NCBI RefSeq assembly: GCF_030167925.1
Contig: NZ_JASKUT010000001.1
Span: forward strand, 1,674,001 to 1,738,000
Reading direction: 5' to 3'
Origin: Paenibacillus silviterrae
Lineage (GTDB): Bacteria; Bacillota; Bacilli; Paenibacillales; NBRC-103111
DNA length: 64,000 bases
The position numbers and the translations under genes are program-made. Within the stretch, counting starts at the first letter, position 1. Every line of letters starts with the position of its first letter. The notes under the pieces were generated by a model. That model saw only the letters and a list, made by a program, of their open reading frames with translations. It ran no database searches and had not been told where the DNA came from. Of this stretch, positions 1-64,000 are shown piece by piece.

Positions 1-952
1 TGCGGCTAAGCTCTCCCGTCCAATGCGTCACCGCCTCCTGATTATTACCTGCTACGGCACGGAGCAGATTATGCCGCTCCTCCATCGGAAGAGATGCTTC
101 CGTCCGCTCATCCGCGGAGAAATCAATTCCGTAAAACCGGCTTCGGTGTATCTGCAGATGCCGACGATACGCAAGAATGAGCTCCTGCAGCGTCGCAATG
201 CCTTCCACCGAGCTGATCTCACACTCCTTAGCGGCAATACCCCAGCACTCCCTTGCATAAGTCAGGAACAATCCTTCCGGAGCTTCTGAATGACTGGTAC
301 ATAACACCAATACCTCCCGTTCTCCGAGAGGGCACCATACCTCCGCCTCCGGCCATGCCCGTTCTATCCCAAGCTGGTCATCGCCTGCATGACGCAAAAG
401 CATGGATGCATAGGCAGAAGCCGACTGGGCGGGGAAAAGCGCCGATTGAAGCTCCGCCATGGCTTCTTGAGAAGCATTGCCTTCCAGACAAGGTCTAAGC
501 GATAGACCGAGCTGTACCGCCCGGGTGCGTTCACTGCTTTCGCGCCAGAGCTCGCGCTCAAGCCTTCCCCGGCGCTTTTCCAGCAGCGCCTCTTTCGCCT
601 CCAGCAGCACCTTCATCAAGGATTCGGGCTCCATGGTCGGCTTTAGAATATAATCGTGTGCGCCCAGCTTCATCGCCTGCTTGACATAATGAAAGTCATC
701 AAGACAGCTGAGCACCACCATCGCACCGTCAAACCGCTCCTCCTGGAGCTGCTTGATCAGCTCAAGGCCGTCCATCCGCGGCATCAAAATATCGGTGACG
801 ACAATATCCACGCCGTCTTCCTTCACCGCCTTGAGCGCTTCCGCGCCATCCTCCGCTTCACCGTGCCAGGAGAAGCCATGGGCTTCCCAATCCATCATCG
901 TCTTTAGCACCTGCCGGATGATGGGCTCATCGTCGACAATCAATACGTTCAT
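1..952 (-). CDS. YesN-family response regulator (partial, C-terminus outside window)
   Basis: The frame is open from the ATG at 952 to the left edge, so about 317 residues are visible and the gene is cut. The N-terminus is a clear receiver domain: acidic pocket VDDEP at residues 6-10, phospho-acceptor D54 in VVTDILMPRMDG, and conserved K104 in YILKP. The middle part is a poorly conserved linker, as in YesN-type regulators. The AraC-type helix-turn-helix these proteins carry would lie beyond position 1, so DNA binding is inferred from the family. The start codon overlaps the stop of the upstream YesM-type kinase (ATGA), so the two are translationally coupled and almost certainly cognate. Such pairs in Paenibacillus usually control nearby carbohydrate uptake genes; none is visible here. 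Confidence 0.85.
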   Translation of the reverse strand, partial: MNVLIVDDEPIIRQVLKTMMDWEAHGFSWHGEAEDGAEALKAVKEDGVDIVVTDILMPRMDGLELIKQLQEERFDGAMVVLSCLDDFHYVKQAMKLGAHDYILKPTMEPESLMKVLLEAKEALLEKRRGRLERELWRESSERTRAVQLGLSLRPCLEGNASQEAMAELQSALFPAQSASAYASMLLRHAGDDQLGIERAWPEAEVWCPLGEREVLVLCTSHSEAPEGLFLTYARECWGIAAKECEISSVEGIATLQELILAYRRHLQIHRSRFYGIDFSADERTEASLPMEERHNLLRAVAGNNQEAVTHWTGELSR

Positions 953-2670
953 GCGCGCTGCCCTCCGCTATGATGTACGGGAAGCGTTAAACGCACAAGC
1001 GTTCCCTCCCCCGGCTTACCGAATAAATGCATATGGTACCCGTTGCCGTAGTACAGCTTGATTTTCTCACGAATATGCCGAAGTCCGATGCCGCTCATTC
1101 GCTCGCGGACCCCGCTTGCGGCCCTGCCTCCCGCCGCTTCCTCCTGCCTGGGCTCGTTCAAGCCGATCCCGTTATCTTCCACCTCGCAGATCAGCAGCTC
1201 TCTTTCCGGCTCCACCCAGACCCGAATGGAGATGAGGCCGTCCTTCTTCGCGGGCTCAATCCCGTGCACAATCGCATTCTCCACTAGAGGCTGAAGCAGC
1301 ATGCAGGGCAGCAGACAATCGCTCGATAGAGGATCTACCTCGATACTCAGCTTGATCTTTTCCCCATAACGAAAGGTTTGTATATGCATATAATCACGGA
1401 GCAGCTCGACCTCTTCCCGAACCGTGATGAAATCGCCCTTCTTGCCGAGGCTCGCCTGCAGCAAGCGAACGAGTGCCGTTACGACTTCGCCGATTTGCGG
1501 CGTGCGGTGCATTTTGGCAACCCATTTTATCGTATTTAATGTATTGTATAAAAAATGCGGATTCAGCTGATATTTCAGCGCCTCCATCTCCGCTTCCTTC
1601 TTTAAGCCTTCCTCGCGCTTAACCTGCTTGATCAGCTCCTCCAAACGGTTCAGCATCTGATTGTAGCCTTCGCCAAGCTCGTTCAGCTCGCCGGCCTGTC
1701 TTCCGATCCAATAGGCCTTAAGATCTCCGAGTTCAGCCCGTTTCATGAGAATACGCAATCGCTCCAGTGGTCCGGCAAACCGCTTTTTATACAAAAACCA
1801 GCTTACTAAGAGCAGCAGCATGAAGCCCGCAGCGTAAATCGTCAGAGTCATATAGAGGAGCTTCCGTTCGTAAAAAGAAAACTGCGTAACCGCTTCCACT
1901 CTAGTGTACCATGCCACCTGCGGAACATCGAGCCTTTCGCGAAAGGCATACCGGCTTCCTTCCTGTACCAAACCCGTATCATAGTCGGCTGGAGTGATGA
2001 TGCGGGAGCCGATATCCTCCCGGTCCTCCGGATGACGGGAAAACAGCAGCGTTCCCTTCTCATCATATAACAGCAGACTGGAAATCGCCGGACCGTCGAA
2101 GATGTCCTGCAGCAGCATCCTCGTGTTCACCGAGAGCAGCAGCACCCCCTTCACCACGCCGGAGCCGCGATCCCACACCGGTGTTGCATGAATGAGCTCC
2201 GCCGCGCGGCTTTGCTCCCCTGGCTGCTGAACGGCTGGAAACAGAAGTCGCTCGTTTCTCGTCATCGCGGGAAAGGGTTGTGAGCTTAGCTGGACTCCTC
2301 CCGGATCAATGGGAGTACAGAAGACTCCGCTGTCTTGTGCCCGAATCAAGCAAAGCTCGTTCACATAACTGACGTCGCCTGCATAGCTGCGCAGCAAGGC
2401 GTCCAGCAGCTCCCTCGCCGGCTTGTCCTCCGTACTGCCGCCGCTCAGGGTAAAGCGCTGAACCGCGGTCTCGCCTGCGAGATGACGGGCTAGGAGATCC
2501 AGCTCACCTACCTTTTGCTCAATACGTGCATTGGTTTGCTTCTGCCAGGATTGAAGACTTTGCCGGGTATCCTGCAAGTGAGTCGACCTCATCAGCAGGT
2601 AGACGGCGCCGGTCGTAACGGTTAGGAGCAGGAGAAATGAAAGTCCGAGATATAGTAATAAGCGAAACAA
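949..2670 (-). CDS. YesM-family sensor histidine kinase
   Basis: Membrane sensor kinase of 573 residues. There is one N-terminal membrane segment (about residues 4-26), a long extracytoplasmic region, a second membrane segment (about 273-295) and a HAMP-like linker. The kinase core has the His_kinase motif LNPHFLYNTLNTIKW with the phospho-accepting histidine, followed by a GHKL ATPase domain (VENAIVHGIEP N-box, VEDNGIG G1 box). These are the hallmarks of the LytS/YesM class. The start is a TTG at 2670 preceded by GGGAGAGAG; no better ATG exists upstream. Its stop overlaps the start of the YesN-type regulator at 952 in the ATGA manner, giving a two-gene operon. The ligand cannot be told from sequence; most relatives respond to sugars. 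Confidence 0.93.
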   Translation of the reverse strand: MFRLLLYLGLSFLLLLTVTTGAVYLLMRSTHLQDTRQSLQSWQKQTNARIEQKVGELDLLARHLAGETAVQRFTLSGGSTEDKPARELLDALLRSYAGDVSYVNELCLIRAQDSGVFCTPIDPGGVQLSSQPFPAMTRNERLLFPAVQQPGEQSRAAELIHATPVWDRGSGVVKGVLLLSVNTRMLLQDIFDGPAISSLLLYDEKGTLLFSRHPEDREDIGSRIITPADYDTGLVQEGSRYAFRERLDVPQVAWYTRVEAVTQFSFYERKLLYMTLTIYAAGFMLLLLVSWFLYKKRFAGPLERLRILMKRAELGDLKAYWIGRQAGELNELGEGYNQMLNRLEELIKQVKREEGLKKEAEMEALKYQLNPHFLYNTLNTIKWVAKMHRTPQIGEVVTALVRLLQASLGKKGDFITVREEVELLRDYMHIQTFRYGEKIKLSIEVDPLSSDCLLPCMLLQPLVENAIVHGIEPAKKDGLISIRVWVEPERELLICEVEDNGIGLNEPRQEEAAGGRAASGVRERMSGIGLRHIREKIKLYYGNGYHMHLFGKPGEGTLVRLTLPVHHSGGQRA

Positions 2671-2709
2671 TGGCTCTCTCTCCCTGACCTCGAACGGTAG
2701 TATAGAAGA

Positions 2710-2742
2710 AAACCCGCGAGGCTTAGCAGCGCCTGCGGGTTT
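2710..2742 (-). terminator. Intrinsic terminator
   Basis: On the minus strand an AACCCGC arm pairs with GCGGGTT around a GC-rich loop and is followed by TTTTCTTCT. It lies just past the stop of the small gene at 2753 and ahead of the YesM kinase gene, so it separates the two transcription units. Confidence 0.8.
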
Positions 2743-2752
2743 CCGTTGTTCC

Positions 2753-3025
2753 TTACGGTGTTCCGGTTAAGCTCAGCGCCTGATCCGAGATCGGCACAAC
2801 GAATTTCGACATGCAATTGCACAGGAAATCCTTGCGGCAGATCGGGCAAGGCTCTTTCTCCATACGGTTAATGTGCGTTACTCTTGGCGGCTGTCCTTCC
2901 GAGCCGATTTCAAAAGTAAGACGGCAGACGGTACGGTCTTTTAGTTCGGCAACAACCTCGAACAATCCGTTTTTCGGATTATGACTCACAATTTTGGCAT
3001 CGACGACTTGTGGATTATATGCCAT
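2753..3025 (-). CDS. Small conserved hypothetical protein with Cys cluster
   Basis: A 90-residue protein with ATG start and a good ribosome binding site (GAGGTG) 7 bases ahead. The first half looks like a small beta-rich fold (AKIVSHNPKNGLFEVVAEL). The middle holds a compact cysteine cluster, CPICRKDFLCNC at about residues 60-71, which could bind zinc or another metal. I do not recognise a named family. It is followed by a strong terminator and probably transcribed alone. It may be a lineage-restricted Paenibacillus protein; function unknown. Confidence 0.7.
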   Translation of the reverse strand: MAYNPQVVDAKIVSHNPKNGLFEVVAELKDRTVCRLTFEIGSEGQPPRVTHINRMEKEPCPICRKDFLCNCMSKFVVPISDQALSLTGTP

Positions 3026-3098
3026 CTAACAGCACCTCTTTCAAATAATTGCCCGCAAGAACCTGCAGGGAAAGGTTGTAACTGAATGATAGCCTTTT

Positions 3099-3887
3099 TT
3101 ATCTGTCTCCGTCAAGCAAGTTGCCGAGTCCGCCCAGAATACTGCCCTCTTCCTTGCGGCCGCCCGGTCCTGCAGCGCTCAGGACGCGATCTGCCAGCCT
3201 GCTGAAGGGTAGCGATTGAATCCATACCCGACCGGGTCCGCGAAGCGTAGCGAAGAAGAGTCCTTCGCCTCCGAACAGCGCGGTTTTGACGCCCTTAACG
3301 AATTCGATATCGTAATCGACCTCTTGGGTCATCGCTACCAAGCAGCCTGTATCCACCCGGATCATTTCCCCAGGCTTCAGAACGCGCTCACAGATTGTAC
3401 CTCCGGCATGCACGAACGCAAGACCGTCGCCTTCGATTTTCTGCATGATGAAGCCTTCTCCGCCGAAGAAGCCCGCACCGAGCTTGCGCTGGAAGTCAAT
3501 GCCGATCGATACGCCTTTTGCTGCGCAAAGAAAGGAATCCTTCTGACAGATCAGCTTACCGCCAAGCACGGATAAATCCATAGGCAGGATTCGTCCCGGA
3601 TAAGGTGAAGCGAAGCTTACCCGTTCTTTACCGGAACCGCGATTGGTAAAGATGGTCATGAACAGGCTTTCCCCTGTAAGCAGCCGCTTGCCGGCACCAA
3701 ACAGCTTGCCCATGAGTCCCTTGCCTTGATCGCTGCCGTCGCCGAAGATCGTCTCCATCTGGATGCTCTGGTCCATCATCATCATGCTGCCCGCTTCCGC
3801 AATGACGCTCTCGCCCGGATCGAGCTCGATCTCCACATATTGCATCTCCGAACCATTAATTTGATAATCGATTTCATGTGCGTTCAT
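3099..3887 (-). CDS. AIM24 / TIGR00266 family protein
   Basis: A 262-residue protein that fits the AIM24/TIGR00266 family of beta-helical proteins. Typical features are the opening [19 protein letters not shown], repeated glycine-rich turns ([33 protein letters not shown]) and the VDTGCLVAM segment. The family is widespread in bacteria and the mitochondrial member affects membrane organisation, but the bacterial role is not established. GAGGAAG lies 12 bases before the ATG. It sits downstream of purT with only 21 bases between them and could be co-transcribed. The C-terminal 30 residues are a Gly/Glu-rich tail. Confidence 0.85.
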
Positions 3888-3908
3888 CTTCGGTTTCTTC
3901 CTCTCGCC

Positions 3909-5084
3909 TTAATATTCGATATGAAGCAGGCCGGCCGCTTCCTTAGCCAACCGCCGCGCTTCCTCTACCGTCTCGCCCGAGCTGAGGGCGACGGCCATCC
4001 GGCGGCCCACCTTCGTCTCCGGCTTCCCGAAAACACGCACCTGTGTGTTAGGAAGCGCAAGCGCCTTCTCCACTCCGCCGATCCGGAATTGCTGCGCTTC
4101 CCGGTCCGCCTTCAGCGTGAAGGAAGCTCCCGGAGTCAGTAATCGAATGGACGGGATTGGGAACCCTAAAATGGCACGCACATGAAGCGCAAACTCCGAC
4201 AAGTCCTGTGACGCCATCGTCACCATTCCCGTGTCATGAGGCCGAGGGCTGACTTCGCTGAAATATACCTTGTCAGGCGCCAGGAACAGCTCCACACCAT
4301 AAATGCCTGCGCCTCCCAGCGCATCGGTAATCGTCTTGGCGATATGCTGCGCTTCGGCAATTTGTGCTTCACTCATTTCGTGAGGCTGCCACGATTCGAT
4401 GTAATCGCCGTCCTTCTGAATATGGCCGATCGGAGCACAATACGATGTACCGGACACGGAACGGACGGTAAGCAGAGTAATTTCGGAATCGAATCGAATG
4501 AATTCTTCTACGATAACACGAGCCTTCTTTGCCCGTCCGCCCTCCATGGCCAGGTTCCAGGAGGTATCCACATCCTCCGGAGTCCGGCATACGCTCTGCC
4601 CTTTCCCCGAGGAACTCATGATCGGTTTAATGACGCAGGGCGTGCCGATCTCCGCAACCGCTGACCTAAGCTCCTCCAAACTATCAGCGAACGCATAGCG
4701 GGCCGTAGGCAGTCCCAGCGTTTCCGAAGCAAGGCGGCGGATGCCTTCGCGGTCCATCGTCAGCCTTGCAGCCTGCGCCGTCGGTACGACGCGGTATCCT
4801 TCCGCCTCCAGCTCTACCAGCGTAGGCGTTGCAATCGCCTCGATTTCCGGCACGATCAAATCCGGCTTTTCCTTCTCAATGAGCTCGCGAAGAGCCGCAC
4901 CGTCAAGCATATTAATAACATAAGAACGATGCGCCACCTGCATGGCGGGAGCGTTCGCATAGCGGTCTACGGCGATTGTCTCAACGCCTAGGCGCTGCGC
5001 CTCGAGTATGACCTCCTTGCCCAGCTCGCCTGAGCCGAGTAACATCATTGTTTTCGCTTGTCCCGAGTAGGGAGATCCATACAT
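3909..5084 (-). CDS. purT: Formate-dependent phosphoribosylglycinamide formyltransferase
   Basis: PurT ligates formate to 5'-phosphoribosylglycinamide with ATP, the folate-independent route for the third step of de novo purine synthesis. From the chosen start the protein is 391 residues, the normal family length. It has an N-terminal nucleotide-fold segment ([13 protein letters not shown]), the ATP-grasp core ([15 protein letters not shown]) and the metal-binding stretch [18 protein letters not shown] chose the ATG at 5084 because TTGGAGGATTTCCTT precedes it at ideal spacing; the frame stays open upstream to an ATG at 5177, but that would add 31 residues with no homology. A near-consensus sigma-A promoter lies at 5158-5186. 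The gene is divergent from an HxlR regulator. Confidence 0.96.
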
Positions 5085-5157
5085 AAGGAAATCCTCCAAA
5101 TCCATATAGTAATGATAGCTAGCCATTTGATCCTGCTTTCCAAGGGTGTCTAAGGTT

Positions 5158-5186
5158 GTTATACTGTAATCCGACAATTATTTCAA
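5158..5186 (-). promoter_or_regulatory. Predicted sigma-A promoter of purT
   Basis: Reading the minus strand, TTGAAA (5181-5186) and TATAAC (5158-5163) are separated by exactly 17 bases, about 75 bases ahead of the purT start. The promoter lies in the region shared with the divergent HxlR gene, so that regulator could affect purT, but no clear operator is visible. Confidence 0.7.
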
Positions 5187-5289
5187 CCAAAACCTTCCTC
5201 TTTGCCCGGATTACCTTGGGAAGAAACAAAAAGCTAACATAGATCATTAAAATATGATAAAATATAGGGAGAAAAAAGAGGTGATACCC

Positions 5290-5616
5290 ATGGCAGAACA
5301 ACCGCACCATCACCAAATGTGCCCGAAGTTCGAAGCCGCTTTCGAAATATTAGGCAAGCGCTGGACCGGTCTGATCATCCGTGCCCTGCTGGAGGGCCCT
5401 CGGCGGTTTAAAGATATTTCCGAGATGATACCCGGCATGAGCGATCGAATGCTTGCGGAGCGATTCAAAGAGCTGGAAGCGTGTGGACTGATCAGCAGAC
5501 ACGTATACCCCGAAACGCCGGTACGAATTGAATATGAGCTAACGGAGAAAGGTAAGGCTCTCCAGCCTGTAATGGAAGCTGTACAGCAATGGGGAGAATC
5601 GTGGGTTCAAAGATAA
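5290..5616 (+). CDS. HxlR-family transcriptional regulator
   Basis: A 108-residue winged-helix regulator. The HxlR signature is clear: CPKFEAAFEILGKRWTGLII at the N-terminus, then LLEGPRRFKDISEMIPGMSDRML (recognition region), LEACGLISRHVYPETPVRIEYELTEKG (wing) and LQPVMEAVQQWGE at the end. HxlR members are dimeric repressors or activators that often sense aldehydes, redox state or other small electrophiles. The ATG at 5290 is preceded by AGAGGTG; an in-frame ATG at 5254 lies in AT-rich DNA that looks like promoter sequence and has no ribosome binding site. The gene diverges from purT, which may or may not be its target. Confidence 0.93.
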   Translation: MAEQPHHHQMCPKFEAAFEILGKRWTGLIIRALLEGPRRFKDISEMIPGMSDRMLAERFKELEACGLISRHVYPETPVRIEYELTEKGKALQPVMEAVQQWGESWVQR

Positions 5617-5662
5617 TGAGGCAAGCAGTACCCGCACATGGATAGCCGCGCCATGGATACAC

Positions 5663-5932
5663 TTATTCATAGTGTACTGGTTCGGCTATCGTCGTTACCG
5701 GGTAATAATACATACGTTCACCGCAGGCAGGGCATTTCATCCTTGAACCTTGACGTTCCATGTCATTCAACATGAGTGCAAAAGAAAAAGACGACTCATG
5801 ATTAATCGTCTGAATGACATCCTTATGGTATACATAATCGCATTCCCGGTTACTGCAGCAGGCTCTTACTTTATAACAGCTGTTCATAGGAAGCATGCAC
5901 TCCTGTCCGGCATCATTGGGACGGGGCTTCAA
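5663..5932 (-). CDS. Small zinc-ribbon-like hypothetical protein
   Basis: Up to 89 residues. It has two cysteine pairs that look like a zinc ribbon: CCSNREC near residues 25-31 and CPACGERMYYYP near the C-terminus, separated by a segment with DVIQTINHESSF. The layout resembles short treble-clef or zinc-ribbon proteins but I do not recognise a named family. The N-terminus is uncertain: the ATG at 5932 gives the longest form, and internal methionines give 78 or 74 residues; none has a strong ribosome binding site. Function unknown. Confidence 0.55.
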   Translation of the reverse strand: MKPRPNDAGQECMLPMNSCYKVRACCSNRECDYVYHKDVIQTINHESSFSFALMLNDMERQGSRMKCPACGERMYYYPVTTIAEPVHYE

Positions 5933-6016
5933 AACCGTAAACCGTCCTGCCCACTAGGTTTGCCCGGACTGCCGCTGTTTTATTCACAAGCAAACAGGTA
6001 ACCATGCATTTCTATT

Positions 6017-6214
6017 TTAGCTTGCACAACGTGAAGAGGCTTTACGTTCTTCCTTCTGTCGTTTCATCGCTAGAAGAATAAGCTCGTCGAGCTCCATGCT
6101 CTTTCGGACAACCTCAGGATCGACCAAGGAGCAGCCTTGACCATTAACAAGCTGATCCAGATCATCTACGCAGGACTGAATGTGCTGCTGCAATTGGGGG
6201 GGTATGTACATCAT
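6017..6214 (-). CDS. Spo0E-like sporulation regulatory phosphatase
   Basis: A 65-residue helical protein. The segment VRKSMELDELILLAMKR fits the Spo0E-family signature S-x-x-L-D-x-L-I. Family members are small aspartyl-phosphate phosphatases that dephosphorylate the sporulation regulator Spo0A~P and delay sporulation. The first helix (QQHIQSCVDDLDQLVNG) and the C-terminal helix would form the two-helix hairpin seen in this family. AGGAGGAATC lies just before the ATG. It is divergent from the orphan OmpR-type regulator at 6383. Which response regulator it acts on is inferred from the family only. Confidence 0.78.
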   Translation of the reverse strand: MMYIPPQLQQHIQSCVDDLDQLVNGQGCSLVDPEVVRKSMELDELILLAMKRQKEERKASSRCAS

Positions 6215-6349
6215 ATAGATTCCTCCTGTGGTCGATACCGGGTTACGCTTGTCCTGTGCCCGATCTCTTATGATGCTTTCATTATGAAGGATAATCTTTC
6301 AATAACATTCAGCCGCTTATTGGATTTTCGTTAATTTTTTTGCGACGGT

Positions 6350-6367
6350 CCTAACATTTCCCTAACA
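6350..6367. promoter_or_regulatory. Tandem CTAACA repeat, candidate OmpR/PhoP-type operator
   Basis: CCTAACA occurs at 6350-6356 and again at 6361-6367, exactly 11 bases apart, giving CTAACA-N5-CTAACA directly ahead of the response-regulator start at 6383. Bacillus PhoP boxes are TT(A/T)ACA hexamers with the same 11-base period, so this may be an autoregulatory site. A third similar string, TAACATTC, lies near 6304. Inference only. Confidence 0.4.
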
Positions 6368-6382
6368 ATTGAGGTGGTCTCG

Positions 6383-7075
6383 GTGTCTAAAGTGCTGCTG
6401 ATTGAGGATGATCAGAGTGTTGTCGATTTGATTTCCATATATTTGTCGGAGGAACAATTTTTGGTTTTCAGTGCGGCCGACGGACAACAAGGCAAACGAT
6501 TGTTTCAGGAGCTTCAGCCGGATGTGGTTATCCTCGATATTATGCTTCCGGATGCCAATGGGATTGATCTATGCAAGGAATTTCGCTTGGTATCAGAGGT
6601 GCCGATCATGATCGTTTCCGCCAAAAATGAAGTTTCCGAGCGGGTAAACGCCCTCATGGTCGGAGCGGACGATTATTTATGCAAGCCGTTTAGCATGCGC
6701 GAGCTGGCAGCCAGGACGACCGCTCTTCTCCGTCGTTCTTCGATGAGACAGCCGTACGGCGGACAAGCCGCGGAGACTCCCGAGAAAGCAAAGGATATCA
6801 TGCTGGACCTGGAGAAGCGTTGTATTTACGTTCACGGCAAGCCGGTGGAAACGACGTTCTCCGAGTTCGAAATTATGAAAAGCTTCTGGATCCATCCAGG
6901 CAAAGTGTACTCCCGTGAGGAGCTATTGAACAATATCCGAGGCATCGATTCTTTCGTTACGGAGCGCTCGGTTGACGTGCATATTACGAACCTCCGCAAA
7001 AAAATGGAAGCCGACCCGAAGGAGCCTAAACATATCAAAACCGTATGGGGCGTCGGTTATAAATTCGAGGTATAA
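6383..7075 (+). CDS. OmpR/PhoB-family response regulator (orphan)
   Basis: A 230-residue two-domain regulator. The receiver domain starts KVLLIEDDQSVVDLI, with phospho-acceptor aspartate in VVILDIMLPDANG and the conserved lysine in YLCKPFSMREL. The C-terminal winged helix has EFEIMKSFWIHPGKVYSREELL and RSVDVHITNLRKKMEADP, typical of OmpR/PhoB, and ends IKTVWGVGYKFEV. I prefer the GTG at 6383, with GAGGTGG at correct distance; the in-frame GTG at 6374 lies inside that ribosome binding site. No sensor kinase is adjacent, so the signal source is unknown. A pair of 11-base-spaced repeats just upstream could be its own operator. A hairpin terminator follows the stop. Confidence 0.92.
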   Translation: MSKVLLIEDDQSVVDLISIYLSEEQFLVFSAADGQQGKRLFQELQPDVVILDIMLPDANGIDLCKEFRLVSEVPIMIVSAKNEVSERVNALMVGADDYLCKPFSMRELAARTTALLRRSSMRQPYGGQAAETPEKAKDIMLDLEKRCIYVHGKPVETTFSEFEIMKSFWIHPGKVYSREELLNNIRGIDSFVTERSVDVHITNLRKKMEADPKEPKHIKTVWGVGYKFEV

Positions 7076-7092
7076 GCTATCGGAAGAGATGA

Positions 7093-7142
7093 AAACTCCC
7101 TCAGCCCTTATGTGAAGTGCATACAGGCCAAGGGAGTTTTTT
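7093..7142 (+). terminator. Bidirectional terminator
   Basis: AACTCCCT and AGGGAGTT form the stem, with a run of seven T on the plus strand and TTTT on the minus strand. It serves the response regulator on the plus strand and the lipoprotein gene that ends at 7142 on the minus strand. Confidence 0.82.
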
Positions 7143-7867
7143 TAACGTTCAGGAAAAGCGTATTGAACCATCGTATTAAACTCATTCACATAGTTCTGGA
7201 ACGTGCCGCGTTCCTGCTCTTCCTTCGCGTAGAAGCGGAGGCGCTGAACAAAGTTCGCATTGGAGGTCGCAAACACTCGCTGACGATCAGGCATCGCCTT
7301 AAGCACCTCCATTTTGATGCGATCCTGCAGCGAATAGGTCATCCCGTTCGGGTCATACCAATTGATCTTCTGCGTTCCCAGCGCCCCATCCGCACCAAAG
7401 AGACTGACGCCTCCTTTATCCGTTACCTGATAGGCCATAAGCTCGGGGTTGGCTTGATGGTCCGGGTTTTGCCCGTCCAATACCGCCGCCACGTACGCAT
7501 TGGTTTCGGTTAGCAGTACGATGGTGGATTGAATCCCGGGCAATTGGTTCAACCGTGCCGCCAATTGGGGATCAAAGCGTAATTTCTTCGTCAAATGGAC
7601 GTTATTGTAGTCGAGCGCGGCCCAGCCGCGGTATTCCTCGCCCTGCCCTCTTTGCTGATCCTTGACCCACTTTTCTTTCACGCCCAGCGAATTATCTTCG
7701 TTATTTCGGCTATCTCGGTCATAGAGCGCATGAGTGCGCCGATCCTCCGCTCCTCCCCCGGGACTTGTGTCCCCCGGTTGGCTGTGACCGCAAGCAGTGA
7801 CAGCCGCTATACACCCTGCGATGACGCCCATCCGTATCCAACGCCATGCTCCATTCGATTGGTTCAT
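7142..7867 (-). CDS. YhcN/YlaJ-family sporulation lipoprotein
   Basis: A 241-residue lipoprotein: basic N-terminus, hydrophobic stretch (MGVIAGCIAAVTAC) and a lipobox ending at Cys26, followed by a Gly/Ser-rich spacer. The C-terminal half matches the YhcN/YlaJ family: LNQLPGIQSTIVLLTETNAYVAAVL, then a helix that includes IKMEVLKAMPDRQRVFATSN. Members are made in the forespore or found in the spore inner membrane and contribute to germination or outgrowth. GGAGGG precedes the ATG. It is monocistronic, ending in a shared terminator. Confidence 0.85.
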   Translation of the reverse strand: MNQSNGAWRWIRMGVIAGCIAAVTACGHSQPGDTSPGGGAEDRRTHALYDRDSRNNEDNSLGVKEKWVKDQQRGQGEEYRGWAALDYNNVHLTKKLRFDPQLAARLNQLPGIQSTIVLLTETNAYVAAVLDGQNPDHQANPELMAYQVTDKGGVSLFGADGALGTQKINWYDPNGMTYSLQDRIKMEVLKAMPDRQRVFATSNANFVQRLRFYAKEEQERGTFQNYVNEFNTMVQYAFPER

Positions 7868-7949
7868 GCTGCAAGTCCCTCCTGTCTGCTAATGGAACAT
7901 CTCTTCATTAGGATGAATCACCGGCGAAGAAATCATGCGGACCCTTAAC

Positions 7950-7992
7950 AAAAAAGGGCTTGCCCTCGGCCTAACGGCCAAAAGACAAACCC
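7950..7992 (-). terminator. Intrinsic terminator
   Basis: On the minus strand GGGTTTG pairs with CAAGCCC and encloses a second small hairpin (GGCC...GGCC), followed by TTTTTTG. It ends the transcript of the gene at 8007-8492. Confidence 0.75.
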
Positions 7993-8006
7993 ATAGATGT
8001 AATGTC

Positions 8007-8492
8007 CTATTCCTTCTCGGGAGGATCAAACGATTCCAGCAGCTTGCGCAGTGCTTCCTCCGACCGTTCGCCGGACTGCTTGAACCGCTGCAGCTCTTCG
8101 ACGATCGAACGTCCCACAATTTCACTCTCGTCTTGGTCGTTCATGTAGGAAGGGTCAAACCAGACATAGTCTCCCTCCGGACCGTTGCGCAGAAAAGCAT
8201 GATCCCAGAAGTCGGGATATGAGTATGGCTGCTCTCCAAACATCATACCCAGCACAGCATCGCTGTCCAAAGGCATCAGGTGGTGGAACACTTCCTCCTC
8301 CCCTGCCCCCGGTCCTATAGCTGCCAGATTTCTGTGAACGTATGCGTAATGCAAATAATGCTCGCCGGTATCGGAATCTTTCGATATTTCATAAAGCTCC
8401 AGCTCGTCCTGACGAAGCTCGTGAACGGTGGATATCCTCTGCTGAAGCAGCTCCGACGGCACCCGTGTCATTTCCTTAAACGAATCGCTCAT
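8007..8492 (-). CDS. Hypothetical protein, acidic, 161 residues
   Basis: I do not recognise a named family. The protein is acidic and soluble, with no signal peptide or membrane segment. The central part has aromatic and acidic stretches (YSYPDFWDHAFLRNG, GDYVWFDPSYMNDQDESE) and the C-terminus is a charged helix. A good ribosome binding site, AGGAGG, lies about 12 bases before the ATG. The gene is 26 bases downstream of the TRIC-type channel gene and may share its transcript; a terminator follows. Confidence 0.65.
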   Translation of the reverse strand: MSDSFKEMTRVPSELLQQRISTVHELRQDELELYEISKDSDTGEHYLHYAYVHRNLAAIGPGAGEEEVFHHLMPLDSDAVLGMMFGEQPYSYPDFWDHAFLRNGPEGDYVWFDPSYMNDQDESEIVGRSIVEELQRFKQSGERSEEALRKLLESFDPPEKE

Positions 8493-8518
8493 TGTCGCAT
8501 TGAGCCTCCTGTCGGGAT

Positions 8519-9166
8519 TTAGTTTCTCTTAGGTGTCGGCTCCTCATGCAGCCGCAAGGTGCGCCGCGGCAAACGCCACTTGAAATACACGGACATGAGC
8601 CGGAGAATGACGATGAGAGCGAACAAGGCGAGCAGGGGCCAAGAGCCCTGAAACCATCCCAGCCCGATAACAAGACCTGCCAGCATGCCCCAAACCGCAT
8701 AGATTTCATCCCGAAGCACCAGCGGTTTACGGCCGGCCAGCACATCGCGAATGATGCCTCCGCCGATCCCTGTCATCATGGCCGCAACAATAACAGCGCT
8801 TAGAGGCACATTCATCTGCGTCGCATAAAGCGCCCCTTGGATGGAAAAGGCGGATAACCCTATCGCGTCGAAAATAATCTCCCACGACTTCCACCTTCGA
8901 ATCCAGTTCACGGGAAAAATAAAAACGATAAAAGCGGCAATCAGCGCTGTTTTGAGATAAAAGCCTTGGTTCCACAAGGTAGGGACAGGGATCCCGATCA
9001 ATACATTACGGACGACCCCGCCGCCAAAGGCGGTAACAAAGCCTAGTACAAAGACGCCAAGAATATCGTATTCTTCCTCCATCGCCACAACGGCGCCGGA
9101 GGTTGCAAATGCAATCGTTCCGATAATGCTGAAAATCTGTAAATTTAATTCAAGCATGCTGTCCAT
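8519..9166 (-). CDS. TRIC-type cation channel / UPF0126 membrane protein
   Basis: A 215-residue integral membrane protein with about seven hydrophobic segments arranged as two repeats. The glycine-rich signatures of the UPF0126/TRIC family are present twice: FGGGVVRNVLIGIPVP in the first half and IGGGIIRDVLAGRKPLVL in the second. Prokaryotic TRIC homologues form trimeric potassium-permeable channels. The start at 9166 lies 10 bases after the stop of the oxidoreductase gene and lacks a strong ribosome binding site, which suggests translational coupling; an ATG nine bases further in is also possible. Confidence 0.9.
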   Translation of the reverse strand: MDSMLELNLQIFSIIGTIAFATSGAVVAMEEEYDILGVFVLGFVTAFGGGVVRNVLIGIPVPTLWNQGFYLKTALIAAFIVFIFPVNWIRRWKSWEIIFDAIGLSAFSIQGALYATQMNVPLSAVIVAAMMTGIGGGIIRDVLAGRKPLVLRDEIYAVWGMLAGLVIGLGWFQGSWPLLALFALIVILRLMSVYFKWRLPRRTLRLHEEPTPKRN

Positions 9167-9176
9167 GATGTTCTGA

Positions 9177-10253
9177 TTACAAGCTCCAATCCAGCTTTAC
9201 GACCTCGCCGCTGCGAGAGGACTCGTAGATGGCTTCCAGGACAAGACTGTTGGTCAGTCCGGACATGGCCGAAGTGATCGGTTCCTTTCCTTCCTTAATG
9301 CAATCGATAAAATGCCGGCTTAACCGCTGACGCGCTCCTTCATCGTTCGCCGGAGCCGTAAGCTCGACATCCGCCGTCCGATCGAAGAGCTCGGTATGCA
9401 GCTTGCCTTTGCCTCCCGACAAAGAGGCGCCGCCGTCGGAACCCATCAGATAGATGTAGGGCCCATTATCAACAAAGCTGGTATGTGCCGCCCAGCTTAC
9501 ATCCAGCGACAAGGTGCTGCCGTCTTCCATTTTGATCAAGGCGGTTGCCAAATCTTCTACATCGTAGGCTCCGTTCCAATCCGGCTTGCCCCATGTGCCA
9601 ATCCCTTTCTTCTTCGGTCCGAACTCTGCGTAGGTCGTACCAAACACGGACACCGGCTTCGGGCTTCCCATGAGATGTAAAGAAAGGTCCAGCATATGTA
9701 CGCCGATATCGATGAGAGGCCCTCCGCCGGCTTTGTCCATCTGGGTAAACCACGTTCCCCAGCCTGGAATCCCCTTGCGGCGAAGCCAGCCGGTCTTCAC
9801 GTTATAGATTTTCCCGAGGGCCCCCTTCTCTACCTGTTCCTTCACCTGCAGATTCAGAGGCTCCCAGCGCATCTGATGAGCCATCATCAGCACCTTGTTC
9901 GACTCCCGGTGAGCTCTAACGATCGCTTTGGCTGAAGCCGCATTAACCGCCATCGGCTTCTCCAGCAGCACATGTTTGCCGGCCTGCAGCGCGGCGATGG
10001 AGATCGGTGCATGCATTTCATTCGGAACGCAGACGATTACGGCATCGATTTCAGCATCGGCCAGTAACGCTTCATAGCTTGAATAGACCTTCGGAATGCC
10101 ATATTCCTTCGCGCGCTGCTCGGCCAGCGGGGCATAAGCGTCCGTTACTGCGGCAATAGCTGCATCATTCAGCTTGATGAACTCTTTCATGTGCACGTTT
10201 CCAATATTGCCGGCCCCGATGACGCCGATCTGAAGCTTGTCGTTTGCACTCAT
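9177..10253 (-). CDS. Gfo/Idh/MocA-family oxidoreductase
   Basis: A 358-residue NAD(P)-dependent dehydrogenase. The Rossmann dinucleotide motif GVIGAGNIGNVH is at the N-terminus; the family lysine motif EKPMAVNAASAK follows near residue 95, and the catalytic-region helix GGGPLIDIGVHMLDLSLHLMG lies near 175-195. Members act on inositols, sugars or related polyols; the substrate cannot be told here. The ATG at 10253 has AAGGAGAGAGG in front; the frame is open to 10406 but the extra 51 residues run through promoter and terminator sequence. It appears to lead a short operon with the TRIC-type gene. Confidence 0.92.
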   Translation of the reverse strand: MSANDKLQIGVIGAGNIGNVHMKEFIKLNDAAIAAVTDAYAPLAEQRAKEYGIPKVYSSYEALLADAEIDAVIVCVPNEMHAPISIAALQAGKHVLLEKPMAVNAASAKAIVRAHRESNKVLMMAHQMRWEPLNLQVKEQVEKGALGKIYNVKTGWLRRKGIPGWGTWFTQMDKAGGGPLIDIGVHMLDLSLHLMGSPKPVSVFGTTYAEFGPKKKGIGTWGKPDWNGAYDVEDLATALIKMEDGSTLSLDVSWAAHTSFVDNGPYIYLMGSDGGASLSGGKGKLHTELFDRTADVELTAPANDEGARQRLSRHFIDCIKEGKEPITSAMSGLTNSLVLEAIYESSRSGEVVKLDWSL

Positions 10254-10340
10254 TTTCCTCTCTCCTTGTACGATAAAAGTGATGATCGATGTAAATAAAC
10301 TGTACCTACTATACCATAATTTCCCGAAGTGCGTTATCAA

Positions 10341-10390
10341 AAAAAGCGACATCCGCAGGGAAATTTGTCTTTCCCCCTTCCTGTCGCTTT
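10341..10390 (-). terminator. Strong terminator after NarL-type regulator
   Basis: On the minus strand AAAGCGACA pairs with TGTCGCTTT and an inner GGGGGAAA...TTTCCC extends the stem, followed by seven T. It ends the thioredoxin-kapB-kinase-regulator operon ahead of the oxidoreductase promoter. Confidence 0.88.
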
Positions 10391-10406
10391 CCTTCCTTAT
10401 TAACAT

Positions 10407-11078
10407 CTACAAAAGGCCCATATCCTTCGCTTTCTGCGCAGCTTCTTTGCTGCTTTTGCCGCCGAGCTTTTTTAGAATGTTCCCTACATGCACCTTGATG
10501 GTACGAATGGATACGACGAACGTATCGGCAATCTGCGTTTGGGTGTGCCCTTTCTCGATCAGATCCAGCACCAGCAGTTCCGTAGGTGTCAACAGATTGC
10601 GCAGCTCCTTTACTCTAACCTCATGCTCAAGCTGCTTCAGCCGGCGAAACTCTTCCCTCATCTGGGCCGCGACGCTCGGATGAATGGCGCTCCGGTTGAC
10701 GTAAGCGCTTCGAATGACGTCCGGGATCTCCGTATAATTGGACTTGACCATATAATCGACCGCACCGGCTTTAAACGCCTCAAAAATAAACTCTTTTTCC
10801 TCCATGGAGGACAGCATCACGACGCGGGCTCCGCTGCACTTCACGATCTCGGCCGCCGCCCATAGCCCTTCAGGACTATCGGACATCATAATATCCATCA
10901 GCACGACGTCGGCATCAAGCCTCTCGAGCAGCTCTACCGCAGTTTCGCCGGAGGACGCATGGCCAATTATCTCTATATCCGGCTGCTTGTTCAAATAGCT
11001 CTGCAGCCCGCGCAGCCAATCCATGTCATCCTCCACAATGACTACACGTATTTTGGTGTTTGCTGTGTTTGGTTCCAT
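10407..11078 (-). CDS. NarL/FixJ-family response regulator
   Basis: A 223-residue regulator. Receiver domain: VVIVEDDMDWLRGL at the start, phospho-acceptor in DVVLMDIMMSDSPEG, conserved lysine in DYMVKSN. The C-terminal LuxR-type helix-turn-helix is LLTPTELLVLDLIEKGHTQ then IADTFVVSIRTIKVHVGNIL. GGAGGG precedes the ATG. It begins one base after the stop of the membrane kinase gene, so the two form a cognate pair at the end of a four-gene operon. A strong terminator follows. Targets are unknown; the nearby kapB suggests a link to developmental signalling, which is inference. Confidence 0.93.
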   Translation of the reverse strand: MEPNTANTKIRVVIVEDDMDWLRGLQSYLNKQPDIEIIGHASSGETAVELLERLDADVVLMDIMMSDSPEGLWAAAEIVKCSGARVVMLSSMEEKEFIFEAFKAGAVDYMVKSNYTEIPDVIRSAYVNRSAIHPSVAAQMREEFRRLKQLEHEVRVKELRNLLTPTELLVLDLIEKGHTQTQIADTFVVSIRTIKVHVGNILKKLGGKSSKEAAQKAKDMGLL

Positions 11079-11079
11079 A

Positions 11080-12471
11080 CTAGACCGACTCCCTCCTTGT
11101 TATCGGAGCTTTTTTCTTGGGAAATTGCAGAAATACGCTAGTGCCTCGTCCCGGCACACTGTGAATGCTCATCGAGCCCTTATGCTTCTGAACAATATTA
11201 TAACAGTAGGATAAGCCTAATCCGAAGTTCATTTTTTTCCCGGTTTTCGTTGTATAGAACGGATCGAACACCCGTTTTTGCTGCCTTTTATCCATTCCAG
11301 TGCCGGTGTCTTTGATTTCCATTACGATGTTACGCTTGGTTTCAGTCAATCGCAGCGTGAGAACTCCTCCTTGGGGCATCGCCTCAAGCGCGTTTGTTAT
11401 CACATTCGTTACGACCTCCGTAAGCTGCGCCCTGTCTCCACAGAGCGTCCCCTGATACAGCAGCTGCTCTATCACTTCGACCCTCGCCAGGCCGGGAGCC
11501 AGCATACGGACACACTGCTGCAGCAGCTCCGCCGGACGCAGCTCCTCCGGCACCAGCTCTACCTCCTGAGTTTGGCCTTGAATCCTGTAAATCATATCAT
11601 AGATATGCTGAGAGGCATTCATGATTACTTGGATATCCGCAACCAGGGCCTCCTTGTCGATAGGACCCTCCTCCTGCACATCCGACTGGATCTTTTCTCC
11701 GAATAGCCGGATTTTGCCCACGTCATTTTTGATGGCATGATTCAAAATGGAGGTTCCTGATGTGATCGCACGGAGCGTATAATCCAGCTTTTGATTTTGA
11801 ATCGAGATTTGCAGACCCAAGAAGCCGTAGCGGAAGCTGGAAACAAGGATGACGGCGAGTGTAAAGGCGATAACGTAAGCATTGTAGCGCCACCATTCGT
11901 ACAAGCCAAAGAAGAGCGGAAGCAAGTATAAGGTAAATAGAGCAAAAAATAAGGTTGGCGCTGCAGCGGTCGTCACGAGCATCCGGCTTCGCCGGAGGAA
12001 GGAATTGCGCTCCCTCCATGCGGAAATAAACAATAGGACGATTCCGCCTAAAATATAAGGCGTCGCCCAGAAGGCGACATAGGTGTAAGGGATCGGATCC
12101 GCCGGCTTAGTTTCCATAAACAGGGAGATGAGTACCGGAACCAGCAGGATCCAAGGAGCCCATCGCTTGCCTCTCCAAAAAGGAAAAGACGGATGATAAA
12201 CCAAAGTAAACATGAGAAAGGTATAAGGCAATCCGTAATAACATACCAGTGAGCTTATATATTCCGCGTGAAGAAGGAAATCACTGACGTTATCGGTCAA
12301 CCAGCCGCGAAGCAGGAAGTGAGGTCTCACATTGTCCGCAATGACTGCCGAAAGCCCCCCGGAGCCGCCGGTAAACGCAATGCTGCTCACCCAGCGGGTC
12401 GTCGCCCGCTTCGGGTCGGTAACAAGCAGTAAGAAGCCGATCGTCCAAAGACCGACCAGTACAAAAAGCAT
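11080..12471 (-). CDS. Multi-spanning membrane sensor histidine kinase
   Basis: A 463-residue kinase. The first half contains about seven hydrophobic segments with little outside the membrane, so it probably senses a membrane or intramembrane signal. The likely phospho-accepting histidine is in ILNHAIKNDVGKI near residue 245. The GHKL ATPase domain follows: VVTNVITNALEAMPQGG (N box), IKDTGTGM (G1), FDPFYTTKTGKKMNFGLGLSYC (F and G2 boxes). The H-box is unlike the HisKA_3 box normally paired with NarL-type regulators. GGATGAGG precedes the ATG, 13 bases after the kapB stop. Paired with the regulator at 10407-11078. Confidence 0.9.
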   Translation of the reverse strand: MLFVLVGLWTIGFLLLVTDPKRATTRWVSSIAFTGGSGGLSAVIADNVRPHFLLRGWLTDNVSDFLLHAEYISSLVCYYGLPYTFLMFTLVYHPSFPFWRGKRWAPWILLVPVLISLFMETKPADPIPYTYVAFWATPYILGGIVLLFISAWRERNSFLRRSRMLVTTAAAPTLFFALFTLYLLPLFFGLYEWWRYNAYVIAFTLAVILVSSFRYGFLGLQISIQNQKLDYTLRAITSGTSILNHAIKNDVGKIRLFGEKIQSDVQEEGPIDKEALVADIQVIMNASQHIYDMIYRIQGQTQEVELVPEELRPAELLQQCVRMLAPGLARVEVIEQLLYQGTLCGDRAQLTEVVTNVITNALEAMPQGGVLTLRLTETKRNIVMEIKDTGTGMDKRQQKRVFDPFYTTKTGKKMNFGLGLSYCYNIVQKHKGSMSIHSVPGRGTSVFLQFPKKKAPITRRESV

Positions 12472-12484
12472 CGGGCCTCATCCT

Positions 12485-12913
12485 TTACAGCTTATATTCT
12501 TGCTGAAGCTGCTCCAGCTCCTCGCGGCAGCGCTGCGCGAAACGAATAGCCCGGTCCAGCTGCTGCAGCTCCTGCGCAAGCGCTCGGCTCAGGGATTCGG
12601 CATACTCGGGAACAAAGCCTTCGTACGGACGAATGGTTTGAACCGGCATAAGAGCGATTTCCTGGTAAGCCAAGGCACGTCTCTGATGGAAGAAGGGTAC
12701 GTCCGGGTCCATCGGATTATGGAGATCCCCCTGCGTCGGATGTTTGACTACCGCCAATATTTTCACGGTAGCCTTCATGGTAGATGATTGCTCGACGATT
12801 TCCCCGATATATTGTCCGGTTTTATACGAAGCCGTCACAAGGGATCCGATCGGATATACAGCCATATTGTCGTTCATGTTCGCTTCACAGACTCCTCTCT
12901 TTACGCGAATCAT
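12485..12913 (-). CDS. kapB: Kinase-associated protein KapB
   Basis: A protein of up to 142 residues that I recognise as KapB from IGSLVTASYKTGQYIGEIVE, KHPTQGDLHNPMDPDVPFFH, QRRALAYQE and RPYEGFVPEYAESL. In Bacillus subtilis KapB is needed for activity of the sporulation kinase KinB. Here it lies directly upstream of a multi-spanning kinase, so an analogous partnership is plausible. The ATG at 12913 overlaps the TAA of the thioredoxin-like gene by one base; an in-frame ATG 12 codons in would give a 130-residue protein closer to the family norm. No signal peptide or lipobox is visible in either form, although the family is often called a lipoprotein. Confidence 0.87.
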   Translation of the reverse strand: MIRVKRGVCEANMNDNMAVYPIGSLVTASYKTGQYIGEIVEQSSTMKATVKILAVVKHPTQGDLHNPMDPDVPFFHQRRALAYQEIALMPVQTIRPYEGFVPEYAESLSRALAQELQQLDRAIRFAQRCREELEQLQQEYKL

Positions 12914-13251
12914 TATAGGTTTTTTACTTCGTCTTCTTGAATAAAGCGGTACAGCTCATCAACCGCTTGCATGCGATAACGCTTCACAGGGGGCTGACCC
13001 CTCTGCACTTTCACTATACAGGGAACGCTTTCGATTTTCCACTCCTGCGTCATCTTAGGACTGAAGTTAATGTTGCAGCGACCGATGTCCTGGGTCGGGT
13101 CCATCGCCTGGACAATCTCCAGCATACGGTTTGCCACCTTGCACGTCCCGCACATGAGTGTATAGAAGAGCACATGCCACGTTCGCAGCGGTGCCGGATT
13201 GCCTTGAAGCCGATTCAAGAGATCCGATTCCGTCCATTCCGAAAGGCTCAT
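12913..13251 (-). CDS. Thioredoxin-like protein with CGTCK active site
   Basis: A 112-residue thioredoxin-fold protein. VLFYTLMCGTCKVANRML carries the CxxC redox motif after beta-strand 1, and IESVPCIVKVQRGQPPVKRY supplies the cis-proline loop (SVPC) and the following strand. It lacks a signal peptide, so it acts in the cytoplasm. I chose the ATG at 13251 because GAGGTAAACCGC precedes it; a longer form from 13299 has no ribosome binding site. It is the first gene of the kapB-kinase-regulator operon, which is unusual company for a thioredoxin. Client proteins are unknown. Confidence 0.87.
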   Translation of the reverse strand: MSLSEWTESDLLNRLQGNPAPLRTWHVLFYTLMCGTCKVANRMLEIVQAMDPTQDIGRCNINFSPKMTQEWKIESVPCIVKVQRGQPPVKRYRMQAVDELYRFIQEDEVKNL

Positions 13252-13340
13252 GCGGTTTACCTCATTTCTCTTTCGATTGCGTATTGCTTCCGGCGTCATA
13301 AATCAATACAATAAGAGCATAGACAAGCAAGGTAGGTGTA

Positions 13341-13559
13341 ATGAGAATGACGGAAAATCATGAGAATCAAGAGCAGCAGGCCGGGTCCGAGCCAAAAAAG
13401 GTCAGCTTGGCCGACGCCATTAAGAACAAGCTTGCTCAGAAGAAACAAGCCCAGCAAAGCGGCGGCGGACAGCAGATGCGCGGAGGCAACAGCGCTGTGA
13501 TGCGCAGCCAGAACAACAAGAAGCCGAACAATCAGCGTAGACGTACCGGCGGAAGCTAA
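13341..13559 (+). CDS. Small basic low-complexity hypothetical protein
   Basis: A 72-residue, Gln/Asn/Lys/Arg-rich protein with no hydrophobic core: an N-terminal charged segment, a short amphipathic helix (VSLADAIKNKLAQKKQAQQ), then Gly/Asn/Arg-rich disorder ending RRRTGGS. It might bind nucleic acid, but that is only suggested by composition. AGGTAGGTG precedes the ATG at 13341; an ATG two codons later is equally possible. It is divergent from the thioredoxin-like gene and followed by a strong shared terminator, which supports it being a real gene. Confidence 0.65.
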   Translation: MRMTENHENQEQQAGSEPKKVSLADAIKNKLAQKKQAQQSGGGQQMRGGNSAVMRSQNNKKPNNQRRRTGGS

Positions 13560-13586
13560 AACAAGTACGAAGGCTTGAAGAAAAGA

Positions 13587-13637
13587 AGGATGAGCGCACG
13601 TCCCCTTAAGGGTACGGTTAGCGGCTCATCCTTTTTC
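13587..13637 (+). terminator. Bidirectional terminator
   Basis: AGGATGAGC...GCTCATCCT with TTTTT on the plus strand and a matching TTCTTTTC-type tract on the minus strand. It lies between the converging small gene and the ABC-F gene and can serve both. Confidence 0.82.
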
Positions 13638-13647
13638 TCATGCAAGC

Positions 13648-15357
<1,710 letters not shown>

Positions 15358-17289
15358 TTATTTGTTTTGCGCAATCTGCTCCACCAGCTCCGAAAGCTCC
15401 GCCCAGCGGTCCATCGCCTGCTCCAGCTGTGCCGAAACCTCCTGCTCCTCCCGGTACAAGGTCTGGACCTTGCCGAAGTCACTGCCCGCATTCTCTATGT
15501 CGTTTTTGATTTGCTCCAGCTTCGCTTCCAAGCCGGCGATCTTCCCTTCAATTTCATCCCATTCCTTCTGATCTTTGAAGGACAGCTTCTTCGGCCGACT
15601 GGATTCGCGTCGCTCCGAGGCCTCTTCCTGCTTGCCTGGAGCCGGCTGCTGCTGCGCTGCCTTCCGCCGTTCCTGTTCTTCCACCTGTTTCTCGAGCTGC
15701 TGAGCTTCCATATATTCCGTATAGTTTCCGTGATAACGCCGAATGCGGCCGTCTCCTTCGAATACGAATAGATGATCCGCCGTACGATCGAGGAAATACC
15801 GGTCATGGGAAACGGTGATAACGGCTCCGGGGAAATCGTCTAAATACTCCTCCAGAATGGTCAATGTCTGAATGTCAAGATCATTGGTCGGCTCGTCAAG
15901 CAGCAGCACGTTCGGCTCGCCCATCAGCGTCCGCAGGAGATACAGCCTTCGCTTCTCTCCGCCCGACAGCTTGCCGATCGGCGTCCACTGCAGCGACGGG
16001 GAGAAGAGGAAGCGCTCCAGCATTTGCGCAGCGGTAATGGACTCGCCGTTCGCCGTTCGGATGACCTCGGCCGCTTCCTTAATATACTCGATGACGCGCT
16101 GCTTCTCGTCCATCTCCACATTCTCTTGCGTATAATACGATAGCTTGACCGTAGTACCTACTTCCATCGTGCCGCCGTCCGGCTGCATTCGTCCGGCTAG
16201 CAGATTCAGGAATGTCGACTTCCCCGTTCCGTTCGGTCCGATAATGCCGATTCGGTCTTCCGGCATGACGATATAACTGAAGTCCCGGACAAGCTGCCGG
16301 GAGCCGAAGCTTTTGCTGATGTGATCGAGCTCGATCACCTTCTTGCCGAGCCGGCTTGCCCCGAGCGCCATATCCAGCTTCTCACCAGGACCGTCCGCCT
16401 TGCGGTCCCTCAGCTCGACGACGCGGTCGATCCTTGCCTTCTGCTTCGTCGTCCGCGCCTTTGCGCCGCGGCGCAGCCAGGCAAGCTCCCGGCGAAGCAG
16501 GTTCTGACGCTTATCCTCCTCCGCAGCCTCCCGCTCAAGACGGTCCGCCTTTTTCTCCAGGAAGGCCGCATAGTTGCCCTCATAGCTGTACAGCTTGCCC
16601 CGATCGAGCTCGAAGATGCGGTTCGTTACTCTGTCCAGAAAATATCGGTCGTGGGTAACGAGCAGCAGCGCTCCCTTCCATTTGCTAAGGAAATCCTCCA
16701 GCCACTCCACCGTTTCGTGATCGATATGGTTCGTCGGCTCGTCCAGAATCAGCAGGTCGGCCGGCTGGATAAGTACACGGGCCATAGCTACGCGCTTGCG
16801 CTGCCCGCCCGATAATTGACCTACCTTTTGGGAAAAGTCTGTAATGCCCAGCTTCGTCAAAACGGTCTTCGCGACAGTACCGGCTTCCCAAGCATTGAGG
16901 TTGTCCATTTGCTGCTGGACTCTGAACAGCTTAGACTGCAGCTTTTCATCCTCCGGCTTCAGCTGAAGCTCGGCAAGTGCCCATTCGTACTCTCTCAGCG
17001 CCTGCATGAGCGGCGTATCCCCATGAAACACTTGTTCGAGCACGGTAGACTCCGGATCAAAATCAGGCTGCTGCGGAAGATATTCCACCCGAAAATGATT
17101 CGAGTGGATCAGCTTCCCCTTCTCAATCGGATCCAGTCCCGCTATCACCTTAAGTAAGGATGATTTACCCGTCCCGTTCACACCAACCAAACCGATACGT
17201 TCCTTCTCGTTAATTTGGAAATGGATGTTGTCGAACAACACCTTTTCGCCATAGCTTTTATATAAATTTTCTACCGTAACGATGTTCAA
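15358..17289 (-). CDS. ABC-F family ATPase, YfmR/Uup type
   Basis: A 643-residue twin-cassette ATPase. Walker A motifs are GLVGVNGTGKSSLLKVI and GIIGPNGTGKSTFLNLL; signatures are LSGGQRKRVAMARVL and LSGGEKRRLYLLRTL. After NBD2 there is a charged linker and a C-terminal coiled coil starting KLSFKDQKEWDEIE, the hallmark of the Uup/YfmR branch, which acts on stalled ribosomes and may touch nucleic acid. The frame can only start at TTG 17289 because a stop lies two codons upstream; AAAGGAG is 11 bases before it. An out-of-frame ATG closer to that site opens a 12-codon reading frame. Confidence 0.93.
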   Translation of the reverse strand: MNIVTVENLYKSYGEKVLFDNIHFQINEKERIGLVGVNGTGKSSLLKVIAGLDPIEKGKLIHSNHFRVEYLPQQPDFDPESTVLEQVFHGDTPLMQALREYEWALAELQLKPEDEKLQSKLFRVQQQMDNLNAWEAGTVAKTVLTKLGITDFSQKVGQLSGGQRKRVAMARVLIQPADLLILDEPTNHIDHETVEWLEDFLSKWKGALLLVTHDRYFLDRVTNRIFELDRGKLYSYEGNYAAFLEKKADRLEREAAEEDKRQNLLRRELAWLRRGAKARTTKQKARIDRVVELRDRKADGPGEKLDMALGASRLGKKVIELDHISKSFGSRQLVRDFSYIVMPEDRIGIIGPNGTGKSTFLNLLAGRMQPDGGTMEVGTTVKLSYYTQENVEMDEKQRVIEYIKEAAEVIRTANGESITAAQMLERFLFSPSLQWTPIGKLSGGEKRRLYLLRTLMGEPNVLLLDEPTNDLDIQTLTILEEYLDDFPGAVITVSHDRYFLDRTADHLFVFEGDGRIRRYHGNYTEYMEAQQLEKQVEEQERRKAAQQQPAPGKQEEASERRESSRPKKLSFKDQKEWDEIEGKIAGLEAKLEQIKNDIENAGSDFGKVQTLYREEQEVSAQLEQAMDRWAELSELVEQIAQNK

Positions 17290-17331
17290 CGTTCATTACA
17301 CTCCTTTCAGTCACACCTTGAAGCAGTTCGA

Positions 17332-18399
17332 TTATGTCTTGTATGGCTCCGCGGGCTCCGTTACATAGGCTGCAAGCAAAGCAATGGTATTCATGATACC
17401 CTCCTCATGAGTACGCTCCATGGCATGAGAGGCATGAACTCCGGGACCGATCAAAGCCGCCCGGATGTTGCTTCCCCCGCGAAGCGCCGCAGAGGCGTCG
17501 GAGCCGTATTGCGGATATATATCGACGGCATAGCTCAGACCGTCGCGTTTAGCCAGCTCGATCAGCTTCGAAGTCATTGCGTAATCGTAGGGACCCGAGG
17601 AATCCTTGGCGCAAATGGACACATCGTATTCGGTACAAGTGAGATCCGCACCCATCGCACCCATATCGATTGCGATCATTTCTTCGATTTCCTGAGGAAT
17701 CCAAGCTGCACCATGCCCCACTTCTTCATAGGTGCTGATAAGCAGCTGCAGCGTATATGCGGGCTTTATGCCCTCTCGCTGGAAGAGCCCCAGCAGACCG
17801 AAAAGAGCGGCAACTCCCGCTTTATCGTCCAGATGGCGCGATTTGATATACCCATTCGGTTTGAAGTGGGTACGAGGATCGAAGGAGATGATATCGCCGA
17901 CGCTGATTCCAAGCGCTTTCACCTCGGCCGCCGAGGTCACCCGTTCGTCCAGACGGATCTCCATGGCTTCCTCATCCCTCTTGAAATCTCTGGCGTCAGG
18001 GAATACATGCACTGACGGCTTGGTCGTCATGATGGTCCCGTCGTACGTAAGTCCGTCCCGAGTATGCACGATACAATACTCGTTCTCCACGGAGCCCATC
18101 ATGTATCCGCCGATCAAGGTGAACCGGATTCTTCCGTCCGGCTTGATCGATCGGACCATCGCCCCCAGCGTGTCGACATGAGCGGATAACCCGATCACTC
18201 GGGAATCCTGCTGCCCCGGTACCGTGATGATGCCGTTGCCCTTTGGCGTAAACGTCATTGGGTACCCTAGCTTAGCGGCTTCTTCTTTCAGCATAGACAT
18301 GATCTGTCTGCAGTAACCGCTAGGGCTTGGTGTATTCAGCAGCTGCTCAAGAAGCTGCCGTACGTAGGTCTTGTTCATACGGTCTTGAAACGCGCTCAT
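17332..18399 (-). CDS. M42-family metallopeptidase
   Basis: A 355-residue M42/M18-type aminopeptidase related to glutamyl aminopeptidase and FrvX/YsdC. Dinuclear zinc ligands are visible in order: SAHVDTLGAMV (His and Asp), SRHLDDKAGVAALFGLLG (bridging Asp), STYEEVGHGAAW (catalytic and ligand Glu), AIDMGAMGADL (Asp) and GPGVHASHAMERTHEEG (His). Members form large tetrahedral dodecamers and trim peptides in the cytoplasm. The ATG at 18399 has AAAGGATG ahead; the ATG at 18408 lies inside that site. Divergent from the ASCH gene. Confidence 0.93.
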   Translation of the reverse strand: MSAFQDRMNKTYVRQLLEQLLNTPSPSGYCRQIMSMLKEEAAKLGYPMTFTPKGNGIITVPGQQDSRVIGLSAHVDTLGAMVRSIKPDGRIRFTLIGGYMMGSVENEYCIVHTRDGLTYDGTIMTTKPSVHVFPDARDFKRDEEAMEIRLDERVTSAAEVKALGISVGDIISFDPRTHFKPNGYIKSRHLDDKAGVAALFGLLGLFQREGIKPAYTLQLLISTYEEVGHGAAWIPQEIEEMIAIDMGAMGADLTCTEYDVSICAKDSSGPYDYAMTSKLIELAKRDGLSYAVDIYPQYGSDASAALRGGSNIRAALIGPGVHASHAMERTHEEGIMNTIALLAAYVTEPAEPYKT

Positions 18400-18501
18400 T
18401 TGGATCATCCTTTCCGGCTGGACTCCACATGTTCCAGCATTTGCATAGTCGACATTTTTCGTGTAAGCTACTTGTGATTAAGTTCTAGGAGGATGAGTCC
18501 T

Positions 18502-18834
18502 GTGTCTGAAACAACATTGCCGCCAAAAACATGCTCGATCGAGCGTATGATTACTGTTGATGCCGACATCCAAAAGGTACTGAGCGGCGAGAAAACCGCT
18601 ACACGCAGAAACGGCCGTTATGCCGATATCGGCGAAATTATGGAGCTTCAAGGAAAGAAGTTCGAGGTTACCAGCGTGTATCAGCAATCCCTGGGCGAGC
18701 TTAACGATGAGAACATTAAATCCGAAGGCTACAGCTCCCTCGAAGAGTACAAAAACTATATCTTATCGATGCATGCCGGCATGCCTTGGATGCCTCAGAT
18801 GAAGGTTTGGGTTCACGAATTTCGCGCGATCTAA
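18502..18834 (+). CDS. ASCH-domain protein (YqfB-like)
   Basis: A 110-residue small domain protein. ADIQKVLSGEKTATRRNGRYADIGEIMELQGKKFEVTSVY fits the ASCH fold, a PUA-like beta barrel with the conserved G-x-K-x-x-T-x-R motif. Relatives include the E. coli YqfB amidohydrolase that cleaves N4-acetylcytidine, but the exact activity here is not shown. I chose GTG at 18502, eight bases after TAGGAGG; the ATG at 18493 abuts that site. Terminator follows. Confidence 0.8.
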   Translation: MSETTLPPKTCSIERMITVDADIQKVLSGEKTATRRNGRYADIGEIMELQGKKFEVTSVYQQSLGELNDENIKSEGYSSLEEYKNYILSMHAGMPWMPQMKVWVHEFRAI

Positions 18835-18845
18835 CATGACACAAA

Positions 18846-18884
18846 AAACAGTGTAGTTGCCAGCGCCGCTACACTGTTTTTTTC
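18846..18884 (+). terminator. Intrinsic terminator
   Basis: AACAGTGTAG pairs perfectly with CTACACTGTT, followed by seven T. It ends the ASCH gene transcript. Confidence 0.9.
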
Positions 18885-18913
18885 TATCCACTTCTTCGGA
18901 GGCATTTGTAACC

Positions 18914-19351
18914 ATGACAATGATCTACTCCCTGCTCGTCTTCATTCATGTATTAAGCGCTCTTGCAGCCGTAGGGCCGTTCCTTGTGCTGATCCCCATG
19001 CTTCGCAGGCTGCGGACGGCGGACGATACCCAGCTGCTGATTTATTTGGACTCGTTTCAATATGTTGTCAGACTGTCCAAGCATACCGGACATGTCCTCG
19101 TCTTCTCCGGTTTGCTGCTTATGTGGATCGGCAAATGGCCTTGGACGACACCGTGGATCTTCGGAACGTTCGTCGTCCTCTTCGCTTCCCTGTTCTTTCT
19201 TGCTCGGGCCTTCTCACCCACGCTGCGGCGGCTCCGCGAGCCGGATCACGACCGCAGTGCTCTTGTAGCCAAGCTAAGCCGATCGTTGTACATTTATTTA
19301 TTCGTCCTGTTCGTCATGCTTTGGCTTATGATCATGAAGCCGCTCTTGTAG
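18914..19351 (+). CDS. Small four-helix membrane protein (DUF2269-like)
   Basis: A 145-residue protein with four strong hydrophobic helices: about residues 3-25 (YSLLVFIHVLSALAAVGPFLV), 55-75, 80-100 and 120-140. The N-terminal FIHVLSALAAVGPF with early histidine resembles DUF2269-type predicted integral membrane proteins. No enzyme motif is visible. GGAGG lies 11 bases before the ATG at 18914. It follows a strong terminator, so it needs its own promoter, which I could not place. A hairpin terminator overlaps the stop codon. Confidence 0.75.
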   Translation: MTMIYSLLVFIHVLSALAAVGPFLVLIPMLRRLRTADDTQLLIYLDSFQYVVRLSKHTGHVLVFSGLLLMWIGKWPWTTPWIFGTFVVLFASLFFLARAFSPTLRRLREPDHDRSALVAKLSRSLYIYLFVLFVMLWLMIMKPLL

Positions 19352-19365
19352 GAGCGGCTTTCTTA
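19337..19365 (+). terminator. Intrinsic terminator overlapping stop codon
   Basis: AAGCCGCTC and GAGCGGCTT form a nine-base perfect stem with a six-base loop, followed by TCTTATT. The left arm encodes the last residues of the membrane protein. Confidence 0.75.
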
Positions 19366-19418
19366 TTGGGCGTGGCAGTCTGGTTATCCAATGGTAAAGT
19401 AAATGAAATTCTATTATA

Positions 19419-20312
19419 TCACTTTCGAAGATAGACCGGAATAAGCTCCAATAACTTTTTCACTTGACGGTGGACGTTCTTCAAACGGCGAGTCCAGCGT
19501 ACCCGATCCGTACAGGTCCGTGTCATAGGGCTGATCAGCATAAGGCTGATGTTGTCCTCCGCTTGTCTGTCCAGTGCCTTATCCAGCAGCTCATCCGCAA
19601 GCTCTTGAAGATCACGGTCCGGCTCCCTTGCAGACTTCAGCAGCTCCGACAGCTTCAAATCGGTGAATCGGTCGTGGAAGCCGTCGCTGCTGAACAAAAA
19701 GACGGAGCGTGGGGTGTACATTCCACGGCGGATATAAACGCTTGGCTCCACACGTATGCCCAGCGTCTGAATCAGCACGTGTCTCTTGGGATGCGTACGT
19801 GCTTGACTGCGGGTCATTCTCCCTCTCCGCATCTGTTCCGATACCCAGGAATGATCCTTCGTCAGCCGCTTAAGTCCTCCGCGCCAAGGAATATAGTAAA
19901 TGCGGCAATCTCCAACATGCGCAATAAGAAAGGTTTCGTCCATCAAAAACAGCACGGTTAACGTAGTCCCGAGCGTTGTTCCCGTCTCCGTTCCCCGTTC
20001 AAGCAGCAGCCGATGAATCGCCCGGAACAGTCCCTGCAGGGAAGACTCCACCCGATCTATCGGGTGCTTGTCCTCCAGAAGCTGCGGAAGCCGCTCATCC
20101 AGCCATTGCTTTACGGCCTGCATGGCCGTTTCACTGGCTGTCCTGCCATCCCCTACGCCGCCGATGCCATCCGCGAGGGCAGCGGCGGCATAAGGCATGC
20201 CGGCAGCCGTAGTACCCATCCGCAGCAAGGAGCGGTCCTCATTCGTCGTGCGGAACCAGCCGGAATGCGTGGCCGCTCCATATTGCCAGTGAACCGCAAT
20301 TTTGGTTTTCAC
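19419..20312 (-). CDS. PP2C-family serine/threonine phosphatase
   Basis: A 297-residue PPM/PP2C phosphatase that removes phosphate from Ser/Thr residues with Mn or Mg. Metal and catalytic motifs in order: SGWFRTTNEDRSLL, ALADGIGGVGDG (metal Asp), LIAHVGDCRIYYI, LFSSDGFHDRFTD and AEDNISLMLI. It is soluble apart from a basic C-terminal tail. The GTG start at 20312 lies four bases after the stop of the FHA protein, so the two are translationally coupled. It closes the Tad pilus operon, suggesting Ser/Thr phosphorylation controls pilus assembly. No Ser/Thr kinase gene is in the window. Confidence 0.93.
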   Translation of the reverse strand: MKTKIAVHWQYGAATHSGWFRTTNEDRSLLRMGTTAAGMPYAAAALADGIGGVGDGRTASETAMQAVKQWLDERLPQLLEDKHPIDRVESSLQGLFRAIHRLLLERGTETGTTLGTTLTVLFLMDETFLIAHVGDCRIYYIPWRGGLKRLTKDHSWVSEQMRRGRMTRSQARTHPKRHVLIQTLGIRVEPSVYIRRGMYTPRSVFLFSSDGFHDRFTDLKLSELLKSAREPDRDLQELADELLDKALDRQAEDNISLMLISPMTRTCTDRVRWTRRLKNVHRQVKKLLELIPVYLRK

Positions 20313-20315
20313 GTG

Positions 20316-21737
20316 TTAAGACCCCATTCGAAACGTAAAATCAGTTCGTATGATCTTAACTATATCACCATCCTGCAAAGAATACACCCTGTAAGGCACC
20401 AAAGCTGTGCCATTCAGCATCGTTCCGTTGCGGGATCCCAAGTCCTTCACCACATATACGCCGTTTTCGCGGATGATTTCCGCATGGATTCGGGACACCC
20501 CCTTGTCCTCATGCACAAAGTCTACCTCGACACCGGCGCGGCCGATGACGAAATGTGATTTTCGAAGCTCCACCTGCTCTTGCTTCCCGTTCTTTATGTA
20601 TTCCAACCGAGGGTATAAGCTCTCTTCCATTATGGCAGACGGAGATAACAATACAGTGGCTTGGGAATGCGCCAGCAGCACGGTATGCTGAGAGCTGTCC
20701 GGAGCGCCATCTTGAGCCAAGGGGATCGATGGCGTGTGACCTATTGCTGCAGCTTTTGAGTGTGAATCGTCGAAGAAAAAGGGCTCGAACGGCTCATCCG
20801 GCAACGTCGATACGGCAGAGGAGGAGAGCTTTTTGAATAGAACAAACGCCAATCCTACACTAACTAGGCTTATACCTGAACATATATACAGGTAAAGCTC
20901 CGTCGGATTCTCGGCATACAAGCGCCAGATGAGTGCAAGGAGCAATACAAACATGGCTGCGGTTAGCCATTGTCTTTTAATCTTATTCTTCGAATCGTCC
21001 GCACGCTCCTCTTGCAGAAACGAATCTGCTGTCACCGCGCCCATAGGTGAAGCCGTTATAGGTGTTTGGCGGTGCAGCTCCTCTTCAAACATAGGTTGCG
21101 GAGAGGTGAATGTCCGCGGCCTTGGATCGGGATTTACAGTGTTGTACGGTTCCTCCAGTTGGGCAATATGCTTGTGCAGCAATTTCTTCAATTCCGATAC
21201 GGAAAACGATTCCTCCTGCAAATAGCTCATAAGCTCTTGAAATCCGCTGCCCGTAAGCTCCTTCACCCTGTAAACCAGGCGTGAAGCCAGATGCTGCAAA
21301 TCGGATGAAATCGAGCCTTTATTTTCAAGCTGCTCCTTTGGAATATAGGTCAAATAAAGATCGTCCAGCCCGCGCCCGCAAAATATGTAGTCCTCCATTA
21401 AGATATATCTTCCCGGCTGAAGCATGCAGGCTCTGCTGTCGTCCAGCACCTCAGTGAGTGTATACAGCACTTGATAAAATTGCTTTAAGGTTAAGCTCTC
21501 CTGCCTCAACCATGCGGACAGCATCCTCTTGCCCTCGATCGAATAATACAGCTGAATGTTTCCGTCTCTGGAGTCAAGCTGGAGCGGCAACAGCCTCGGA
21601 AGCCGATTCCACGTGAGCATTTTGACTTGAAACGAATTCAGCTGCTCTTGTACTAACCCGTCCCGATCGGATAAGACCATAAATTGTCCGTGTTCGTTGG
21701 TAAAATCAACCTGCAAGCCATACAACTGCTCCTTCAC
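20316..21737 (-). CDS. DUF6382 / FHA-domain membrane protein
   Basis: A 473-residue protein. The first 200 residues match the DUF6382 N-terminal region often joined to FHA domains in Firmicute pilus loci. Two membrane helices lie at about 250-270 and 275-300. The last 95 residues are an FHA domain that binds phosphothreonine: SHFVIGRAGVEVDFVHEDKGVSRIHAEII and VKDLGSRNGTMLNGTAL. GTG start at 21737 with AAGGAGG ahead. It lies between the prepilin peptidase and PP2C genes, so it is likely a membrane scaffold reading phosphorylation state during Tad assembly. Confidence 0.88.
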   Translation of the reverse strand: MKEQLYGLQVDFTNEHGQFMVLSDRDGLVQEQLNSFQVKMLTWNRLPRLLPLQLDSRDGNIQLYYSIEGKRMLSAWLRQESLTLKQFYQVLYTLTEVLDDSRACMLQPGRYILMEDYIFCGRGLDDLYLTYIPKEQLENKGSISSDLQHLASRLVYRVKELTGSGFQELMSYLQEESFSVSELKKLLHKHIAQLEEPYNTVNPDPRPRTFTSPQPMFEEELHRQTPITASPMGAVTADSFLQEERADDSKNKIKRQWLTAAMFVLLLALIWRLYAENPTELYLYICSGISLVSVGLAFVLFKKLSSSAVSTLPDEPFEPFFFDDSHSKAAAIGHTPSIPLAQDGAPDSSQHTVLLAHSQATVLLSPSAIMEESLYPRLEYIKNGKQEQVELRKSHFVIGRAGVEVDFVHEDKGVSRIHAEIIRENGVYVVKDLGSRNGTMLNGTALVPYRVYSLQDGDIVKIIRTDFTFRMGS

Positions 21738-21749
21738 GCATGAGCCTCC

Positions 21750-22265
21750 TTATCCTGTCATATGAAAATATAGACCTATTGACGCGGGCAGCACAGCCCA
21801 CATAAACGGAAACCGCAAATACCCATCTGCACGAACCACGTCTCTGAGCTCCTCCCTGTCATGCAAAACGCCGATGCGAAACATGGAAAACAGAAGCCGC
21901 TGACCACGAATAACCATTTCCTTCCTCCACAGGAGAATAAGCAGCGCTACTATACCTGCAGCCATTAGTGATGCAAAAACGAGCTGCAGCGTCATCTCCG
22001 TCCCAATCAGCGCGCCGAGTGCGGCAAACAGCTTGACATCGCCTGCCCCCACCGCGCGGGTCATATACAGCATGAGCATGGGAACAAACCCGGCTGCGGC
22101 GCCAAGCAAGGAAAACAACAACCCGTTAAACCCGCTAAGGTAAAGATGCACCAGCAGCCCCAAGACGAAACATGTCACCGTAAGTCCATTCGATATTTTA
22201 CGGGTACGGATATCGCTGTAAAAGGCAATTATTATGAGGGCCCCAGCTACGCCATAAGCGATCAT
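21750..22265 (-). CDS. Prepilin peptidase, TadV/CpaA type (A24)
   Basis: A 171-residue integral membrane aspartyl protease that cleaves the leader of Flp-type prepilins. Both catalytic aspartates are visible: IAFYSDIRTRKISN near residue 18 and AVGAGDVKLFAALG near 77. There are about five to six membrane helices and no N-terminal methyltransferase domain, as expected for the TadV/CpaA branch. GGAGGTG precedes the ATG, which overlaps the stop of the upstream TadE-like gene. Substrates should be the Flp pilin and TadE-like pseudopilins of the same operon. Confidence 0.92.
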   Translation of the reverse strand: MIAYGVAGALIIIAFYSDIRTRKISNGLTVTCFVLGLLVHLYLSGFNGLLFSLLGAAAGFVPMLMLYMTRAVGAGDVKLFAALGALIGTEMTLQLVFASLMAAGIVALLILLWRKEMVIRGQRLLFSMFRIGVLHDREELRDVVRADGYLRFPFMWAVLPASIGLYFHMTG

Positions 22266-22924
22266 CCGTCACCTCCGATCCAAGCTCTTTCCATGGCTTG
22301 TTTTTTCAGCAAGATCGTCTTGCGGTAAAAGGGAATGTGTAAAGTAAGCTCGTATTGCGCTTCAATCACTAGATAGGCCTCCCCCATATTCTCAAAGCTT
22401 GGAAAAACCAGCTTCGTTACCTTCAGCTTCTCGCGCCGTAGTCTGCGTTCGTCGGCAAAGGCTGCCACGATGGGAGTCGCTGCGTCCCGAAGCCCCTCGT
22501 TGACGCGGTCTTTTACTGTTTGAGCTGCGTCCTGCCCTAGGGTTTCCAGCTTCTCTCTCCGTTCCTTCTCCCACTTGACCGCCATGAGCAATGGCTCAGG
22601 GATCCACTGGGCATAGTCATCCGCAAATGCCTCCGCATCGGTCACCGTTTGTCTTGCCGTCTGCACCTGCGAGACGATCTGCTCCAGCCATACACCGGCG
22701 GCGCTCTGCTGCCATCGGGCTTGCCCCTGCAAATATAGGTGGCGAACCGGATACATATTGGAGGCGATGACCTTGGAGCTTTCCGATACGGCGGTTTGTA
22801 GCGCCATTTCCGCCAATGAAATTTGAATGAAGGATACAAGCAGCATGATTAAGGTCAGAAAGAAGGGCATCACCAGCGCCGCCTCTACGACCATGCTCCC
22901 CTCCTCCGCTTGCCGCTTTTGCAT
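22262..22924 (-). CDS. TadE-family pseudopilin
   Basis: A 220-residue protein with the TadE N-terminus: EEGSMVVEAALVMPFFLTLIM, in which the Glu five residues into the hydrophobic stretch is typical of prepilin-like substrates of TadV. The rest is an extracytoplasmic helical domain followed by a beta-rich C-terminus. TadE/TadF proteins are minor pilins needed for Flp pilus biogenesis. GGGGAAAA precedes the ATG. It lies 12 bases downstream of the large DUF5702-like protein and overlaps tadV. Confidence 0.88.
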   Translation of the reverse strand: MQKRQAEEGSMVVEAALVMPFFLTLIMLLVSFIQISLAEMALQTAVSESSKVIASNMYPVRHLYLQGQARWQQSAAGVWLEQIVSQVQTARQTVTDAEAFADDYAQWIPEPLLMAVKWEKERREKLETLGQDAAQTVKDRVNEGLRDAATPIVAAFADERRLRREKLKVTKLVFPSFENMGEAYLVIEAQYELTLHIPFYRKTILLKKQAMERAWIGGDG

Positions 22925-22936
22925 ACGCTTTTCCCC

Positions 22937-25240
22937 TTAGTAAGTAAAATCAGCTGTGCTGGTTAGCTTACAGCGGTTCCTATCCATATCGCAGCCCGAG
23001 AACCCTGTCCGTGAGATCAGCTTCATAACTTCCGGTAAAAACCATAAGCGGATGGATGTCGTTGCCCTTCCGGATATGTACGTTGCGGCCTTCGAAAGAT
23101 CCTGCCCCGTATTGAGTTGAACCAGCGCCTGCAGCCTGGATAGCATCACCTTGTCCTTGCTGTGGAGCAGCAAAAACAATCTCAAATAGTCCTTGTAGCT
23201 GAGTGTGATAGCTCCGCTGAGCTTACGGGACAAGGGAACCTCCTCCCCTTGGAGAAGCTTAAACATATCCTGCTGCGCTCGGACGGCTCCTTCAGCCAAG
23301 GCGGCTAGAAAAACCAACAGCGGGGATCCGGCCGCCAATGCTTCATTACGCGGCTCCAGCAGCGCTTCTGTGGTGCCGATCGCCAGGCGTATCGCGAACA
23401 TCTCTGCATAGGCCATCGTATAATTCGACGCACAGGAGCCGCCTCCATAGAGCAAATATTCCAGCTCCTGATTGGCGAGCACGTGCTGCTCAGGAGCAGA
23501 CAGCTCCTTGGATATCTTCACCTTTCCCTGAGAATCCTTCTCTAGTCCCAGGGTGCGGTAGCTGAATTTGCTGACGGCAAATTCATCGATATAAAACTCA
23601 TCGCGCACGTCAGTAAAAAATTCCTCCAGGCCGGCAAACAGCTTCAACGCTCCCAGGCCGGCTCGGTCCGGATGGCTTAGCTCTATCTCAGGCACCGGCT
23701 GCAAAACGCCCGATGCGGCATTAAGAGCCAAATAGGCTTGGTAATAACCCTTTGTCCCGCGACTCGGATCGCCCTGAAGCTCTTGATAGCTGGAAGCGAA
23801 GGGATCGACGCTGTCCGATAAGCTGCAAACGCCCATGCTTCGTTTCACTTGATCCAGCACCGCTTGCGTTTGCCTCCGCTGCTCCCGTTTGGCGCTTTGA
23901 TTCGCAGAGCTTCTTGACGCTCGCTCGTTCTCCTTGACCTGCTCCCTTGTGTAAACCTCGTGCAGCTTCAGTCGAAACGACTCCAGCGCCGAATCCGTAG
24001 AGCTGTACTTTGCTTGCGTAAACATGAGTCCGTCCCCGATTTGCACCTCCAAACCGGAGAATAAGGCAACTGCTGCCCCTACATCGGTTTCATACGTCTC
24101 AAGCTCGGAGCGTTCTATAAGCATGATGCTCTGAAATGCCGCATTCGACCGATTCGATGATCCCGCAGCAGTTCCTTGAATGCGCCGCAGCTCGGTATTC
24201 AACTGATCGTTAGCCTGCTTAGCCCGCCCCATAGCTTCTTTGAACGCTTCGTGCAGTCCCGCAAGATCCTTCTGATCTTGAGCCGCCTTTAGCTTCAGCA
24301 TGGCCAGCAGCTTCGCATATTGGAGCAAATCGCTCAGCAGCTGCTCGTACTGCGATACCAGCTGCGTTGCTTCCGAAAGCTGCTGCATAAGCGCGTTTCG
24401 AGACTCATTCAGGGCAATGATGGTCTGAACGGCCGCAGGACCTGCTTGAACAAGCGACATCAGTGACAGATCGATGCCGCGAATTTGCTCCTGCAGTGCA
24501 GCCACCTGCTGCTTGGCGGTCTGAAGGGTGGCGCGAACGTCCTCAATCGTATGAATCCCGATTCGCCCGCTAAGCTCATTCAAATCCCTGAGCTGAGTTT
24601 TATAAAATGGATACATATCCGACGATTTGTGCTGCAGCTGCTCCAGCTCTTCCCAAGCGGAAGACAGCTCCTGGTCCCTTTCCTCCAGCAGCTTTTCGAT
24701 CTTGGCAGCATTCTCTCCGAAGCCGGACGCTTGATTCAGCTGAACGGGCAAGCTTGATTTTTTGAATTTATCGCTTATTTCCAGCGTGTATATCATGGGC
24801 GCGCGATATTTCATTTCCTCAAGAATTTGCCGCTTCAGAACCTGATGATTGGCAAGCGAGTAAACCGGCGTCGTCTTCGCCGTCCCCTCCTCCAGCCTAT
24901 GGTCGATAAAACGGAAGCGGCTGGAGTCGACGGCATCCGATAGATTGGCGCTTACAACACGCGGAAAATTTGCCGCTTCCCCCTCCTCCTCCGAAGGTAG
25001 TCCGTACAGGCCATAGCTTTGAAGCTGAGGCGAGAAGGCGGACATGGACGATCGCAATCCCGCCTTTACCGCCTGTTCTCCCTCCTTCGCCGCCGTCTTG
25101 TACCTTATGACATCAATCAGGACGCCGCAGAAGAGCAAAATCGGCACAATGATCAGAACCAAATAAATTGAAACCGATCCCTGCTTCCCTTTCCAGAAGC
25201 GCTGCACACTACGGAGCAAATACACCCCCCCTTCATTCAT
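22937..25240 (-). CDS. Large Tad-locus protein with long coiled coil (DUF5702-like)
   Basis: A 767-residue protein found in Firmicute Tad loci. The N-terminus is pilin-like: GSVSIYLVLIIVPILLFCGVLIDVIRYKTAA, one membrane helix. A long, mostly helical extracytoplasmic part follows, with heptad-like Leu/Gln/Glu-rich stretches at about 180-390, then a Lys/Arg/Gln-rich segment and a globular C-terminal region. It resembles TadG in placement and N-terminus but lacks a recognisable von Willebrand domain. The start is uncertain: ATG 25240 overlaps the previous stop but lacks a good binding site; GTG or TTG codons 5-8 codons further in are alternatives. Confidence 0.8.
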   Translation of the reverse strand: MNEGGVYLLRSVQRFWKGKQGSVSIYLVLIIVPILLFCGVLIDVIRYKTAAKEGEQAVKAGLRSSMSAFSPQLQSYGLYGLPSEEEGEAANFPRVVSANLSDAVDSSRFRFIDHRLEEGTAKTTPVYSLANHQVLKRQILEEMKYRAPMIYTLEISDKFKKSSLPVQLNQASGFGENAAKIEKLLEERDQELSSAWEELEQLQHKSSDMYPFYKTQLRDLNELSGRIGIHTIEDVRATLQTAKQQVAALQEQIRGIDLSLMSLVQAGPAAVQTIIALNESRNALMQQLSEATQLVSQYEQLLSDLLQYAKLLAMLKLKAAQDQKDLAGLHEAFKEAMGRAKQANDQLNTELRRIQGTAAGSSNRSNAAFQSIMLIERSELETYETDVGAAVALFSGLEVQIGDGLMFTQAKYSSTDSALESFRLKLHEVYTREQVKENERASRSSANQSAKREQRRQTQAVLDQVKRSMGVCSLSDSVDPFASSYQELQGDPSRGTKGYYQAYLALNAASGVLQPVPEIELSHPDRAGLGALKLFAGLEEFFTDVRDEFYIDEFAVSKFSYRTLGLEKDSQGKVKISKELSAPEQHVLANQELEYLLYGGGSCASNYTMAYAEMFAIRLAIGTTEALLEPRNEALAAGSPLLVFLAALAEGAVRAQQDMFKLLQGEEVPLSRKLSGAITLSYKDYLRLFLLLHSKDKVMLSRLQALVQLNTGQDLSKAATYISGRATTSIRLWFLPEVMKLISRTGFSGCDMDRNRCKLTSTADFTY

Positions 25241-26210
25241 GAATCATGACTACAATGCCTTGTCGTTCCAGTTCTTGCTTCAGTCCCTGGGACAGCTTCA
25301 CCTTCTGCTGCTTCGACAGCTTGAAAAAATGCCAAACGACTCCCTGAACTTGTTGACCGCTCTTCAAAAGCTCCACATCCTTAGGCATCTGGCTCTGCCT
25401 CAGCTGCGCCTCGTTGAAGGTATAAAACGCTTGATGGGCTACCCTCTGCGCGTCGAGCGCATCCACCTCCCGCTTGGTGGTCGGATTTACCTGAAGCGTC
25501 GTCGCTTGACCCCCAACCAAGGTTCTAAGATGTGCTGCCGCTTGGGCATGGCTTGTTATTCGCACCGGCTCGTCGGGCACCGATTTAGGATCCGTCATCA
25601 GCTGCAGTGCCTGCCTCGGCTTTATTTTGCCTTGTATCTCCTGGACGAACGTCCACGTTAGGTCAACCAGCCGGATCGTCTCCACGGGATCGATCACATA
25701 GGAGGTAGCCAGTGCCTCCACCTGCCGCGGCGGTCCGGCCAAGGGGGCATGGAAGCCGGAACGGAGCAGAGCCTGGGTCGAGCGCAGCAGTCCCAGGTTC
25801 CGGTAGGACAATTCCCCGGACCAAATGCCCCCCAGACTTTCGGCCGTTTTCAACAGCTTGCCTCTCGGCTCTTGACCGCTGCCTTGTTCCACTGTAGAAG
25901 GCAGCGCTATTTTTACCGCTCCTGTCGGTAGCAGAAACTGAAATAAATTCAACACATTGTCCTGGGTAAGACGCCAGTAGAGGCTATCATGCTGACCTGC
26001 CGCCACACTTCCCGTTGCAAGCTCCTTCCTGCTGTTATCCCAGGCGTAAGCCGTACGCTCAGCCGCGAGCTCCGCCCTTTGCTGCAGGGCAGCCTGCTTG
26101 TATACGAAAAGCGAGAGCAGCAGCAGCGTACAAGTAGACAACAGGATGACGGGGAGCACCAGAGAGGCTTCCAGCGTAATGCTCCCTTTGACCTCGCGCC
26201 ACAGACGCAT
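25233..26210 (-). CDS. TadE-like pseudopilin (larger)
   Basis: A 325-residue protein with prepilin-like N-terminus VKGSITLEASLVLPVILLS, in which the Glu after the Gly/Ser segment and the long hydrophobic run fit processing by TadV. The remaining extracytoplasmic part is unrelated to anything I can name; its C-terminus is a charged beta/alpha domain ending LERQGIVVMIHE. ATG at 26210 directly follows the stop of the Flp pilin gene. It is probably a minor pilin or assembly factor. Confidence 0.82.
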   Translation of the reverse strand: MRLWREVKGSITLEASLVLPVILLSTCTLLLLSLFVYKQAALQQRAELAAERTAYAWDNSRKELATGSVAAGQHDSLYWRLTQDNVLNLFQFLLPTGAVKIALPSTVEQGSGQEPRGKLLKTAESLGGIWSGELSYRNLGLLRSTQALLRSGFHAPLAGPPRQVEALATSYVIDPVETIRLVDLTWTFVQEIQGKIKPRQALQLMTDPKSVPDEPVRITSHAQAAAHLRTLVGGQATTLQVNPTTKREVDALDAQRVAHQAFYTFNEAQLRQSQMPKDVELLKSGQQVQGVVWHFFKLSKQQKVKLSQGLKQELERQGIVVMIHE

Positions 26211-26441
26211 TTAAGGCGTTGCGTTCGGGCTGATCGACGTAGCGTCCGAGCCGACCGTACCGGTTTGATTCGTCACTTGCGCGTCCGCCGAATCAAACAA
26301 TGCCTTCACCCATTTCATGATCCATTTTCTAAACGCGATCGCTATAATTAGTAGAACAGCTACGATAAGTAATATTTCTAACGTGCCTAATCCTTCTTCT
26401 TCCTTCCAAAACCTTTTCCAGCTCAATTGCACCCATTGCAT
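26211..26441 (-). CDS. Flp-type (type IVb) major pilin candidate
   Basis: A 76-residue prepilin. EEEGLGTLEILLIVAVLLI has the leader G, the conserved Glu at mature position 5 and an uninterrupted hydrophobic helix, as in Flp1-type pilins. After the helix comes KWVKALFDSADAQV and a Ser/Thr/Asn-rich tail of about 20 residues, likely surface-exposed on the filament. AGGAGG at ideal distance predicts strong translation, fitting a structural subunit. It lies between tadC and the TadE-like genes. Confidence 0.9.
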   Translation of the reverse strand: MQWVQLSWKRFWKEEEGLGTLEILLIVAVLLIIAIAFRKWIMKWVKALFDSADAQVTNQTGTVGSDATSISPNATP

Positions 26442-26454
26442 TTGTATTCCTCCT

Positions 26455-27327
26455 CTACGGACTAGTCAAATTCATCATCAGCATAGCGGGCGCCGCTACA
26501 ACCACCATCACCATGAAAAAAATCAAAACCATCGGAAACACCATCTTCGACGAGGCTTCCTCCCCAAGCGTCTTTGCGACCGCCTTGCGCTTCTCCCAAA
26601 GGGTAACGGAAAGCTCGCGCAGCGACATGACCAGATCGTCGCCGCCCCGTTTATAATTCAAGAGCAGCGTCGTCGTGAACAGCGAAACCTCCTGCAGTCC
26701 GCACCGCTTACTGAAGTCCTCCATGCCTTTGGCAAAGGAACCGTTCATTCGAAGCACCTGCACTACGGGAAGCAGCTCCTGCAGGAGCGGATCCTTGTCC
26801 TGCTGCCGGCCCTCCACAATACGGATGAGCGCCTGGGGCACGGTTTCTCCTGCTCCTGTCAGCAGCATCAATTGATTCAGCAGCTCCGGCAGAGAGATCA
26901 GCATATCGAGCTTTCTTCGTTTCAGCTCCAGGCTACACTGCTGGTATTGCACGATCGGGAGCAGTAAGCTGAGCAGGGCTCCGTAAACCAACAGCTCGTA
27001 ATTATCGGCAGCTGCAGCAAGCAGCGTAGCGGCCATAACCCCAAAGATCATCCCCTCGGACGATTTGGCCAAAAACCAGCGTGTTTGCGCTGGCGCAGCC
27101 TTAGCACCGTTAAGACCCACCATGATCTGATGTACGCGTCCCACCTGTTCCGGAAGCCGGTCTCCGGGACGAATAAGGTCAAGCAGCCATAAGCCTACCG
27201 GCGCGAGCCAAATTCGGTTCGAATGCGGAGGATGGTCACGTATCCACCCGGTGTAGCGCTTCGAAGCAGCTGCGTAGACGGCCGCAGTTCCCGCAACCTG
27301 TACAGCGAACAAAAGATACATCATCAT
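26455..27327 (-). CDS. TadC-like inner-membrane platform protein
   Basis: A 290-residue type II secretion F-domain protein, second of the TadB/TadC pair. It has an N-terminal membrane helix, two in the middle (FGVMAATLLAAAADNYELLVYGALLSLLLPIV) and one at the C-terminus. The cytoplasmic F domain reads KLDMLISLPELLNQLMLLTGAGETVPQAL and later KRCGLQEVSLFTTTLLLNYKRGG. I prefer the ATG at 27327, after AGGGTG; a GTG at 27336 overlaps the TadB stop. Works with TadB and TadA to drive pilin polymerisation. Confidence 0.9.
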   Translation of the reverse strand: MMMYLLFAVQVAGTAAVYAAASKRYTGWIRDHPPHSNRIWLAPVGLWLLDLIRPGDRLPEQVGRVHQIMVGLNGAKAAPAQTRWFLAKSSEGMIFGVMAATLLAAAADNYELLVYGALLSLLLPIVQYQQCSLELKRRKLDMLISLPELLNQLMLLTGAGETVPQALIRIVEGRQQDKDPLLQELLPVVQVLRMNGSFAKGMEDFSKRCGLQEVSLFTTTLLLNYKRGGDDLVMSLRELSVTLWEKRKAVAKTLGEEASSKMVFPMVLIFFMVMVVVAAPAMLMMNLTSP

Positions 27328-27332
27328 GCCGT

Positions 27333-28142
27333 TCACACCCTAATGTCCATAATTTTGTTCGTTAGAACGAAGCAGGCTGCGAAGACGAGCAGGGCAAACG
27401 ACATGATCAGCCTACCGGTCACACCGCTGTACATGGGCTCCATGTAATCCGGCGTCGTCATCCCCAGCACGGCGATCATAACGACAGGGGCCAGCGAGAG
27501 CACCCTTGACTCCAATCTTTTCTGGGACAGCAGCACTTGGATATCCTGTTGGATGGCGAGCTTGTCCTGGATAATGCTTGAGGTGCGGCGCATGACCTGG
27601 ACGAGGTTGCCTCCTGTCCGTTTGCAGGTAATGAACACCTCCGTGAACTGCCGGATATCGTCAAGCTGCGCCCGTTCGCTGAAGCTCGCCAAGGCCCGCT
27701 CAATCGTTTCTCCGTTCTCCATCCGGCGCAGGATGATCTCCAGCTCCCGAATGATCATCGCTTCCGTACCGGTATAGAGCAGCCTCAAATCGGCCAGCGC
27801 TTCGGCAAAAGCGGATTCGATGGATTTGCCCGCACCAAGCGAAGAGGATAAGGAAGCCATGAGCTGCTGGAATTGAAGCTGCAGCTGCGCCCTACGGTTC
27901 TTGAGCAGCTGCCTGCGTCTCCATTCCGGAAAAAGCGAGCCCGCCGCAATGAACAACAGAACCATCCAGAAGCTTTTGTAGAAAATCCATGCCGTAACTC
28001 CCATGAACGCCCACCCGATTAGCATTGATAGGAAACGCTGCCGGGTGGACAAAGCGTACTGTCGATAGTCGGGCAGCGAGCCTTTTGCTGCTGCATCGGC
28101 TGCCGGTTTCGCGGAAGCTCGAACCAGAAGCTGCAAGCTCAT
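27333..28142 (-). CDS. TadB-like inner-membrane platform protein
   Basis: A 269-residue T2SF-domain protein. Two membrane helices lie near residues 38-70 and two near the C-terminus (VLSLAPVVMIAVLGMTTPDYM and LIMSFALLVFAACFVLT). The F domain is between them: LQLQFQQLMASLSSSLGAGKSIESAF, then LASFSERAQLDDIRQFTEVF and KRTGGNLVQVMRRTSSIIQ. GGAGATC precedes the ATG, which overlaps the tadA stop (ATGA). Standard Tad order A-B-C. Confidence 0.92.
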   Translation of the reverse strand: MSLQLLVRASAKPAADAAAKGSLPDYRQYALSTRQRFLSMLIGWAFMGVTAWIFYKSFWMVLLFIAAGSLFPEWRRRQLLKNRRAQLQLQFQQLMASLSSSLGAGKSIESAFAEALADLRLLYTGTEAMIIRELEIILRRMENGETIERALASFSERAQLDDIRQFTEVFITCKRTGGNLVQVMRRTSSIIQDKLAIQQDIQVLLSQKRLESRVLSLAPVVMIAVLGMTTPDYMEPMYSGVTGRLIMSFALLVFAACFVLTNKIMDIRV

Positions 28143-29383
28143 GATAGATCTCCTTCCCCTGGAAGCTGCAGGCCGGCCATCACCAGCTTATCCGTGTGAA
28201 ATAGCTTCTGACCGGTACACTTCAGTTCTCCCTGAACTCGTCCATCCTCTGCTGTGCCCGATTCAACGAATCGATACAGAGGGCGAAGCACAATCGCTCC
28301 CTGGTCTAGACCGATAACCTCACTGATTTCGGTCACACGTCGCGATTTATCACGGAGCCTTGACAGGTGGACCATGATGTCCAACGCGGAGGCCATCTGA
28401 CTTCGAACGACCTCAATCGGCAGAGGTGCTCCGCTCAGCACCATCGATTCCAATCGGCTGAGCATATCTGCAGTAGAGTTCGAGTGGCCCGTCGACAACG
28501 AGCCGTCATGCCCCGTATTCATAGCCTGCAGCATATCCAGCGCCTCGGCCCCCCGTACTTCCCCGACAATGATTCGATTCGGCCTCATCCTCAGCGAGGA
28601 ACGAATCAACTCTCGGATCGAGATTTCGCCCCGGCCCTCCGTATTGGCATTCCGAGTCTCGAGACTGACCAGGTTCGGTATGCCCGTAATTTGCAGCTCA
28701 GCCGAATCCTCAATCGTAATGATTCGCTCATCCGAAGGGATGCATTGGGAAAGCGCGCCGAGAAAGGTCGTTTTTCCCGAGCCGGTTCCCCCGCTTATAA
28801 ATACGTTGTATTTGGCCCGAACCAGGGTGCTTAGCAGCTGGGCCGCTTCCTCGGAAAGCGCGTCCTTGCGGATCAAATCCTCCAGCGTCATCGGCTTTTC
28901 CGGAAATTTACGGATCGTCATGGCAGGGCCCTTGAGAGCGATGGGCGGAAGCACGATATTCACACGGGAACCGTCCGCCAGACGGGCATCCACAATGGGA
29001 GTAGACTCATTCACAACCCGGTTTACCTTAGCCACGATGGATTGGATGACATCTTCCAGCTTCTCTCTGCTCTCGAAACGGAGGGAGGTTTCCGTGACAT
29101 GCCCGGCACGTTCGATAAAGATTCGGTCATGGGCATTGATCATAATCTCGGTTACGGTCTTGTCCTCCACCAGCGGCTGCAGTACATCAAGCCCGCGAAA
29201 GGAGTGAAACAGCTCCCGCACGCCCTGCACCTTTTCTCCCGCGGTTAAGAAGCTTAGCCTGGAGTAAGCGAACACCTCCTGCTCGATCCGTCCCAGCAGC
29301 TGCTCATCCGTCAATGACTGCCCGAGATCCAGCTGCTCCTGAATTTTGGCTTTCAGCTCTTGCTTCGTTTCCATTGACCACAT
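28139..29383 (-). CDS. tadA: Tad pilus assembly ATPase TadA/CpaF
   Basis: A 414-residue GspE/VirB11-type secretion ATPase that powers pilin polymerisation. Motifs: Walker A VFISGGTGSGKTTFLGAL, Asp box IITIEDSAELQI, Walker B-like RPNRIIVGEVRGAEALDMLQ, and the His box MNTGHDGSLSTGHSNS. The N-terminal domain has the TadA segment TEIMINAHDRIFIERAGHVT. I chose ATG at 29383, about 13 bases after GGAGGG; the frame stays open upstream to 29533, but that part lies inside the CpaE-like gene. The start region overlaps the end of that gene by 80 bases. Confidence 0.94.
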   Translation of the reverse strand: MWSMETKQELKAKIQEQLDLGQSLTDEQLLGRIEQEVFAYSRLSFLTAGEKVQGVRELFHSFRGLDVLQPLVEDKTVTEIMINAHDRIFIERAGHVTETSLRFESREKLEDVIQSIVAKVNRVVNESTPIVDARLADGSRVNIVLPPIALKGPAMTIRKFPEKPMTLEDLIRKDALSEEAAQLLSTLVRAKYNVFISGGTGSGKTTFLGALSQCIPSDERIITIEDSAELQITGIPNLVSLETRNANTEGRGEISIRELIRSSLRMRPNRIIVGEVRGAEALDMLQAMNTGHDGSLSTGHSNSTADMLSRLESMVLSGAPLPIEVVRSQMASALDIMVHLSRLRDKSRRVTEISEVIGLDQGAIVLRPLYRFVESGTAEDGRVQGELKCTGQKLFHTDKLVMAGLQLPGEGDLS

Positions 29384-30512
29384 GCGACTTGACCATTCCC
29401 TCCTTCCGTGAAACAATTCGTCCCCATGCTTCCGCCAAGGCACCGGAATACAACTCCTCCACCCGATCAACAGCCTTCCATTCGGGAATATAGGGGAGCT
29501 CTCCCCTAAGGCGAAAGCCTTGGACCGAGCCAACGTTCAAAACAGCACCCCTGCTTTTATTGAGCACAAAGATGACATCATCCCCTAGCGAAGCTCCTTC
29601 CCGTATGCCAAGCTGCGCTCCCATGCGTTCGAGGCAGAGCGCAGCCTTGTCCAAATGCACCACATCGTCCAGCAAAAGCCAATACAAGGCATCGCATCTT
29701 CGTATTGCTTCCAGGTTCGAGGGATGGAAGGAAGAGTCCAAATCGAGAACAATGCGATCATATCCCCCTAAAACCGCTAACGATTCCAGCAGTACTCTTA
29801 CATCCTCCGCTTGCCATTCCAACAGCTCCCTCCAGCTTGAAGAAGGGATGAGATAATCGTACCTGCCTCGCGGATGTCTGCGTTTCACCTGCTCCAGCTT
29901 AGCAGGCACCTGCTTAGGCTGGGCTCTGATGTAGTAGAGCAGCTCGGCAAAGGGATCCTCTGCCGACAGACCTCCGGCAAGCATCTCTTGGGGATACCAA
30001 GCATAGGAGGGCTGCTGCTCCAGGGACACGCACATAACCTTCTCCCCTTGCTGTACCCAATGCCTTGCCAGATGGGAAGCTGCGACCGTCTTACCGGCGC
30101 CGCCGACAGCCGAGTACAATCCGATGATTTGAGAAGCTCTCTGGCCATGCAAAGGGGCAGCCTCGCATAATTCGTTGTAATGTCCGCTTACCGTAGACAA
30201 CATCTGATCCAGGGGCTGGTATTTGAATAGAACCGGGTATTCCACAATTCCGCCGCTACCATTCGCCTCACTGAGCACCATCATGCTTCCTGCCCTCAGT
30301 TCAAATACATGATCGGGAAGGGGCAGGAATGCTTCGTGAACCAGCAGCAGGAACGGTTCCCTTTCCCGCGCGACATAGTGCATCGCCGACTCCCTGGAAG
30401 TAAATCGCTGCACGGCAAACCTTTCACTGTAATCGGTTGTTCGGATGAACATCGCCAGCATATCGCTAAAATATGCGTCCTCATCCAGCAGCACGAGCTT
30501 CAGCTTCGTCAT
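29304..30512 (-). CDS. CpaE/TadZ-like receiver plus MinD-type ATPase
   Basis: A 402-residue protein with two parts. Residues 1-120 look like a degenerate receiver domain (LKLVLLDEDAYFSDMLAMFI). Residues 130-380 are a ParA/MinD-type P-loop ATPase with GLYSAVGGAGKTVAASHLA, YDRIVLDLDSSFHPSN and VIFVLNKSRG. TadZ/CpaE proteins localise the Tad machine to a site on the membrane. GGAGGAGG precedes the ATG. This is the first gene of the Tad operon, which runs from here to the PP2C gene. Confidence 0.9.
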   Translation of the reverse strand: MTKLKLVLLDEDAYFSDMLAMFIRTTDYSERFAVQRFTSRESAMHYVAREREPFLLLVHEAFLPLPDHVFELRAGSMMVLSEANGSGGIVEYPVLFKYQPLDQMLSTVSGHYNELCEAAPLHGQRASQIIGLYSAVGGAGKTVAASHLARHWVQQGEKVMCVSLEQQPSYAWYPQEMLAGGLSAEDPFAELLYYIRAQPKQVPAKLEQVKRRHPRGRYDYLIPSSSWRELLEWQAEDVRVLLESLAVLGGYDRIVLDLDSSFHPSNLEAIRRCDALYWLLLDDVVHLDKAALCLERMGAQLGIREGASLGDDVIFVLNKSRGAVLNVGSVQGFRLRGELPYIPEWKAVDRVEELYSGALAEAWGRIVSRKEGMVKSHVVNGNEARAESQNSGAAGSRAVIDG

Positions 30513-30546
30513 ACTCCACCTCCTCCCGTCAATGATCGCCCAAACA

Positions 30547-30600
30547 CAAAAAAAAGCACGCGCTGTAAAAAGAACAATGGTTCTTCAAACAGCGGTGCTT
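30547..30600 (-). terminator. Terminator after NlpC/P60 gene
   Basis: On the minus strand AAGCAC-CGCTGT pairs with ACAGCGCGTGCTT around an inner GAAC...GTTC hairpin, then eight T. It closes the long repair/methyltransferase operon and isolates the Tad operon that begins at 30512. Confidence 0.88.
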
Positions 30601-30659
30601 CCGCTTATGTAGTATGGGATTTATTAGTATTATAGCAAAATCTTCGGAAGAATCAACCC

Positions 30660-31775
30660 TTATGGAAAAAATCGCCTTGCTCCGGCAAACTCGGCTGCGT
30701 AGGCAGGTGTGTTCATTGGAATGATTTCGAGCGGGCACTCCGTCTTCGGAGAATGAATCATCATGCCCTCTCCGATGTACATCGCCACATGGTGTACCTT
30801 CCCTTTTCCTCTGTCATAAGCATAAAAGAGCAGATCTCCCGGGAGCAGCTCGCTGCTTGGAATTGGCTCCCCCGCCTTAGCCTGGTCCTTCGCATCCCGC
30901 GGGATGGCAATTCCTATAGAGCGATACAGCGAATAGGTAAAGCCCGAGCAATCAAAGCCAAAGCCTGAAGCACCGCTCCAAATATAAGGCAATCCAAGGA
31001 AGGACTGAGCTGTCTCTACCAGCTTTTCCCTTGAGGCTTCGATGTCGGTTTCCATCAAGACGGACGCCTTTTCCACATAACGCGTTCCTTGCGGAGCATC
31101 AACGACCAGCCATGTCTCCTCTTCCCCGAGAACCGGGAGCAGGGTGTTAAAGCTGATTTCAACGGATGGACTGGACGGATCCGGTGCCTCGTGAAGAAAA
31201 GCGGTAGGCAGGGATACCACTGCTTTCGGACATGCTTCGTATGAAAACTCGACCTCAGCCAGCTGGGATTTCGGCATCCAGCCTGGGTAGCCCTCTTCCC
31301 GTTTCGGCGTATTTTGCTCGGGAATGGCAACTTTCACCCACTCATTGCCTTCCTCCAAAACAAAAACATTCGTTCCTAGGAGAGCCTGAGTTTCCAGCTT
31401 ACCGACAAACCACAGCTTCTCCCTCGTGCTCAGCGGCTCCAGCCAGTCCCTTAAGAGCACAGGATTTTGCAAGGAACGCTCGTCCTTCGGTCGAGCGACG
31501 CCCGGTTCGGCCCAGAGGGTTGCCACGGATACCGCAATCTGTTTCATCCCCGTTTCGTGATCCGAAGGCCGGCGGCAATCGACATTTACCGTTGCTTCCG
31601 GCGGCGGAAGCATACCGGGAATCGGCTCCGGCACAGCCAAGCTTTCCTCGGCAGCCGCCGTTGCAACAAGGTAATCAACGCCCAGATTGGTTTCCTTCGC
31701 CGGCAAAAAAACAGCAGCCATCCCTAAGATGAGCAGGAACAGAACGAACGGCACTAGCAGCCGGCGCAGCAGCAT
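30660..31775 (-). CDS. SH3-like NlpC/P60 cell-wall endopeptidase
   Basis: A 371-residue exported protein. An N-terminal membrane anchor or signal (LLVPFVLFLLILGMAAVFL) is followed by two SH3-like wall-binding regions (about 80-240) and a C-terminal NlpC/P60 domain with catalytic Cys in FDCSGFTYSLYRSIG, His in VHHVAMYIG and a third polar residue in MIHSPK. It is the architecture of YkfC-type gamma-D-glutamyl-L-diamino-acid endopeptidases. I prefer the ATG at 31775 after GGGGG; a GTG lies one codon upstream. It ends the operon that begins at the glycosylase gene and adjoins the Tad locus, so it could open the wall for pili, but the terminator between them argues against co-transcription. Confidence 0.9.
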   Translation of the reverse strand: MLLRRLLVPFVLFLLILGMAAVFLPAKETNLGVDYLVATAAAEESLAVPEPIPGMLPPPEATVNVDCRRPSDHETGMKQIAVSVATLWAEPGVARPKDERSLQNPVLLRDWLEPLSTREKLWFVGKLETQALLGTNVFVLEEGNEWVKVAIPEQNTPKREEGYPGWMPKSQLAEVEFSYEACPKAVVSLPTAFLHEAPDPSSPSVEISFNTLLPVLGEEETWLVVDAPQGTRYVEKASVLMETDIEASREKLVETAQSFLGLPYIWSGASGFGFDCSGFTYSLYRSIGIAIPRDAKDQAKAGEPIPSSELLPGDLLFYAYDRGKGKVHHVAMYIGEGMMIHSPKTECPLEIIPMNTPAYAAEFAGARRFFP

Positions 31776-31778
31776 CAC

Positions 31779-32246
31779 TTACCCCCGAGCCTGAAATGCT
31801 TGCTTATTTCGCTCAATCTGCTGAACGTGGCGGTCTACATGACCGCTAAATTGCTGAACCAGATCCTTGAGGGTCAGCTTTCCCGTCACGTTGTGGACCC
31901 CAGTGCGGCTCCAGTCCTCCTCCTTCAGCTGCTTCAGCGCAGGAATCATACTCAAGCGGAGTACTTGAAACAGCTGCAATGATAGGTTCAAGTCCATTCC
32001 CTCATAATTTAAACGCACTGCCCAAGCGTCAGGATCGAATTTGAACAGCAACGGATTGTCCTCAGAGATGACCTTCTTCATTCGGTAAATGGCGTTGATC
32101 TCCGCATCGCACAGGTGAAGCACCACTTCCTTGATGCTCCATTTGTCCCGCGCAGGCTTGAAATTCAGCAGCTCCTCGCCGACCCCCTCCAGAGCTGCTG
32201 ATAAACGGGTAAAGCCTTCCCCATAATGACGAATTAACTCTTCCAT
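31779..32246 (-). CDS. DinB-fold metal-binding protein
   Basis: A 155-residue four-helix DinB_2/YfiT-type protein. The metal-binding histidines are in VVLHLCDAEINAIYRM (helix 2) and QQFSGHVDRHVQQIERNK (helix 4). Members of this superfamily include bacillithiol S-transferases and other thiol-dependent enzymes, so that is a possible role. GGGGAGAGG precedes the ATG at 32246; the frame is open further to 32279 without a ribosome binding site. Within a tight minus-strand gene run. Confidence 0.88.
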   Translation of the reverse strand: MEELIRHYGEGFTRLSAALEGVGEELLNFKPARDKWSIKEVVLHLCDAEINAIYRMKKVISEDNPLLFKFDPDAWAVRLNYEGMDLNLSLQLFQVLRLSMIPALKQLKEEDWSRTGVHNVTGKLTLKDLVQQFSGHVDRHVQQIERNKQAFQARG

Positions 32247-32259
32247 CGAAACCTCTCCC

Positions 32260-32919
32260 CTACTTCTTCGTATATGCACAGAGCTCCCAGACCCATTTGG
32301 GTTTACTGTAGCGGTGAAGCACTTGCTCCTCCATCCGGCTTATTTGCCAGTCTTGAAACAGCTCTTCGAGCATAGCGCCGTCGAAGAATCGCTTGCGCTG
32401 ACCCTCCCATAAAAAATAGCCCGGCTCCAGCAGCTCGCCCTGTCCAGCTCCGTAAGCCACATCTTTCGTAGAGTTCACCCTGCACAGTAATACTCCACGG
32501 GGCTTAAGCAAACGGCGTATCTCACTGACAATATGCTTTGTCTGCTCCCAAGGAAAGTAATGCAGGCTTAGATCTGCTATCGCCAGCTGAGCCGATTCGT
32601 CGGGAAAAGGCAGCGGTTCCGTCAAGTCCAGCAGCAGTGTCTCCACAGCCGGAACGATCGTGCGAACACAGCGCAGCGCCTCTTCCGAAAAGTCACACGC
32701 GATAACGGGAAAGCCTCTCTCACTCAAGTACAGCGTGTTATTTCCTGCGCCGCAGCCCAAATCCAAAACAGGCGTCATTCGGAAATGCTCCAGCTCGCCG
32801 CTGTACTTATCCAGCCATGAATCGTAGGCCGCCGCGCGAACGCTGCTGCGAACATAAATGTCGTTCCAAAATTGCTTATCCGGTCGATGCTCTATACTCA
32901 ACTGGGGATCCCTACCCAT
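32260..32919 (-). CDS. Class I SAM-dependent methyltransferase
   Basis: A 219-residue enzyme. SAM-binding motif I is VLDLGCGAGNNTLYLSERG, followed by the acidic residue in VIACDFSEEAL, motif II-like LLLDLTEPLPF and the post-motif LKPRGVLLCRVNS. The N-terminus (FWNDIYVRSSVRAAAYDSWLDKY) resembles tellurite-resistance TehB-like and methyltransf_11 enzymes. Substrate unknown. The start at 32919 overlaps the stop of the preceding RlmM-like gene. Confidence 0.88.
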   Translation of the reverse strand: MGRDPQLSIEHRPDKQFWNDIYVRSSVRAAAYDSWLDKYSGELEHFRMTPVLDLGCGAGNNTLYLSERGFPVIACDFSEEALRCVRTIVPAVETLLLDLTEPLPFPDESAQLAIADLSLHYFPWEQTKHIVSEIRRLLKPRGVLLCRVNSTKDVAYGAGQGELLEPGYFLWEGQRKRFFDGAMLEELFQDWQISRMEEQVLHRYSKPKWVWELCAYTKK

Positions 32920-33955
32920 TCTTCACGAGAAAGAGCGTTAGCTCCTCGCGGTTGTGGAACAGCTGCTTCGCCTTCTGGAGCGACAGCTGCGGTTCGAAGT
33001 CTTCCGTCGCCTCACGCAGCGACTGCAGCGCCTTACCGTGCATCAGCTTCAGCGTAATAATCGCCGTCCCGCCCGGCTTGAGCGAATATAGCAAGCCTTG
33101 GATCAGCTTCACCATCTGACGCGGACTCCAGCTCATGTCGCACACGAGTAAATCGAACGAGTCCGGCTTCAGCTTAACATCGCCTGCGTTTTTCTGATAA
33201 TACGTCAGCTTCGGATGCTTTAGAACGCCCGGATCCAGCTTTGCCGGGTCAATTGCGGTAACGTCGAGCCCTCTTTCGAGCAGGAGAGAGGTCCAGCCTC
33301 CGGGGGCTGCTCCTACATCAAGTGCAGCGCGATATTGGGTAAAATCAAGCCCGAACGTCTGCTCCGCCTCCAGCAGCTTAAACTTGGCGCGAGATACCTG
33401 CCCTTCCTCCTTGCGATACCGGACGGCTCCCCCCGGCCAATCGGACAAGTTATCGGAAGGCCTCGAGATGCCCCAGTAGATCAAGTCCTCCGTAAGAAAA
33501 AGCGAGATGATCCATTCCGCTTCCCTAACGACGGGAACGATTCCAGGCTTCACCGTCAGCACCTCGTCCAAGGCGTGCTTCACCGACGAGGGCGAAACCC
33601 CGGGTGCCGCGTGCTCCGTTTTTCGGACTTGAACGGCCACCCGCTCCCCCGCTGCGATAGCCGAGTGCTGCACCAGCTTTTCCCGAAGAGCCTCTACCAA
33701 GCTTTCCAAGCTCCCGTTCCACGCTTCTTGCCCGTTTACGGGATGCAGATGTCTTAAGAATACAGGCTCGCTTTCCGTCACGACCCGTACCGTTTCTTCC
33801 CAGGAAGCCTCCTCAAGCCGTGCCAGAAATACCTCTCCGGGGACGAGCCATTGGTACTTTACCGCTCCTCCGAACAAACGGCGAATTTCCTCTTGAGCCT
33901 GTTGAGCAAAGCCGTGATTTGATGTACCTATGAATACAGCTCCGTTTTCGCTCAT
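32912..33955 (-). CDS. RlmM/FtsJ-like RNA methyltransferase
   Basis: A 347-residue protein. The C-terminal half is a Rossmann methyltransferase of the RrmJ/FtsJ type: ALDVGAAPGGWTSLLLERG (motif I), VTAIDPAKLDPG, LLVCDMSWSPRQMV and GTAIITLKLMHGKAL; D, K and other catalytic residues of 2'-O-methyltransferases fit. The N-terminal half (FIGTSNHGFAQQAQEEIRRL; VAVQVRKTEH) looks like a THUMP-type RNA-binding region, as in RlmM. It probably 2'-O-methylates rRNA. The ATG overlaps the stop of the ABC gene by one base. Confidence 0.88.
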   Translation of the reverse strand: MSENGAVFIGTSNHGFAQQAQEEIRRLFGGAVKYQWLVPGEVFLARLEEASWEETVRVVTESEPVFLRHLHPVNGQEAWNGSLESLVEALREKLVQHSAIAAGERVAVQVRKTEHAAPGVSPSSVKHALDEVLTVKPGIVPVVREAEWIISLFLTEDLIYWGISRPSDNLSDWPGGAVRYRKEEGQVSRAKFKLLEAEQTFGLDFTQYRAALDVGAAPGGWTSLLLERGLDVTAIDPAKLDPGVLKHPKLTYYQKNAGDVKLKPDSFDLLVCDMSWSPRQMVKLIQGLLYSLKPGGTAIITLKLMHGKALQSLREATEDFEPQLSLQKAKQLFHNREELTLFLVKNG

Positions 33956-34728
33956 TACAGCACCTTAATCCAAGGGCGCTCTCGGAACCATTCCAGCTGG
34001 ATCGGCACCTGATACGCCTTTACTAAATTTTCCTCCGTAAGCACCTGCTGCTTCTCTCCTTGCGCAATCACTTGTCCGTCGCTCAGCAGCATCACATGAG
34101 TGAACATCGGCACAATCTCTTCAATATGATGCGTCACATACACTACGGTCAGCTGCTGCCTGCCCAGCTCGTTAATATCCTGCAGCAGACGCTCTCTTTC
34201 GAACAAGTCCAACCCTGCACACGGCTCGTCCATGATTAGAATCGACGGGTTCGTCATCAAAGCGCGCGCGAGGAGCACCTTCTTCCGCTCTCCCTGCGAT
34301 AAGGAGATAAGCGGCTGGCCGGCGAGGTGGCGGATCCGAACCCGCTCCAGCATCGTGAGCGCCTTTTCCTTCACTTCTTCCGGAATTTCCTCATAGAAAC
34401 GCAGGAAGCTGTACTCTCCTGTAGCAACCACTTCCCAGACCGAATCCGACGGTCCGAGCTTCTCAAACAGCGATTGGCTGACGTAGCCGATCCGCTTGCG
34501 CACCTCGCGTACGTCGCACTGGCCAAAAATATTGCCCAGTACCTCCACGCGTCCGCGGCTTGGAAATTGATACCCGGTAATCAATTCAAGAATCGTTGTT
34601 TTCCCGGAGCCGTTCTTCCCAAGAATGACCCAATGCTCTCCAGGCTTAACGTTCCATTCCACTTCGGATAAAATGCTGCGGTTTTCACGAATAAACGAAA
34701 TTTGCGATAAGGACACAACTTGCGACAT
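33955..34728 (-). CDS. ABC ATPase, YlmA-like
   Basis: A 257-residue single ATP-binding cassette. Walker A VILGKNGSGKTTILELI, Q-loop KRIGYVSQSLFEKLG, signature LISLSQGERKKVLLARAL, Walker B ILIMDEPCAGLD, H-loop VYVTHHIEEI. No permease gene is nearby, and similar YlmA/ModF-like proteins also lack one, so it may not be a transporter; neighbours (RNA methyltransferases, repair enzymes) suggest a role in nucleic-acid or stress physiology. It starts 13 bases after the cREC gene. Confidence 0.9.
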   Translation of the reverse strand: MSQVVSLSQISFIRENRSILSEVEWNVKPGEHWVILGKNGSGKTTILELITGYQFPSRGRVEVLGNIFGQCDVREVRKRIGYVSQSLFEKLGPSDSVWEVVATGEYSFLRFYEEIPEEVKEKALTMLERVRIRHLAGQPLISLSQGERKKVLLARALMTNPSILIMDEPCAGLDLFERERLLQDINELGRQQLTVVYVTHHIEEIVPMFTHVMLLSDGQVIAQGEKQQVLTEENLVKAYQVPIQLEWFRERPWIKVL

Positions 34729-34741
34729 TAGCTACCACTAC

Positions 34742-35080
34742 CTATTCCATGTATTTGGCTATTTCCATGATTAATTCCACGGGCATCGGCCCGTTCGTCA
34801 GCTCCACCTGCGGAGGCTTGTTCATATAGAGAGCTTCAAACATTCGAAGCCTGCCGCTCACACTCGAGGTATGCAAATAAATGCGTCTCGGATAACGTCC
34901 GGAAGCGATCAGTCTGCGGACAACGTCCATCCCGGTCTCCTGTCCCCAGCCGAGATCATAGTCCAAGGACAAGATATCGACCTCGCATTCCTGAAGCAGT
35001 AAGGTACACTCTTCTGCATTCGTAGCAAGGGTAAACCCTCGGGGACAAGGACGGTAATCGTCCAAATAGACATGAATCAT
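34742..35080 (-). CDS. Cyclic-phosphate processing receiver-like (cREC) protein
   Basis: A 112-residue small receiver-like protein. HVYLDDYRPCPRGFTLATNAEE with the paired Asp, and VDILSLDYDLGWGQETGMDVVRRL with the Asp and His-like pocket, fit the cREC family (PF20274-type), predicted to act on cyclic phosphate ends of RNA or nucleotides. The ATG at 35080 overlaps the nfo stop (ATGA) and AAGGAG lies 11 bases ahead. A longer open frame to 35428 exists but its extra residues are the antisense of nfo-coding DNA with no homology, so I rejected it. Confidence 0.78.
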   Translation of the reverse strand: MIHVYLDDYRPCPRGFTLATNAEECTLLLQECEVDILSLDYDLGWGQETGMDVVRRLIASGRYPRRIYLHTSSVSGRLRMFEALYMNKPPQVELTNGPMPVELIMEIAKYME

Positions 35081-35916
35081 ATTCCGGCCAGCTCCTTCAC
35101 ATAGCTTATTTCTCCGGCATGCGTGCCGCCTTCCGGAACGGATGTTTCGAGCACCATAGGCAGCCTGGCGACATGAACGGAACGAAGCATGGTACGAAAC
35201 CGCTGCTCTCCGATCTCCCCTCGGCCGATCATGGCATGCCTGTCTTTGCCTGCGCCGTTCGGATAGACGGAGTCGTTCAGATGGATCGCCCGAAGCTGCT
35301 GCATATAGCCAAGAGATAACGCCTGCTGCTCCAGCCGCTGCCAGCCGTCCGGTGCATCGGACCATAACCCGGCTGCGAACGCATGGCATGTATCCAGGCA
35401 GAACCCGACCTGCTCCGGCCTTGCGCACAGACTGCGAATCTGCACCAGCTCCTCCAGCGTCGTCCCCATTCTGGAGCCTTCTCCCGCTTGGTTCTCGATG
35501 AGCAGCAGAGCCTGCCCCGCATATCCTTTCAGCACCTCATTGATACATTGTATAATATTTTTATAGCCTTGTAACGGGTCTGCTCCCTTATATTTGCCAA
35601 AATGCACCACAATCCCCAGCGAGCCGCACGCGTCGGCTATCTCCAGATCATTCTTCAGCGAGGCAACGGTTGCCTGCCGGAGCGGTCCCTCGTCTGCGGC
35701 AAGATTGGTCGGGTAAGGCGTATGGGCGATGGACGCCAAGCCGTGCTCTTTGCAAAAATCCGAACATTTACGGGCATCGTGCTCGTTGTAGGACTTTACG
35801 GTAAGGCTGCGGGGATTTTTCGGAAAATACTGAAATGCGGTGGCCCCAATAGCCACCGCCGTACGAGCCGCATCATAATAACCGTGCCGAATGCTGATAT
35901 GACAGCCGATCTTCAT
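35077..35916 (-). CDS. nfo: Endonuclease IV (AP endonuclease)
   Basis: A 279-residue TIM-barrel endonuclease that cuts 5' to abasic sites and removes blocked 3' ends. All the trinuclear zinc ligands appear in order: ASIAHTPYPTN (His), LGIVVHFGKYKG (His), LLIENQAGEG (Glu), VGFCLDTCHAFAAG (Asp, His), RAIHLNDS (His), GAGKDRHAMIGRGEIG (Asp, His) and MVLETSVPEGG (Glu). GGAGGGAG precedes the ATG at 35916; the frame is open to 36057 inside the upstream gene. It follows a Fpg/Nei glycosylase, giving a base-excision repair pair. Confidence 0.95.
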   Translation of the reverse strand: MKIGCHISIRHGYYDAARTAVAIGATAFQYFPKNPRSLTVKSYNEHDARKCSDFCKEHGLASIAHTPYPTNLAADEGPLRQATVASLKNDLEIADACGSLGIVVHFGKYKGADPLQGYKNIIQCINEVLKGYAGQALLLIENQAGEGSRMGTTLEELVQIRSLCARPEQVGFCLDTCHAFAAGLWSDAPDGWQRLEQQALSLGYMQQLRAIHLNDSVYPNGAGKDRHAMIGRGEIGEQRFRTMLRSVHVARLPMVLETSVPEGGTHAGEISYVKELAGI

Positions 35917-35935
35917 AGAGTACTCCCTCCCCCCG

Positions 35936-36745
35936 TCAATGCTGGCAATTCGTACAGCAGTACGATTTCTTGGAAGAGACATCCTGGCGAACGATCGGAT
36001 GGCCGCAGCGGACGCAGGGCTCATCTTCCCGATCATACACCCGGCATAGGCTGTCAAAGCCTCCGGTCAGCCGATCGCCTTCAAACAACGGCATATCCAT
36101 GTAACCGCCATGGCCGGTAGCTTCCCGCAGCACCTGATGCATGGAAGCGTACAGCCTGCCGCTCTCCTCTTCGGTAAGTGCTGCAGTCTGTCTTGCCGGC
36201 AGCAGTCCCGCACTGAAGCAGATTTCGTCGGAATAACAGTTACCAATGCCCGATAGGAAGCTTTGGTCCACCAAATTACTCTTGAGCGTTCCCTTACGGC
36301 TGCGCAGCAGCTTTGTGAAGCGCTCCACCGTCAGTGCGGGATCGAAGGGCTCCGGTCCGAGCTTGGACAGCAGCTCCCTTACTGCATGCTCTTCGTGCAG
36401 GTGCAAGTAACCAAGCCGCAAGCCGATAAAGAACAAATGCTCTTCTCCAAAGCTTAACCGTACCTGTACGGAACGTTCCGGCTTCTCCTCATGCCTGCCG
36501 AAGAACATGGAACCGCCCAGCATCAGATGCAGAAGAAGCACATACCCGTTCGTCAGATGAAACAGCAAATGCTTGGCTCTCCGCTCGATGAAACGGACCG
36601 ATTGACCCGTTACCAGCCGATGAAAGTCGGCAGGGTTCACATTGATGGACTTCTCCCGCTCCACCTCCGTGCCGGTAATCGTTCTGCCTACCATACGTCC
36701 GCTCAGCAGGCTGCGGTAGTTCTCCATCTCCGGAAGCTCCGGCAT
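35936..36745 (-). CDS. Fpg/Nei-family DNA glycosylase
   Basis: A 269-residue base-excision glycosylase/AP lyase. The N-terminus after Met removal is PELPEME, giving the catalytic Pro and Glu. A lysine follows in FIERRAKHLLFHL; the H2TH region reads LKSNLVDQSFLSGIGNCYSDEICFSAG (quoted in two parts here: LKSNLVDQSFLSGIGN and YSDEICFSAG); the C-terminal zinc finger has CVRC and CTNC. It removes oxidised purines or pyrimidines. Branch (MutM or other) is uncertain because the start is not the classic MPELPEVE. GGAGGAGG precedes the ATG. First gene of the nfo operon. Confidence 0.9.
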   Translation of the reverse strand: MPELPEMENYRSLLSGRMVGRTITGTEVEREKSINVNPADFHRLVTGQSVRFIERRAKHLLFHLTNGYVLLLHLMLGGSMFFGRHEEKPERSVQVRLSFGEEHLFFIGLRLGYLHLHEEHAVRELLSKLGPEPFDPALTVERFTKLLRSRKGTLKSNLVDQSFLSGIGNCYSDEICFSAGLLPARQTAALTEEESGRLYASMHQVLREATGHGGYMDMPLFEGDRLTGGFDSLCRVYDREDEPCVRCGHPIVRQDVSSKKSYCCTNCQH

Positions 36746-36841
36746 AGGCGTTCCTCCTCCATTGTCTAAGTAGAAATGCAGCTTATATAAAAAAGCAAAG
36801 TCATTTCCACTAGATTCCCATAAAGAGGCGGTTTTATACGT

Positions 36842-38338
36842 CTATTCGATAGTGAAGCTCAGCTGCTCATCAGACGACGCCTTGCGCAGCAGGTTGCGTG
36901 ACGTCAGTGACGGCGGCTTCTTATCCGTAACAGCAGCACGGTTCTTCCTGGGGCCATTCCGGCCCAAGCCGGAAAGCTGCTTTCTCTTCAATCGCTCCAG
37001 ACGCTTCTCCAGGTCGGCCGATTCATCCTTGGTCTCCTGCGAGGCCCGGCGCCCCGTCGACGGACCTTTGCCCCGTGTCGAGCGCTTCAAGGCGCTCCGC
37101 TGCCACACCTTATTCAAAGCCTGCTCGGCGTAGCCAATTGCACTTTCATAACATTTTTCCTTATGCTCGTAATACATCGCAAGCTCGACATACGGCTCCA
37201 AGGAACAGGTCGGCTTCTCTCCCTTGAGAGCAATATACCGTTTCCACAAGCGGCAGGCCAGCGCGTATCGTTCCCGCCCCTTGTAATACTGGGCGAGTGG
37301 CAGCAGGCACCCTGTATCCTCAGATACGAGTTCATCCTTCTCGCCGTCTGCTGCTTCCGTCTCAAGCAGCTCATAGGCAAGCTGATCTAGCACCTGCTCC
37401 GCACGCTCGGACAAACCGTTCTTGTCCAGCCAGAGCCCGAAGCGGTAAACCTCCTCGAACCCAAAGGAACGAAGCTCGTGCAGAGGAACACGCCCCTGCA
37501 GCAGGTTGACAAAGTGAATGGCCAAGCCCGCCAGCGACAGCAAATCCAGCTCATTGTGCACGAACACCCCTTGCAGCACGGAAGGATCACGCTCCGCCAA
37601 ATAACGAAAATACAGCTCCGGCGCCAGCGAACCCGGCACATCGTCCTCTCGAAATACCTGAAGCCTCGCTTCCTCTACCTTCCCAAGCCGGCAGGAGGGC
37701 AGCGTATTCCTCCACAAGCTGCGTGACGGATAGAGAAAGTCCAAATGCTCCAGCGGCTCATGCTCCGCCTTCAGCCGGTTCATTACATAACGATTCTTAA
37801 TAATTGGCCAGTCGAACGTCTTCCCGTTGTAGGAAACGAGATACGGATGCTTGGCCAGCTTCTGCTGCAAATAGCAAAGCATGGCGTGCTCTTCACCCGG
37901 ATGGCGGATCAGCATCTGTTCTACCTGGAAGCCGTTGTCAGTGTAATATCCGATCCCGATCATGAAAGGCACATTCCCTGCACCCAAGCCTAAGCCTGTC
38001 GTTTCCGTGTCCAAAAACAGCAGCTGATCGTGCCTGATTCCGTTCGTCTCCACAGCTTGCCTAACCTCACTATCGGACATCAGCAGCTTTAAAGGGCCGG
38101 CTTGTCCGCGGAGATCGTCAATTTCGTATCGGCCGTGCCGCTTACCCTCTTCGTAGACTACACGGCGAAGCACGAAGGAGCCCCATTCGGTCTCGTACAG
38201 CTCCCCTTGGATGACAGCCCACTCGGACGCCGTTACCCGTTCGTCAGCCCGTGGCGCCTCCTTCTCCGCCGCAGCACCCGAACCGCCTGCAGCCTCCCCC
38301 TTCTTGTGCCTCAGCAGCCGTTCCCGAAGCGAGCTCAT
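36842..38338 (-). CDS. mrfB: MrfB-like DEDD exonuclease (YprB)
   Basis: A 498-residue protein. The RNase-H-like exonuclease domain (about 100-280) has LLFLDTETTGLGLGAG (first two acidic residues), YLVSYNGKTFDWPIIKNRY and VHNELDLLSLAGLAIHFVN. The C-terminal half contains TPR-like helices and ends in a basic Lys/Arg-rich tail. With MrfA it excises mitomycin C adducts in Bacillus subtilis independently of UvrABC. GGAGGGAG precedes the ATG at 38338, which overlaps the mrfA stop (ATGA). Downstream is the glycosylase/nfo operon. Confidence 0.92.
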   Translation of the reverse strand: MSSLRERLLRHKKGEAAGGSGAAAEKEAPRADERVTASEWAVIQGELYETEWGSFVLRRVVYEEGKRHGRYEIDDLRGQAGPLKLLMSDSEVRQAVETNGIRHDQLLFLDTETTGLGLGAGNVPFMIGIGYYTDNGFQVEQMLIRHPGEEHAMLCYLQQKLAKHPYLVSYNGKTFDWPIIKNRYVMNRLKAEHEPLEHLDFLYPSRSLWRNTLPSCRLGKVEEARLQVFREDDVPGSLAPELYFRYLAERDPSVLQGVFVHNELDLLSLAGLAIHFVNLLQGRVPLHELRSFGFEEVYRFGLWLDKNGLSERAEQVLDQLAYELLETEAADGEKDELVSEDTGCLLPLAQYYKGRERYALACRLWKRYIALKGEKPTCSLEPYVELAMYYEHKEKCYESAIGYAEQALNKVWQRSALKRSTRGKGPSTGRRASQETKDESADLEKRLERLKRKQLSGLGRNGPRKNRAAVTDKKPPSLTSRNLLRKASSDEQLSFTIE

Positions 38339-40620
38339 CGCGCTCCCTCCGCCTTCTGCAGCAGCGCAAGGGCCAGCTGCTTTCCGGTCAGCCCGACCTC
38401 TTCGATCGGACCGACGCACGCCGGACACCCGCTTAAACAGCCGCAGGAGGAAATCAGCCGCTTCGCTTCCTTCAACAGCTCCCCATGCACCTCGTACAGC
38501 CGCTCGCTTAACCCGACGCCGCCCGGGTAGCGGTCATAAAAGAAGATCGTCGGTTTTTTGTTATGAACCGCCTTGACCTGAGGCACCACGCGAATATCGT
38601 GCGGATCGCACATCAAATAAATCGGAGCAATATGTACCAGCACGTTCGACAAGCCCAGCAAGCCGAATTGCATGTCATTGTTCGTCATGCCCTCCGCCGC
38701 TTCGTCCGAGAATGTAAACCAATAGGAGCTCGTATGCAGCTCCTCCTCCGGCAAATGGATCGGACCGGAACCTATGTTCTCGTGCGTTCTCAGCTTGATT
38801 TTCTTAAAAATCGTCGCCTTCGCATTGACCGTCACCTCGCCAAATTGCCGCTGCAGCCCGAAATCCATCGATTCCCGGTGCACATGCAGCACCTTCAGCT
38901 GCACCGCCAAATTCGCATCCGTGAAATAATCGACGCTCACCTCACGGATGTAGGCCTTCTTCTCCTCATAGTCGAGCTTCTCCACCTGGAACTGAACCCC
39001 TTCATGGATGTAGATCGCTTCCTCGTGCACCATCGTCAAGGCGCTGAAGCGGTCCACTTCGCCGATTACGCGGGCTCCATTCGTCATATCGATGATGATG
39101 ATATTTTCCTGGGCAGCCGAACGAAGAGAAATGTCATGCGCAGGGAACGATTGCTCCATCCAGTACCAGCGGTTCTTCACGCGGTGCAGGATATGCTCCT
39201 CGGTAAGAAACTCCAGAATATCCTTGAGCGATTCGTCTCCGAACTTCTCCCCTTCCTCGAAGGGCAGCTCGTAGGCCGCGCATTTCACATGGTCAACCAG
39301 GATGATCAGGTTATCCGGATGAATTAAGGCCTGCTCCGGCGGCCGCTCGAAGAAAAAGCGGGGGTTCTGGATGATATGCTGGTCCAGCGGGTTGCTGCTC
39401 GCCACCATGAAGGTGATGGAGCTCTCTTGGCGCCGCCCCGCGCGGCCCGACTGCTGCCACGTGCTTGCGATCGTTCCCGGATACCCGTTCAGCACGCAAG
39501 CCTGCAGCTGACCGATATCGATGCCGAGCTCCAGCGCATTCGTGCTGACGACGCCGCGAATCTCGCCGCTGCGCAGTCCCTTCTCGATCTCCCTGCGCAG
39601 CTTCGGCAAATAGCCTCCGCGGTAGCCGCGGATGGACTTGGTGCCCAGCTCGTGTGCAATAAGCTCCTGCAGGTAGGTCAGCAGAATCTCCACGCGCACC
39701 CGGCTGCGTGCAAAGACGATCGTCTGCACCCCCTGCTTCAGCAGCATCCCGGCGATGCGCCGGGTTTCGAGCACGCTGCTCTTGCGGATGCCCAGCTGTT
39801 TATTCACCACAGGCGGATTATAGAACACAAAGTGCTTCTCCCCCGCTGGAGCGCCGTTGCGGTCGACAAGCGCCACCGGCTCTCCGATAAGCCGCTCCGC
39901 GTGCTCCTTCGGGTTGTCGATCGTGGCGGAAGCGCAAATAAACTGTGGATTGGAGCCGTAAAACCGGCAAATCCGCTTCAGCCGCCGAATGACGTTCGCT
40001 ACATGGCTCCCGAACACGCCGCGGTACGAATGCACCTCGTCGATGACGATGAACTTAATATTTTCAAACAGCTTGACCCACTTCGTATGATGAGGAAGAA
40101 TAGCGGAATGCAGCATGTCGGGGTTCGTTACAACGATATGTCCGGCGTTGCGGATGGCCTGCCGAACCGTCGGCGGGGTATCGCCGTCATAGGTATGCGT
40201 CTTGATATCGACTTCCATCTTGTTCACGATTTCGTGAAGCTCCGCCACCTGATCCTGCGCCAGCGCCTTCGTAGGAAACAAATAGAGCGCCCGCGCGCTC
40301 TCGTTGTTCAATATGCCCTGCAGCACCGGCAGGTTGTAGCACAGTGTCTTGCCGGAGGCAGTCGGCGTTACGGTTACGACGTGCCTGCCGGCTGCCACCT
40401 CGCGGAACGAAGCGGCCTGATGCGTATATAAGCGATGGATGCCCTTGGACGCCAGCCCCTCCCGGAGCAGCGGGTGCAGCCCATCGGGAAAGTCGTCATA
40501 CTGTCCCTCCCGCGGAGGAATCGTATGCCAGTGGGTCACCTGCTCCATCAGCTCGGGGGTGTTGCGGATCAGTTCGATCATTTCATCTATAGAAGAAACC
40601 TTACCCGTTAAACGGTTCAT
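38335..40620 (-). CDS. mrfA: MrfA-like DEXH helicase (YprA)
   Basis: A 761-residue superfamily 2 helicase. Motif I VTPTASGKTLCYNL, motif II FIVIDEVHSYRG (DEVH), motif III ICASATIDNP, motif VI GTIASTWQQSGRAGRRQ. The C-terminal DUF1998-type domain carries a four-cysteine cluster in SSCGCLSGCPACVGPIEE. In Bacillus subtilis MrfA unwinds DNA for removal of mitomycin adducts. The ATG at 40620 follows AGAGGTG; an in-frame GTG lies inside that site. A near-consensus promoter with an SOS-type element lies just upstream, overlapping the end of a carotenoid gene. Confidence 0.93.
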   Translation of the reverse strand: MNRLTGKVSSIDEMIELIRNTPELMEQVTHWHTIPPREGQYDDFPDGLHPLLREGLASKGIHRLYTHQAASFREVAAGRHVVTVTPTASGKTLCYNLPVLQGILNNESARALYLFPTKALAQDQVAELHEIVNKMEVDIKTHTYDGDTPPTVRQAIRNAGHIVVTNPDMLHSAILPHHTKWVKLFENIKFIVIDEVHSYRGVFGSHVANVIRRLKRICRFYGSNPQFICASATIDNPKEHAERLIGEPVALVDRNGAPAGEKHFVFYNPPVVNKQLGIRKSSVLETRRIAGMLLKQGVQTIVFARSRVRVEILLTYLQELIAHELGTKSIRGYRGGYLPKLRREIEKGLRSGEIRGVVSTNALELGIDIGQLQACVLNGYPGTIASTWQQSGRAGRRQESSITFMVASSNPLDQHIIQNPRFFFERPPEQALIHPDNLIILVDHVKCAAYELPFEEGEKFGDESLKDILEFLTEEHILHRVKNRWYWMEQSFPAHDISLRSAAQENIIIIDMTNGARVIGEVDRFSALTMVHEEAIYIHEGVQFQVEKLDYEEKKAYIREVSVDYFTDANLAVQLKVLHVHRESMDFGLQRQFGEVTVNAKATIFKKIKLRTHENIGSGPIHLPEEELHTSSYWFTFSDEAAEGMTNNDMQFGLLGLSNVLVHIAPIYLMCDPHDIRVVPQVKAVHNKKPTIFFYDRYPGGVGLSERLYEVHGELLKEAKRLISSCGCLSGCPACVGPIEEVGLTGKQLALALLQKAEGAR

Positions 40621-40654
40621 GGTATCATACACCTCTCGGAATCACGATACCTTC

Positions 40655-40683
40655 ATTATATCGAATGCATGTTCGCAGTTCAA
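40655..40683 (-). promoter_or_regulatory. Predicted mrfA promoter with LexA-like box
   Basis: On the minus strand TTGAAC (40678-40683) and TATAAT (40655-40660) are 17 bases apart. Plus-strand CGAATGCATGTTCG at 40662-40675, inside the spacer, differs from the Gram-positive LexA consensus CGAAC-N4-GTTCG at one base. This predicts SOS control of mrfAB. Confidence 0.65.
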
Positions 40684-42167
40684 TGCATAATTTCCCTCTG
40701 CCTTTCCATAAATTCTGCCAGCAGGCGCGCGCCCTGCATGATAATCGGCACACCTCCGCCAGGATGAATCGATGCTCCTACCGCGAACAGCCGTTTGATC
40801 CCATAAGGCTGCACCTGGGGCCGGAACACTCCGGATTGCCGCAGCGTAGGCGCCAAGCCGAAGCTTCCGCCTTGATATAAGCCCTCCTGCTTCGCTTCAT
40901 GCGGAGTTCTTACCTTGCGCCACTCCACAGCCTGCCGCAAACCGGGAAAACCGCGCCGTTCAAGCTCCTCCAGTATCCTGTCGGCAAATGCCTCGCGCAT
41001 CGTCTCCCATGCCCCCCCGTCGCCCGACGGCACAGGGACAAGCACATACAGGACCCCTTTGCCCGGGGGAGCCAGGGAGCTGTCGATCAGCGATGGATGA
41101 AAGGTGTAAAGGCACGGATGCTCAGGAACGATTTTCGATACAAACACATCCTTCAGCATCTCGGCAAACCGGTCCGTAAAGAAGAATTGGTGTACGGAAG
41201 CCGACTCGTAAACACGGTTAAGTCCTAAATACATGAGGAAGCACCCGGAGGACGGCTCATACGCTTTGGCCATTCCCCATCCTTTCCCTCTCTGCCCGCC
41301 AAGCAATGCACGGGTCATGGGAAAATCGCCGTTCAGCACCACCTGGTCAAATGCCCACGACACGCCCTTAGCACGTATCCCGTAACACTCGCCGTCCCTG
41401 ACGAGCACCTGCTCCACAGCGGTATTGAGCCTCACCTCCACACCCCGTTCCTCCAGCAGCTGCGCCAGCTTCCCGATCATGCCCGCATAGCCGCCCTTCA
41501 CATACCAGATCCCGTGCGCATGCTCGGAAAAGGGAATCAACGAATACAACGCAGGAGTAGCTTCCGGATTTCCTCCGATGTATAACGTTTGAAACGAGTA
41601 AGCCTCCCGCAGCCGGGAAGCGTGGAAAAATCGCGCGACATCCTGCCGTACCGAGGAATAAGCCTTCAGCTTCACCAACGACCTTACGTTGCCGGGAGTC
41701 CAGAAATCGCGCTTTCTTACGAAATCCTTACTCAAGAACTGCTTATACCCCAAATTGAACCGCTCCTGCATCACTTCCATGTAGTTCAGAAAGGAGCCGC
41801 CTTCACCAGGAAACATTCGTTCGATCTCAAGTGCCATCCGGCGTTTGTCTGTCCACTTTGTGAGCGTCCGTCCGTCCTCGAAATGAATGCGGTAGAGCGG
41901 GTCCACCTGCTGAAACTCGAAAAGGTTCGGGTCTACGCCTGCGGCTTGCAGCGCTCCGCGAATCATGCCGGGCAGCAGCACAATGGTCGGTCCCTGATCG
42001 ATTCGAAAGCCTTTCACCGACTCATAGGCCATCCGTCCTCCGAGCCGCGAGCCCTTTTCCAATACCGTCACCTTATGGCCCCGGTACGAGAGCAGCAAAG
42101 CCGCGGTCAAGCCCCCAATCCCGCCGCCGACGATGGCAATTTTACGAGATTCCCGCTTCACCATCAT
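40680..42167 (-). CDS. CrtN-type carotenoid desaturase
   Basis: A 495-residue FAD-dependent desaturase. Dinucleotide motif IAIVGGGIGGLTAALLLS and GSRLGGRM at the N-terminus, DQGPTIVLLPGMI, the CrtN-like FQTLYIGGNPEATPALYSLI and WYVKGGYAGM, and C-terminal FAVGASIHPGGGVPIIMQGA. It resembles staphylococcal CrtN (4,4'-diapophytoene desaturase) more closely than CrtP. GGAGGTG precedes the ATG, which overlaps the upstream crt gene stop. Its stop codon lies within the mrfA promoter. Confidence 0.88.
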   Translation of the reverse strand: MMVKRESRKIAIVGGGIGGLTAALLLSYRGHKVTVLEKGSRLGGRMAYESVKGFRIDQGPTIVLLPGMIRGALQAAGVDPNLFEFQQVDPLYRIHFEDGRTLTKWTDKRRMALEIERMFPGEGGSFLNYMEVMQERFNLGYKQFLSKDFVRKRDFWTPGNVRSLVKLKAYSSVRQDVARFFHASRLREAYSFQTLYIGGNPEATPALYSLIPFSEHAHGIWYVKGGYAGMIGKLAQLLEERGVEVRLNTAVEQVLVRDGECYGIRAKGVSWAFDQVVLNGDFPMTRALLGGQRGKGWGMAKAYEPSSGCFLMYLGLNRVYESASVHQFFFTDRFAEMLKDVFVSKIVPEHPCLYTFHPSLIDSSLAPPGKGVLYVLVPVPSGDGGAWETMREAFADRILEELERRGFPGLRQAVEWRKVRTPHEAKQEGLYQGGSFGLAPTLRQSGVFRPQVQPYGIKRLFAVGASIHPGGGVPIIMQGARLLAEFMERQREIMH

Positions 42168-43687
42168 AGGCTGCCACCTCCGACCGATTGCAGTTCTCCC
42201 TGCGATGCGCCATGCTTCTTAAGAATGCCCCGAACCGTAATGCGCGCCGATTCCATAATGGTAGGCAGGCCGCTGCCGGGATGCGTTCCACCGCCGACCA
42301 GCCAGCAGCCGTCCAGCTCCTCGTACCGGTTATGGGGACGTAAGTACATCATTTGCGTCAAATGGTGTGCGAGATTGAAGGTCGCCCCTTCAAACACATG
42401 ATGCTTTCTCTCCCAGTCCAAGGGAGTAATCATATGTTCTACTTCAATGTGCTCCTCCAAATCGGCAAATCCGCCCTCCGTCATGACCTTCTCCAGCACG
42501 CGTTTGCGAAAATCCTCCTTCTCCAGCTCCCACCGAATCCCGCTTTGATTGTTAGGGACCGGGGCGAGCACGTAGATCGCAGATTTCCCTTGCGGAGCCA
42601 GTGTCGGGTCCGTGACGGAGCCATTCTGCACATAAACCGAAGGATCGGCGGAGAGAACCTTGGTTTTGGCGATCTCTTCGACATTTTGCTTATAATCCTT
42701 GGCAAACAGAATGGTATGATGCGGCAAATCGTAGGTCCGCTTCACGCCAAGGTACAGCATGAAGGTAGAGCAGGAGTAATTTTTCTTCCTCAGCCTCGCT
42801 TCCGTATACTTGCCCGATGCGGCCGGATCCACCAGCGTGGACATGGCGTTCGCAAAATCCGCATTGACTATGACTTCATCGGCGTACCGATCCTCCCCCT
42901 CCTCCATTTCAATACCGATCACTCCGCGGTCCGCCGTAATCAACCGCTTCACTCCCTTACCCAGATGAATCCTCCCCCCATGTTCACGAACGACATTTCC
43001 CATGGCCTCCGTGATTCGATGCAAGCCGCCGATCGGATGATAAATTCCGTAAGCATGCTCGATATAGGAAAGAATGGAGAACGCTCCCGGACATTCCCAA
43101 GGCGACATCCCCAAATATTTGGACTGAAAGGTAAACGCAAGCCGCAGCCGCTCGTCGTCAAAATATTCCGAGAGACACTTATACAGGCTTTGGGTCAAGG
43201 TCAGCTTAGGAAGTGCCTTCAGAAACCTCGGATGCAAATAATCGAGCAGGGAATCATGCTTATTTTGCAAAATCGGCAGAAGCGCTTCCAGCTTCCGGGA
43301 CTCTTGCTGCAGGAAGCGTTCATAGCCCTCCTCATTCCCAGGAAACATCCTTGTAATTTCCCGTATCATTTGTACAGGTTCCTTATATACATAGAAGGGA
43401 GCCCCTTCAAATACAAGCCGATAGAAGGGTTCAATCGGCACCAGCTTGACGTAATCGTGAACGGAGCGTCCCGACTCTCGAAAGAGCTCCTCCAGAATAT
43501 GGGGCATATTTAAAAAGGTCGGACCACGATCGAAACGATATTCGCCCAGCTGCAGGCCGGAGGTTCTTCCGCCCAAGTAGTGCATTTTCTCGAACACATC
43601 GACCTCGTAGCCTTTCGAGGCCAGCAGCATGGCCGCCGAAAGCCCGCCAGGTCCCGCACCGACGATAATGACCTTGCGCTTGTTCAT
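42164..43687 (-). CDS. CrtN/CrtI-type carotenoid desaturase
   Basis: A 507-residue FAD-dependent desaturase. Motif VIIVGAGPGGLSAAMLLAS, then FDRGPTFLNMPHIL, FTFQSKYLGMSPWECPG, YGIYHPIGGLHRI and MYLRPHNRYEELDGCWLVG followed by GGTHPGSGLPTIMESARI. The last two are typical of Bacillus-type CrtNa/CrtI-like enzymes. It may introduce conjugated double bases into diapophytoene or act as the second desaturase of the pair. ATG at 43687 chosen with GGGAG ahead. First gene of the minus-strand carotenoid arm. Confidence 0.86.
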   Translation of the reverse strand: MNKRKVIIVGAGPGGLSAAMLLASKGYEVDVFEKMHYLGGRTSGLQLGEYRFDRGPTFLNMPHILEELFRESGRSVHDYVKLVPIEPFYRLVFEGAPFYVYKEPVQMIREITRMFPGNEEGYERFLQQESRKLEALLPILQNKHDSLLDYLHPRFLKALPKLTLTQSLYKCLSEYFDDERLRLAFTFQSKYLGMSPWECPGAFSILSYIEHAYGIYHPIGGLHRITEAMGNVVREHGGRIHLGKGVKRLITADRGVIGIEMEEGEDRYADEVIVNADFANAMSTLVDPAASGKYTEARLRKKNYSCSTFMLYLGVKRTYDLPHHTILFAKDYKQNVEEIAKTKVLSADPSVYVQNGSVTDPTLAPQGKSAIYVLAPVPNNQSGIRWELEKEDFRKRVLEKVMTEGGFADLEEHIEVEHMITPLDWERKHHVFEGATFNLAHHLTQMMYLRPHNRYEELDGCWLVGGGTHPGSGLPTIMESARITVRGILKKHGASQGELQSVGGGSL

Positions 43688-43716
43688 GTTCGCCATCTCC
43701 CGGATAGTCATTTATT

Positions 43717-43815
43717 TTGTATGGACTTTGTCAAACTTATTTGTATAATGTTAGTATAACGTTATACACTTGATTTGGGAAGTATCCCTTTTCAATGTAC
43801 AAAGTTTGTATAACA
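43717..43815. promoter_or_regulatory. Shared carotenoid control region with GTATAA repeats
   Basis: Units: GTATAAT 43743-43749, GTATAAC 43754-43760, its reverse GTTATAC 43761-43767 (together a perfect 14-base palindrome), and GTATAAC 43808-43814. The first two lie in near-identical 11-base strings. Other inverted repeats are TACAAA-G-TTTGTA (43798-43810) and TTTG-T-CAAA (43727-43735). A plus-strand promoter TGGACT-N16-TATAAT (43722-43749) would be blocked by a protein on these sites. No regulator gene is in the cluster. Confidence 0.55.
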
Positions 43816-43865
43816 TTAAATGATTCCATACCGGCACTGCCGGAATCTATCACGAGGTGATGGTC

Positions 43866-44768
43866 ATGAAAAGTACGTTAACGGATGCTTACGCAGTCTG
43901 CGAGGAGGTTGTGAAGAAGCATTCCTCCAGCTTTTACCGGGCATTCTCCGTGCTTCCCGTGGATAAGCGCAATGCGGTATGGGCGATTTATGCGTTTTGC
44001 CGTACCGTGGACAATATCGTCGACGGGCAGCCCGGGCAGGCTGTCCCTTTGTTGAATGAATTTGAAATATCCTTTGACCGCATGCTGTCAGGCAGACCCG
44101 AACCGCACCCGCATTGGCTGGCTTTACGGGATGTGTTCGACCGGTATCCGATGGATGCCGCCCCCTTCTGGGATATGGTCCTCGGCCAGCGCCTGGACCT
44201 TAAGAAATTTCGTTATCGGACTCAGGCGGAGCTGGAGCATTACTGCTATCTGGTAGCCGGGACGGTAGGGCTGATGCTGCTGCCGGTGCTCTCACCCGTA
44301 CATTCCGATGACATGAAGCGCAAGGCTGTCAAGCTCGGCGTCGCCATGCAAATTACGAATATTCTCCGTGATGTGGCGGAAGATTACGAGCGCGGCCGGG
44401 TTTACTTGCCTGAGGATGTCATGAGCCGGTATGGTTACAGCGAGCAGGATATCGCCGCCGGAAGCAGTGCCCGGGGCTGGGCGCCGCTGTTCCGTCATTT
44501 GGCCGAATGGGCCGAGGAGTGTTATAACGAAGGCTTATCTGCACAGCTTCACTACCCGCGGGACAGCCGACTGGCTCTGGCCTCCGCCGCCTTGATCTAC
44601 CGTCAGATTCTGGTCGAGAGCCGCTTGCGTCATGGCGACGTCTTCTCCTCCCGTGTCCGAGTATCCAACATGAAGAAGGTGACCCTGATGATTTCTTTAT
44701 TGGCCAAACGCAATACATGGAGCAAATCGAGCATTGAACTGGAGACGCAAGGGCGATTTACATGCTGA
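43866..44768 (+). CDS. crtM: Squalene/phytoene synthase family (dehydrosqualene synthase CrtM-like)
   Basis: A 300-residue head-to-head prenyl synthase. First Asp-rich motif FCRTVDNIVDG with D49 and D53, substrate-binding Arg and Gln-rich helices, second motif ILRDVAEDYERGRVYLP with the paired acidic residues. With only C30-type desaturases around it, the likely reaction is two farnesyl diphosphates to 4,4'-diapophytoene, but C40 synthesis cannot be excluded by eye. ATG at 43866 is preceded by GAGGTG; the earlier GTG and ATG lie inside that site. First gene of the plus-strand arm. Confidence 0.9.
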   Translation: MKSTLTDAYAVCEEVVKKHSSSFYRAFSVLPVDKRNAVWAIYAFCRTVDNIVDGQPGQAVPLLNEFEISFDRMLSGRPEPHPHWLALRDVFDRYPMDAAPFWDMVLGQRLDLKKFRYRTQAELEHYCYLVAGTVGLMLLPVLSPVHSDDMKRKAVKLGVAMQITNILRDVAEDYERGRVYLPEDVMSRYGYSEQDIAAGSSARGWAPLFRHLAEWAEECYNEGLSAQLHYPRDSRLALASAALIYRQILVESRLRHGDVFSSRVRVSNMKKVTLMISLLAKRNTWSKSSIELETQGRFTC

Positions 44769-45634
44769 GGTCCTGGTCGAACGGTATCACGGTCCTTTAT
44801 GTGCTGTGGTTTCTTTGCGGATACATCCTCATTACCGGGGACCTGCTGCCTGCTTGGCTGGAGTGGGCCAACAGCTTTTATTTGATTCTGGGAGGCGTTA
44901 CTGCCGGTATTTGGTATATTGGCAGGTACGGGGTCCGGCAGGCGCTGATTCTCATCGTTGTTTGTGCCAGTATATCCTATACGGCCGAATGGATCGGCGT
45001 CCATACGGGACGCTGGTTCGGCTCCTACAGCTACGGCCCCTCCTTTGCTCCGCTGGTATTCGGCGTGCCGCTGGCGATCCCGTTCGCATGGATCATGCTT
45101 CTTGTTATCGCCAAGGCATTTGCACCGGTGAAGGCAGGCCGCAAGCTGTGGAAGGGACTTACGGTCCAGCAGGCGTTGTCCCCGGACAAAGAAAGCCTGC
45201 TCCGCAGCCGCAGACGGGCGCGGCGCCGCCACTTCTGGCTTCCGGCCGTTTGGGCTGCCATCATGGTGACCTCCATGGATCTCCTGCTGGACCCGGTAGC
45301 CAGTCAGAAAAGGTACTGGAGCTGGGCGGCTCCCGACCACGGCACTCCCACACTGCCGGATTTTTACTCGGTGCCCTTAAGCAACTTTGTCTGCTGGTTA
45401 GTTACAGCTCTACTCATTATTAATATTATTAATTTTTTGCATGACGAATATTTTGACCGGGAGGCCGGACGCTCCTCAGCCTATGGCCCTTTTATCCCGT
45501 GGCTGCTGCTGTTGACTTTGGAGTCGCTCTTCCTGACACTGGCCCTTCGTACGGGCTTGTGGTGGGCAGCCGGTGCGAATGTCGCTCTCCTGTCGATCCT
45601 GTTTCTTTGGAAGCGCAAGGAGGAGGCCGCATGA
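44762..45634 (+). CDS. CruF-like carotenoid hydratase (DUF422)
   Basis: A 290-residue membrane protein with about seven helices. The DUF422/CruF signatures are present: MDLLLDPVASQKRYWSWAAP, then DFYSVPLSNFVCWLVTALL. CruF enzymes add water to the terminal double bond of acyclic carotenoids, giving a tertiary hydroxyl that can be glycosylated. A basic loop (SRRRARRRHFW) is present in the middle. ATG at 44762 overlaps the crtM stop by seven bases. Presence next to a glycosyl- and an acyltransferase suggests a hydroxy-carotenoid glycosyl ester. Confidence 0.85.
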   Translation: MLRSWSNGITVLYVLWFLCGYILITGDLLPAWLEWANSFYLILGGVTAGIWYIGRYGVRQALILIVVCASISYTAEWIGVHTGRWFGSYSYGPSFAPLVFGVPLAIPFAWIMLLVIAKAFAPVKAGRKLWKGLTVQQALSPDKESLLRSRRRARRRHFWLPAVWAAIMVTSMDLLLDPVASQKRYWSWAAPDHGTPTLPDFYSVPLSNFVCWLVTALLIINIINFLHDEYFDREAGRSSAYGPFIPWLLLLTLESLFLTLALRTGLWWAAGANVALLSILFLWKRKEEAA

Positions 45635-46350
45635 TCACGCCTGCCAAGAACGCCCGCTTCGAAGCCTTATTCGAGCTTTACAACCGCAGGCTGCTTCGAC
45701 GCTTCTTTCACAAAATCCATGTCCGGAGCAGCTTGGCCATTGATCCGCTCCGTCCTACCGTGTATGTTGCTAACCACTGCAGCTGGTGGGACGGCTTGCT
45801 TGCTTTCCAAGTGAATCGAGGCTTGCTGCTTCAGGACGCTCACGTCATGATGAGTGAAGAGGGCTTACGCCGATTCCGCTTTTTTCGCCGGCTGGGCGCC
45901 TTCTCAATTCATCCGGATTCGTTACGGGAAACAAGACAAGCCCTGGAGCTCAGCGTTAGGCTGCTCTCCCGTCCGCGAACCTCGCTTTGGCTGTTCCCGC
46001 AAGGGAAAATTCGGCATCAGGACATCCGGCCGCTCGATTGCCGCCCCGGCATCGGATTCCTGCTTGAACGTTTGCCTGAGGTACAGACCGTGCCTGTATC
46101 GCTCTATTACAGCTTCCTGGAGGACCAGAGGCCGGAAGCCTTTGTTTGTCTGGGGGATCCCCTGCCGAATTGGATCAGCAATAAGCTCATTCGCGCAGAT
46201 AAGCTAGCGTTTATCGAGGAGCATCTCACCAGGCAGCTGAATGAGCTGCGGTTCGGAGTCATTCAGGGCGAGGCCGCAGGATACACCTCCTTGCTGACGG
46301 GCTGCGCTTCTACCTCGGAGCGTTTTGTCCGCTTTTTCCGCAGAGCCTAA
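45631..46350 (+). CDS. PlsC-like acyltransferase of the carotenoid cluster
   Basis: A 239-residue 1-acyl-glycerol-3-phosphate-acyltransferase-type protein. Catalytic H-x4-D motif in VANHCSWWDGLL, second block FRRLGAFSIHPDS, and WLFPQGKIRHQDI (third block). In Staphylococcus CrtO has a different fold but the same job; here the PlsC-like enzyme probably acylates the sugar added to the carotenoid. GGAGGAGG precedes the ATG, which overlaps the CruF-like stop. An earlier in-frame start would run into that gene without homology. Confidence 0.88.
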   Translation: MITPAKNARFEALFELYNRRLLRRFFHKIHVRSSLAIDPLRPTVYVANHCSWWDGLLAFQVNRGLLLQDAHVMMSEEGLRRFRFFRRLGAFSIHPDSLRETRQALELSVRLLSRPRTSLWLFPQGKIRHQDIRPLDCRPGIGFLLERLPEVQTVPVSLYYSFLEDQRPEAFVCLGDPLPNWISNKLIRADKLAFIEEHLTRQLNELRFGVIQGEAAGYTSLLTGCASTSERFVRFFRRA

Positions 46351-46366
46351 TAAAGGAGTTTACACA

Positions 46367-47497
46367 ATGATCATCGTACTGGCTGCTATTCTTGCCGGGG
46401 TCTCGATCCTGCTTACACTGTGGGTTGCTTGGAATCTGCGCGGTTGGCCGCGTCCTGCAGTACAAGGGACCGGCGAGCCGCTTCCCTATGTCTCGGTTCT
46501 CGTTCCGGCCCGCAATGAGCAGGACAATATCACGCGCTGCTTGGAAAGCCTGCTTCGGCAGGAGTACCCTTCCTATGAGGTCATCTGTCTCGATGATCAA
46601 TCGGAGGACGCTACTCCCACAATGCTGCAGGAGCTAACCTTGCGGTTTCCCAAGCTACGGATCCTGCACGGAAGCCCTCTTCCCGAAGGCTGGGTTGGCA
46701 AATGTTATGCTTGCCACCAACTGGCGGAGGCGGCGCAAGGAGAATGGCTGCTGTTCACGGATGCCGATACCGTTCACTCTCCGTCGATGCTCTCGTCGTT
46801 GGTTCGGACAGGCATGGTGCGAAAGGCCGGGCTCGTCACAGGCTTCCCTCGAATCATCTCAAGCCATGCGTTCGGGTGGCTGGTACTGCCGATGCTGCAC
46901 TTCGTAATCGCATTGCATTTGCCGCTGCGCTTCGTGGAGCGCTCCTCGGATCCCCGCTTCGTTGCCGCTCATGGGGCATATATGCTGTATCGCCGTGAGG
47001 CCTACGAGCTGATCGGAGGGCATGCCGCACACCGCAGCTCGCTCATTGAGGACATGGACATGGCCACGGCCGTAAAAACAGCCGGAAGCAAGGTCAGCCT
47101 TATCGATGTAAGCGGTCTGGTCGGCTGCGAGATGTATGCTACGCCCTCTGGAGTATGGCAGGGCTTCGCCAAAAACATGTTTACCGGGCTGGGACGCTCC
47201 GCCGTACTGTTGTTCGCCCTGCTGTTATTTTATCTGCTGATCTATGTATCACCTCTGCTTCTTTTGCCTATAGCGCTGTACAAGGGGCACATCATGCTTG
47301 CGGCACTAAGTGCCGTAGCGCTAACCGCGGGAGTTCTGCAAAAGCTTATCGTCGACCGGCGTTTCGGGGTACCCATGGGCTGGTGCCTGCTGCTCCCCGT
47401 GAGCTTTATTTCTATCATTGCGCTTGCGCTTCGTTCCTGGTATTTGTCCGTTCGAAAGCTTGGTTATCATTGGAAAGGGAGAAGATATTTCTCATGA
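46367..47497 (+). CDS. Glycosyltransferase family 2 (CrtQ-like)
   Basis: A 376-residue membrane glycosyltransferase. N-terminal helix, then the GT2 core: YVSVLVPARNEQDNITRCLES, EVICLDDQSEDATP, LLFTDADTVHSPSML (DxD-type), HRSSLIEDMDMATAVK (acceptor-side acidic motif). Three hydrophobic helices at the C-terminus. It fits CrtQ-like enzymes that glucosylate C30 carotenoid acids or hydroxy-carotenoids. GGAG lies eight bases ahead of ATG 46367. Confidence 0.9.
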   Translation: MIIVLAAILAGVSILLTLWVAWNLRGWPRPAVQGTGEPLPYVSVLVPARNEQDNITRCLESLLRQEYPSYEVICLDDQSEDATPTMLQELTLRFPKLRILHGSPLPEGWVGKCYACHQLAEAAQGEWLLFTDADTVHSPSMLSSLVRTGMVRKAGLVTGFPRIISSHAFGWLVLPMLHFVIALHLPLRFVERSSDPRFVAAHGAYMLYRREAYELIGGHAAHRSSLIEDMDMATAVKTAGSKVSLIDVSGLVGCEMYATPSGVWQGFAKNMFTGLGRSAVLLFALLLFYLLIYVSPLLLLPIALYKGHIMLAALSAVALTAGVLQKLIVDRRFGVPMGWCLLLPVSFISIIALALRSWYLSVRKLGYHWKGRRYFS

Positions 47498-49005
47498 GTG
47501 CTACTGGGAAAGGCGTCATTATCGGAGGCGGCATCGGCGGTCTGGTTACTTCCATCCTGCTCGCTTCCCGCGGCTTCAACATCACGCTGCTGGAGAAAAA
47601 CGAGACGCTGGGAGGAAAGCTTCAGCAGGTGAAGCTCGGAGCGTATGCATTTGATTTCGGACCCTCGACGCTGACGATGCCTTGGATATTCGAAAAGGTG
47701 TTCGAGGCGGCCGGCGAGCCTCTGGATCCGGAGCTGCACTTCCTGAAGCTGGACGTGAACAGCCGCAATCACTTCGAGGATGGAAGCGTCATCGATCTGT
47801 CCACCGATCCGGACCGAATGCAGGAGCAGCTCTCCACCTTCTCCGCGGACGATCGCAAAGGCTTTCAACGTTATCTGCAAGAGGTGAAACGGATCTATAC
47901 GATCGCCGAGGAGCAGTTTTTCAGCCGCAGCTTCGCAGGGTGGCAGGATTACGTCTCCCCCAAGCTGGGCGTGGCCTTGCTATCCGTACATCCCTTTACG
48001 GCGATGGATGCGTTCCACCGCCGCTTCTTTCGGGATCCGCGTCTTCTTGCGATGATGAACCGCTACGCAACTTATGTAGGCTCTTCACCCGGTCAAACCC
48101 CTGCAACCCTCTCCATGATTGCTTATCTCGAGCTGATCCGGGGGGTCTATTACTTGAAGGGAGGTAATTACAAGCTCATTGAGGTGCTGGAGCGGCTGGC
48201 CCGCAAAGCAGGCGTGACGATCCGCAAGGGGGCTGTAACAGAGCGAATCGAGCATAAGCGTGGGACTGTACTAGGGGTTCAAGCAGCCGGGATGCGGTTC
48301 GAGGCGGATTTCGTCGTCTCCAATGTTGACGTTCACACAACGCAAAAGCTTCTATACGATCAGCCGCAGCAAAGCCGCGCTTCGCTGTCCAGCTCGGGAT
48401 TCCTCTGTCTGCTGGGCCTAAAGAAGCCGATGACAGGGCTTCACCACCATAACTTATTTTTCCCGAAGGATTACGGGTCGGAATTCGCAGACATGTTCGA
48501 TGCAGGCTGCTGGCCTTCCTCCCCGGCGCTGTATGTGTGTAATTCTTCCTACAGCGAGCCTGAACGAGGTGGACTTAATGGGGCGGGAAGTAATCTTTAT
48601 GTGCTCACCAATGTTCCGGCACTGGCCAAGACGCCTTCCTCGCCTCTCAAACAGCTGTCGGTGCAGGAAATCCGCGCCTACCGGGCGTTCATCCTCAATC
48701 GGCTTGCCGACTGCCTGAAGCTGGACACAATAGAGCCGCTTATTGAGGAAGAGGCAATTTACACGCCTCAGTCCATTGCCGATCAGACCGGTGCCTTCGC
48801 CGGCGCGTTATACGGTAACGCTTCGCATGGCTGGGGGCCGACCTTCTTCCGCCCTTCCCTTGCCGACCGTAAGGTGCAAGGCTTGTATTATGTTGGAGGT
48901 ACGACGCATCCCGGCGGCGGCACCCCTATGGTGACCCTTAGCGGCATCCAGGCGGCGGAGCTCATCTCCGCTCGACATAGAAAGAAGACCCGAACGGCGC
49001 TGTAA
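47494..49005 (+). CDS. CrtP-type carotenoid oxidase
   Basis: A 503-residue FAD-dependent oxidase/desaturase. GVIIGGGIGGLVTSILLASRG, then FDFGPSTLTMPWIFEKVF, YATYVGSSPGQTPATLSMI and YYVGGTTHPGGGTPMVTLSG match staphylococcal CrtP (diaponeurosporene oxidase) better than CrtN. It would oxidise a terminal methyl to an aldehyde or carboxyl. GGGAG precedes ATG 47494, which overlaps the glycosyltransferase stop. Last gene of the plus arm; its stop lies in a terminator hairpin. Confidence 0.88.
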   Translation: MSATGKGVIIGGGIGGLVTSILLASRGFNITLLEKNETLGGKLQQVKLGAYAFDFGPSTLTMPWIFEKVFEAAGEPLDPELHFLKLDVNSRNHFEDGSVIDLSTDPDRMQEQLSTFSADDRKGFQRYLQEVKRIYTIAEEQFFSRSFAGWQDYVSPKLGVALLSVHPFTAMDAFHRRFFRDPRLLAMMNRYATYVGSSPGQTPATLSMIAYLELIRGVYYLKGGNYKLIEVLERLARKAGVTIRKGAVTERIEHKRGTVLGVQAAGMRFEADFVVSNVDVHTTQKLLYDQPQQSRASLSSSGFLCLLGLKKPMTGLHHHNLFFPKDYGSEFADMFDAGCWPSSPALYVCNSSYSEPERGGLNGAGSNLYVLTNVPALAKTPSSPLKQLSVQEIRAYRAFILNRLADCLKLDTIEPLIEEEAIYTPQSIADQTGAFAGALYGNASHGWGPTFFRPSLADRKVQGLYYVGGTTHPGGGTPMVTLSGIQAAELISARHRKKTRTAL

Positions 49006-49025
49006 CGCCGAGTCGGGTCTTTTTA
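48986..49025 (+). terminator. Terminator of the carotenoid plus-strand operon
   Basis: AGACCCGA and TCGGGTCT form the outer stem and CGGCG/CGCCG the inner one, followed by TTTTT. The crtP-like stop codon (49003-49005) lies in the loop region. Confidence 0.9.
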
Positions 49026-49117
49026 ACAGAAATAGCGTCGAAGCTCCGCTCCGTCCGCCGCCGAAATAGGCGGAAGGCTGTCGTATCCTGCGCTTTCCCG
49101 GGAAAAGTACCCACGGT

Positions 49118-49336
49118 TTACAGCAGGTCGGAGGAATCATCGTAATCGTATCGAAACCCGTCTTCCCTTGCACTGTCTTCATGGCCAACCGATGCAGTGA
49201 GCGCGCTCGTTGCATTCGCCTGCAGCTTGGCGAGCACCTCGCGAAATTGATGAGCCTTCGACTCGTTTCCCTGCACCTTCATTGCCAATTGCAGAGCTTG
49301 TTCAATCACAGCGATATCCTGACTCGTAAAGTCCAT
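49118..49336 (-). CDS. Small conserved hypothetical protein
   Basis: A 72-residue protein with two helices (FTSQDIAVIEQALQLAMKVQG and AHQFREVLAKLQANATSALTA) and an acidic C-terminal tail. It is soluble and no named family is recognised. GGGAGG precedes the ATG at 49336. It may be a lineage-specific Paenibacillus protein. Monocistronic and between two transcription units. Confidence 0.6.
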   Translation of the reverse strand: MDFTSQDIAVIEQALQLAMKVQGNESKAHQFREVLAKLQANATSALTASVGHEDSAREDGFRYDYDDSSDLL

Positions 49337-49520
49337 GACGCAGTACCTCCCTGGTTCGATATCGTGATGGGTTTTTCACCCAATCTATTATCTCCGTTTG
49401 CGTACCCGTTATACATGCCAATTACGAGATATTCGACGATTTATACAGCGAAATGCGTTCCCCGAAGGAATCGATGTCCGGTACGAGCAGCTGCTACTTG
49501 AAATACACATTCGTATTTAG

Positions 49521-50483
49521 CTAGACAAAGGGCGGATCCCAAGCTTTTTTCCGCCAGCCAACTCGCTGATGCACCACGTTCAGATCGCGATCCAGCTGTA
49601 CATCAACCCCGAACGGAAGCTTGTGATTATACCAGAAGCGGACGTCTCTCCATTCCACGATGTAGCCATCCTTCTTCTCGGTCCACTTCACATATACACG
49701 CTGGGCAAAATGTAAAAACGCCCTCACCCCATCGGTTCCAAGTGTAGCCGTGACGATCGCGTTGTCCTCGTCCTTACGATATACATCCATTACGACAATC
49801 CTTCGCCCTTGAATGATCCCGGTATAAAAGCAGTGCTTTGTCTCAAGCACAAACTGCCATCGGAACCAATGCATGCTGGGCACCACATGACAAACGCCGT
49901 CCGGGCTCAGCTCCTGTCTCACGCACCCTATGAGCTGACTATGCTGAAGCGTCCGAATCCCGATATAGAGGAAGGTCATCACATAGATCGTCAGGAACAT
50001 CACGCCGGGATTGCTGTCCGTCGCAACCCAAGCCACTAAGCCCGCCGCATGCAGCGCAAACAAAAAGGGCTCGAACAAAGCCAATACATCCAAATGATGC
50101 CACCGCTTGGAAAACGGACGAAAGCACTGCACGCCATACGCATTAAACCAGTCCAGGAAAACATGGAACCCGACGGCCGCGAAGCACCATCCATAAAGCA
50201 GCAGCCAATGCTGCATGACACCGAACAGCCACGCAATCGGCAAGGATAAAAGTAAGGGCCACGCCAACAGCGCGGGAAGGGAATGCGTAACCCCCCGGTG
50301 TACTCGAATGTAGGCAGCATATCCCTTCCATCTCGCAATCGTGTCCAAATCAGGAGCATGTGACCCCGCTAATGCTGCAACGAGTATCGCTTGAGCGACC
50401 TCGGGCTCTGCCGCTGCGACCGGATGAAGCATCGCTAAACCGGCTAGTGTAGCTCCGAACAACAAATGGCTTCCCGTATCCAT
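49521..50483 (-). CDS. YfhP/YdjM-type membrane metal-dependent hydrolase
   Basis: A 320-residue DUF457 protein. MDTGSHLLFGATLAGLAML at the N-terminus holds the first His, SHAPDLDTIARW the HxxDxD-like site, and VHRGVTHSLPALL the second His pair. About four to five membrane helices follow, then a C-terminal soluble beta-rich domain. Bacillus subtilis YfhP is a membrane protein of this family. GGAGGTG precedes ATG 50483; an in-frame GTG lies inside that site. It lies 14 bases after the acyltransferase gene. Confidence 0.9.
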   Translation of the reverse strand: MDTGSHLLFGATLAGLAMLHPVAAAEPEVAQAILVAALAGSHAPDLDTIARWKGYAAYIRVHRGVTHSLPALLAWPLLLSLPIAWLFGVMQHWLLLYGWCFAAVGFHVFLDWFNAYGVQCFRPFSKRWHHLDVLALFEPFLFALHAAGLVAWVATDSNPGVMFLTIYVMTFLYIGIRTLQHSQLIGCVRQELSPDGVCHVVPSMHWFRWQFVLETKHCFYTGIIQGRRIVVMDVYRKDEDNAIVTATLGTDGVRAFLHFAQRVYVKWTEKKDGYIVEWRDVRFWYNHKLPFGVDVQLDRDLNVVHQRVGWRKKAWDPPFV

Positions 50484-50497
50484 GCCAGTCACCTCCG

Positions 50498-51445
50498 TTA
50501 CGCCGTATGAGCCGAACTCTCCTTAGCAGCATCGGCCATTCCCGGCTCCTGTTCCTCCTCCCAGCGCTCCTGAGCATTAAACCAGTAAAACCATTCCTCC
50601 GGGCGCTCCCGGATCACCCGCTCCATGAAGCGGTTCAAAACCCTCGTCGCATCCGACCGTGTCGCTTTTGAGTAGGACGTATAGAGATGAAGCGGAGGCT
50701 CGAACCGCAGCCTGTGTGTAAAGCCTTGTTCCCGCCAGCCGTAGAAGGGAATCACCGGCGCCAGCTGATCGATCGACAGCGTTGCAGCCCCATCCGGTGT
50801 GCGTGTTACCCGACTGAAGAAGCGGGACCGGGGAAACGACGGTCTCCAGAAATCACCGAGGAGAAACACGACCCCTCCTGCCTGAAGATGCCTGCGCAGC
50901 TTGCGAAACAGCTCCAGCGGAGGCGTTTCATCATAATCTAAGCCGGTACAACCCATGGCCTGAAACGTAAGATACAACGGTCGCAGCTCAGGACTTCCCG
51001 CTGTGACTACGGTGAGGCAGGAATAGTTCTGACACAAGTACCAGTAGTAATAGAAAAAGTTGCCGACATGCGGCGTATAGACAATAGCCCCCCGTCCCCG
51101 CCGCAGTGCCTCCGACAGGTGTTCCTCTCCTTCTACCTGAAAACGCCGCGCGCCGCTCTCCTCCAACTCAAATGATTCCATAAGCAGCTCGTAGAGCGTT
51201 ATCACAATATTTTCAAAGTATCTGTATCGATATCGCTGCAGCTCGCGCGGCGTACGTCCGGGAAGCAAATCGGACATGTTGGATAGAACCGTTCGCTTTA
51301 CGTTTTTGCCGGCTAAAGCATATAGCATAAAGGCCGATGCCCTGCACAGGAACAGCAGGAGGCTGTCTGGAAGCCGCCTGCACAGAGCAGCCAGCTGCCT
51401 TCGTTTCTGCTCATTTCCCGTTACCTTCCCGATCCATTCGTACAA
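50498..51445 (-). CDS. HtrB/LpxL-family lysophospholipid acyltransferase
   Basis: A 315-residue acyltransferase. The family block YTPHVGNFFYYYWYL corresponds to the H-x4-(D/E) region, followed by LRPLYLTFQAMG, GVVFLLGDFWRPS and the downstream RVTRTPDGAATLSI. A hydrophobic N-terminal anchor is present. In Gram-negative bacteria this family makes lipid A; in Actinobacteria related enzymes make PIM. The catalytic acidic residue of the HxxxxD motif is not obvious, so activity needs checking. It is 11 bases downstream of the OlsB-like gene. Confidence 0.85.
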   Translation of the reverse strand: MYEWIGKVTGNEQKRRQLAALCRRLPDSLLLFLCRASAFMLYALAGKNVKRTVLSNMSDLLPGRTPRELQRYRYRYFENIVITLYELLMESFELEESGARRFQVEGEEHLSEALRRGRGAIVYTPHVGNFFYYYWYLCQNYSCLTVVTAGSPELRPLYLTFQAMGCTGLDYDETPPLELFRKLRRHLQAGGVVFLLGDFWRPSFPRSRFFSRVTRTPDGAATLSIDQLAPVIPFYGWREQGFTHRLRFEPPLHLYTSYSKATRSDATRVLNRFMERVIRERPEEWFYWFNAQERWEEEQEPGMADAAKESSAHTA

Positions 51446-51456
51446 ACACCATCACC

Positions 51457-52227
51457 TTACCTGTTCAGGAAGTGCTTTTTATATCGTCTTGTCACGCGAT
51501 CCCGTTCTAGAATGATGAAAAAATCGACCGTATCAAAAATGGCGTCGTAAGCAGGGTCTCCCCCGATCTCTGCGCCAAGCCACTGGTAGCCCTTCATCAG
51601 CGGCGGCAGCTGGCGGAAAATCTCCTTCTCCGATTGCTCGGTCTCCATCATGCCCAGTCCTTGAATCCGGTGAGTCTCCAGCGGCCGGATACCGTAACGG
51701 TCCGTGATGACCCCCTTCTTCCTGAGCATCGTATAGATAGGGTTCAGCTCCTCCAGCTTATGCAGGTGTACGCTGGCACAGCCGATCAAGTATTGATAGT
51801 TATGCTCGGTGATATAAGAGGCAATGCCTTCCCACAGCAGCTGAATCGCCCGGCCGCCGCGATAAGCCGGATCGATGCAGCTTCGGCCCAGCTCCAAGGC
51901 ATGGCGTTTGTAGTCGCCGAAGGAGCTGAGGTCAAATTCCGTCTCTGAGTAAAATCCGATATTCCGGATGGCCCGTTCACCGGGAAGCAGCCGGTAAGTC
52001 CCGACGACCGTGTCCGTCTGCACATCCTTAACGATCAGATGATCGCAATAAACGTCGTATTCATCCCGCTCTAGTCCTGATTCCGTGCGCATCAGCATGT
52101 TTTTTTCTTCTTCCACGAACACTTGATACCGGAGCCGCAATGCCTGCTCCACTTCCTGATCATTTGCCGCCAGGGCTACGGTAAGATAGGATAGCGGCGC
52201 GGTAAGACTGCCAGCGGATTCAATCAT
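51457..52227 (-). CDS. OlsB-like N-acyltransferase (hemolysin-like GNAT)
   Basis: A 256-residue GNAT-fold enzyme of the OlsB/hemolysin-like class (Acetyltransf_5). Features are LRYQVFVEEEKNM, DEYDVYCDHLIVKD, VVGTYRLLPG, FYSETEFDLSSF, LELGRSCIDPAYRGG and LIGCASVHLH, the usual order in ornithine-acyl-ACP N-acyltransferases. It would join a 3-hydroxy fatty acyl group to an amino acid, making a lyso-lipid. AGAGGGTG precedes the ATG at 52227. Leads the two-gene lipid module with the HtrB-like gene. Confidence 0.83.
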   Translation of the reverse strand: MIESAGSLTAPLSYLTVALAANDQEVEQALRLRYQVFVEEEKNMLMRTESGLERDEYDVYCDHLIVKDVQTDTVVGTYRLLPGERAIRNIGFYSETEFDLSSFGDYKRHALELGRSCIDPAYRGGRAIQLLWEGIASYITEHNYQYLIGCASVHLHKLEELNPIYTMLRKKGVITDRYGIRPLETHRIQGLGMMETEQSEKEIFRQLPPLMKGYQWLGAEIGGDPAYDAIFDTVDFFIILERDRVTRRYKKHFLNR

Positions 52228-52353
52228 CAATAGGCACCCTCTTTCTGAGGCTTGGATGGATGAAGATGTTATCCAGCTCAGCGTAGCATTCGAATATTAA
52301 GCGAACGTTTTCGGATTTTTAAGCTTTTGTAAGGATGGAAAAAATAGGAGAAT

Positions 52354-52380
52354 GCAAAAAAGCTGCTCGTCAGAGCAGCT
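52354..52380 (-). terminator. Terminator of lrgAB-like operon
   Basis: On the minus strand AGCTGCTC and GAGCAGCT form a perfect eight-base stem with a four-base loop, followed by six T. Confidence 0.92.
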
Positions 52381-52391
52381 CCTTCCACATT

Positions 52392-53084
52392 TTAATGAAG
52401 CCAAGCATATAAAGGAATAAATAGGAATGAGGTCAAAATCGCCGTTACCCCCATGGCAAAGCCGCTGACACTGCCCTGCAGCTCGGAGTCTCGGATGACC
52501 CGGGCCGTGCCGATGCCATGGGCCGAGGTGCCGATAGCCGTGCCGAGAGCAATATCGTCCCGAACGCCTGCCACCCGCAGCAGACCCGGTCCGAACATAC
52601 TGCCGATAAGACCCGTCAGCACCGTAAGAACAGCCGTCAGCTCCGGGATCCCTCCGGCTTGTCGAGAAATTTCCAGTGCAATGGGAGAGGTTACCGACTT
52701 CGGCATCATTGTGATGAGAAGCTCCATCGAGCCGCCCAGGCTCCAAACAAGTCCGGCCGACAGCAGCAAAGCGCTAAGCGTGCCTGCCGTAATACCGGTT
52801 ACGATGGAGACGAAGCTGCTGCGGATTTTACTCGCGTTTTTATACAGAGGAACACCTAAGGCAACGGTCGCAGGTCCCAGGAAAAAAGTGATATAATCGC
52901 CGCCACGGCGGTAAGATTCATATGGTATTTTTGATAGAAGTAATACCACGATGATTACGGCTGAGCAAAGAAATAGCGGATGCAGTTTTCGGTATTTGTT
53001 ATGTACCGACAAGGATAAGGCATAGGCGATGACCGTCAGTGAGACGCCGAACAGCGGTGTATTTGAAAGCTCAGCCAGCATCAT
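52392..53084 (-). CDS. lrgB: LrgB/CidB-family membrane protein
   Basis: A 230-residue membrane protein with about seven helices. The LrgB signature PFTFFLGPATVALGVPLYKN is visible as YITFFLGPATVALGVPLYKN, followed by GTSAHGIGTARVI near residue 175-190. LrgB/CidB partners LrgA/CidA in murein hydrolase regulation and in pyruvate or organic-acid flux in some Firmicutes. AAGGAG precedes ATG 53084. It overlaps the end of the lrgA-like gene. Confidence 0.9.
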   Translation of the reverse strand: MMLAELSNTPLFGVSLTVIAYALSLSVHNKYRKLHPLFLCSAVIIVVLLLSKIPYESYRRGGDYITFFLGPATVALGVPLYKNASKIRSSFVSIVTGITAGTLSALLLSAGLVWSLGGSMELLITMMPKSVTSPIALEISRQAGGIPELTAVLTVLTGLIGSMFGPGLLRVAGVRDDIALGTAIGTSAHGIGTARVIRDSELQGSVSGFAMGVTAILTSFLFIPLYAWLH

Positions 53085-53430
53085 GCTGCTTCTCCTTCCC
53101 ACGAAGCCGAGTCAGCTTAACGGTCCACCCGGTAATGAGCAGAACGCCAATCGTGCTACCGAACAAACTGATCAGAATGACCACGGCCTGCTCGCCGATT
53201 AGAGGAAAAAATACCATCGTCCCCACGACGAAGGGGGTAAAGAATAAAAGCATATGCTGTATCAAAAACTGTGCCGATTGCTCCACCCATTCGAGCTTCA
53301 CAATGCCTGCAAATAAACTTAAGGTAAACAACAGGAGTCCGATCACATTGGCCGGCAGCGGAAGCTGAAGTGCCCCTTGAAGCCAAGTTCCAAGCAAATA
53401 ATAACCAAGTAAAATAGCAAAGCCTTGCAC
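53071..53430 (-). CDS. lrgA: LrgA/CidA-family holin-like protein
   Basis: A 119-residue protein with four membrane helices: FAILLGYYLLGTWLQGAL, ANVIGLLLFTLSLFAG, LLFFTPFVVGTMVFFPLIG and VILISLFGSTIGVLLITG. LPLPANVIGLLLF is the LrgA family motif. I prefer GTG 53430 because AAGGGG lies 11 bases ahead; other in-frame starts up to 53517 give longer N-termini without homology, and TTG 53439 is possible. It overlaps lrgB by 14 bases. Confidence 0.78.
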   Translation of the reverse strand: MQGFAILLGYYLLGTWLQGALQLPLPANVIGLLLFTLSLFAGIVKLEWVEQSAQFLIQHMLLFFTPFVVGTMVFFPLIGEQAVVILISLFGSTIGVLLITGWTVKLTRLRGKEKQHDAG

Positions 53431-53545
53431 GTTGTACAAGTCCCCTTCCTGCAACTTACTGTGCATATAGACCCTAACGAAGTGGCATCGTAATGGTGGC
53501 GCTGATGCGCCGAGCAACCACTATTTCGAAGGAGTTGATCGCAAC

Positions 53546-53773
53546 ATGGCCAAACCGGATAACCGAGCCGACAATGTAGAGCATCTGCAAAGCAATATTA
53601 ACCATACCATCGCCAACCTGGAAGAAGCGGAAGAGTATCTTGCCGAGCATGCGGACGAGATTACGCCTCAAGACAAGGAACAAATCCTTGAGAAGAATGC
53701 CCGCCGCCGCGAGAGCTTAAGCTCTTTCCGTTCCGAAATTAGGGATGAGGCGCTTAACCAACGAAATCAATAG
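53546..53773 (+). CDS. tlp: Small acid-soluble spore protein Tlp
   Basis: A 75-residue thioredoxin-like-named spore protein (Tlp family). NRADNVEHLQSNINHTIANLEEAEEYLAEH and KEQILEKNARRRESL are the family blocks (each quoted here only by name of the conserved residues). It is a minor component of the spore core. AAGGAG precedes the ATG. Divergent from the lrgAB-like operon. Confidence 0.9.
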   Translation: MAKPDNRADNVEHLQSNINHTIANLEEAEEYLAEHADEITPQDKEQILEKNARRRESLSSFRSEIRDEALNQRNQ

Positions 53774-53829
53774 GGTATTGCTTTATCGGAGACCTCCGTT
53801 CCCTTCAAGGGACGGGGGCCTCATCTCCA

Positions 53830-54780
53830 TTACAAAGATGCATCCCGCTTCACAGCTGGAATTTCGAATCGAAAATGATCGTGCGCCAAATAGGTGTTCT
53901 CATGAATTTCTTTGGCCTCCTGCACAAGCAGCTCCGCCTCCGCTCCTTGATATCTGGAACTGATATGAGTCAGTATCAAGTGCTTGGCGCCCGCCTCATG
54001 GGCCGTTCTGGCCGCATCCATCGCAGTGGAATGATCGTAATCTATGGCCAGCTGCTTCTTATGTTCCGCGAAAGTTGCCTCATGCACCAAAACATCCGCC
54101 CCTCTCGCCAGCTCTAGACTGCCAGGACAAGGCTGCGTATCGCCCAGAATCGTCACGACCCGGCCGGCGCTTGAAGGACCTACGAAGTCCGCTGCCTTCA
54201 GCACCGTTCCGTCGTCCAGTGCGATATCTTCTCCCCGTTTGATTCTGCCGAACAAGGGACCCGATGCCAGCCCAAGCTCCTTCAGCTTTTGTACCTGCAG
54301 CTGTCCCTTTTGCGGCTTCTCAACGATTCGATAACCGAAGCTCTCCACCCGATGAACAAGTGGAGCAACATGTACCTCGAAGCCTGCGTCCTCGAACAAT
54401 AAGCCTTGCCGGTCCTTCTCCAGTTCAATGATGGTAAGCTCATAGATCAAGTGGGATTGGCTGATCTGCAGTACCATCTCAATAAAGGCTTTAATCCCCT
54501 TAGGACCATAAATTGTGAAGGGCTGCTCTCCTCCAAGGTAGGAACGGCTCGACAGAAGACCCGGTAATCCGTAGAGATGATCTCCGTGAAGATGTGTGAT
54601 GAACAGCTTCTCCAGCTTGCTCATTTTGACAGGGGATCGCAAAATCTGATGCTGCGAGCCTTCCCCGCAGTCAAACATCCAGTAACAATTCCGCTCGGCC
54701 AGCAGATTCAACATAACGGAGGTTACGTTGCGTTCCTTAGATGGCATTCCCGCCCCTGTGCCGAGAAAATAAAGCTCCAA
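53830..54780 (-). CDS. rnz: Ribonuclease Z (tRNA 3' endonuclease)
   Basis: A 316-residue metallo-beta-lactamase-fold enzyme that trims tRNA 3' ends. ITHLHGDHLYGLPGLLSSR is the HxHxDH zinc motif; the exosite-like part follows in the middle, and the later ligands are in AHEAGAKHLILTHISSRY and VHEATFAEH. The N-terminus MELYFLGTGAGMPSKERNV is typical. Catalysis is inferred from the family. A terminator hairpin for metH lies just after it. Confidence 0.94.
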   Translation of the reverse strand: MELYFLGTGAGMPSKERNVTSVMLNLLAERNCYWMFDCGEGSQHQILRSPVKMSKLEKLFITHLHGDHLYGLPGLLSSRSYLGGEQPFTIYGPKGIKAFIEMVLQISQSHLIYELTIIELEKDRQGLLFEDAGFEVHVAPLVHRVESFGYRIVEKPQKGQLQVQKLKELGLASGPLFGRIKRGEDIALDDGTVLKAADFVGPSSAGRVVTILGDTQPCPGSLELARGADVLVHEATFAEHKKQLAIDYDHSTAMDAARTAHEAGAKHLILTHISSRYQGAEAELLVQEAKEIHENTYLAHDHFRFEIPAVKRDASL

Positions 54781-54821
54781 ACCGACCGACTCCGTTTCAT
54801 GATGATTTCTTATCGATAAAG

Positions 54822-54851
54822 GAAAGAGTGAGGCAGCTCATGCCCCACCCT
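54822..54851 (-). terminator. Likely terminator of metH
   Basis: On the minus strand GTGGGGCA and TGCCTCAC pair with one G-T pair around a short loop and are followed by TCTTTCC. The stem is good; the T tract is short and interrupted. Confidence 0.55.
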
Positions 54852-54862
54852 GTGTAGTATGC

Positions 54863-57800
54863 CTAACTTTTTTCCACATTAAAATATCTTGCCTGCGGAT
54901 GAGCAAAAACAATGGCCGATACGGAAGCTTCCGGCTCCATCATGCTGCCTTCGGTCAGCTCCACTCCAATATCCTCCGGCTTGAGGAGAGCGAACAGCTG
55001 CTTCTGGTCGTCCAGATCCGGACACGCCGGATAACCGAACGAGAACCGTTGGCCGCGGTACTTCGCCCCGAAACGCTCCTGCATCGTCATATCGGCCGGA
55101 TCCGGGAAGCCCCATACGTCGCGCATCATTTGGTGAACACGCTCAGCGAACGCCTCTGCGGTCTCAAGCGCCGTCGCCTGAAGCACGTGAGAGCGGAGAT
55201 AATCCCCCTTATCTCTCATGATCGTAGCACGATCGCTAACGCCATGACCTGCCGTAACAACCAGGAAGCCTACGTAGTCCATTTCTCCGCTGTCAACCGA
55301 CTTTAGATAATCGGCCAAGCAGAGGAACGGCTCCGTTCCTTGCCGCGGGAACGTGAATTTCTGCAGCACCTTCGTATGATCCTGAGGATCATACACAAGC
55401 ACCTCGTTGCCGTTCGACTGAGCTGGGAAGAAGCGGTACATGGCGTGTGCTTTGATGGCGCCTTCGCGCTGCGCCTCCTCCAGAATTTGATCCACCGTTT
55501 CCTTCAGCTGTACCGCCTTCGGATCCTTGTCCGCCAGCAGCTTCTCTACTTTGCCCTTCAGACCCAAGTGGTGACCCAGCAGCATCTGCATGTTGATGTA
55601 AGGGATCAAGTGGCTGATCGGATAATCACGCAGCACGTGACGCTCCAGGTCCGGCGGTACCTGTACCGGTACCGTGCGGTCCACGTCGGAGCTCTTCACC
55701 CGGGTCAGCGCCGGCATCTGATCTTCCTTGCGTCCGGCTTCCTTGACATCCGAGTCCACGCTCTCTCGAAGCTGCTGAATCAGCACTTTACGCTGCTCCG
55801 GATCGCTCAGCTTGTTGGCGATATCCAGTCCGTCCATCGCGTCCTTAGCGTACACAACGATTCCATCGTACTCTGGGGCGATTCGCGTTTTCGTAAACTT
55901 TCTGGTCAAGGCCGCGCCGCCGACCAGAATCGGCACATCGATGCCGGCATTCTTTAAATCCTGGGCCGTGATGACCATTTGCTGCGCGGATTTCACGAGA
56001 AGACCTGATAAACCGATCGCATCCGGCTTTTCCTTCCGGTACGCTTCGATCAGCTGCTCCGGCGGTACCTTGATCCCAAGATTTATAATGTGATAGCCGT
56101 TGTTGGACAAAATAATCTCAACAAGATTTTTTCCGATGTCGTGCACATCGCCCTTGACCGTTGCCAGAATGATTTTCCCTTTAACGGCGGACTCATTCTT
56201 CTCCATAAACTGCTCAAGGAACGCTACGGAAGCCTTCATAACCTCGGCGCTTTGGAGCACCTCGGCGACGATCAGCTCGTTGTTATTGAACAAACGGCCA
56301 ACCTCTTCCATTCCCCTCATGAGCGGACCGTTGATGACTTCCAGCGGCGAATATTTCTTAAGCGCCTCCTCCAGATCCGGAATGAGACCCTCCTTCGTAC
56401 CTTCAATGACATAGGAACCGAGTCGCTCTTCCAGAGAAAGATTGGAGATTTTCTCTTTCTTCTCTACGTTCTTCTCACGGAAATGCGCGACGAAAGCTGC
56501 AAGCGTTTCATCCGTAGTGTTGAAAATGAGGTTCTCTGCCAGCTGTCTTTCCTCTTCCGGTATGGAAGCATAACGCTCCAGCGCTTCCGTGTTCACAATC
56601 GCATAGTCCAATCCGGCCTTGGTACAGTGGTACAAGTAAACGGCGTTGAGCACCTCGCGGCCGGCCGGCGGAAGACCGAAGGAAATGTTACTTAAGCCGA
56701 GGATCGTCTTACATGCCGGATATTTTTCCTTGATCATCCGGATCCCCTCGATCGTTTCCACAGCGGAACCGATATATTGCGGATCACCCGAGCCGATCGG
56801 GAACATGTTCGGGTCGAAAATTATGTCCTCTGCCTTCATTCCATACTTCCCTGTCAGCAGATCGTAGGCGCGCGTTGCAACCTCCAGCTTGGCCTGACGG
56901 GAAACGGCTTGCCCCCGCTCATCGATCAGGATCATGACGACAGCGGCGCCGTATTTATGAATCAACGGAACGATGCTTTCGAATTTCGTTTCGCCATCCT
57001 CAAGATTGATTGAGTTAATGATGGCCTTCCCTTGCGAATATTTCAATCCCAGCTCAATGATATGGTCGTAAGTGGAGTCAATCATGAGTGGGACCTTTAC
57101 CTTCTTGACGACCTGCGAAAGGAATTGCTCCATCGCATACGCTTCATCGATATCCGTATCCTGGAGGTTAATGTCAACAACCTGAGCGCCGTTCTTTACC
57201 TGAGCACGGGCGATTTCGGAGCCTTCCTCGAATTTGCCTTCCTTGATCAGACGCTTGAACTTCCGGGAGCCGGAAACATTCGTCCGTTCACCAACCATGA
57301 CGGGACGGTTGGCATCCTCGATGTAAGTCGTCTCAATTCCGGAAACCGCCGGAGGGTGCGTACCCTTCTGTTCTCTAGGCTTGTAGTTCTGCAATGTCTC
57401 TGCCATAGCCTGAATATGGGCTGGCGTCGTTCCGCAGCAGCCCCCGGCAATGTTGAGCCAGCCCTGCTCGGCGAAGCCGGCCAGCTTCTTCGCAAGCGAA
57501 TCGGGGGATTCGTGATATTGTCCGTTCTCATCCGGCAGCCCCGCGTTCGGGTAACAGCTCACAGCCGTTCCTGCGATGTCGGATAACGTACGGATATGAT
57601 CGCGCATGAATTCCGGTCCGGTTGCACAGTTCAATCCGATGGAGATCGGGTTCAGGTGCTCTAGGGAAATGTAAAAGGATTCAATGTTCTGCCCCGCCAG
57701 CGTGGTTCCCATCGGCTCAATCGTACCGGAGATCATAATCGGCAGCTTACGGCCGAGCGTTTCGAACGCTTTACGAATCCCGATGCTGCCCGCCTTTACG

Positions 57801-58306
57801 TTCAGCGTGTCTTGGGAGGTCTCAAGCAGCAGCGCATCCACGTCCGCTTCGATCAAAGCCAGAGCCTGCTCATAATAGCTGTCCACCAGCTCTTCGAACG
57901 TCACGCCGCCGGTAACGGATAACGTCTTTGTCGTAGGACCCATGGCGCCCGCGACATAACGAGGCCACTCCGGTGTGCTGTATTTCTTGGCCGCTTCCAC
58001 CGCCAGCTTCGCTGCGATCAGGTTCAGCTCTCTGGCACGGTCCTGCTGATCATATTCAGCCAAGACCACGCTAGTGGAGCCGAACGTATTCGTCTCTATA
58101 ATATCAGCGCCCGCCGCAAAATACGCCTCATGAATTTTCGAGATGACATCCGGGCGAGTAATACATAAGTATTCGTTACAGCCTTCCAGGTCCTCTCCGC
58201 CAAAATCCTCTGCGGTCAGGTTTTCCTGTTGGATCATGGTTCCCATCGCACCGTCAAGAATGAGAATCTTCTTCTTAAGCTGTTCTTGCAAACTAACCTT
58301 AGTCAT
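54863..58306 (-). CDS. metH: Cobalamin-dependent methionine synthase
   Basis: A 1147-residue four-module enzyme that transfers a methyl group from methyltetrahydrofolate to homocysteine through cobalamin. Domains: homocysteine-binding (LDGAMGTMIQ at the start; zinc Cys pair in GGCCGTTPAH), pterin-binding (MVGERTNVSGSRKF; INLQDTDIDEAYAM), cobalamin-binding with the lower-ligand His in KGDVHDIGKNLVEIIL near residue 745, and C-terminal SAM-dependent reactivation domain from about 880. ATG at 58306 follows AAGGGG. No S-box riboswitch is visible upstream. Confidence 0.96.
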   Translation of the reverse strand: MTKVSLQEQLKKKILILDGAMGTMIQQENLTAEDFGGEDLEGCNEYLCITRPDVISKIHEAYFAAGADIIETNTFGSTSVVLAEYDQQDRARELNLIAAKLAVEAAKKYSTPEWPRYVAGAMGPTTKTLSVTGGVTFEELVDSYYEQALALIEADVDALLLETSQDTLNVKAGSIGIRKAFETLGRKLPIMISGTIEPMGTTLAGQNIESFYISLEHLNPISIGLNCATGPEFMRDHIRTLSDIAGTAVSCYPNAGLPDENGQYHESPDSLAKKLAGFAEQGWLNIAGGCCGTTPAHIQAMAETLQNYKPREQKGTHPPAVSGIETTYIEDANRPVMVGERTNVSGSRKFKRLIKEGKFEEGSEIARAQVKNGAQVVDINLQDTDIDEAYAMEQFLSQVVKKVKVPLMIDSTYDHIIELGLKYSQGKAIINSINLEDGETKFESIVPLIHKYGAAVVMILIDERGQAVSRQAKLEVATRAYDLLTGKYGMKAEDIIFDPNMFPIGSGDPQYIGSAVETIEGIRMIKEKYPACKTILGLSNISFGLPPAGREVLNAVYLYHCTKAGLDYAIVNTEALERYASIPEEERQLAENLIFNTTDETLAAFVAHFREKNVEKKEKISNLSLEERLGSYVIEGTKEGLIPDLEEALKKYSPLEVINGPLMRGMEEVGRLFNNNELIVAEVLQSAEVMKASVAFLEQFMEKNESAVKGKIILATVKGDVHDIGKNLVEIILSNNGYHIINLGIKVPPEQLIEAYRKEKPDAIGLSGLLVKSAQQMVITAQDLKNAGIDVPILVGGAALTRKFTKTRIAPEYDGIVVYAKDAMDGLDIANKLSDPEQRKVLIQQLRESVDSDVKEAGRKEDQMPALTRVKSSDVDRTVPVQVPPDLERHVLRDYPISHLIPYINMQMLLGHHLGLKGKVEKLLADKDPKAVQLKETVDQILEEAQREGAIKAHAMYRFFPAQSNGNEVLVYDPQDHTKVLQKFTFPRQGTEPFLCLADYLKSVDSGEMDYVGFLVVTAGHGVSDRATIMRDKGDYLRSHVLQATALETAEAFAERVHQMMRDVWGFPDPADMTMQERFGAKYRGQRFSFGYPACPDLDDQKQLFALLKPEDIGVELTEGSMMEPEASVSAIVFAHPQARYFNVEKS

Positions 58307-58460
58307 TGCCAAACCCCTTTCAAATGCCGCCCTCAATCAACAAAAAGTGACTTCTAATTTAACCCATAGTGTAACAGAAATGTGACATGATGAAAAGCGA
58401 CAAATCATGTGATTGTCTTGATTCTTTATATATCCGATCGGTTTGGTCGCATTAGCACTA

Positions 58461-58489
58461 TCGACAGATGCCCCTCCTTCCACTATAAT
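58461..58489 (+). promoter_or_regulatory. Predicted sigma-A promoter of mtnD
   Basis: TCGACA (58461-58466) and TATAAT (58484-58489) are separated by 17 bases, 45 bases before the mtnD start. The leader is too short for an S-box or cobalamin riboswitch. Confidence 0.72.
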
Positions 58490-58533
58490 ACTGTTTAGTA
58501 GGAATTGAATACCAAGGGGAAAGAGGGATCCGT

Positions 58534-59076
58534 ATGGCAGAAATCCGTATCCGCAGCACCAATGAACGCATCACCGGCGAAGAGCAGGTGAAGGCCTTTT
58601 TGAATAAACAAGAAGTACTTTACGAGCACTGGAATGAGAAGAAGCTGCCGGCCGAGCTGCAAGAGAAGTTTGTTTTGTCCGATGAGGAGAAGACGCAAAT
58701 CCTGTCTACCTTCGACGAAGAAATTCGCGACCTGGCCAGCCGCCGCGGCTACCGCACCTGGGATATCGTGGCATTGTCGGACGCGACTCCGAATCTGGAT
58801 GAGCTGCTGAAGAAATTCGAGCAGGTTCATACGCATACGGAAGATGAAGTTCGTGCTATTACTGCCGGCAAAGGCATCTTTATTATTAAAGGCACGGACG
58901 ATGTCGGCTACTTCGATGTTGAGCTGACGGCAGGAGACGTGATTTCCGTTCCGGAGCATAAGCCTCATTTTTTCACTCTGATGGAAAATCGCCAGATTGT
59001 AGCCGTTCGACTCTTCATTGAGACAGAAGGCTGGATCGCTCATCCGTTTGAAGATCCTGCTTTCCAACAGGCATAA
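58534..59076 (+). CDS. mtnD: Acireductone dioxygenase
   Basis: A 180-residue cupin of the methionine salvage pathway. VHTHTEDEVRAITAGKG supplies His, His and Glu metal ligands (HxHx4E), and VPEHKPHFF supplies the last His. It converts acireductone to 4-methylthio-2-oxobutanoate and formate when iron is bound. AGAGGG precedes the ATG. Other salvage genes are not in this window. A shared terminator follows. Confidence 0.93.
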   Translation: MAEIRIRSTNERITGEEQVKAFLNKQEVLYEHWNEKKLPAELQEKFVLSDEEKTQILSTFDEEIRDLASRRGYRTWDIVALSDATPNLDELLKKFEQVHTHTEDEVRAITAGKGIFIIKGTDDVGYFDVELTAGDVISVPEHKPHFFTLMENRQIVAVRLFIETEGWIAHPFEDPAFQQA

Positions 59077-59096
59077 GCCGCTTCATTACCATAATG

Positions 59097-59136
59097 AAAG
59101 CCCGTCACCGATTCATTCGGCCGACGGGCTTTGTTT
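59097..59136 (+). terminator. Bidirectional terminator
   Basis: AAAGCCCGTC and GACGGGCTTT form a ten-base perfect stem, followed by GTTT on the plus strand and CATTAT on the minus strand. It serves mtnD and the converging HAD gene. Confidence 0.8.
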
Positions 59137-59150
59137 ATTGAATAAATGAA

Positions 59151-59942
59151 TTATAGCGAATCAATAACACCTTGAATGTCACGCAAGCTGGTAATTTCGA
59201 AAGCCGGAGCGATCTCGTCCCCGCGGGTCAGACCGTGACGGTTGATCCACATGTTGCGCATACCGACCTTGTTCGAGCCCAAAATATCCGTAGTCAGCTT
59301 ATCTCCGATCATAACGCCTTCCTCTGCGGAGATGTTCAGCAGCTTCATCGCATGATGAAAAATGGCTTCAGCCGGCTTGCCTTCCCCAAATTCACCGGAG
59401 ATCACGATATGGTTGAAGTAAGGAGCCAGCTCAGGTACACCGGCCAGCTTCTCCTTCTGCAGATCAGGAGAGCCGTTCGTTAGGAGCAGCAGCTGGTATT
59501 TGGATTTTAATTGCTCCAGCACCTCGAAGGTTTCCTCATAAACGATCGGACGGCTGCGTCTCTCAGCCGGGAACAGCTCCGCTAATCGGGCACCCAGCTC
59601 CGCATCTTCTATCCCTAACGCCTTCAGTCCTTTTGTCCAGGACTGCTTGCGGTATTCCGGGGCCAGCGCCTCCAGCTTGCGGAACTCTTCCTGCTCGCCC
59701 TGACTGAACCGTGCCCACAATCCTTCGAACGGATTGATCCCGATCATCTTGGTGAACGGAAACGTCTCGTAGGACTCATACAATGCCCTGGCTTCACTTC
59801 TAACCGCTTCCTCAAGATGAGCAGGCTCAATGGCATAATGCTTAGCCGCCTCCTCGCACGTTGCGGCGAACGCTTCCTTCACGCTGCGCTCATCCCACAG
59901 CAGCGTATCATCCAGATCAAACAAAACCGCTTTAATAGCCAT
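59151..59942 (-). CDS. HAD-family hydrolase (YjjG/YfnB-like)
   Basis: A 263-residue haloacid-dehalogenase-type phosphatase. Motif I AVLFDLDDTLLWDER, motif II LLLLTNGSPDLQ, motif III lysine in GEGKPAEAIFHHAM, motif IV GVMIGDKLTTDILGSNKVGM. The cap domain is the helical C1 type, so nucleotides or small phosphorylated metabolites are the likely substrates, as for YjjG. ATG at 59942 follows GGGGGAG; a TTG upstream is inside that site. Upstream of it lies a small membrane protein gene. Confidence 0.9.
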   Translation of the reverse strand: MAIKAVLFDLDDTLLWDERSVKEAFAATCEEAAKHYAIEPAHLEEAVRSEARALYESYETFPFTKMIGINPFEGLWARFSQGEQEEFRKLEALAPEYRKQSWTKGLKALGIEDAELGARLAELFPAERRSRPIVYEETFEVLEQLKSKYQLLLLTNGSPDLQKEKLAGVPELAPYFNHIVISGEFGEGKPAEAIFHHAMKLLNISAEEGVMIGDKLTTDILGSNKVGMRNMWINRHGLTRGDEIAPAFEITSLRDIQGVIDSL

Positions 59943-59984
59943 TTCCCTTGTCTCCCCCAAAACCCATAAATATGTTTTACTTGT

Positions 59985-60500
59985 CTAGGCCTCATTCTTA
60001 ACCGGAATCGAATGACGGCCGGCAAATTCCTTCAAGCCTTCCTGCATGGAAGCTATGGAAAAGCGGTGAAACATTCGGGTGAACACCCAACGGGTGTTTT
60101 TCCCCTTGAAGCCAATAGTGACACTATCCTTATGAAACACAAACTCGCTAATGTCATCATGCTTGAAGGTACGATCTCCGCCAAACCGGCGGGAAGTAAT
60201 CGAATCCTTCCCTACCTTCAAATAAGGACGACGCAGCCAGAAAATAAACAAGCCGAGGAAAATGTAGCTGCCCCCGGTGATCCAGTACAGGTTATCGTCC
60301 TGCCTGGTTTCACGGAAAATAATGAAGCAAAAAATCCCTGTCAGCACGAGCAGGATTGGCAAAAACCAGCTTCTTCCCCGATAAACCGCGGACTCCTCCG
60401 TTGGTGTCGCAGCGGATATTTGTTGTTTCCCGTACTTCTGCCGATGCTTGTTCGCCATCTTACGATTGCGTCGGACCATGCGTTCCCAGTTACGCGCCAT
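59985..60500 (-). CDS. Small two-helix membrane protein, hypothetical
   Basis: A 171-residue protein: basic cytoplasmic N-terminus (RNRKMANKHRQKYGK), two membrane helices (WFLPILLVLTGIFCFIIF and LYWITGGSYIFLGLFIFWL) and a C-terminal soluble domain (YLKVGKDSITSRRFGGDR; SVTIGFKGKNTRWVFTRM) that looks like a bacterial PH-like fold. No named family is recognised. AAGGGG lies ahead of ATG 60500. It precedes the HAD gene by 42 bases. Confidence 0.7.
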   Translation of the reverse strand: MARNWERMVRRNRKMANKHRQKYGKQQISAATPTEESAVYRGRSWFLPILLVLTGIFCFIIFRETRQDDNLYWITGGSYIFLGLFIFWLRRPYLKVGKDSITSRRFGGDRTFKHDDISEFVFHKDSVTIGFKGKNTRWVFTRMFHRFSIASMQEGLKEFAGRHSIPVKNEA

Positions 60501-60528
60501 TTCCAATACCCCTTATTGTCCGTTTACC

Positions 60529-60732
60529 CTATTTTTTCTCTTCCTCATCGTCGACAAACTTAATGTTGTCCAGCTGGGATCGTAACGAAGATTTGAACGC
60601 GTCGATATACTTCCTTCTTAGCTCGTTACGCTCTACCACTTCCTCATCGGTGAGTCCGTCCGCCTTCGCTTTGCGGGCCAGCTCATTAATCCGCTTGACG
60701 TTCGCATCGTGTTCGCTTTCGTGTTCGCTCAT
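60529..60732 (-). CDS. ynzC: YnzC / DUF896-family protein
   Basis: A 67-residue helical protein. KRINELARKAKADGLTDEEVVERNELRRKYIDAFKSSLR (broken here into IDs: INELARKAK and LTDEEVVERNELRRKYIDAF) is the DUF896 signature. In Bacillus subtilis ynzC follows yneA and yneB in the SOS operon by lexA. Here yneB is absent and a terminator precedes it, so SOS control is doubtful. GGAGG lies before the ATG. Confidence 0.88.
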   Translation of the reverse strand: MSEHESEHDANVKRINELARKAKADGLTDEEVVERNELRRKYIDAFKSSLRSQLDNIKFVDDEEEKK

Positions 60733-60862
60733 GACTACCCTCCAAGTTATGACTTGTCCAATGGTGATGAAGGAGACCTACCTCATCGTCCCTTAATACT
60801 TTGACACTAAGGGGTAGGATTGTCAAGTGACGAGAAGGGAATGATCGGTAATACCAAGCATA

Positions 60863-60896
60863 GAAAAAAGGCGCTGCTTCGGATTCCACAGCACCT
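60863..60896 (-). terminator. Terminator after yneA-like gene
   Basis: On the minus strand AGGTGCTG and CAGCGCCT pair with one G-T pair, followed by six T. It ends the yneA-like transcript before ynzC. Confidence 0.85.
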
Positions 60897-60959
60897 TCAT
60901 CTTATAGTAATACCTGCGTATTATCACAGCTAAATTACATTGGTCAGAGCTAAACCCGC

Positions 60960-61325
60960 TCACGGCAGCAGCAGCTTCTGCCCCACATTAACATTACTGT
61001 TCTTCAGCCCGTTCATCTTCCTCAGCTCATGCACATAATTACGAACATCAGTTCCCCTTGCTGCGTGTTCGGTAGCAATCGACCATAACGTCTCCCCTTG
61101 ATCCACGATAACCACAGCCTGCTCGGGCTCATTTTCAGTCGCAGCATAAGCGTCCTGATCGCCGAACAGCGAAGCACCGAAGGCTCCGAAGGATAAGAAA
61201 AGCAATAAGGCCGTCACGGTAAAGATCACACGAGCATTTAAGCCGTTGTTCTTCTTCTTGCTATGTAACTGCTTAGACTCGTCAGCAGAATTGTATTTAC
61301 GAATAAGAGTAGGATTTTGAATCAT
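60960..61325 (-). CDS. yneA: YneA-like LysM cell-division suppressor
   Basis: A 121-residue single-pass membrane protein: basic N-terminus, one membrane helix (ARVIFTVTALLLFLSFGAF), and a C-terminal LysM domain that begins VVIVDQGETLWSIATEHA and ends NGLKNSNVNVGQKLLLP. In Bacillus subtilis YneA is induced by the SOS response, is secreted or anchored, and delays cell division during DNA damage. ATG at 61325 follows GGCGG; the longer frame to 61358 overlaps a LexA box. Divergent from lexA and monocistronic. Confidence 0.9.
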   Translation of the reverse strand: MIQNPTLIRKYNSADESKQLHSKKKNNGLNARVIFTVTALLLFLSFGAFGASLFGDQDAYAATENEPEQAVVIVDQGETLWSIATEHAARGTDVRNYVHELRKMNGLKNSNVNVGQKLLLP

Positions 61326-61338
61326 GAGTAACCGCCCC

Positions 61339-61425
61339 CAAACATTTGTTCTGTTCATAATATAACACGAACAAATGTTTGTGTCAACGATTTTTCGAAC
61401 TCATGTTTGTACGAACTCCGGTTCT
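61339..61425. promoter_or_regulatory. Four LexA (SOS) boxes in yneA-lexA control region
   Basis: Relative to CGAAC-N4-GTTCG: box 1 at 61339-61352 (CAAACATTTGTTCT, two changes), box 2 at 61368-61381 (CGAACAAATGTTTG, one), box 3 at 61396-61409 (CGAACTCATGTTTG, one), box 4 at 61412-61425 (CGAACTCCGGTTCT, one). Box 2 sits in the yneA promoter spacer; boxes 3 and 4 overlap the lexA promoter. Confidence 0.85.
61359..61387 (-). promoter_or_regulatory. Predicted sigma-A promoter of yneA
   Basis: On the minus strand a perfect TTGACA (61382-61387) and TATATT (61359-61364) are 17 bases apart, with LexA box 2 filling most of the spacer. Confidence 0.85.
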
Positions 61426-61435
61426 GTGTTATACT
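61407..61435 (+). promoter_or_regulatory. Predicted sigma-A promoter of lexA
   Basis: TTGTAC (61407-61412) and TATACT (61430-61435) are separated by 17 bases; LexA box 4 covers the spacer, fitting autoregulation. Confidence 0.82.
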
Positions 61436-61470
61436 CCAAGTAATGATTACCAAAATTGGAGTTGATACGA

Positions 61471-62091
61471 ATGAGCAAGATTTCCAACCGCCAACAGGCG
61501 ATTTTGGATTTCATTAAGAATGAAGTTCGGGACAAGGGGTATCCCCCTTCGGTTAGAGAGATCGGCGAAGCGGTCGGACTCGCTTCCAGCTCCACGGTAC
61601 ACGGACATCTGGAGCGGTTGGAGAAGAAGGGGTTAATTCGCCGCGACCCTACCAAGCCGCGGGCTATCGAGATTTTGGACGGTACGGAGAATGACGGCGC
61701 TTATTCGGTGTCCGTTGCCCGCGTGCCTTTAATCGGACGAGTTACGGCAGGCGTCCCGATCACCGCTACGGAGAACATAGAGGATTACTTCCCTCTGCCA
61801 AGCCACTTCGTTGGCGACAATAAGGTTTTTATGCTCAGCGTCATCGGGGATAGCATGATTGAGGCCGGCATTCACAACGGGGACTATGTCATCGTCCGCC
61901 AGCAGCAGACCGCGAATAACGGAGAGATCGTGGTGGCTATGACAGAGGAAGACGAGGCTACGGTAAAAACCTTCTATAAGGAAAAGGATCACATTCGACT
62001 TCAGCCGGAGAATCCTGCACTGGAGCCGATCCGCTTGAAGCATGTCACCATTCTCGGCAAAGTCATCGGCCTCTTTAGAGATATTCATTAA
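61471..62091 (+). CDS. lexA: SOS repressor LexA
   Basis: A 206-residue repressor. Winged helix-turn-helix at residues 1-70 ([23 protein letters not shown]), RecA-stimulated self-cleavage site at A93-G94 (GRVTAGVPI), and the S24 protease dyad S128 (IGDSMIEAG) and K166 (ATVKTF). Length and dyad match Bacillus LexA. GGAG lies ahead of ATG 61471; the TTG in frame at 61456 falls inside that site. Regulates the divergent yneA and probably mrfA. Confidence 0.97.
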
Positions 62092-62098
62092 ACATCGC

Positions 62099-62138
62099 AA
62101 ACGCTCCAATCTACTTCACGGTAGAAGGAGCGTTTTTT
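62099..62138 (+). terminator. Terminator of lexA
   Basis: AACGCTCC and GGAGCGTT form the stem with a loop that can itself pair (TCTACTT...GTAGA), followed by six T. Confidence 0.88.
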
Positions 62139-62385
62139 ATTCGGCCATGTTTTGCCTGTACCGGGTCCGTGGCAACTGAAAGACTCTCCCGAAATCTGCA
62201 ATAGTACAACTTTGAAGCCTTCAAAATGGTCACTTAAGACATATTTCTGCGAATAAGCACCAATATACAGGGTGAATTGCTATCAACGCCCTACTTCCCC
62301 ATACATTTTTGCACAATCGCACAAATGCACCAATGCCCCCCTTTCGCAATCCATTTGTTGTGCATTTGCAGAAATCGGGCAAATA

Positions 62386-62426
62386 AGAAAAGACCCGGAT
62401 GAGATCACAAAAGGATCTCCGGGTCT
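62386..62426 (-). terminator. Terminator of glnA
   Basis: On the minus strand AGACCCGGA and TCCGGGTCT form a nine-base perfect stem, followed by TTTTCTT. Confidence 0.9.
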
Positions 62427-62441
62427 ATAGGCAAGACTAGC

Positions 62442-63779
62442 TTAATACAGAGTCAAATACTGCTCGCGTTCCCATGCGTGAACCTGCGTGCGGTAGATAT
62501 CCCACTCGATTTCCTTCAGCTCAACGAAATGAGCCAGCGCATGATCGCCCAATGCATCGCAGATGACGTCATCGCGCAGCAGCTCGTCTATCGCTTGCTT
62601 CAGATTCACCGGCAAGCTCGGAATCCCCTGCTCTTCGCGCTCTTCTTCCGTCATCACGTAGATGTTACGGTCGGTTGGAGGCGGCAGCTGGGTCTTGTTC
62701 TTGATACCGTCGAGGCCCGCCTTCAGCATAACCGCCAGTGCCAAGTAAGGATTCGCTGCCGGATCCGGGTTACGCACTTCTACGCGTGTACTCACGCCGC
62801 GGGATGCCGGAATCCGGATCATCGGGCTGCGATTGCTCGCTGACCATGCTACGTAGCAAGGTGCCTCATAGCCTGGCACCAAACGCTTATACGAGTTAAC
62901 GGTAGGGTTCGTGATCGCAGCGAACGCGCGCGCGTGTTTCAAAATACCTGCCATATATTGTCTGGCCGTAGCGCTCAGACCCAGCTTGTCGCTCTCGTCA
63001 TAGAACGCGTTCTCGCTGCCGCGGAACAAAGACTGGTGACAGTGCATACCGGAGCCGTTCACACCGAACAATGGCTTTGGCATGAAAGTGGCATGCAGCC
63101 CATGCTGCCGGGCTACGGTTTTCACTACAAGCTTAAACGTTTGAATCTGGTCAGCGGCCTTCAAGGCATCCGCATATTTGAAATCGATTTCGTGCTGACC
63201 CGGAGCTACCTCATGGTGAGAAGCTTCGATTTCGAAGCCCATTTCTTCCAGTGTTAGAACGATCTCGCGGCGGCAATTCTCGCCAAGGTCTGTAGGAGCA
63301 AGATCGAAATAACCGCCTTGATCGTTCAGCTCCATGGTCGGGTTGCCCTTCTCATCGGTCTTGAACAGGAAAAATTCCGGCTCCGGACCTACGTTCATCG
63401 CGGTATAGCCCATCTCTTCGGCTTCCTTCAGCGCCGCCTTCAGAATGCCGCGAGGGTCTCCCGGGAACGGACGGCCGTCCGGCAAATAAACGTCACAAAT
63501 CAAACGGGCAACGCGATCTTCCGTAACCCAAGGGAACACAACCCAAGTATTCAAATCAGGGTATAAGTACATGTCGGACTCTTCAATACGAACGTAGCCT
63601 TCGATCGAGGAGCCGTCGAACATCATTTTGTTGTCGAGAGCCTTCTCCAGCTGACTTAACGGGATTTCCACGTTCTTGATGGTGCCCAGCAGGTCGGTAA
63701 ACTGCAAGCGAATAAATCTTACATTCTCTTCCTTGGCAATACGCAGAATATCTTCTTTCGTATACTTCTTGTCTGGCAC
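62442..63779 (-). CDS. glnA: Glutamine synthetase, type I
   Basis: A 445-residue GlnA that makes glutamine from glutamate, ammonia and ATP. Signatures: [31 protein letters not shown], the metal-binding [31 protein letters not shown] and [13 protein letters not shown]. The length and lack of the adenylylation-loop tail fit the Bacillus type, which is feedback-inhibited and controls GlnR. GTG start at 63779 after AAGGAGGAG. Follows glnR by 90 bases; the gap shows no terminator. Confidence 0.97.
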
Positions 63780-63869
63780 TGGAATCTCTCCTCCTTAGAC
63801 TATGTACAAAGGTAACGGAGCACTTCAGGAGCCTGCCTGTGCCTGCCGCCCTCTGTACTCCGGTAAAAC

Positions 63870-64000
63870 CTACTTCTTGTAAAAGCGTGACATTTGTCCC
63901 TCAATCAAGGACACCTGACCCGGGCGTCTGGCCCCGAGCAGCTCTTGCTTCAGCATTCTACGCAGCTGCGTATCGCTTAATTCACGACGCTTCGATTCCG
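63870..64000 (-). CDS. glnR: GlnR nitrogen regulator (partial, C-terminus only)
   Basis: Only the last 43 codons are in the window. The visible tail reads RRELSDTQLRRMLKQELLG, followed by a Gly/Arg segment and SRFYKK, the pattern of the GlnR C-terminus that binds glutamine synthetase. The MerR-type N-terminal domain lies beyond the right edge. The gene lies just upstream of glnA, the conserved glnRA operon of Bacillales. Confidence 0.8.
   Translation of the reverse strand, partial: ESKRRELSDTQLRRMLKQELLGARRPGQVSLIEGQMSRFYKK

Follow-up and report, generated by a model that had tools for sequence, protein, structure and literature searches.

The question raised by this locus is whether the DNA repair genes mrfA and mrfB are under the control of the SOS repressor LexA. 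For Bacillus subtilis, the excerpts of PMC11194089 describe MrfAB (YprAB) as a system for mitomycin-adduct repair which is independent of UvrABC, and repair functions of MrfAB are described in the excerpts of PMC12458937 as well. Comparison with relatives and with the SOS sites of the same genome suggests that a 14-bp site between the -35 and -10 hexamers of a sigma-A-type mrfAB promoter is very probably a LexA operator, which would repress the promoter until SOS induction, and the mrfAB repair route would probably be switched on by DNA damage.

The mrfAB genes and their promoter

The mrfA (yprA) gene was located on the minus strand (38335..40620) of the window, which is the whole stretch of 64,000 nucleotides analysed. 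It encoded an SF2 DNA helicase with DEAD, Helicase_C, WHD_HRQ1 and MZB domains, so that the helicase core typical of SF2, the winged helix and the Zn-binding MZB module of MrfA were all present. The adjoining mrfB (yprB, 36842..38338, minus strand) encoded a DnaQ-like exonuclease with an RNase_H_2 domain. MrfAB of B. subtilis likewise consists of an MZB/HRQ1-winged-helix helicase and a DnaQ-like exonuclease encoded by adjacent genes. MrfA of the window was 62% identical to YprA of PDB entry 6znp, the sole solved structure for MrfA at E up to 1e-50. On reading the sequence, the best mrfA start was ATG 40620 behind GAGAGGTG, about 35 nt past the -10 hexamer, and the mrfB start (ATG 38338) overlapped the mrfA stop as ATGA, so mrfA and mrfB probably form one operon. 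MrfB was encoded directly downstream of mrfA in 74/76 full-length loci among the best 80 of a locus set of 175.

A minus-strand promoter TTGAAC-N17-TATAAT just before mrfA, as the sequence-only reading had proposed, was seen at 40683-40655, with the -35 hexamer TTGAAC at 40678..40683 and the -10 hexamer TATAAT at 40655..40660, separated by a spacer of 17 nt. The hexamers matched at 10/12 positions in a promoter scan of a 2.5-kb stretch at mrfA, in which three promoter-like sites were found versus 1.0 expected. The spacer was occupied by the 14-bp near-palindrome CGAATGCATGTTCG at 40662-40675, predicted to be a LexA operator (SOS box) and read as CGAACATGCATTCG on the minus strand towards mrfA. 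The earlier description of this box as one base off the Firmicute LexA consensus was exact, with one mismatch from CGAACRNRYGTTCG, and the mrfA promoter region thus carried a LexA-type operator.

Two crtI-family desaturase ORFs (40680-43711) were located directly upstream of mrfA. The TGA stop (40682-40680) of the nearer one, a phytoene-desaturase-like ORF (40680-42167), fell within the -35 hexamer, which bears out the overlap of the promoter with the end of a carotenoid gene that had been pointed out before. Read-through from these ORFs into mrfAB is possible. The crt genes of the window were found in 0/80 loci (best 80 of 175), each of which reached 3 kb upstream, and the box was retained there, so the neighbour of mrfA changes while the box stays. 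A second box-like site (40784-40797, 14.5 bits) was regarded as chance, since it lay inside a crt ORF absent from 80/80 loci.

Reference operators at lexA and recA

The SOS operators of Bacilli, at recA and lexA/yneA, have the consensus CGAAC-N4-GTTCG, as cited in the excerpts of PMC4551915. A presumed repressor gene, lexA, with LexA_DNA_bind and Peptidase_S24 domains was identified on the plus strand of the window (61471..62091). Reference operators were seen at 61339, 61368 and 61396, with a weaker one at 61412 (61339..61425 in all), between lexA and a divergent ORF with a LysM domain. This yneA-like ORF of 132 aa (60960-61425) had the box array in common with lexA. The genome possessed RecA together with a LexA that has both DNA-binding and S24 autoprotease domains, and lexA and recA were present in 98/98 family genomes searched. 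When boxes with at least 8/10 core bases were counted in 30 lexA loci, including that of the window, four boxes were found in 28 loci and five in two, unlike the site at mrfA. One lexA-region operator took the form CGAAC-N4-ATTCT in 5/30 loci of relatives.

The recA operator of the family was CGAATGTATGTTCG in 26/30 recA loci, CGAATATATGTTCG in 3/30 and CGAATGTATGTTCT in 1/30. The same 14-bp palindrome was present at mrfA, and in the genome of the window CGAATGTATGTTCG at recA and CGAATGCATGTTCG at mrfA were only one central base apart, so the mrfA box has the local recA form and resembles the operators which its own genome carries at recA and lexA. The mismatch counted in the sequence-only reading was real, but it is not a defect, since 26/30 family recA upstreams have an operator of this form. 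The two sites differ in placement, as the recA operator was read upstream of the recA -35 whereas the mrfA box was located in the -35/-10 spacer.

Frequency of the box in one genome

Matches to the consensus with at most two mismatches numbered 24 versus 9.7 expected, a count in which near-palindromes were taken on both strands and several were lexA operators. The pattern CGAAYRNRYGTTYG gave 16 matches in the 7.4-Mb genome, the same number as the reversed pattern used as a control. Many of these 16 matches fell inside ORFs; four were found at recA, at lexA, at mrfA and ahead of a Y-family polymerase operon. With a scoring matrix derived from recA and lexA operators of relatives (32 distinct sites, none of them from mrfA), the mrfA box scored 15.6 bits. 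Five sites of at least 15.3 bits were present in the window, three at lexA, one at mrfA and one at 17025, the last lying inside an ABC-F-like ORF and so regarded as chance. Taken alone, the box match in one genome is weak evidence, hardly more than chance could give. It is the placement in a promoter and the conservation in relatives that raise the mrfA box above chance.

Conservation of the box within the order

The mrfA gene was found in 24/25 genus, 96/98 family and 117/198 order genomes. Two MrfA lineages were distinguished, clade A being 73-89% and clade B 59-64% identical to MrfA of the window. A total of 121 order-level mrfA upstreams, 120 from relatives and that of the window, were scanned within 260 bp. 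Outside the family, 25/30 order-level matches were used (G103, G175, G179, G197 and G204 were left out), and G016 was also left out, its mrfA being split by internal stops. Sites reaching 13 bits were found in 85/86 clade A upstreams versus 0.7/86 in shuffled sequences, and in 25/35 clade B upstreams, a weaker signal, versus 0.2/35; the genomes are related, so these counts are not independent events.

In the locus set, 77 of the best 80 of 175 loci were counted (L199, L214 and L216 were truncated or had another start). A site at -150 to -30 was found in 70/77 of them versus 0.6 predicted from the rate elsewhere in the same loci (38 sites in 625,066 bases), the locus set overlapping in part with the genome set and not being independent of it. 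Of the seven loci without such a site, three had one just outside, at -192, -24 and -23. Conservation in relatives, on which the sequence-only reading had staked its claim, was in this way borne out (85/86 clade A upstreams and 70/77 loci).

The surroundings of the box were also regular in clade A. TAnnAT followed it directly in 84/86 upstreams, and TTG was present 6-12 nt ahead of it in 63/86. In the 23 others the -35 place read, by inspection, TAGACA in 17, TTCACA in two, TTCCCA in two and CTACCA in one, and in the last (G035) the best site lay elsewhere. Among 56 upstreams with dissimilar flanks, information per column was 1.49 bits in the box versus 0.16 in the 60 bp upstream and 0.37 in the 40 bp downstream. 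The half next to the -10 was ATTC, not GTTC, in 84/86 clade A upstreams and in 29/35 of the class-level sites. At clade B mrfA a LexA-like box could follow the -10 (GGAACAATCGTTCT), which fits an operator able to change position.

Relics of clade A mrfA were observed ahead of some clade B mrfA genes. They were clear in G034, G049 and G001, with alignment scores of 57, 35 and 33 versus shuffled maxima of 16 to 17.5 (three shuffles each), and marginal in G044, G057 and G091, with 20-22 versus 14-15 shuffled. None were seen in the remaining clade B upstreams (35 in all, of which the best 14 were listed). In the three clear cases (L112 of G034, L099 of G049 and L104 of G001) a degenerate fragment from the 5' end of clade A mrfA was left between the old box and the clade B mrfA, as if the native gene had been displaced in situ by a foreign mrfA.

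Other families of the class and Bacillus

In the class-level search mrfA was found in 157/299 genomes, and 60 upstreams were hand-picked across 26 other families. Of these, 35/60 reached 13 bits versus 0.8 shuffled, and a site was found at a threshold of 12.5 bits in 39/60 versus 1.0 shuffled. At least one 13-bit site was present in 18/26 families. A 13-bit site was missing in 25/60 class-level upstreams, and none was found in the families f12, f13, f25, f26, f33, f39, f40 and f46, each represented by one to five upstreams. For f39, three of five upstreams had a diverged CGAAC-N4-TTTCG close to the usual position, namely CGAACGTNCTTTCG in L231, L234 and L237, which perhaps reflects a changed LexA specificity.

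In the Bacillus genus (the genus of G421) mrfA was present in 38/44 genomes. In the 30 of these 38 matches that were examined, three of which also belonged to the class set, the box CAAACAAATATTCG was invariant (30/30 loci) and was located just ahead of TAMACT, with no good -35 before it in these 30 loci. A CTAG-containing motif was conserved directly before the Bacillus box, at around -100 relative to the aligned start of mrfA (L386-L411, L296-L298 and L301). MrfA of G600, a genome of this genus, was 100% identical over 732 residues to YprA of 6znp, which we take to be the B. subtilis protein, and on the plain reading G600 would be a genome of the B. subtilis group.

The class-level boxes (35/60) and the Bacillus boxes (30/30) rule out a lineage-specific SOS capture of mrfAB. 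The sequence-only reading had placed mrfAB under SOS control in this lineage; the control itself is well supported by comparison, but it would not be special to the lineage, the box being present in other families and in Bacillus.

Alternative explanations of the conserved box

Chance resemblance is one alternative for this genome, where the 16 strict matches only equalled the reversed-pattern control and a window site of equal score lay inside a coding ORF. The single-genome match is indeed not significant, but 70/77 loci and 85/86 clade A upstreams have a site at about the same position, which refutes a chance match, and the probability left to it is negligible. A second alternative is that the conserved block belongs to the promoter, as an unusual spacer or within a site for an alternative sigma factor, and is not an operator. 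In its favour, the clade A block keeps one polarity and a fixed place between -35-like and -10 hexamers, and in Bacillus the -35 is poor and yet the CTAG motif ahead of the box is conserved. Against this, the hexamers which flank the block are ordinary (TTG in 63/86, TAnnAT in 84/86, and TAGACA in 17 of the 23 without TTG), and most of the conservation sits in the palindromic halves. Since recA carries the same sequence upstream of its -35, and since in some genomes LexA-type boxes were located downstream of the -10 or close to the start codon, an element serving the promoter only is improbable.

Another repressor or activator which recognizes GAAC-N4-ATTC could be imagined from the steady ATTC half-site, and in some families the only form is a diverged one, e.g. 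CGAACGTGCTTTCG. However, the same form was present at recA of the same family and, as CGAAC-N4-ATTCT, in one lexA-region operator of 5/30 relatives, and the matrix built from LexA targets detected the box without having been trained on it. A regulator other than LexA is thus quite unlikely, because the box matches the recA operator. LexA remains the preferred regulator of mrfAB. What counts against LexA is the steady ATTC half, which departs from CGAAC-N4-GTTCG, together with the 25/60 class-level misses, the weaker signal of clade B and the poor -35 in Bacillus.

Possible SOS control of mrfAB

The site, the geometry of its promoter, its conservation, its likeness to the recA operator and the presence of lexA and recA were established here, and from them we infer LexA binding, repression and damage induction at mrfAB, as well as an old age of the mrfA box in Bacilli. 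In intact DNA, a LexA dimer on the mrfA box would keep RNA polymerase off. When DNA is damaged, RecA filaments would bring about self-cleavage of LexA and the mrfAB promoter would open; MrfA helicase and MrfB exonuclease would then be made and remove mitomycin-type adducts. As a guess, the ATTC half beside the -10 may lower the affinity for LexA, which would allow basal expression or early release.

A wider reading, to which we give about even chances, is that in much of Bacilli, B. subtilis included, MrfAB would be an SOS operon that is both old and core, and which went unnoticed because its operator is nearly always the off-consensus ATTC form. In the same reading the recA-like asymmetric operator in the spacer would be a tuned early-release SOS box, and in some genomes a foreign mrfA would have replaced the native gene behind the old SOS promoter.

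The B. subtilis SOS survey of Au et al. in 2005 reportedly detected binding of LexA ahead of 54 genes; B. subtilis yprA may already be listed there as an SOS gene. The new part would be the extent of the SOS box at mrfAB across the class. Among the literature matches listed, neither a link of mrfAB/yprAB to LexA nor transcript evidence of RecA/LexA-dependent mrfAB induction was found. Neither "SOS" nor "LexA" is mentioned in PMC11194089 or PMC12458937. In PMC6051672, PMC1976550, PMC12345164, PMC13192584 and PMC13388538, mrfA/yprA and LexA both occur, and the excerpts do not connect them; yprA and yprB appear in a table of Tn-seq genes in the excerpt of PMC6051672. PMC3979655, also among the matches listed for mrfAB/yprAB and LexA, is a plant study.

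If LexA targets the mrfAB promoter in much of the class, this repair route would belong to the SOS programme, and RecA and LexA would set the level of MrfAB in damaged cells. With its steady departure from the consensus, the mrfA box would also be a natural example in which to ask how operator form sets SOS timing.

Tandem SOS boxes at a Y-family polymerase gene

Tandem SOS boxes (L013 1501-1514 and L014 1501-1514; G000:C1:1088737 and 1088768) preceded a Y-family polymerase gene, and an ORF of 123 aa without a Pfam match was also located behind them. The first of the two boxes, like that of mrfA, was placed between -35-like and -10-like sequences.
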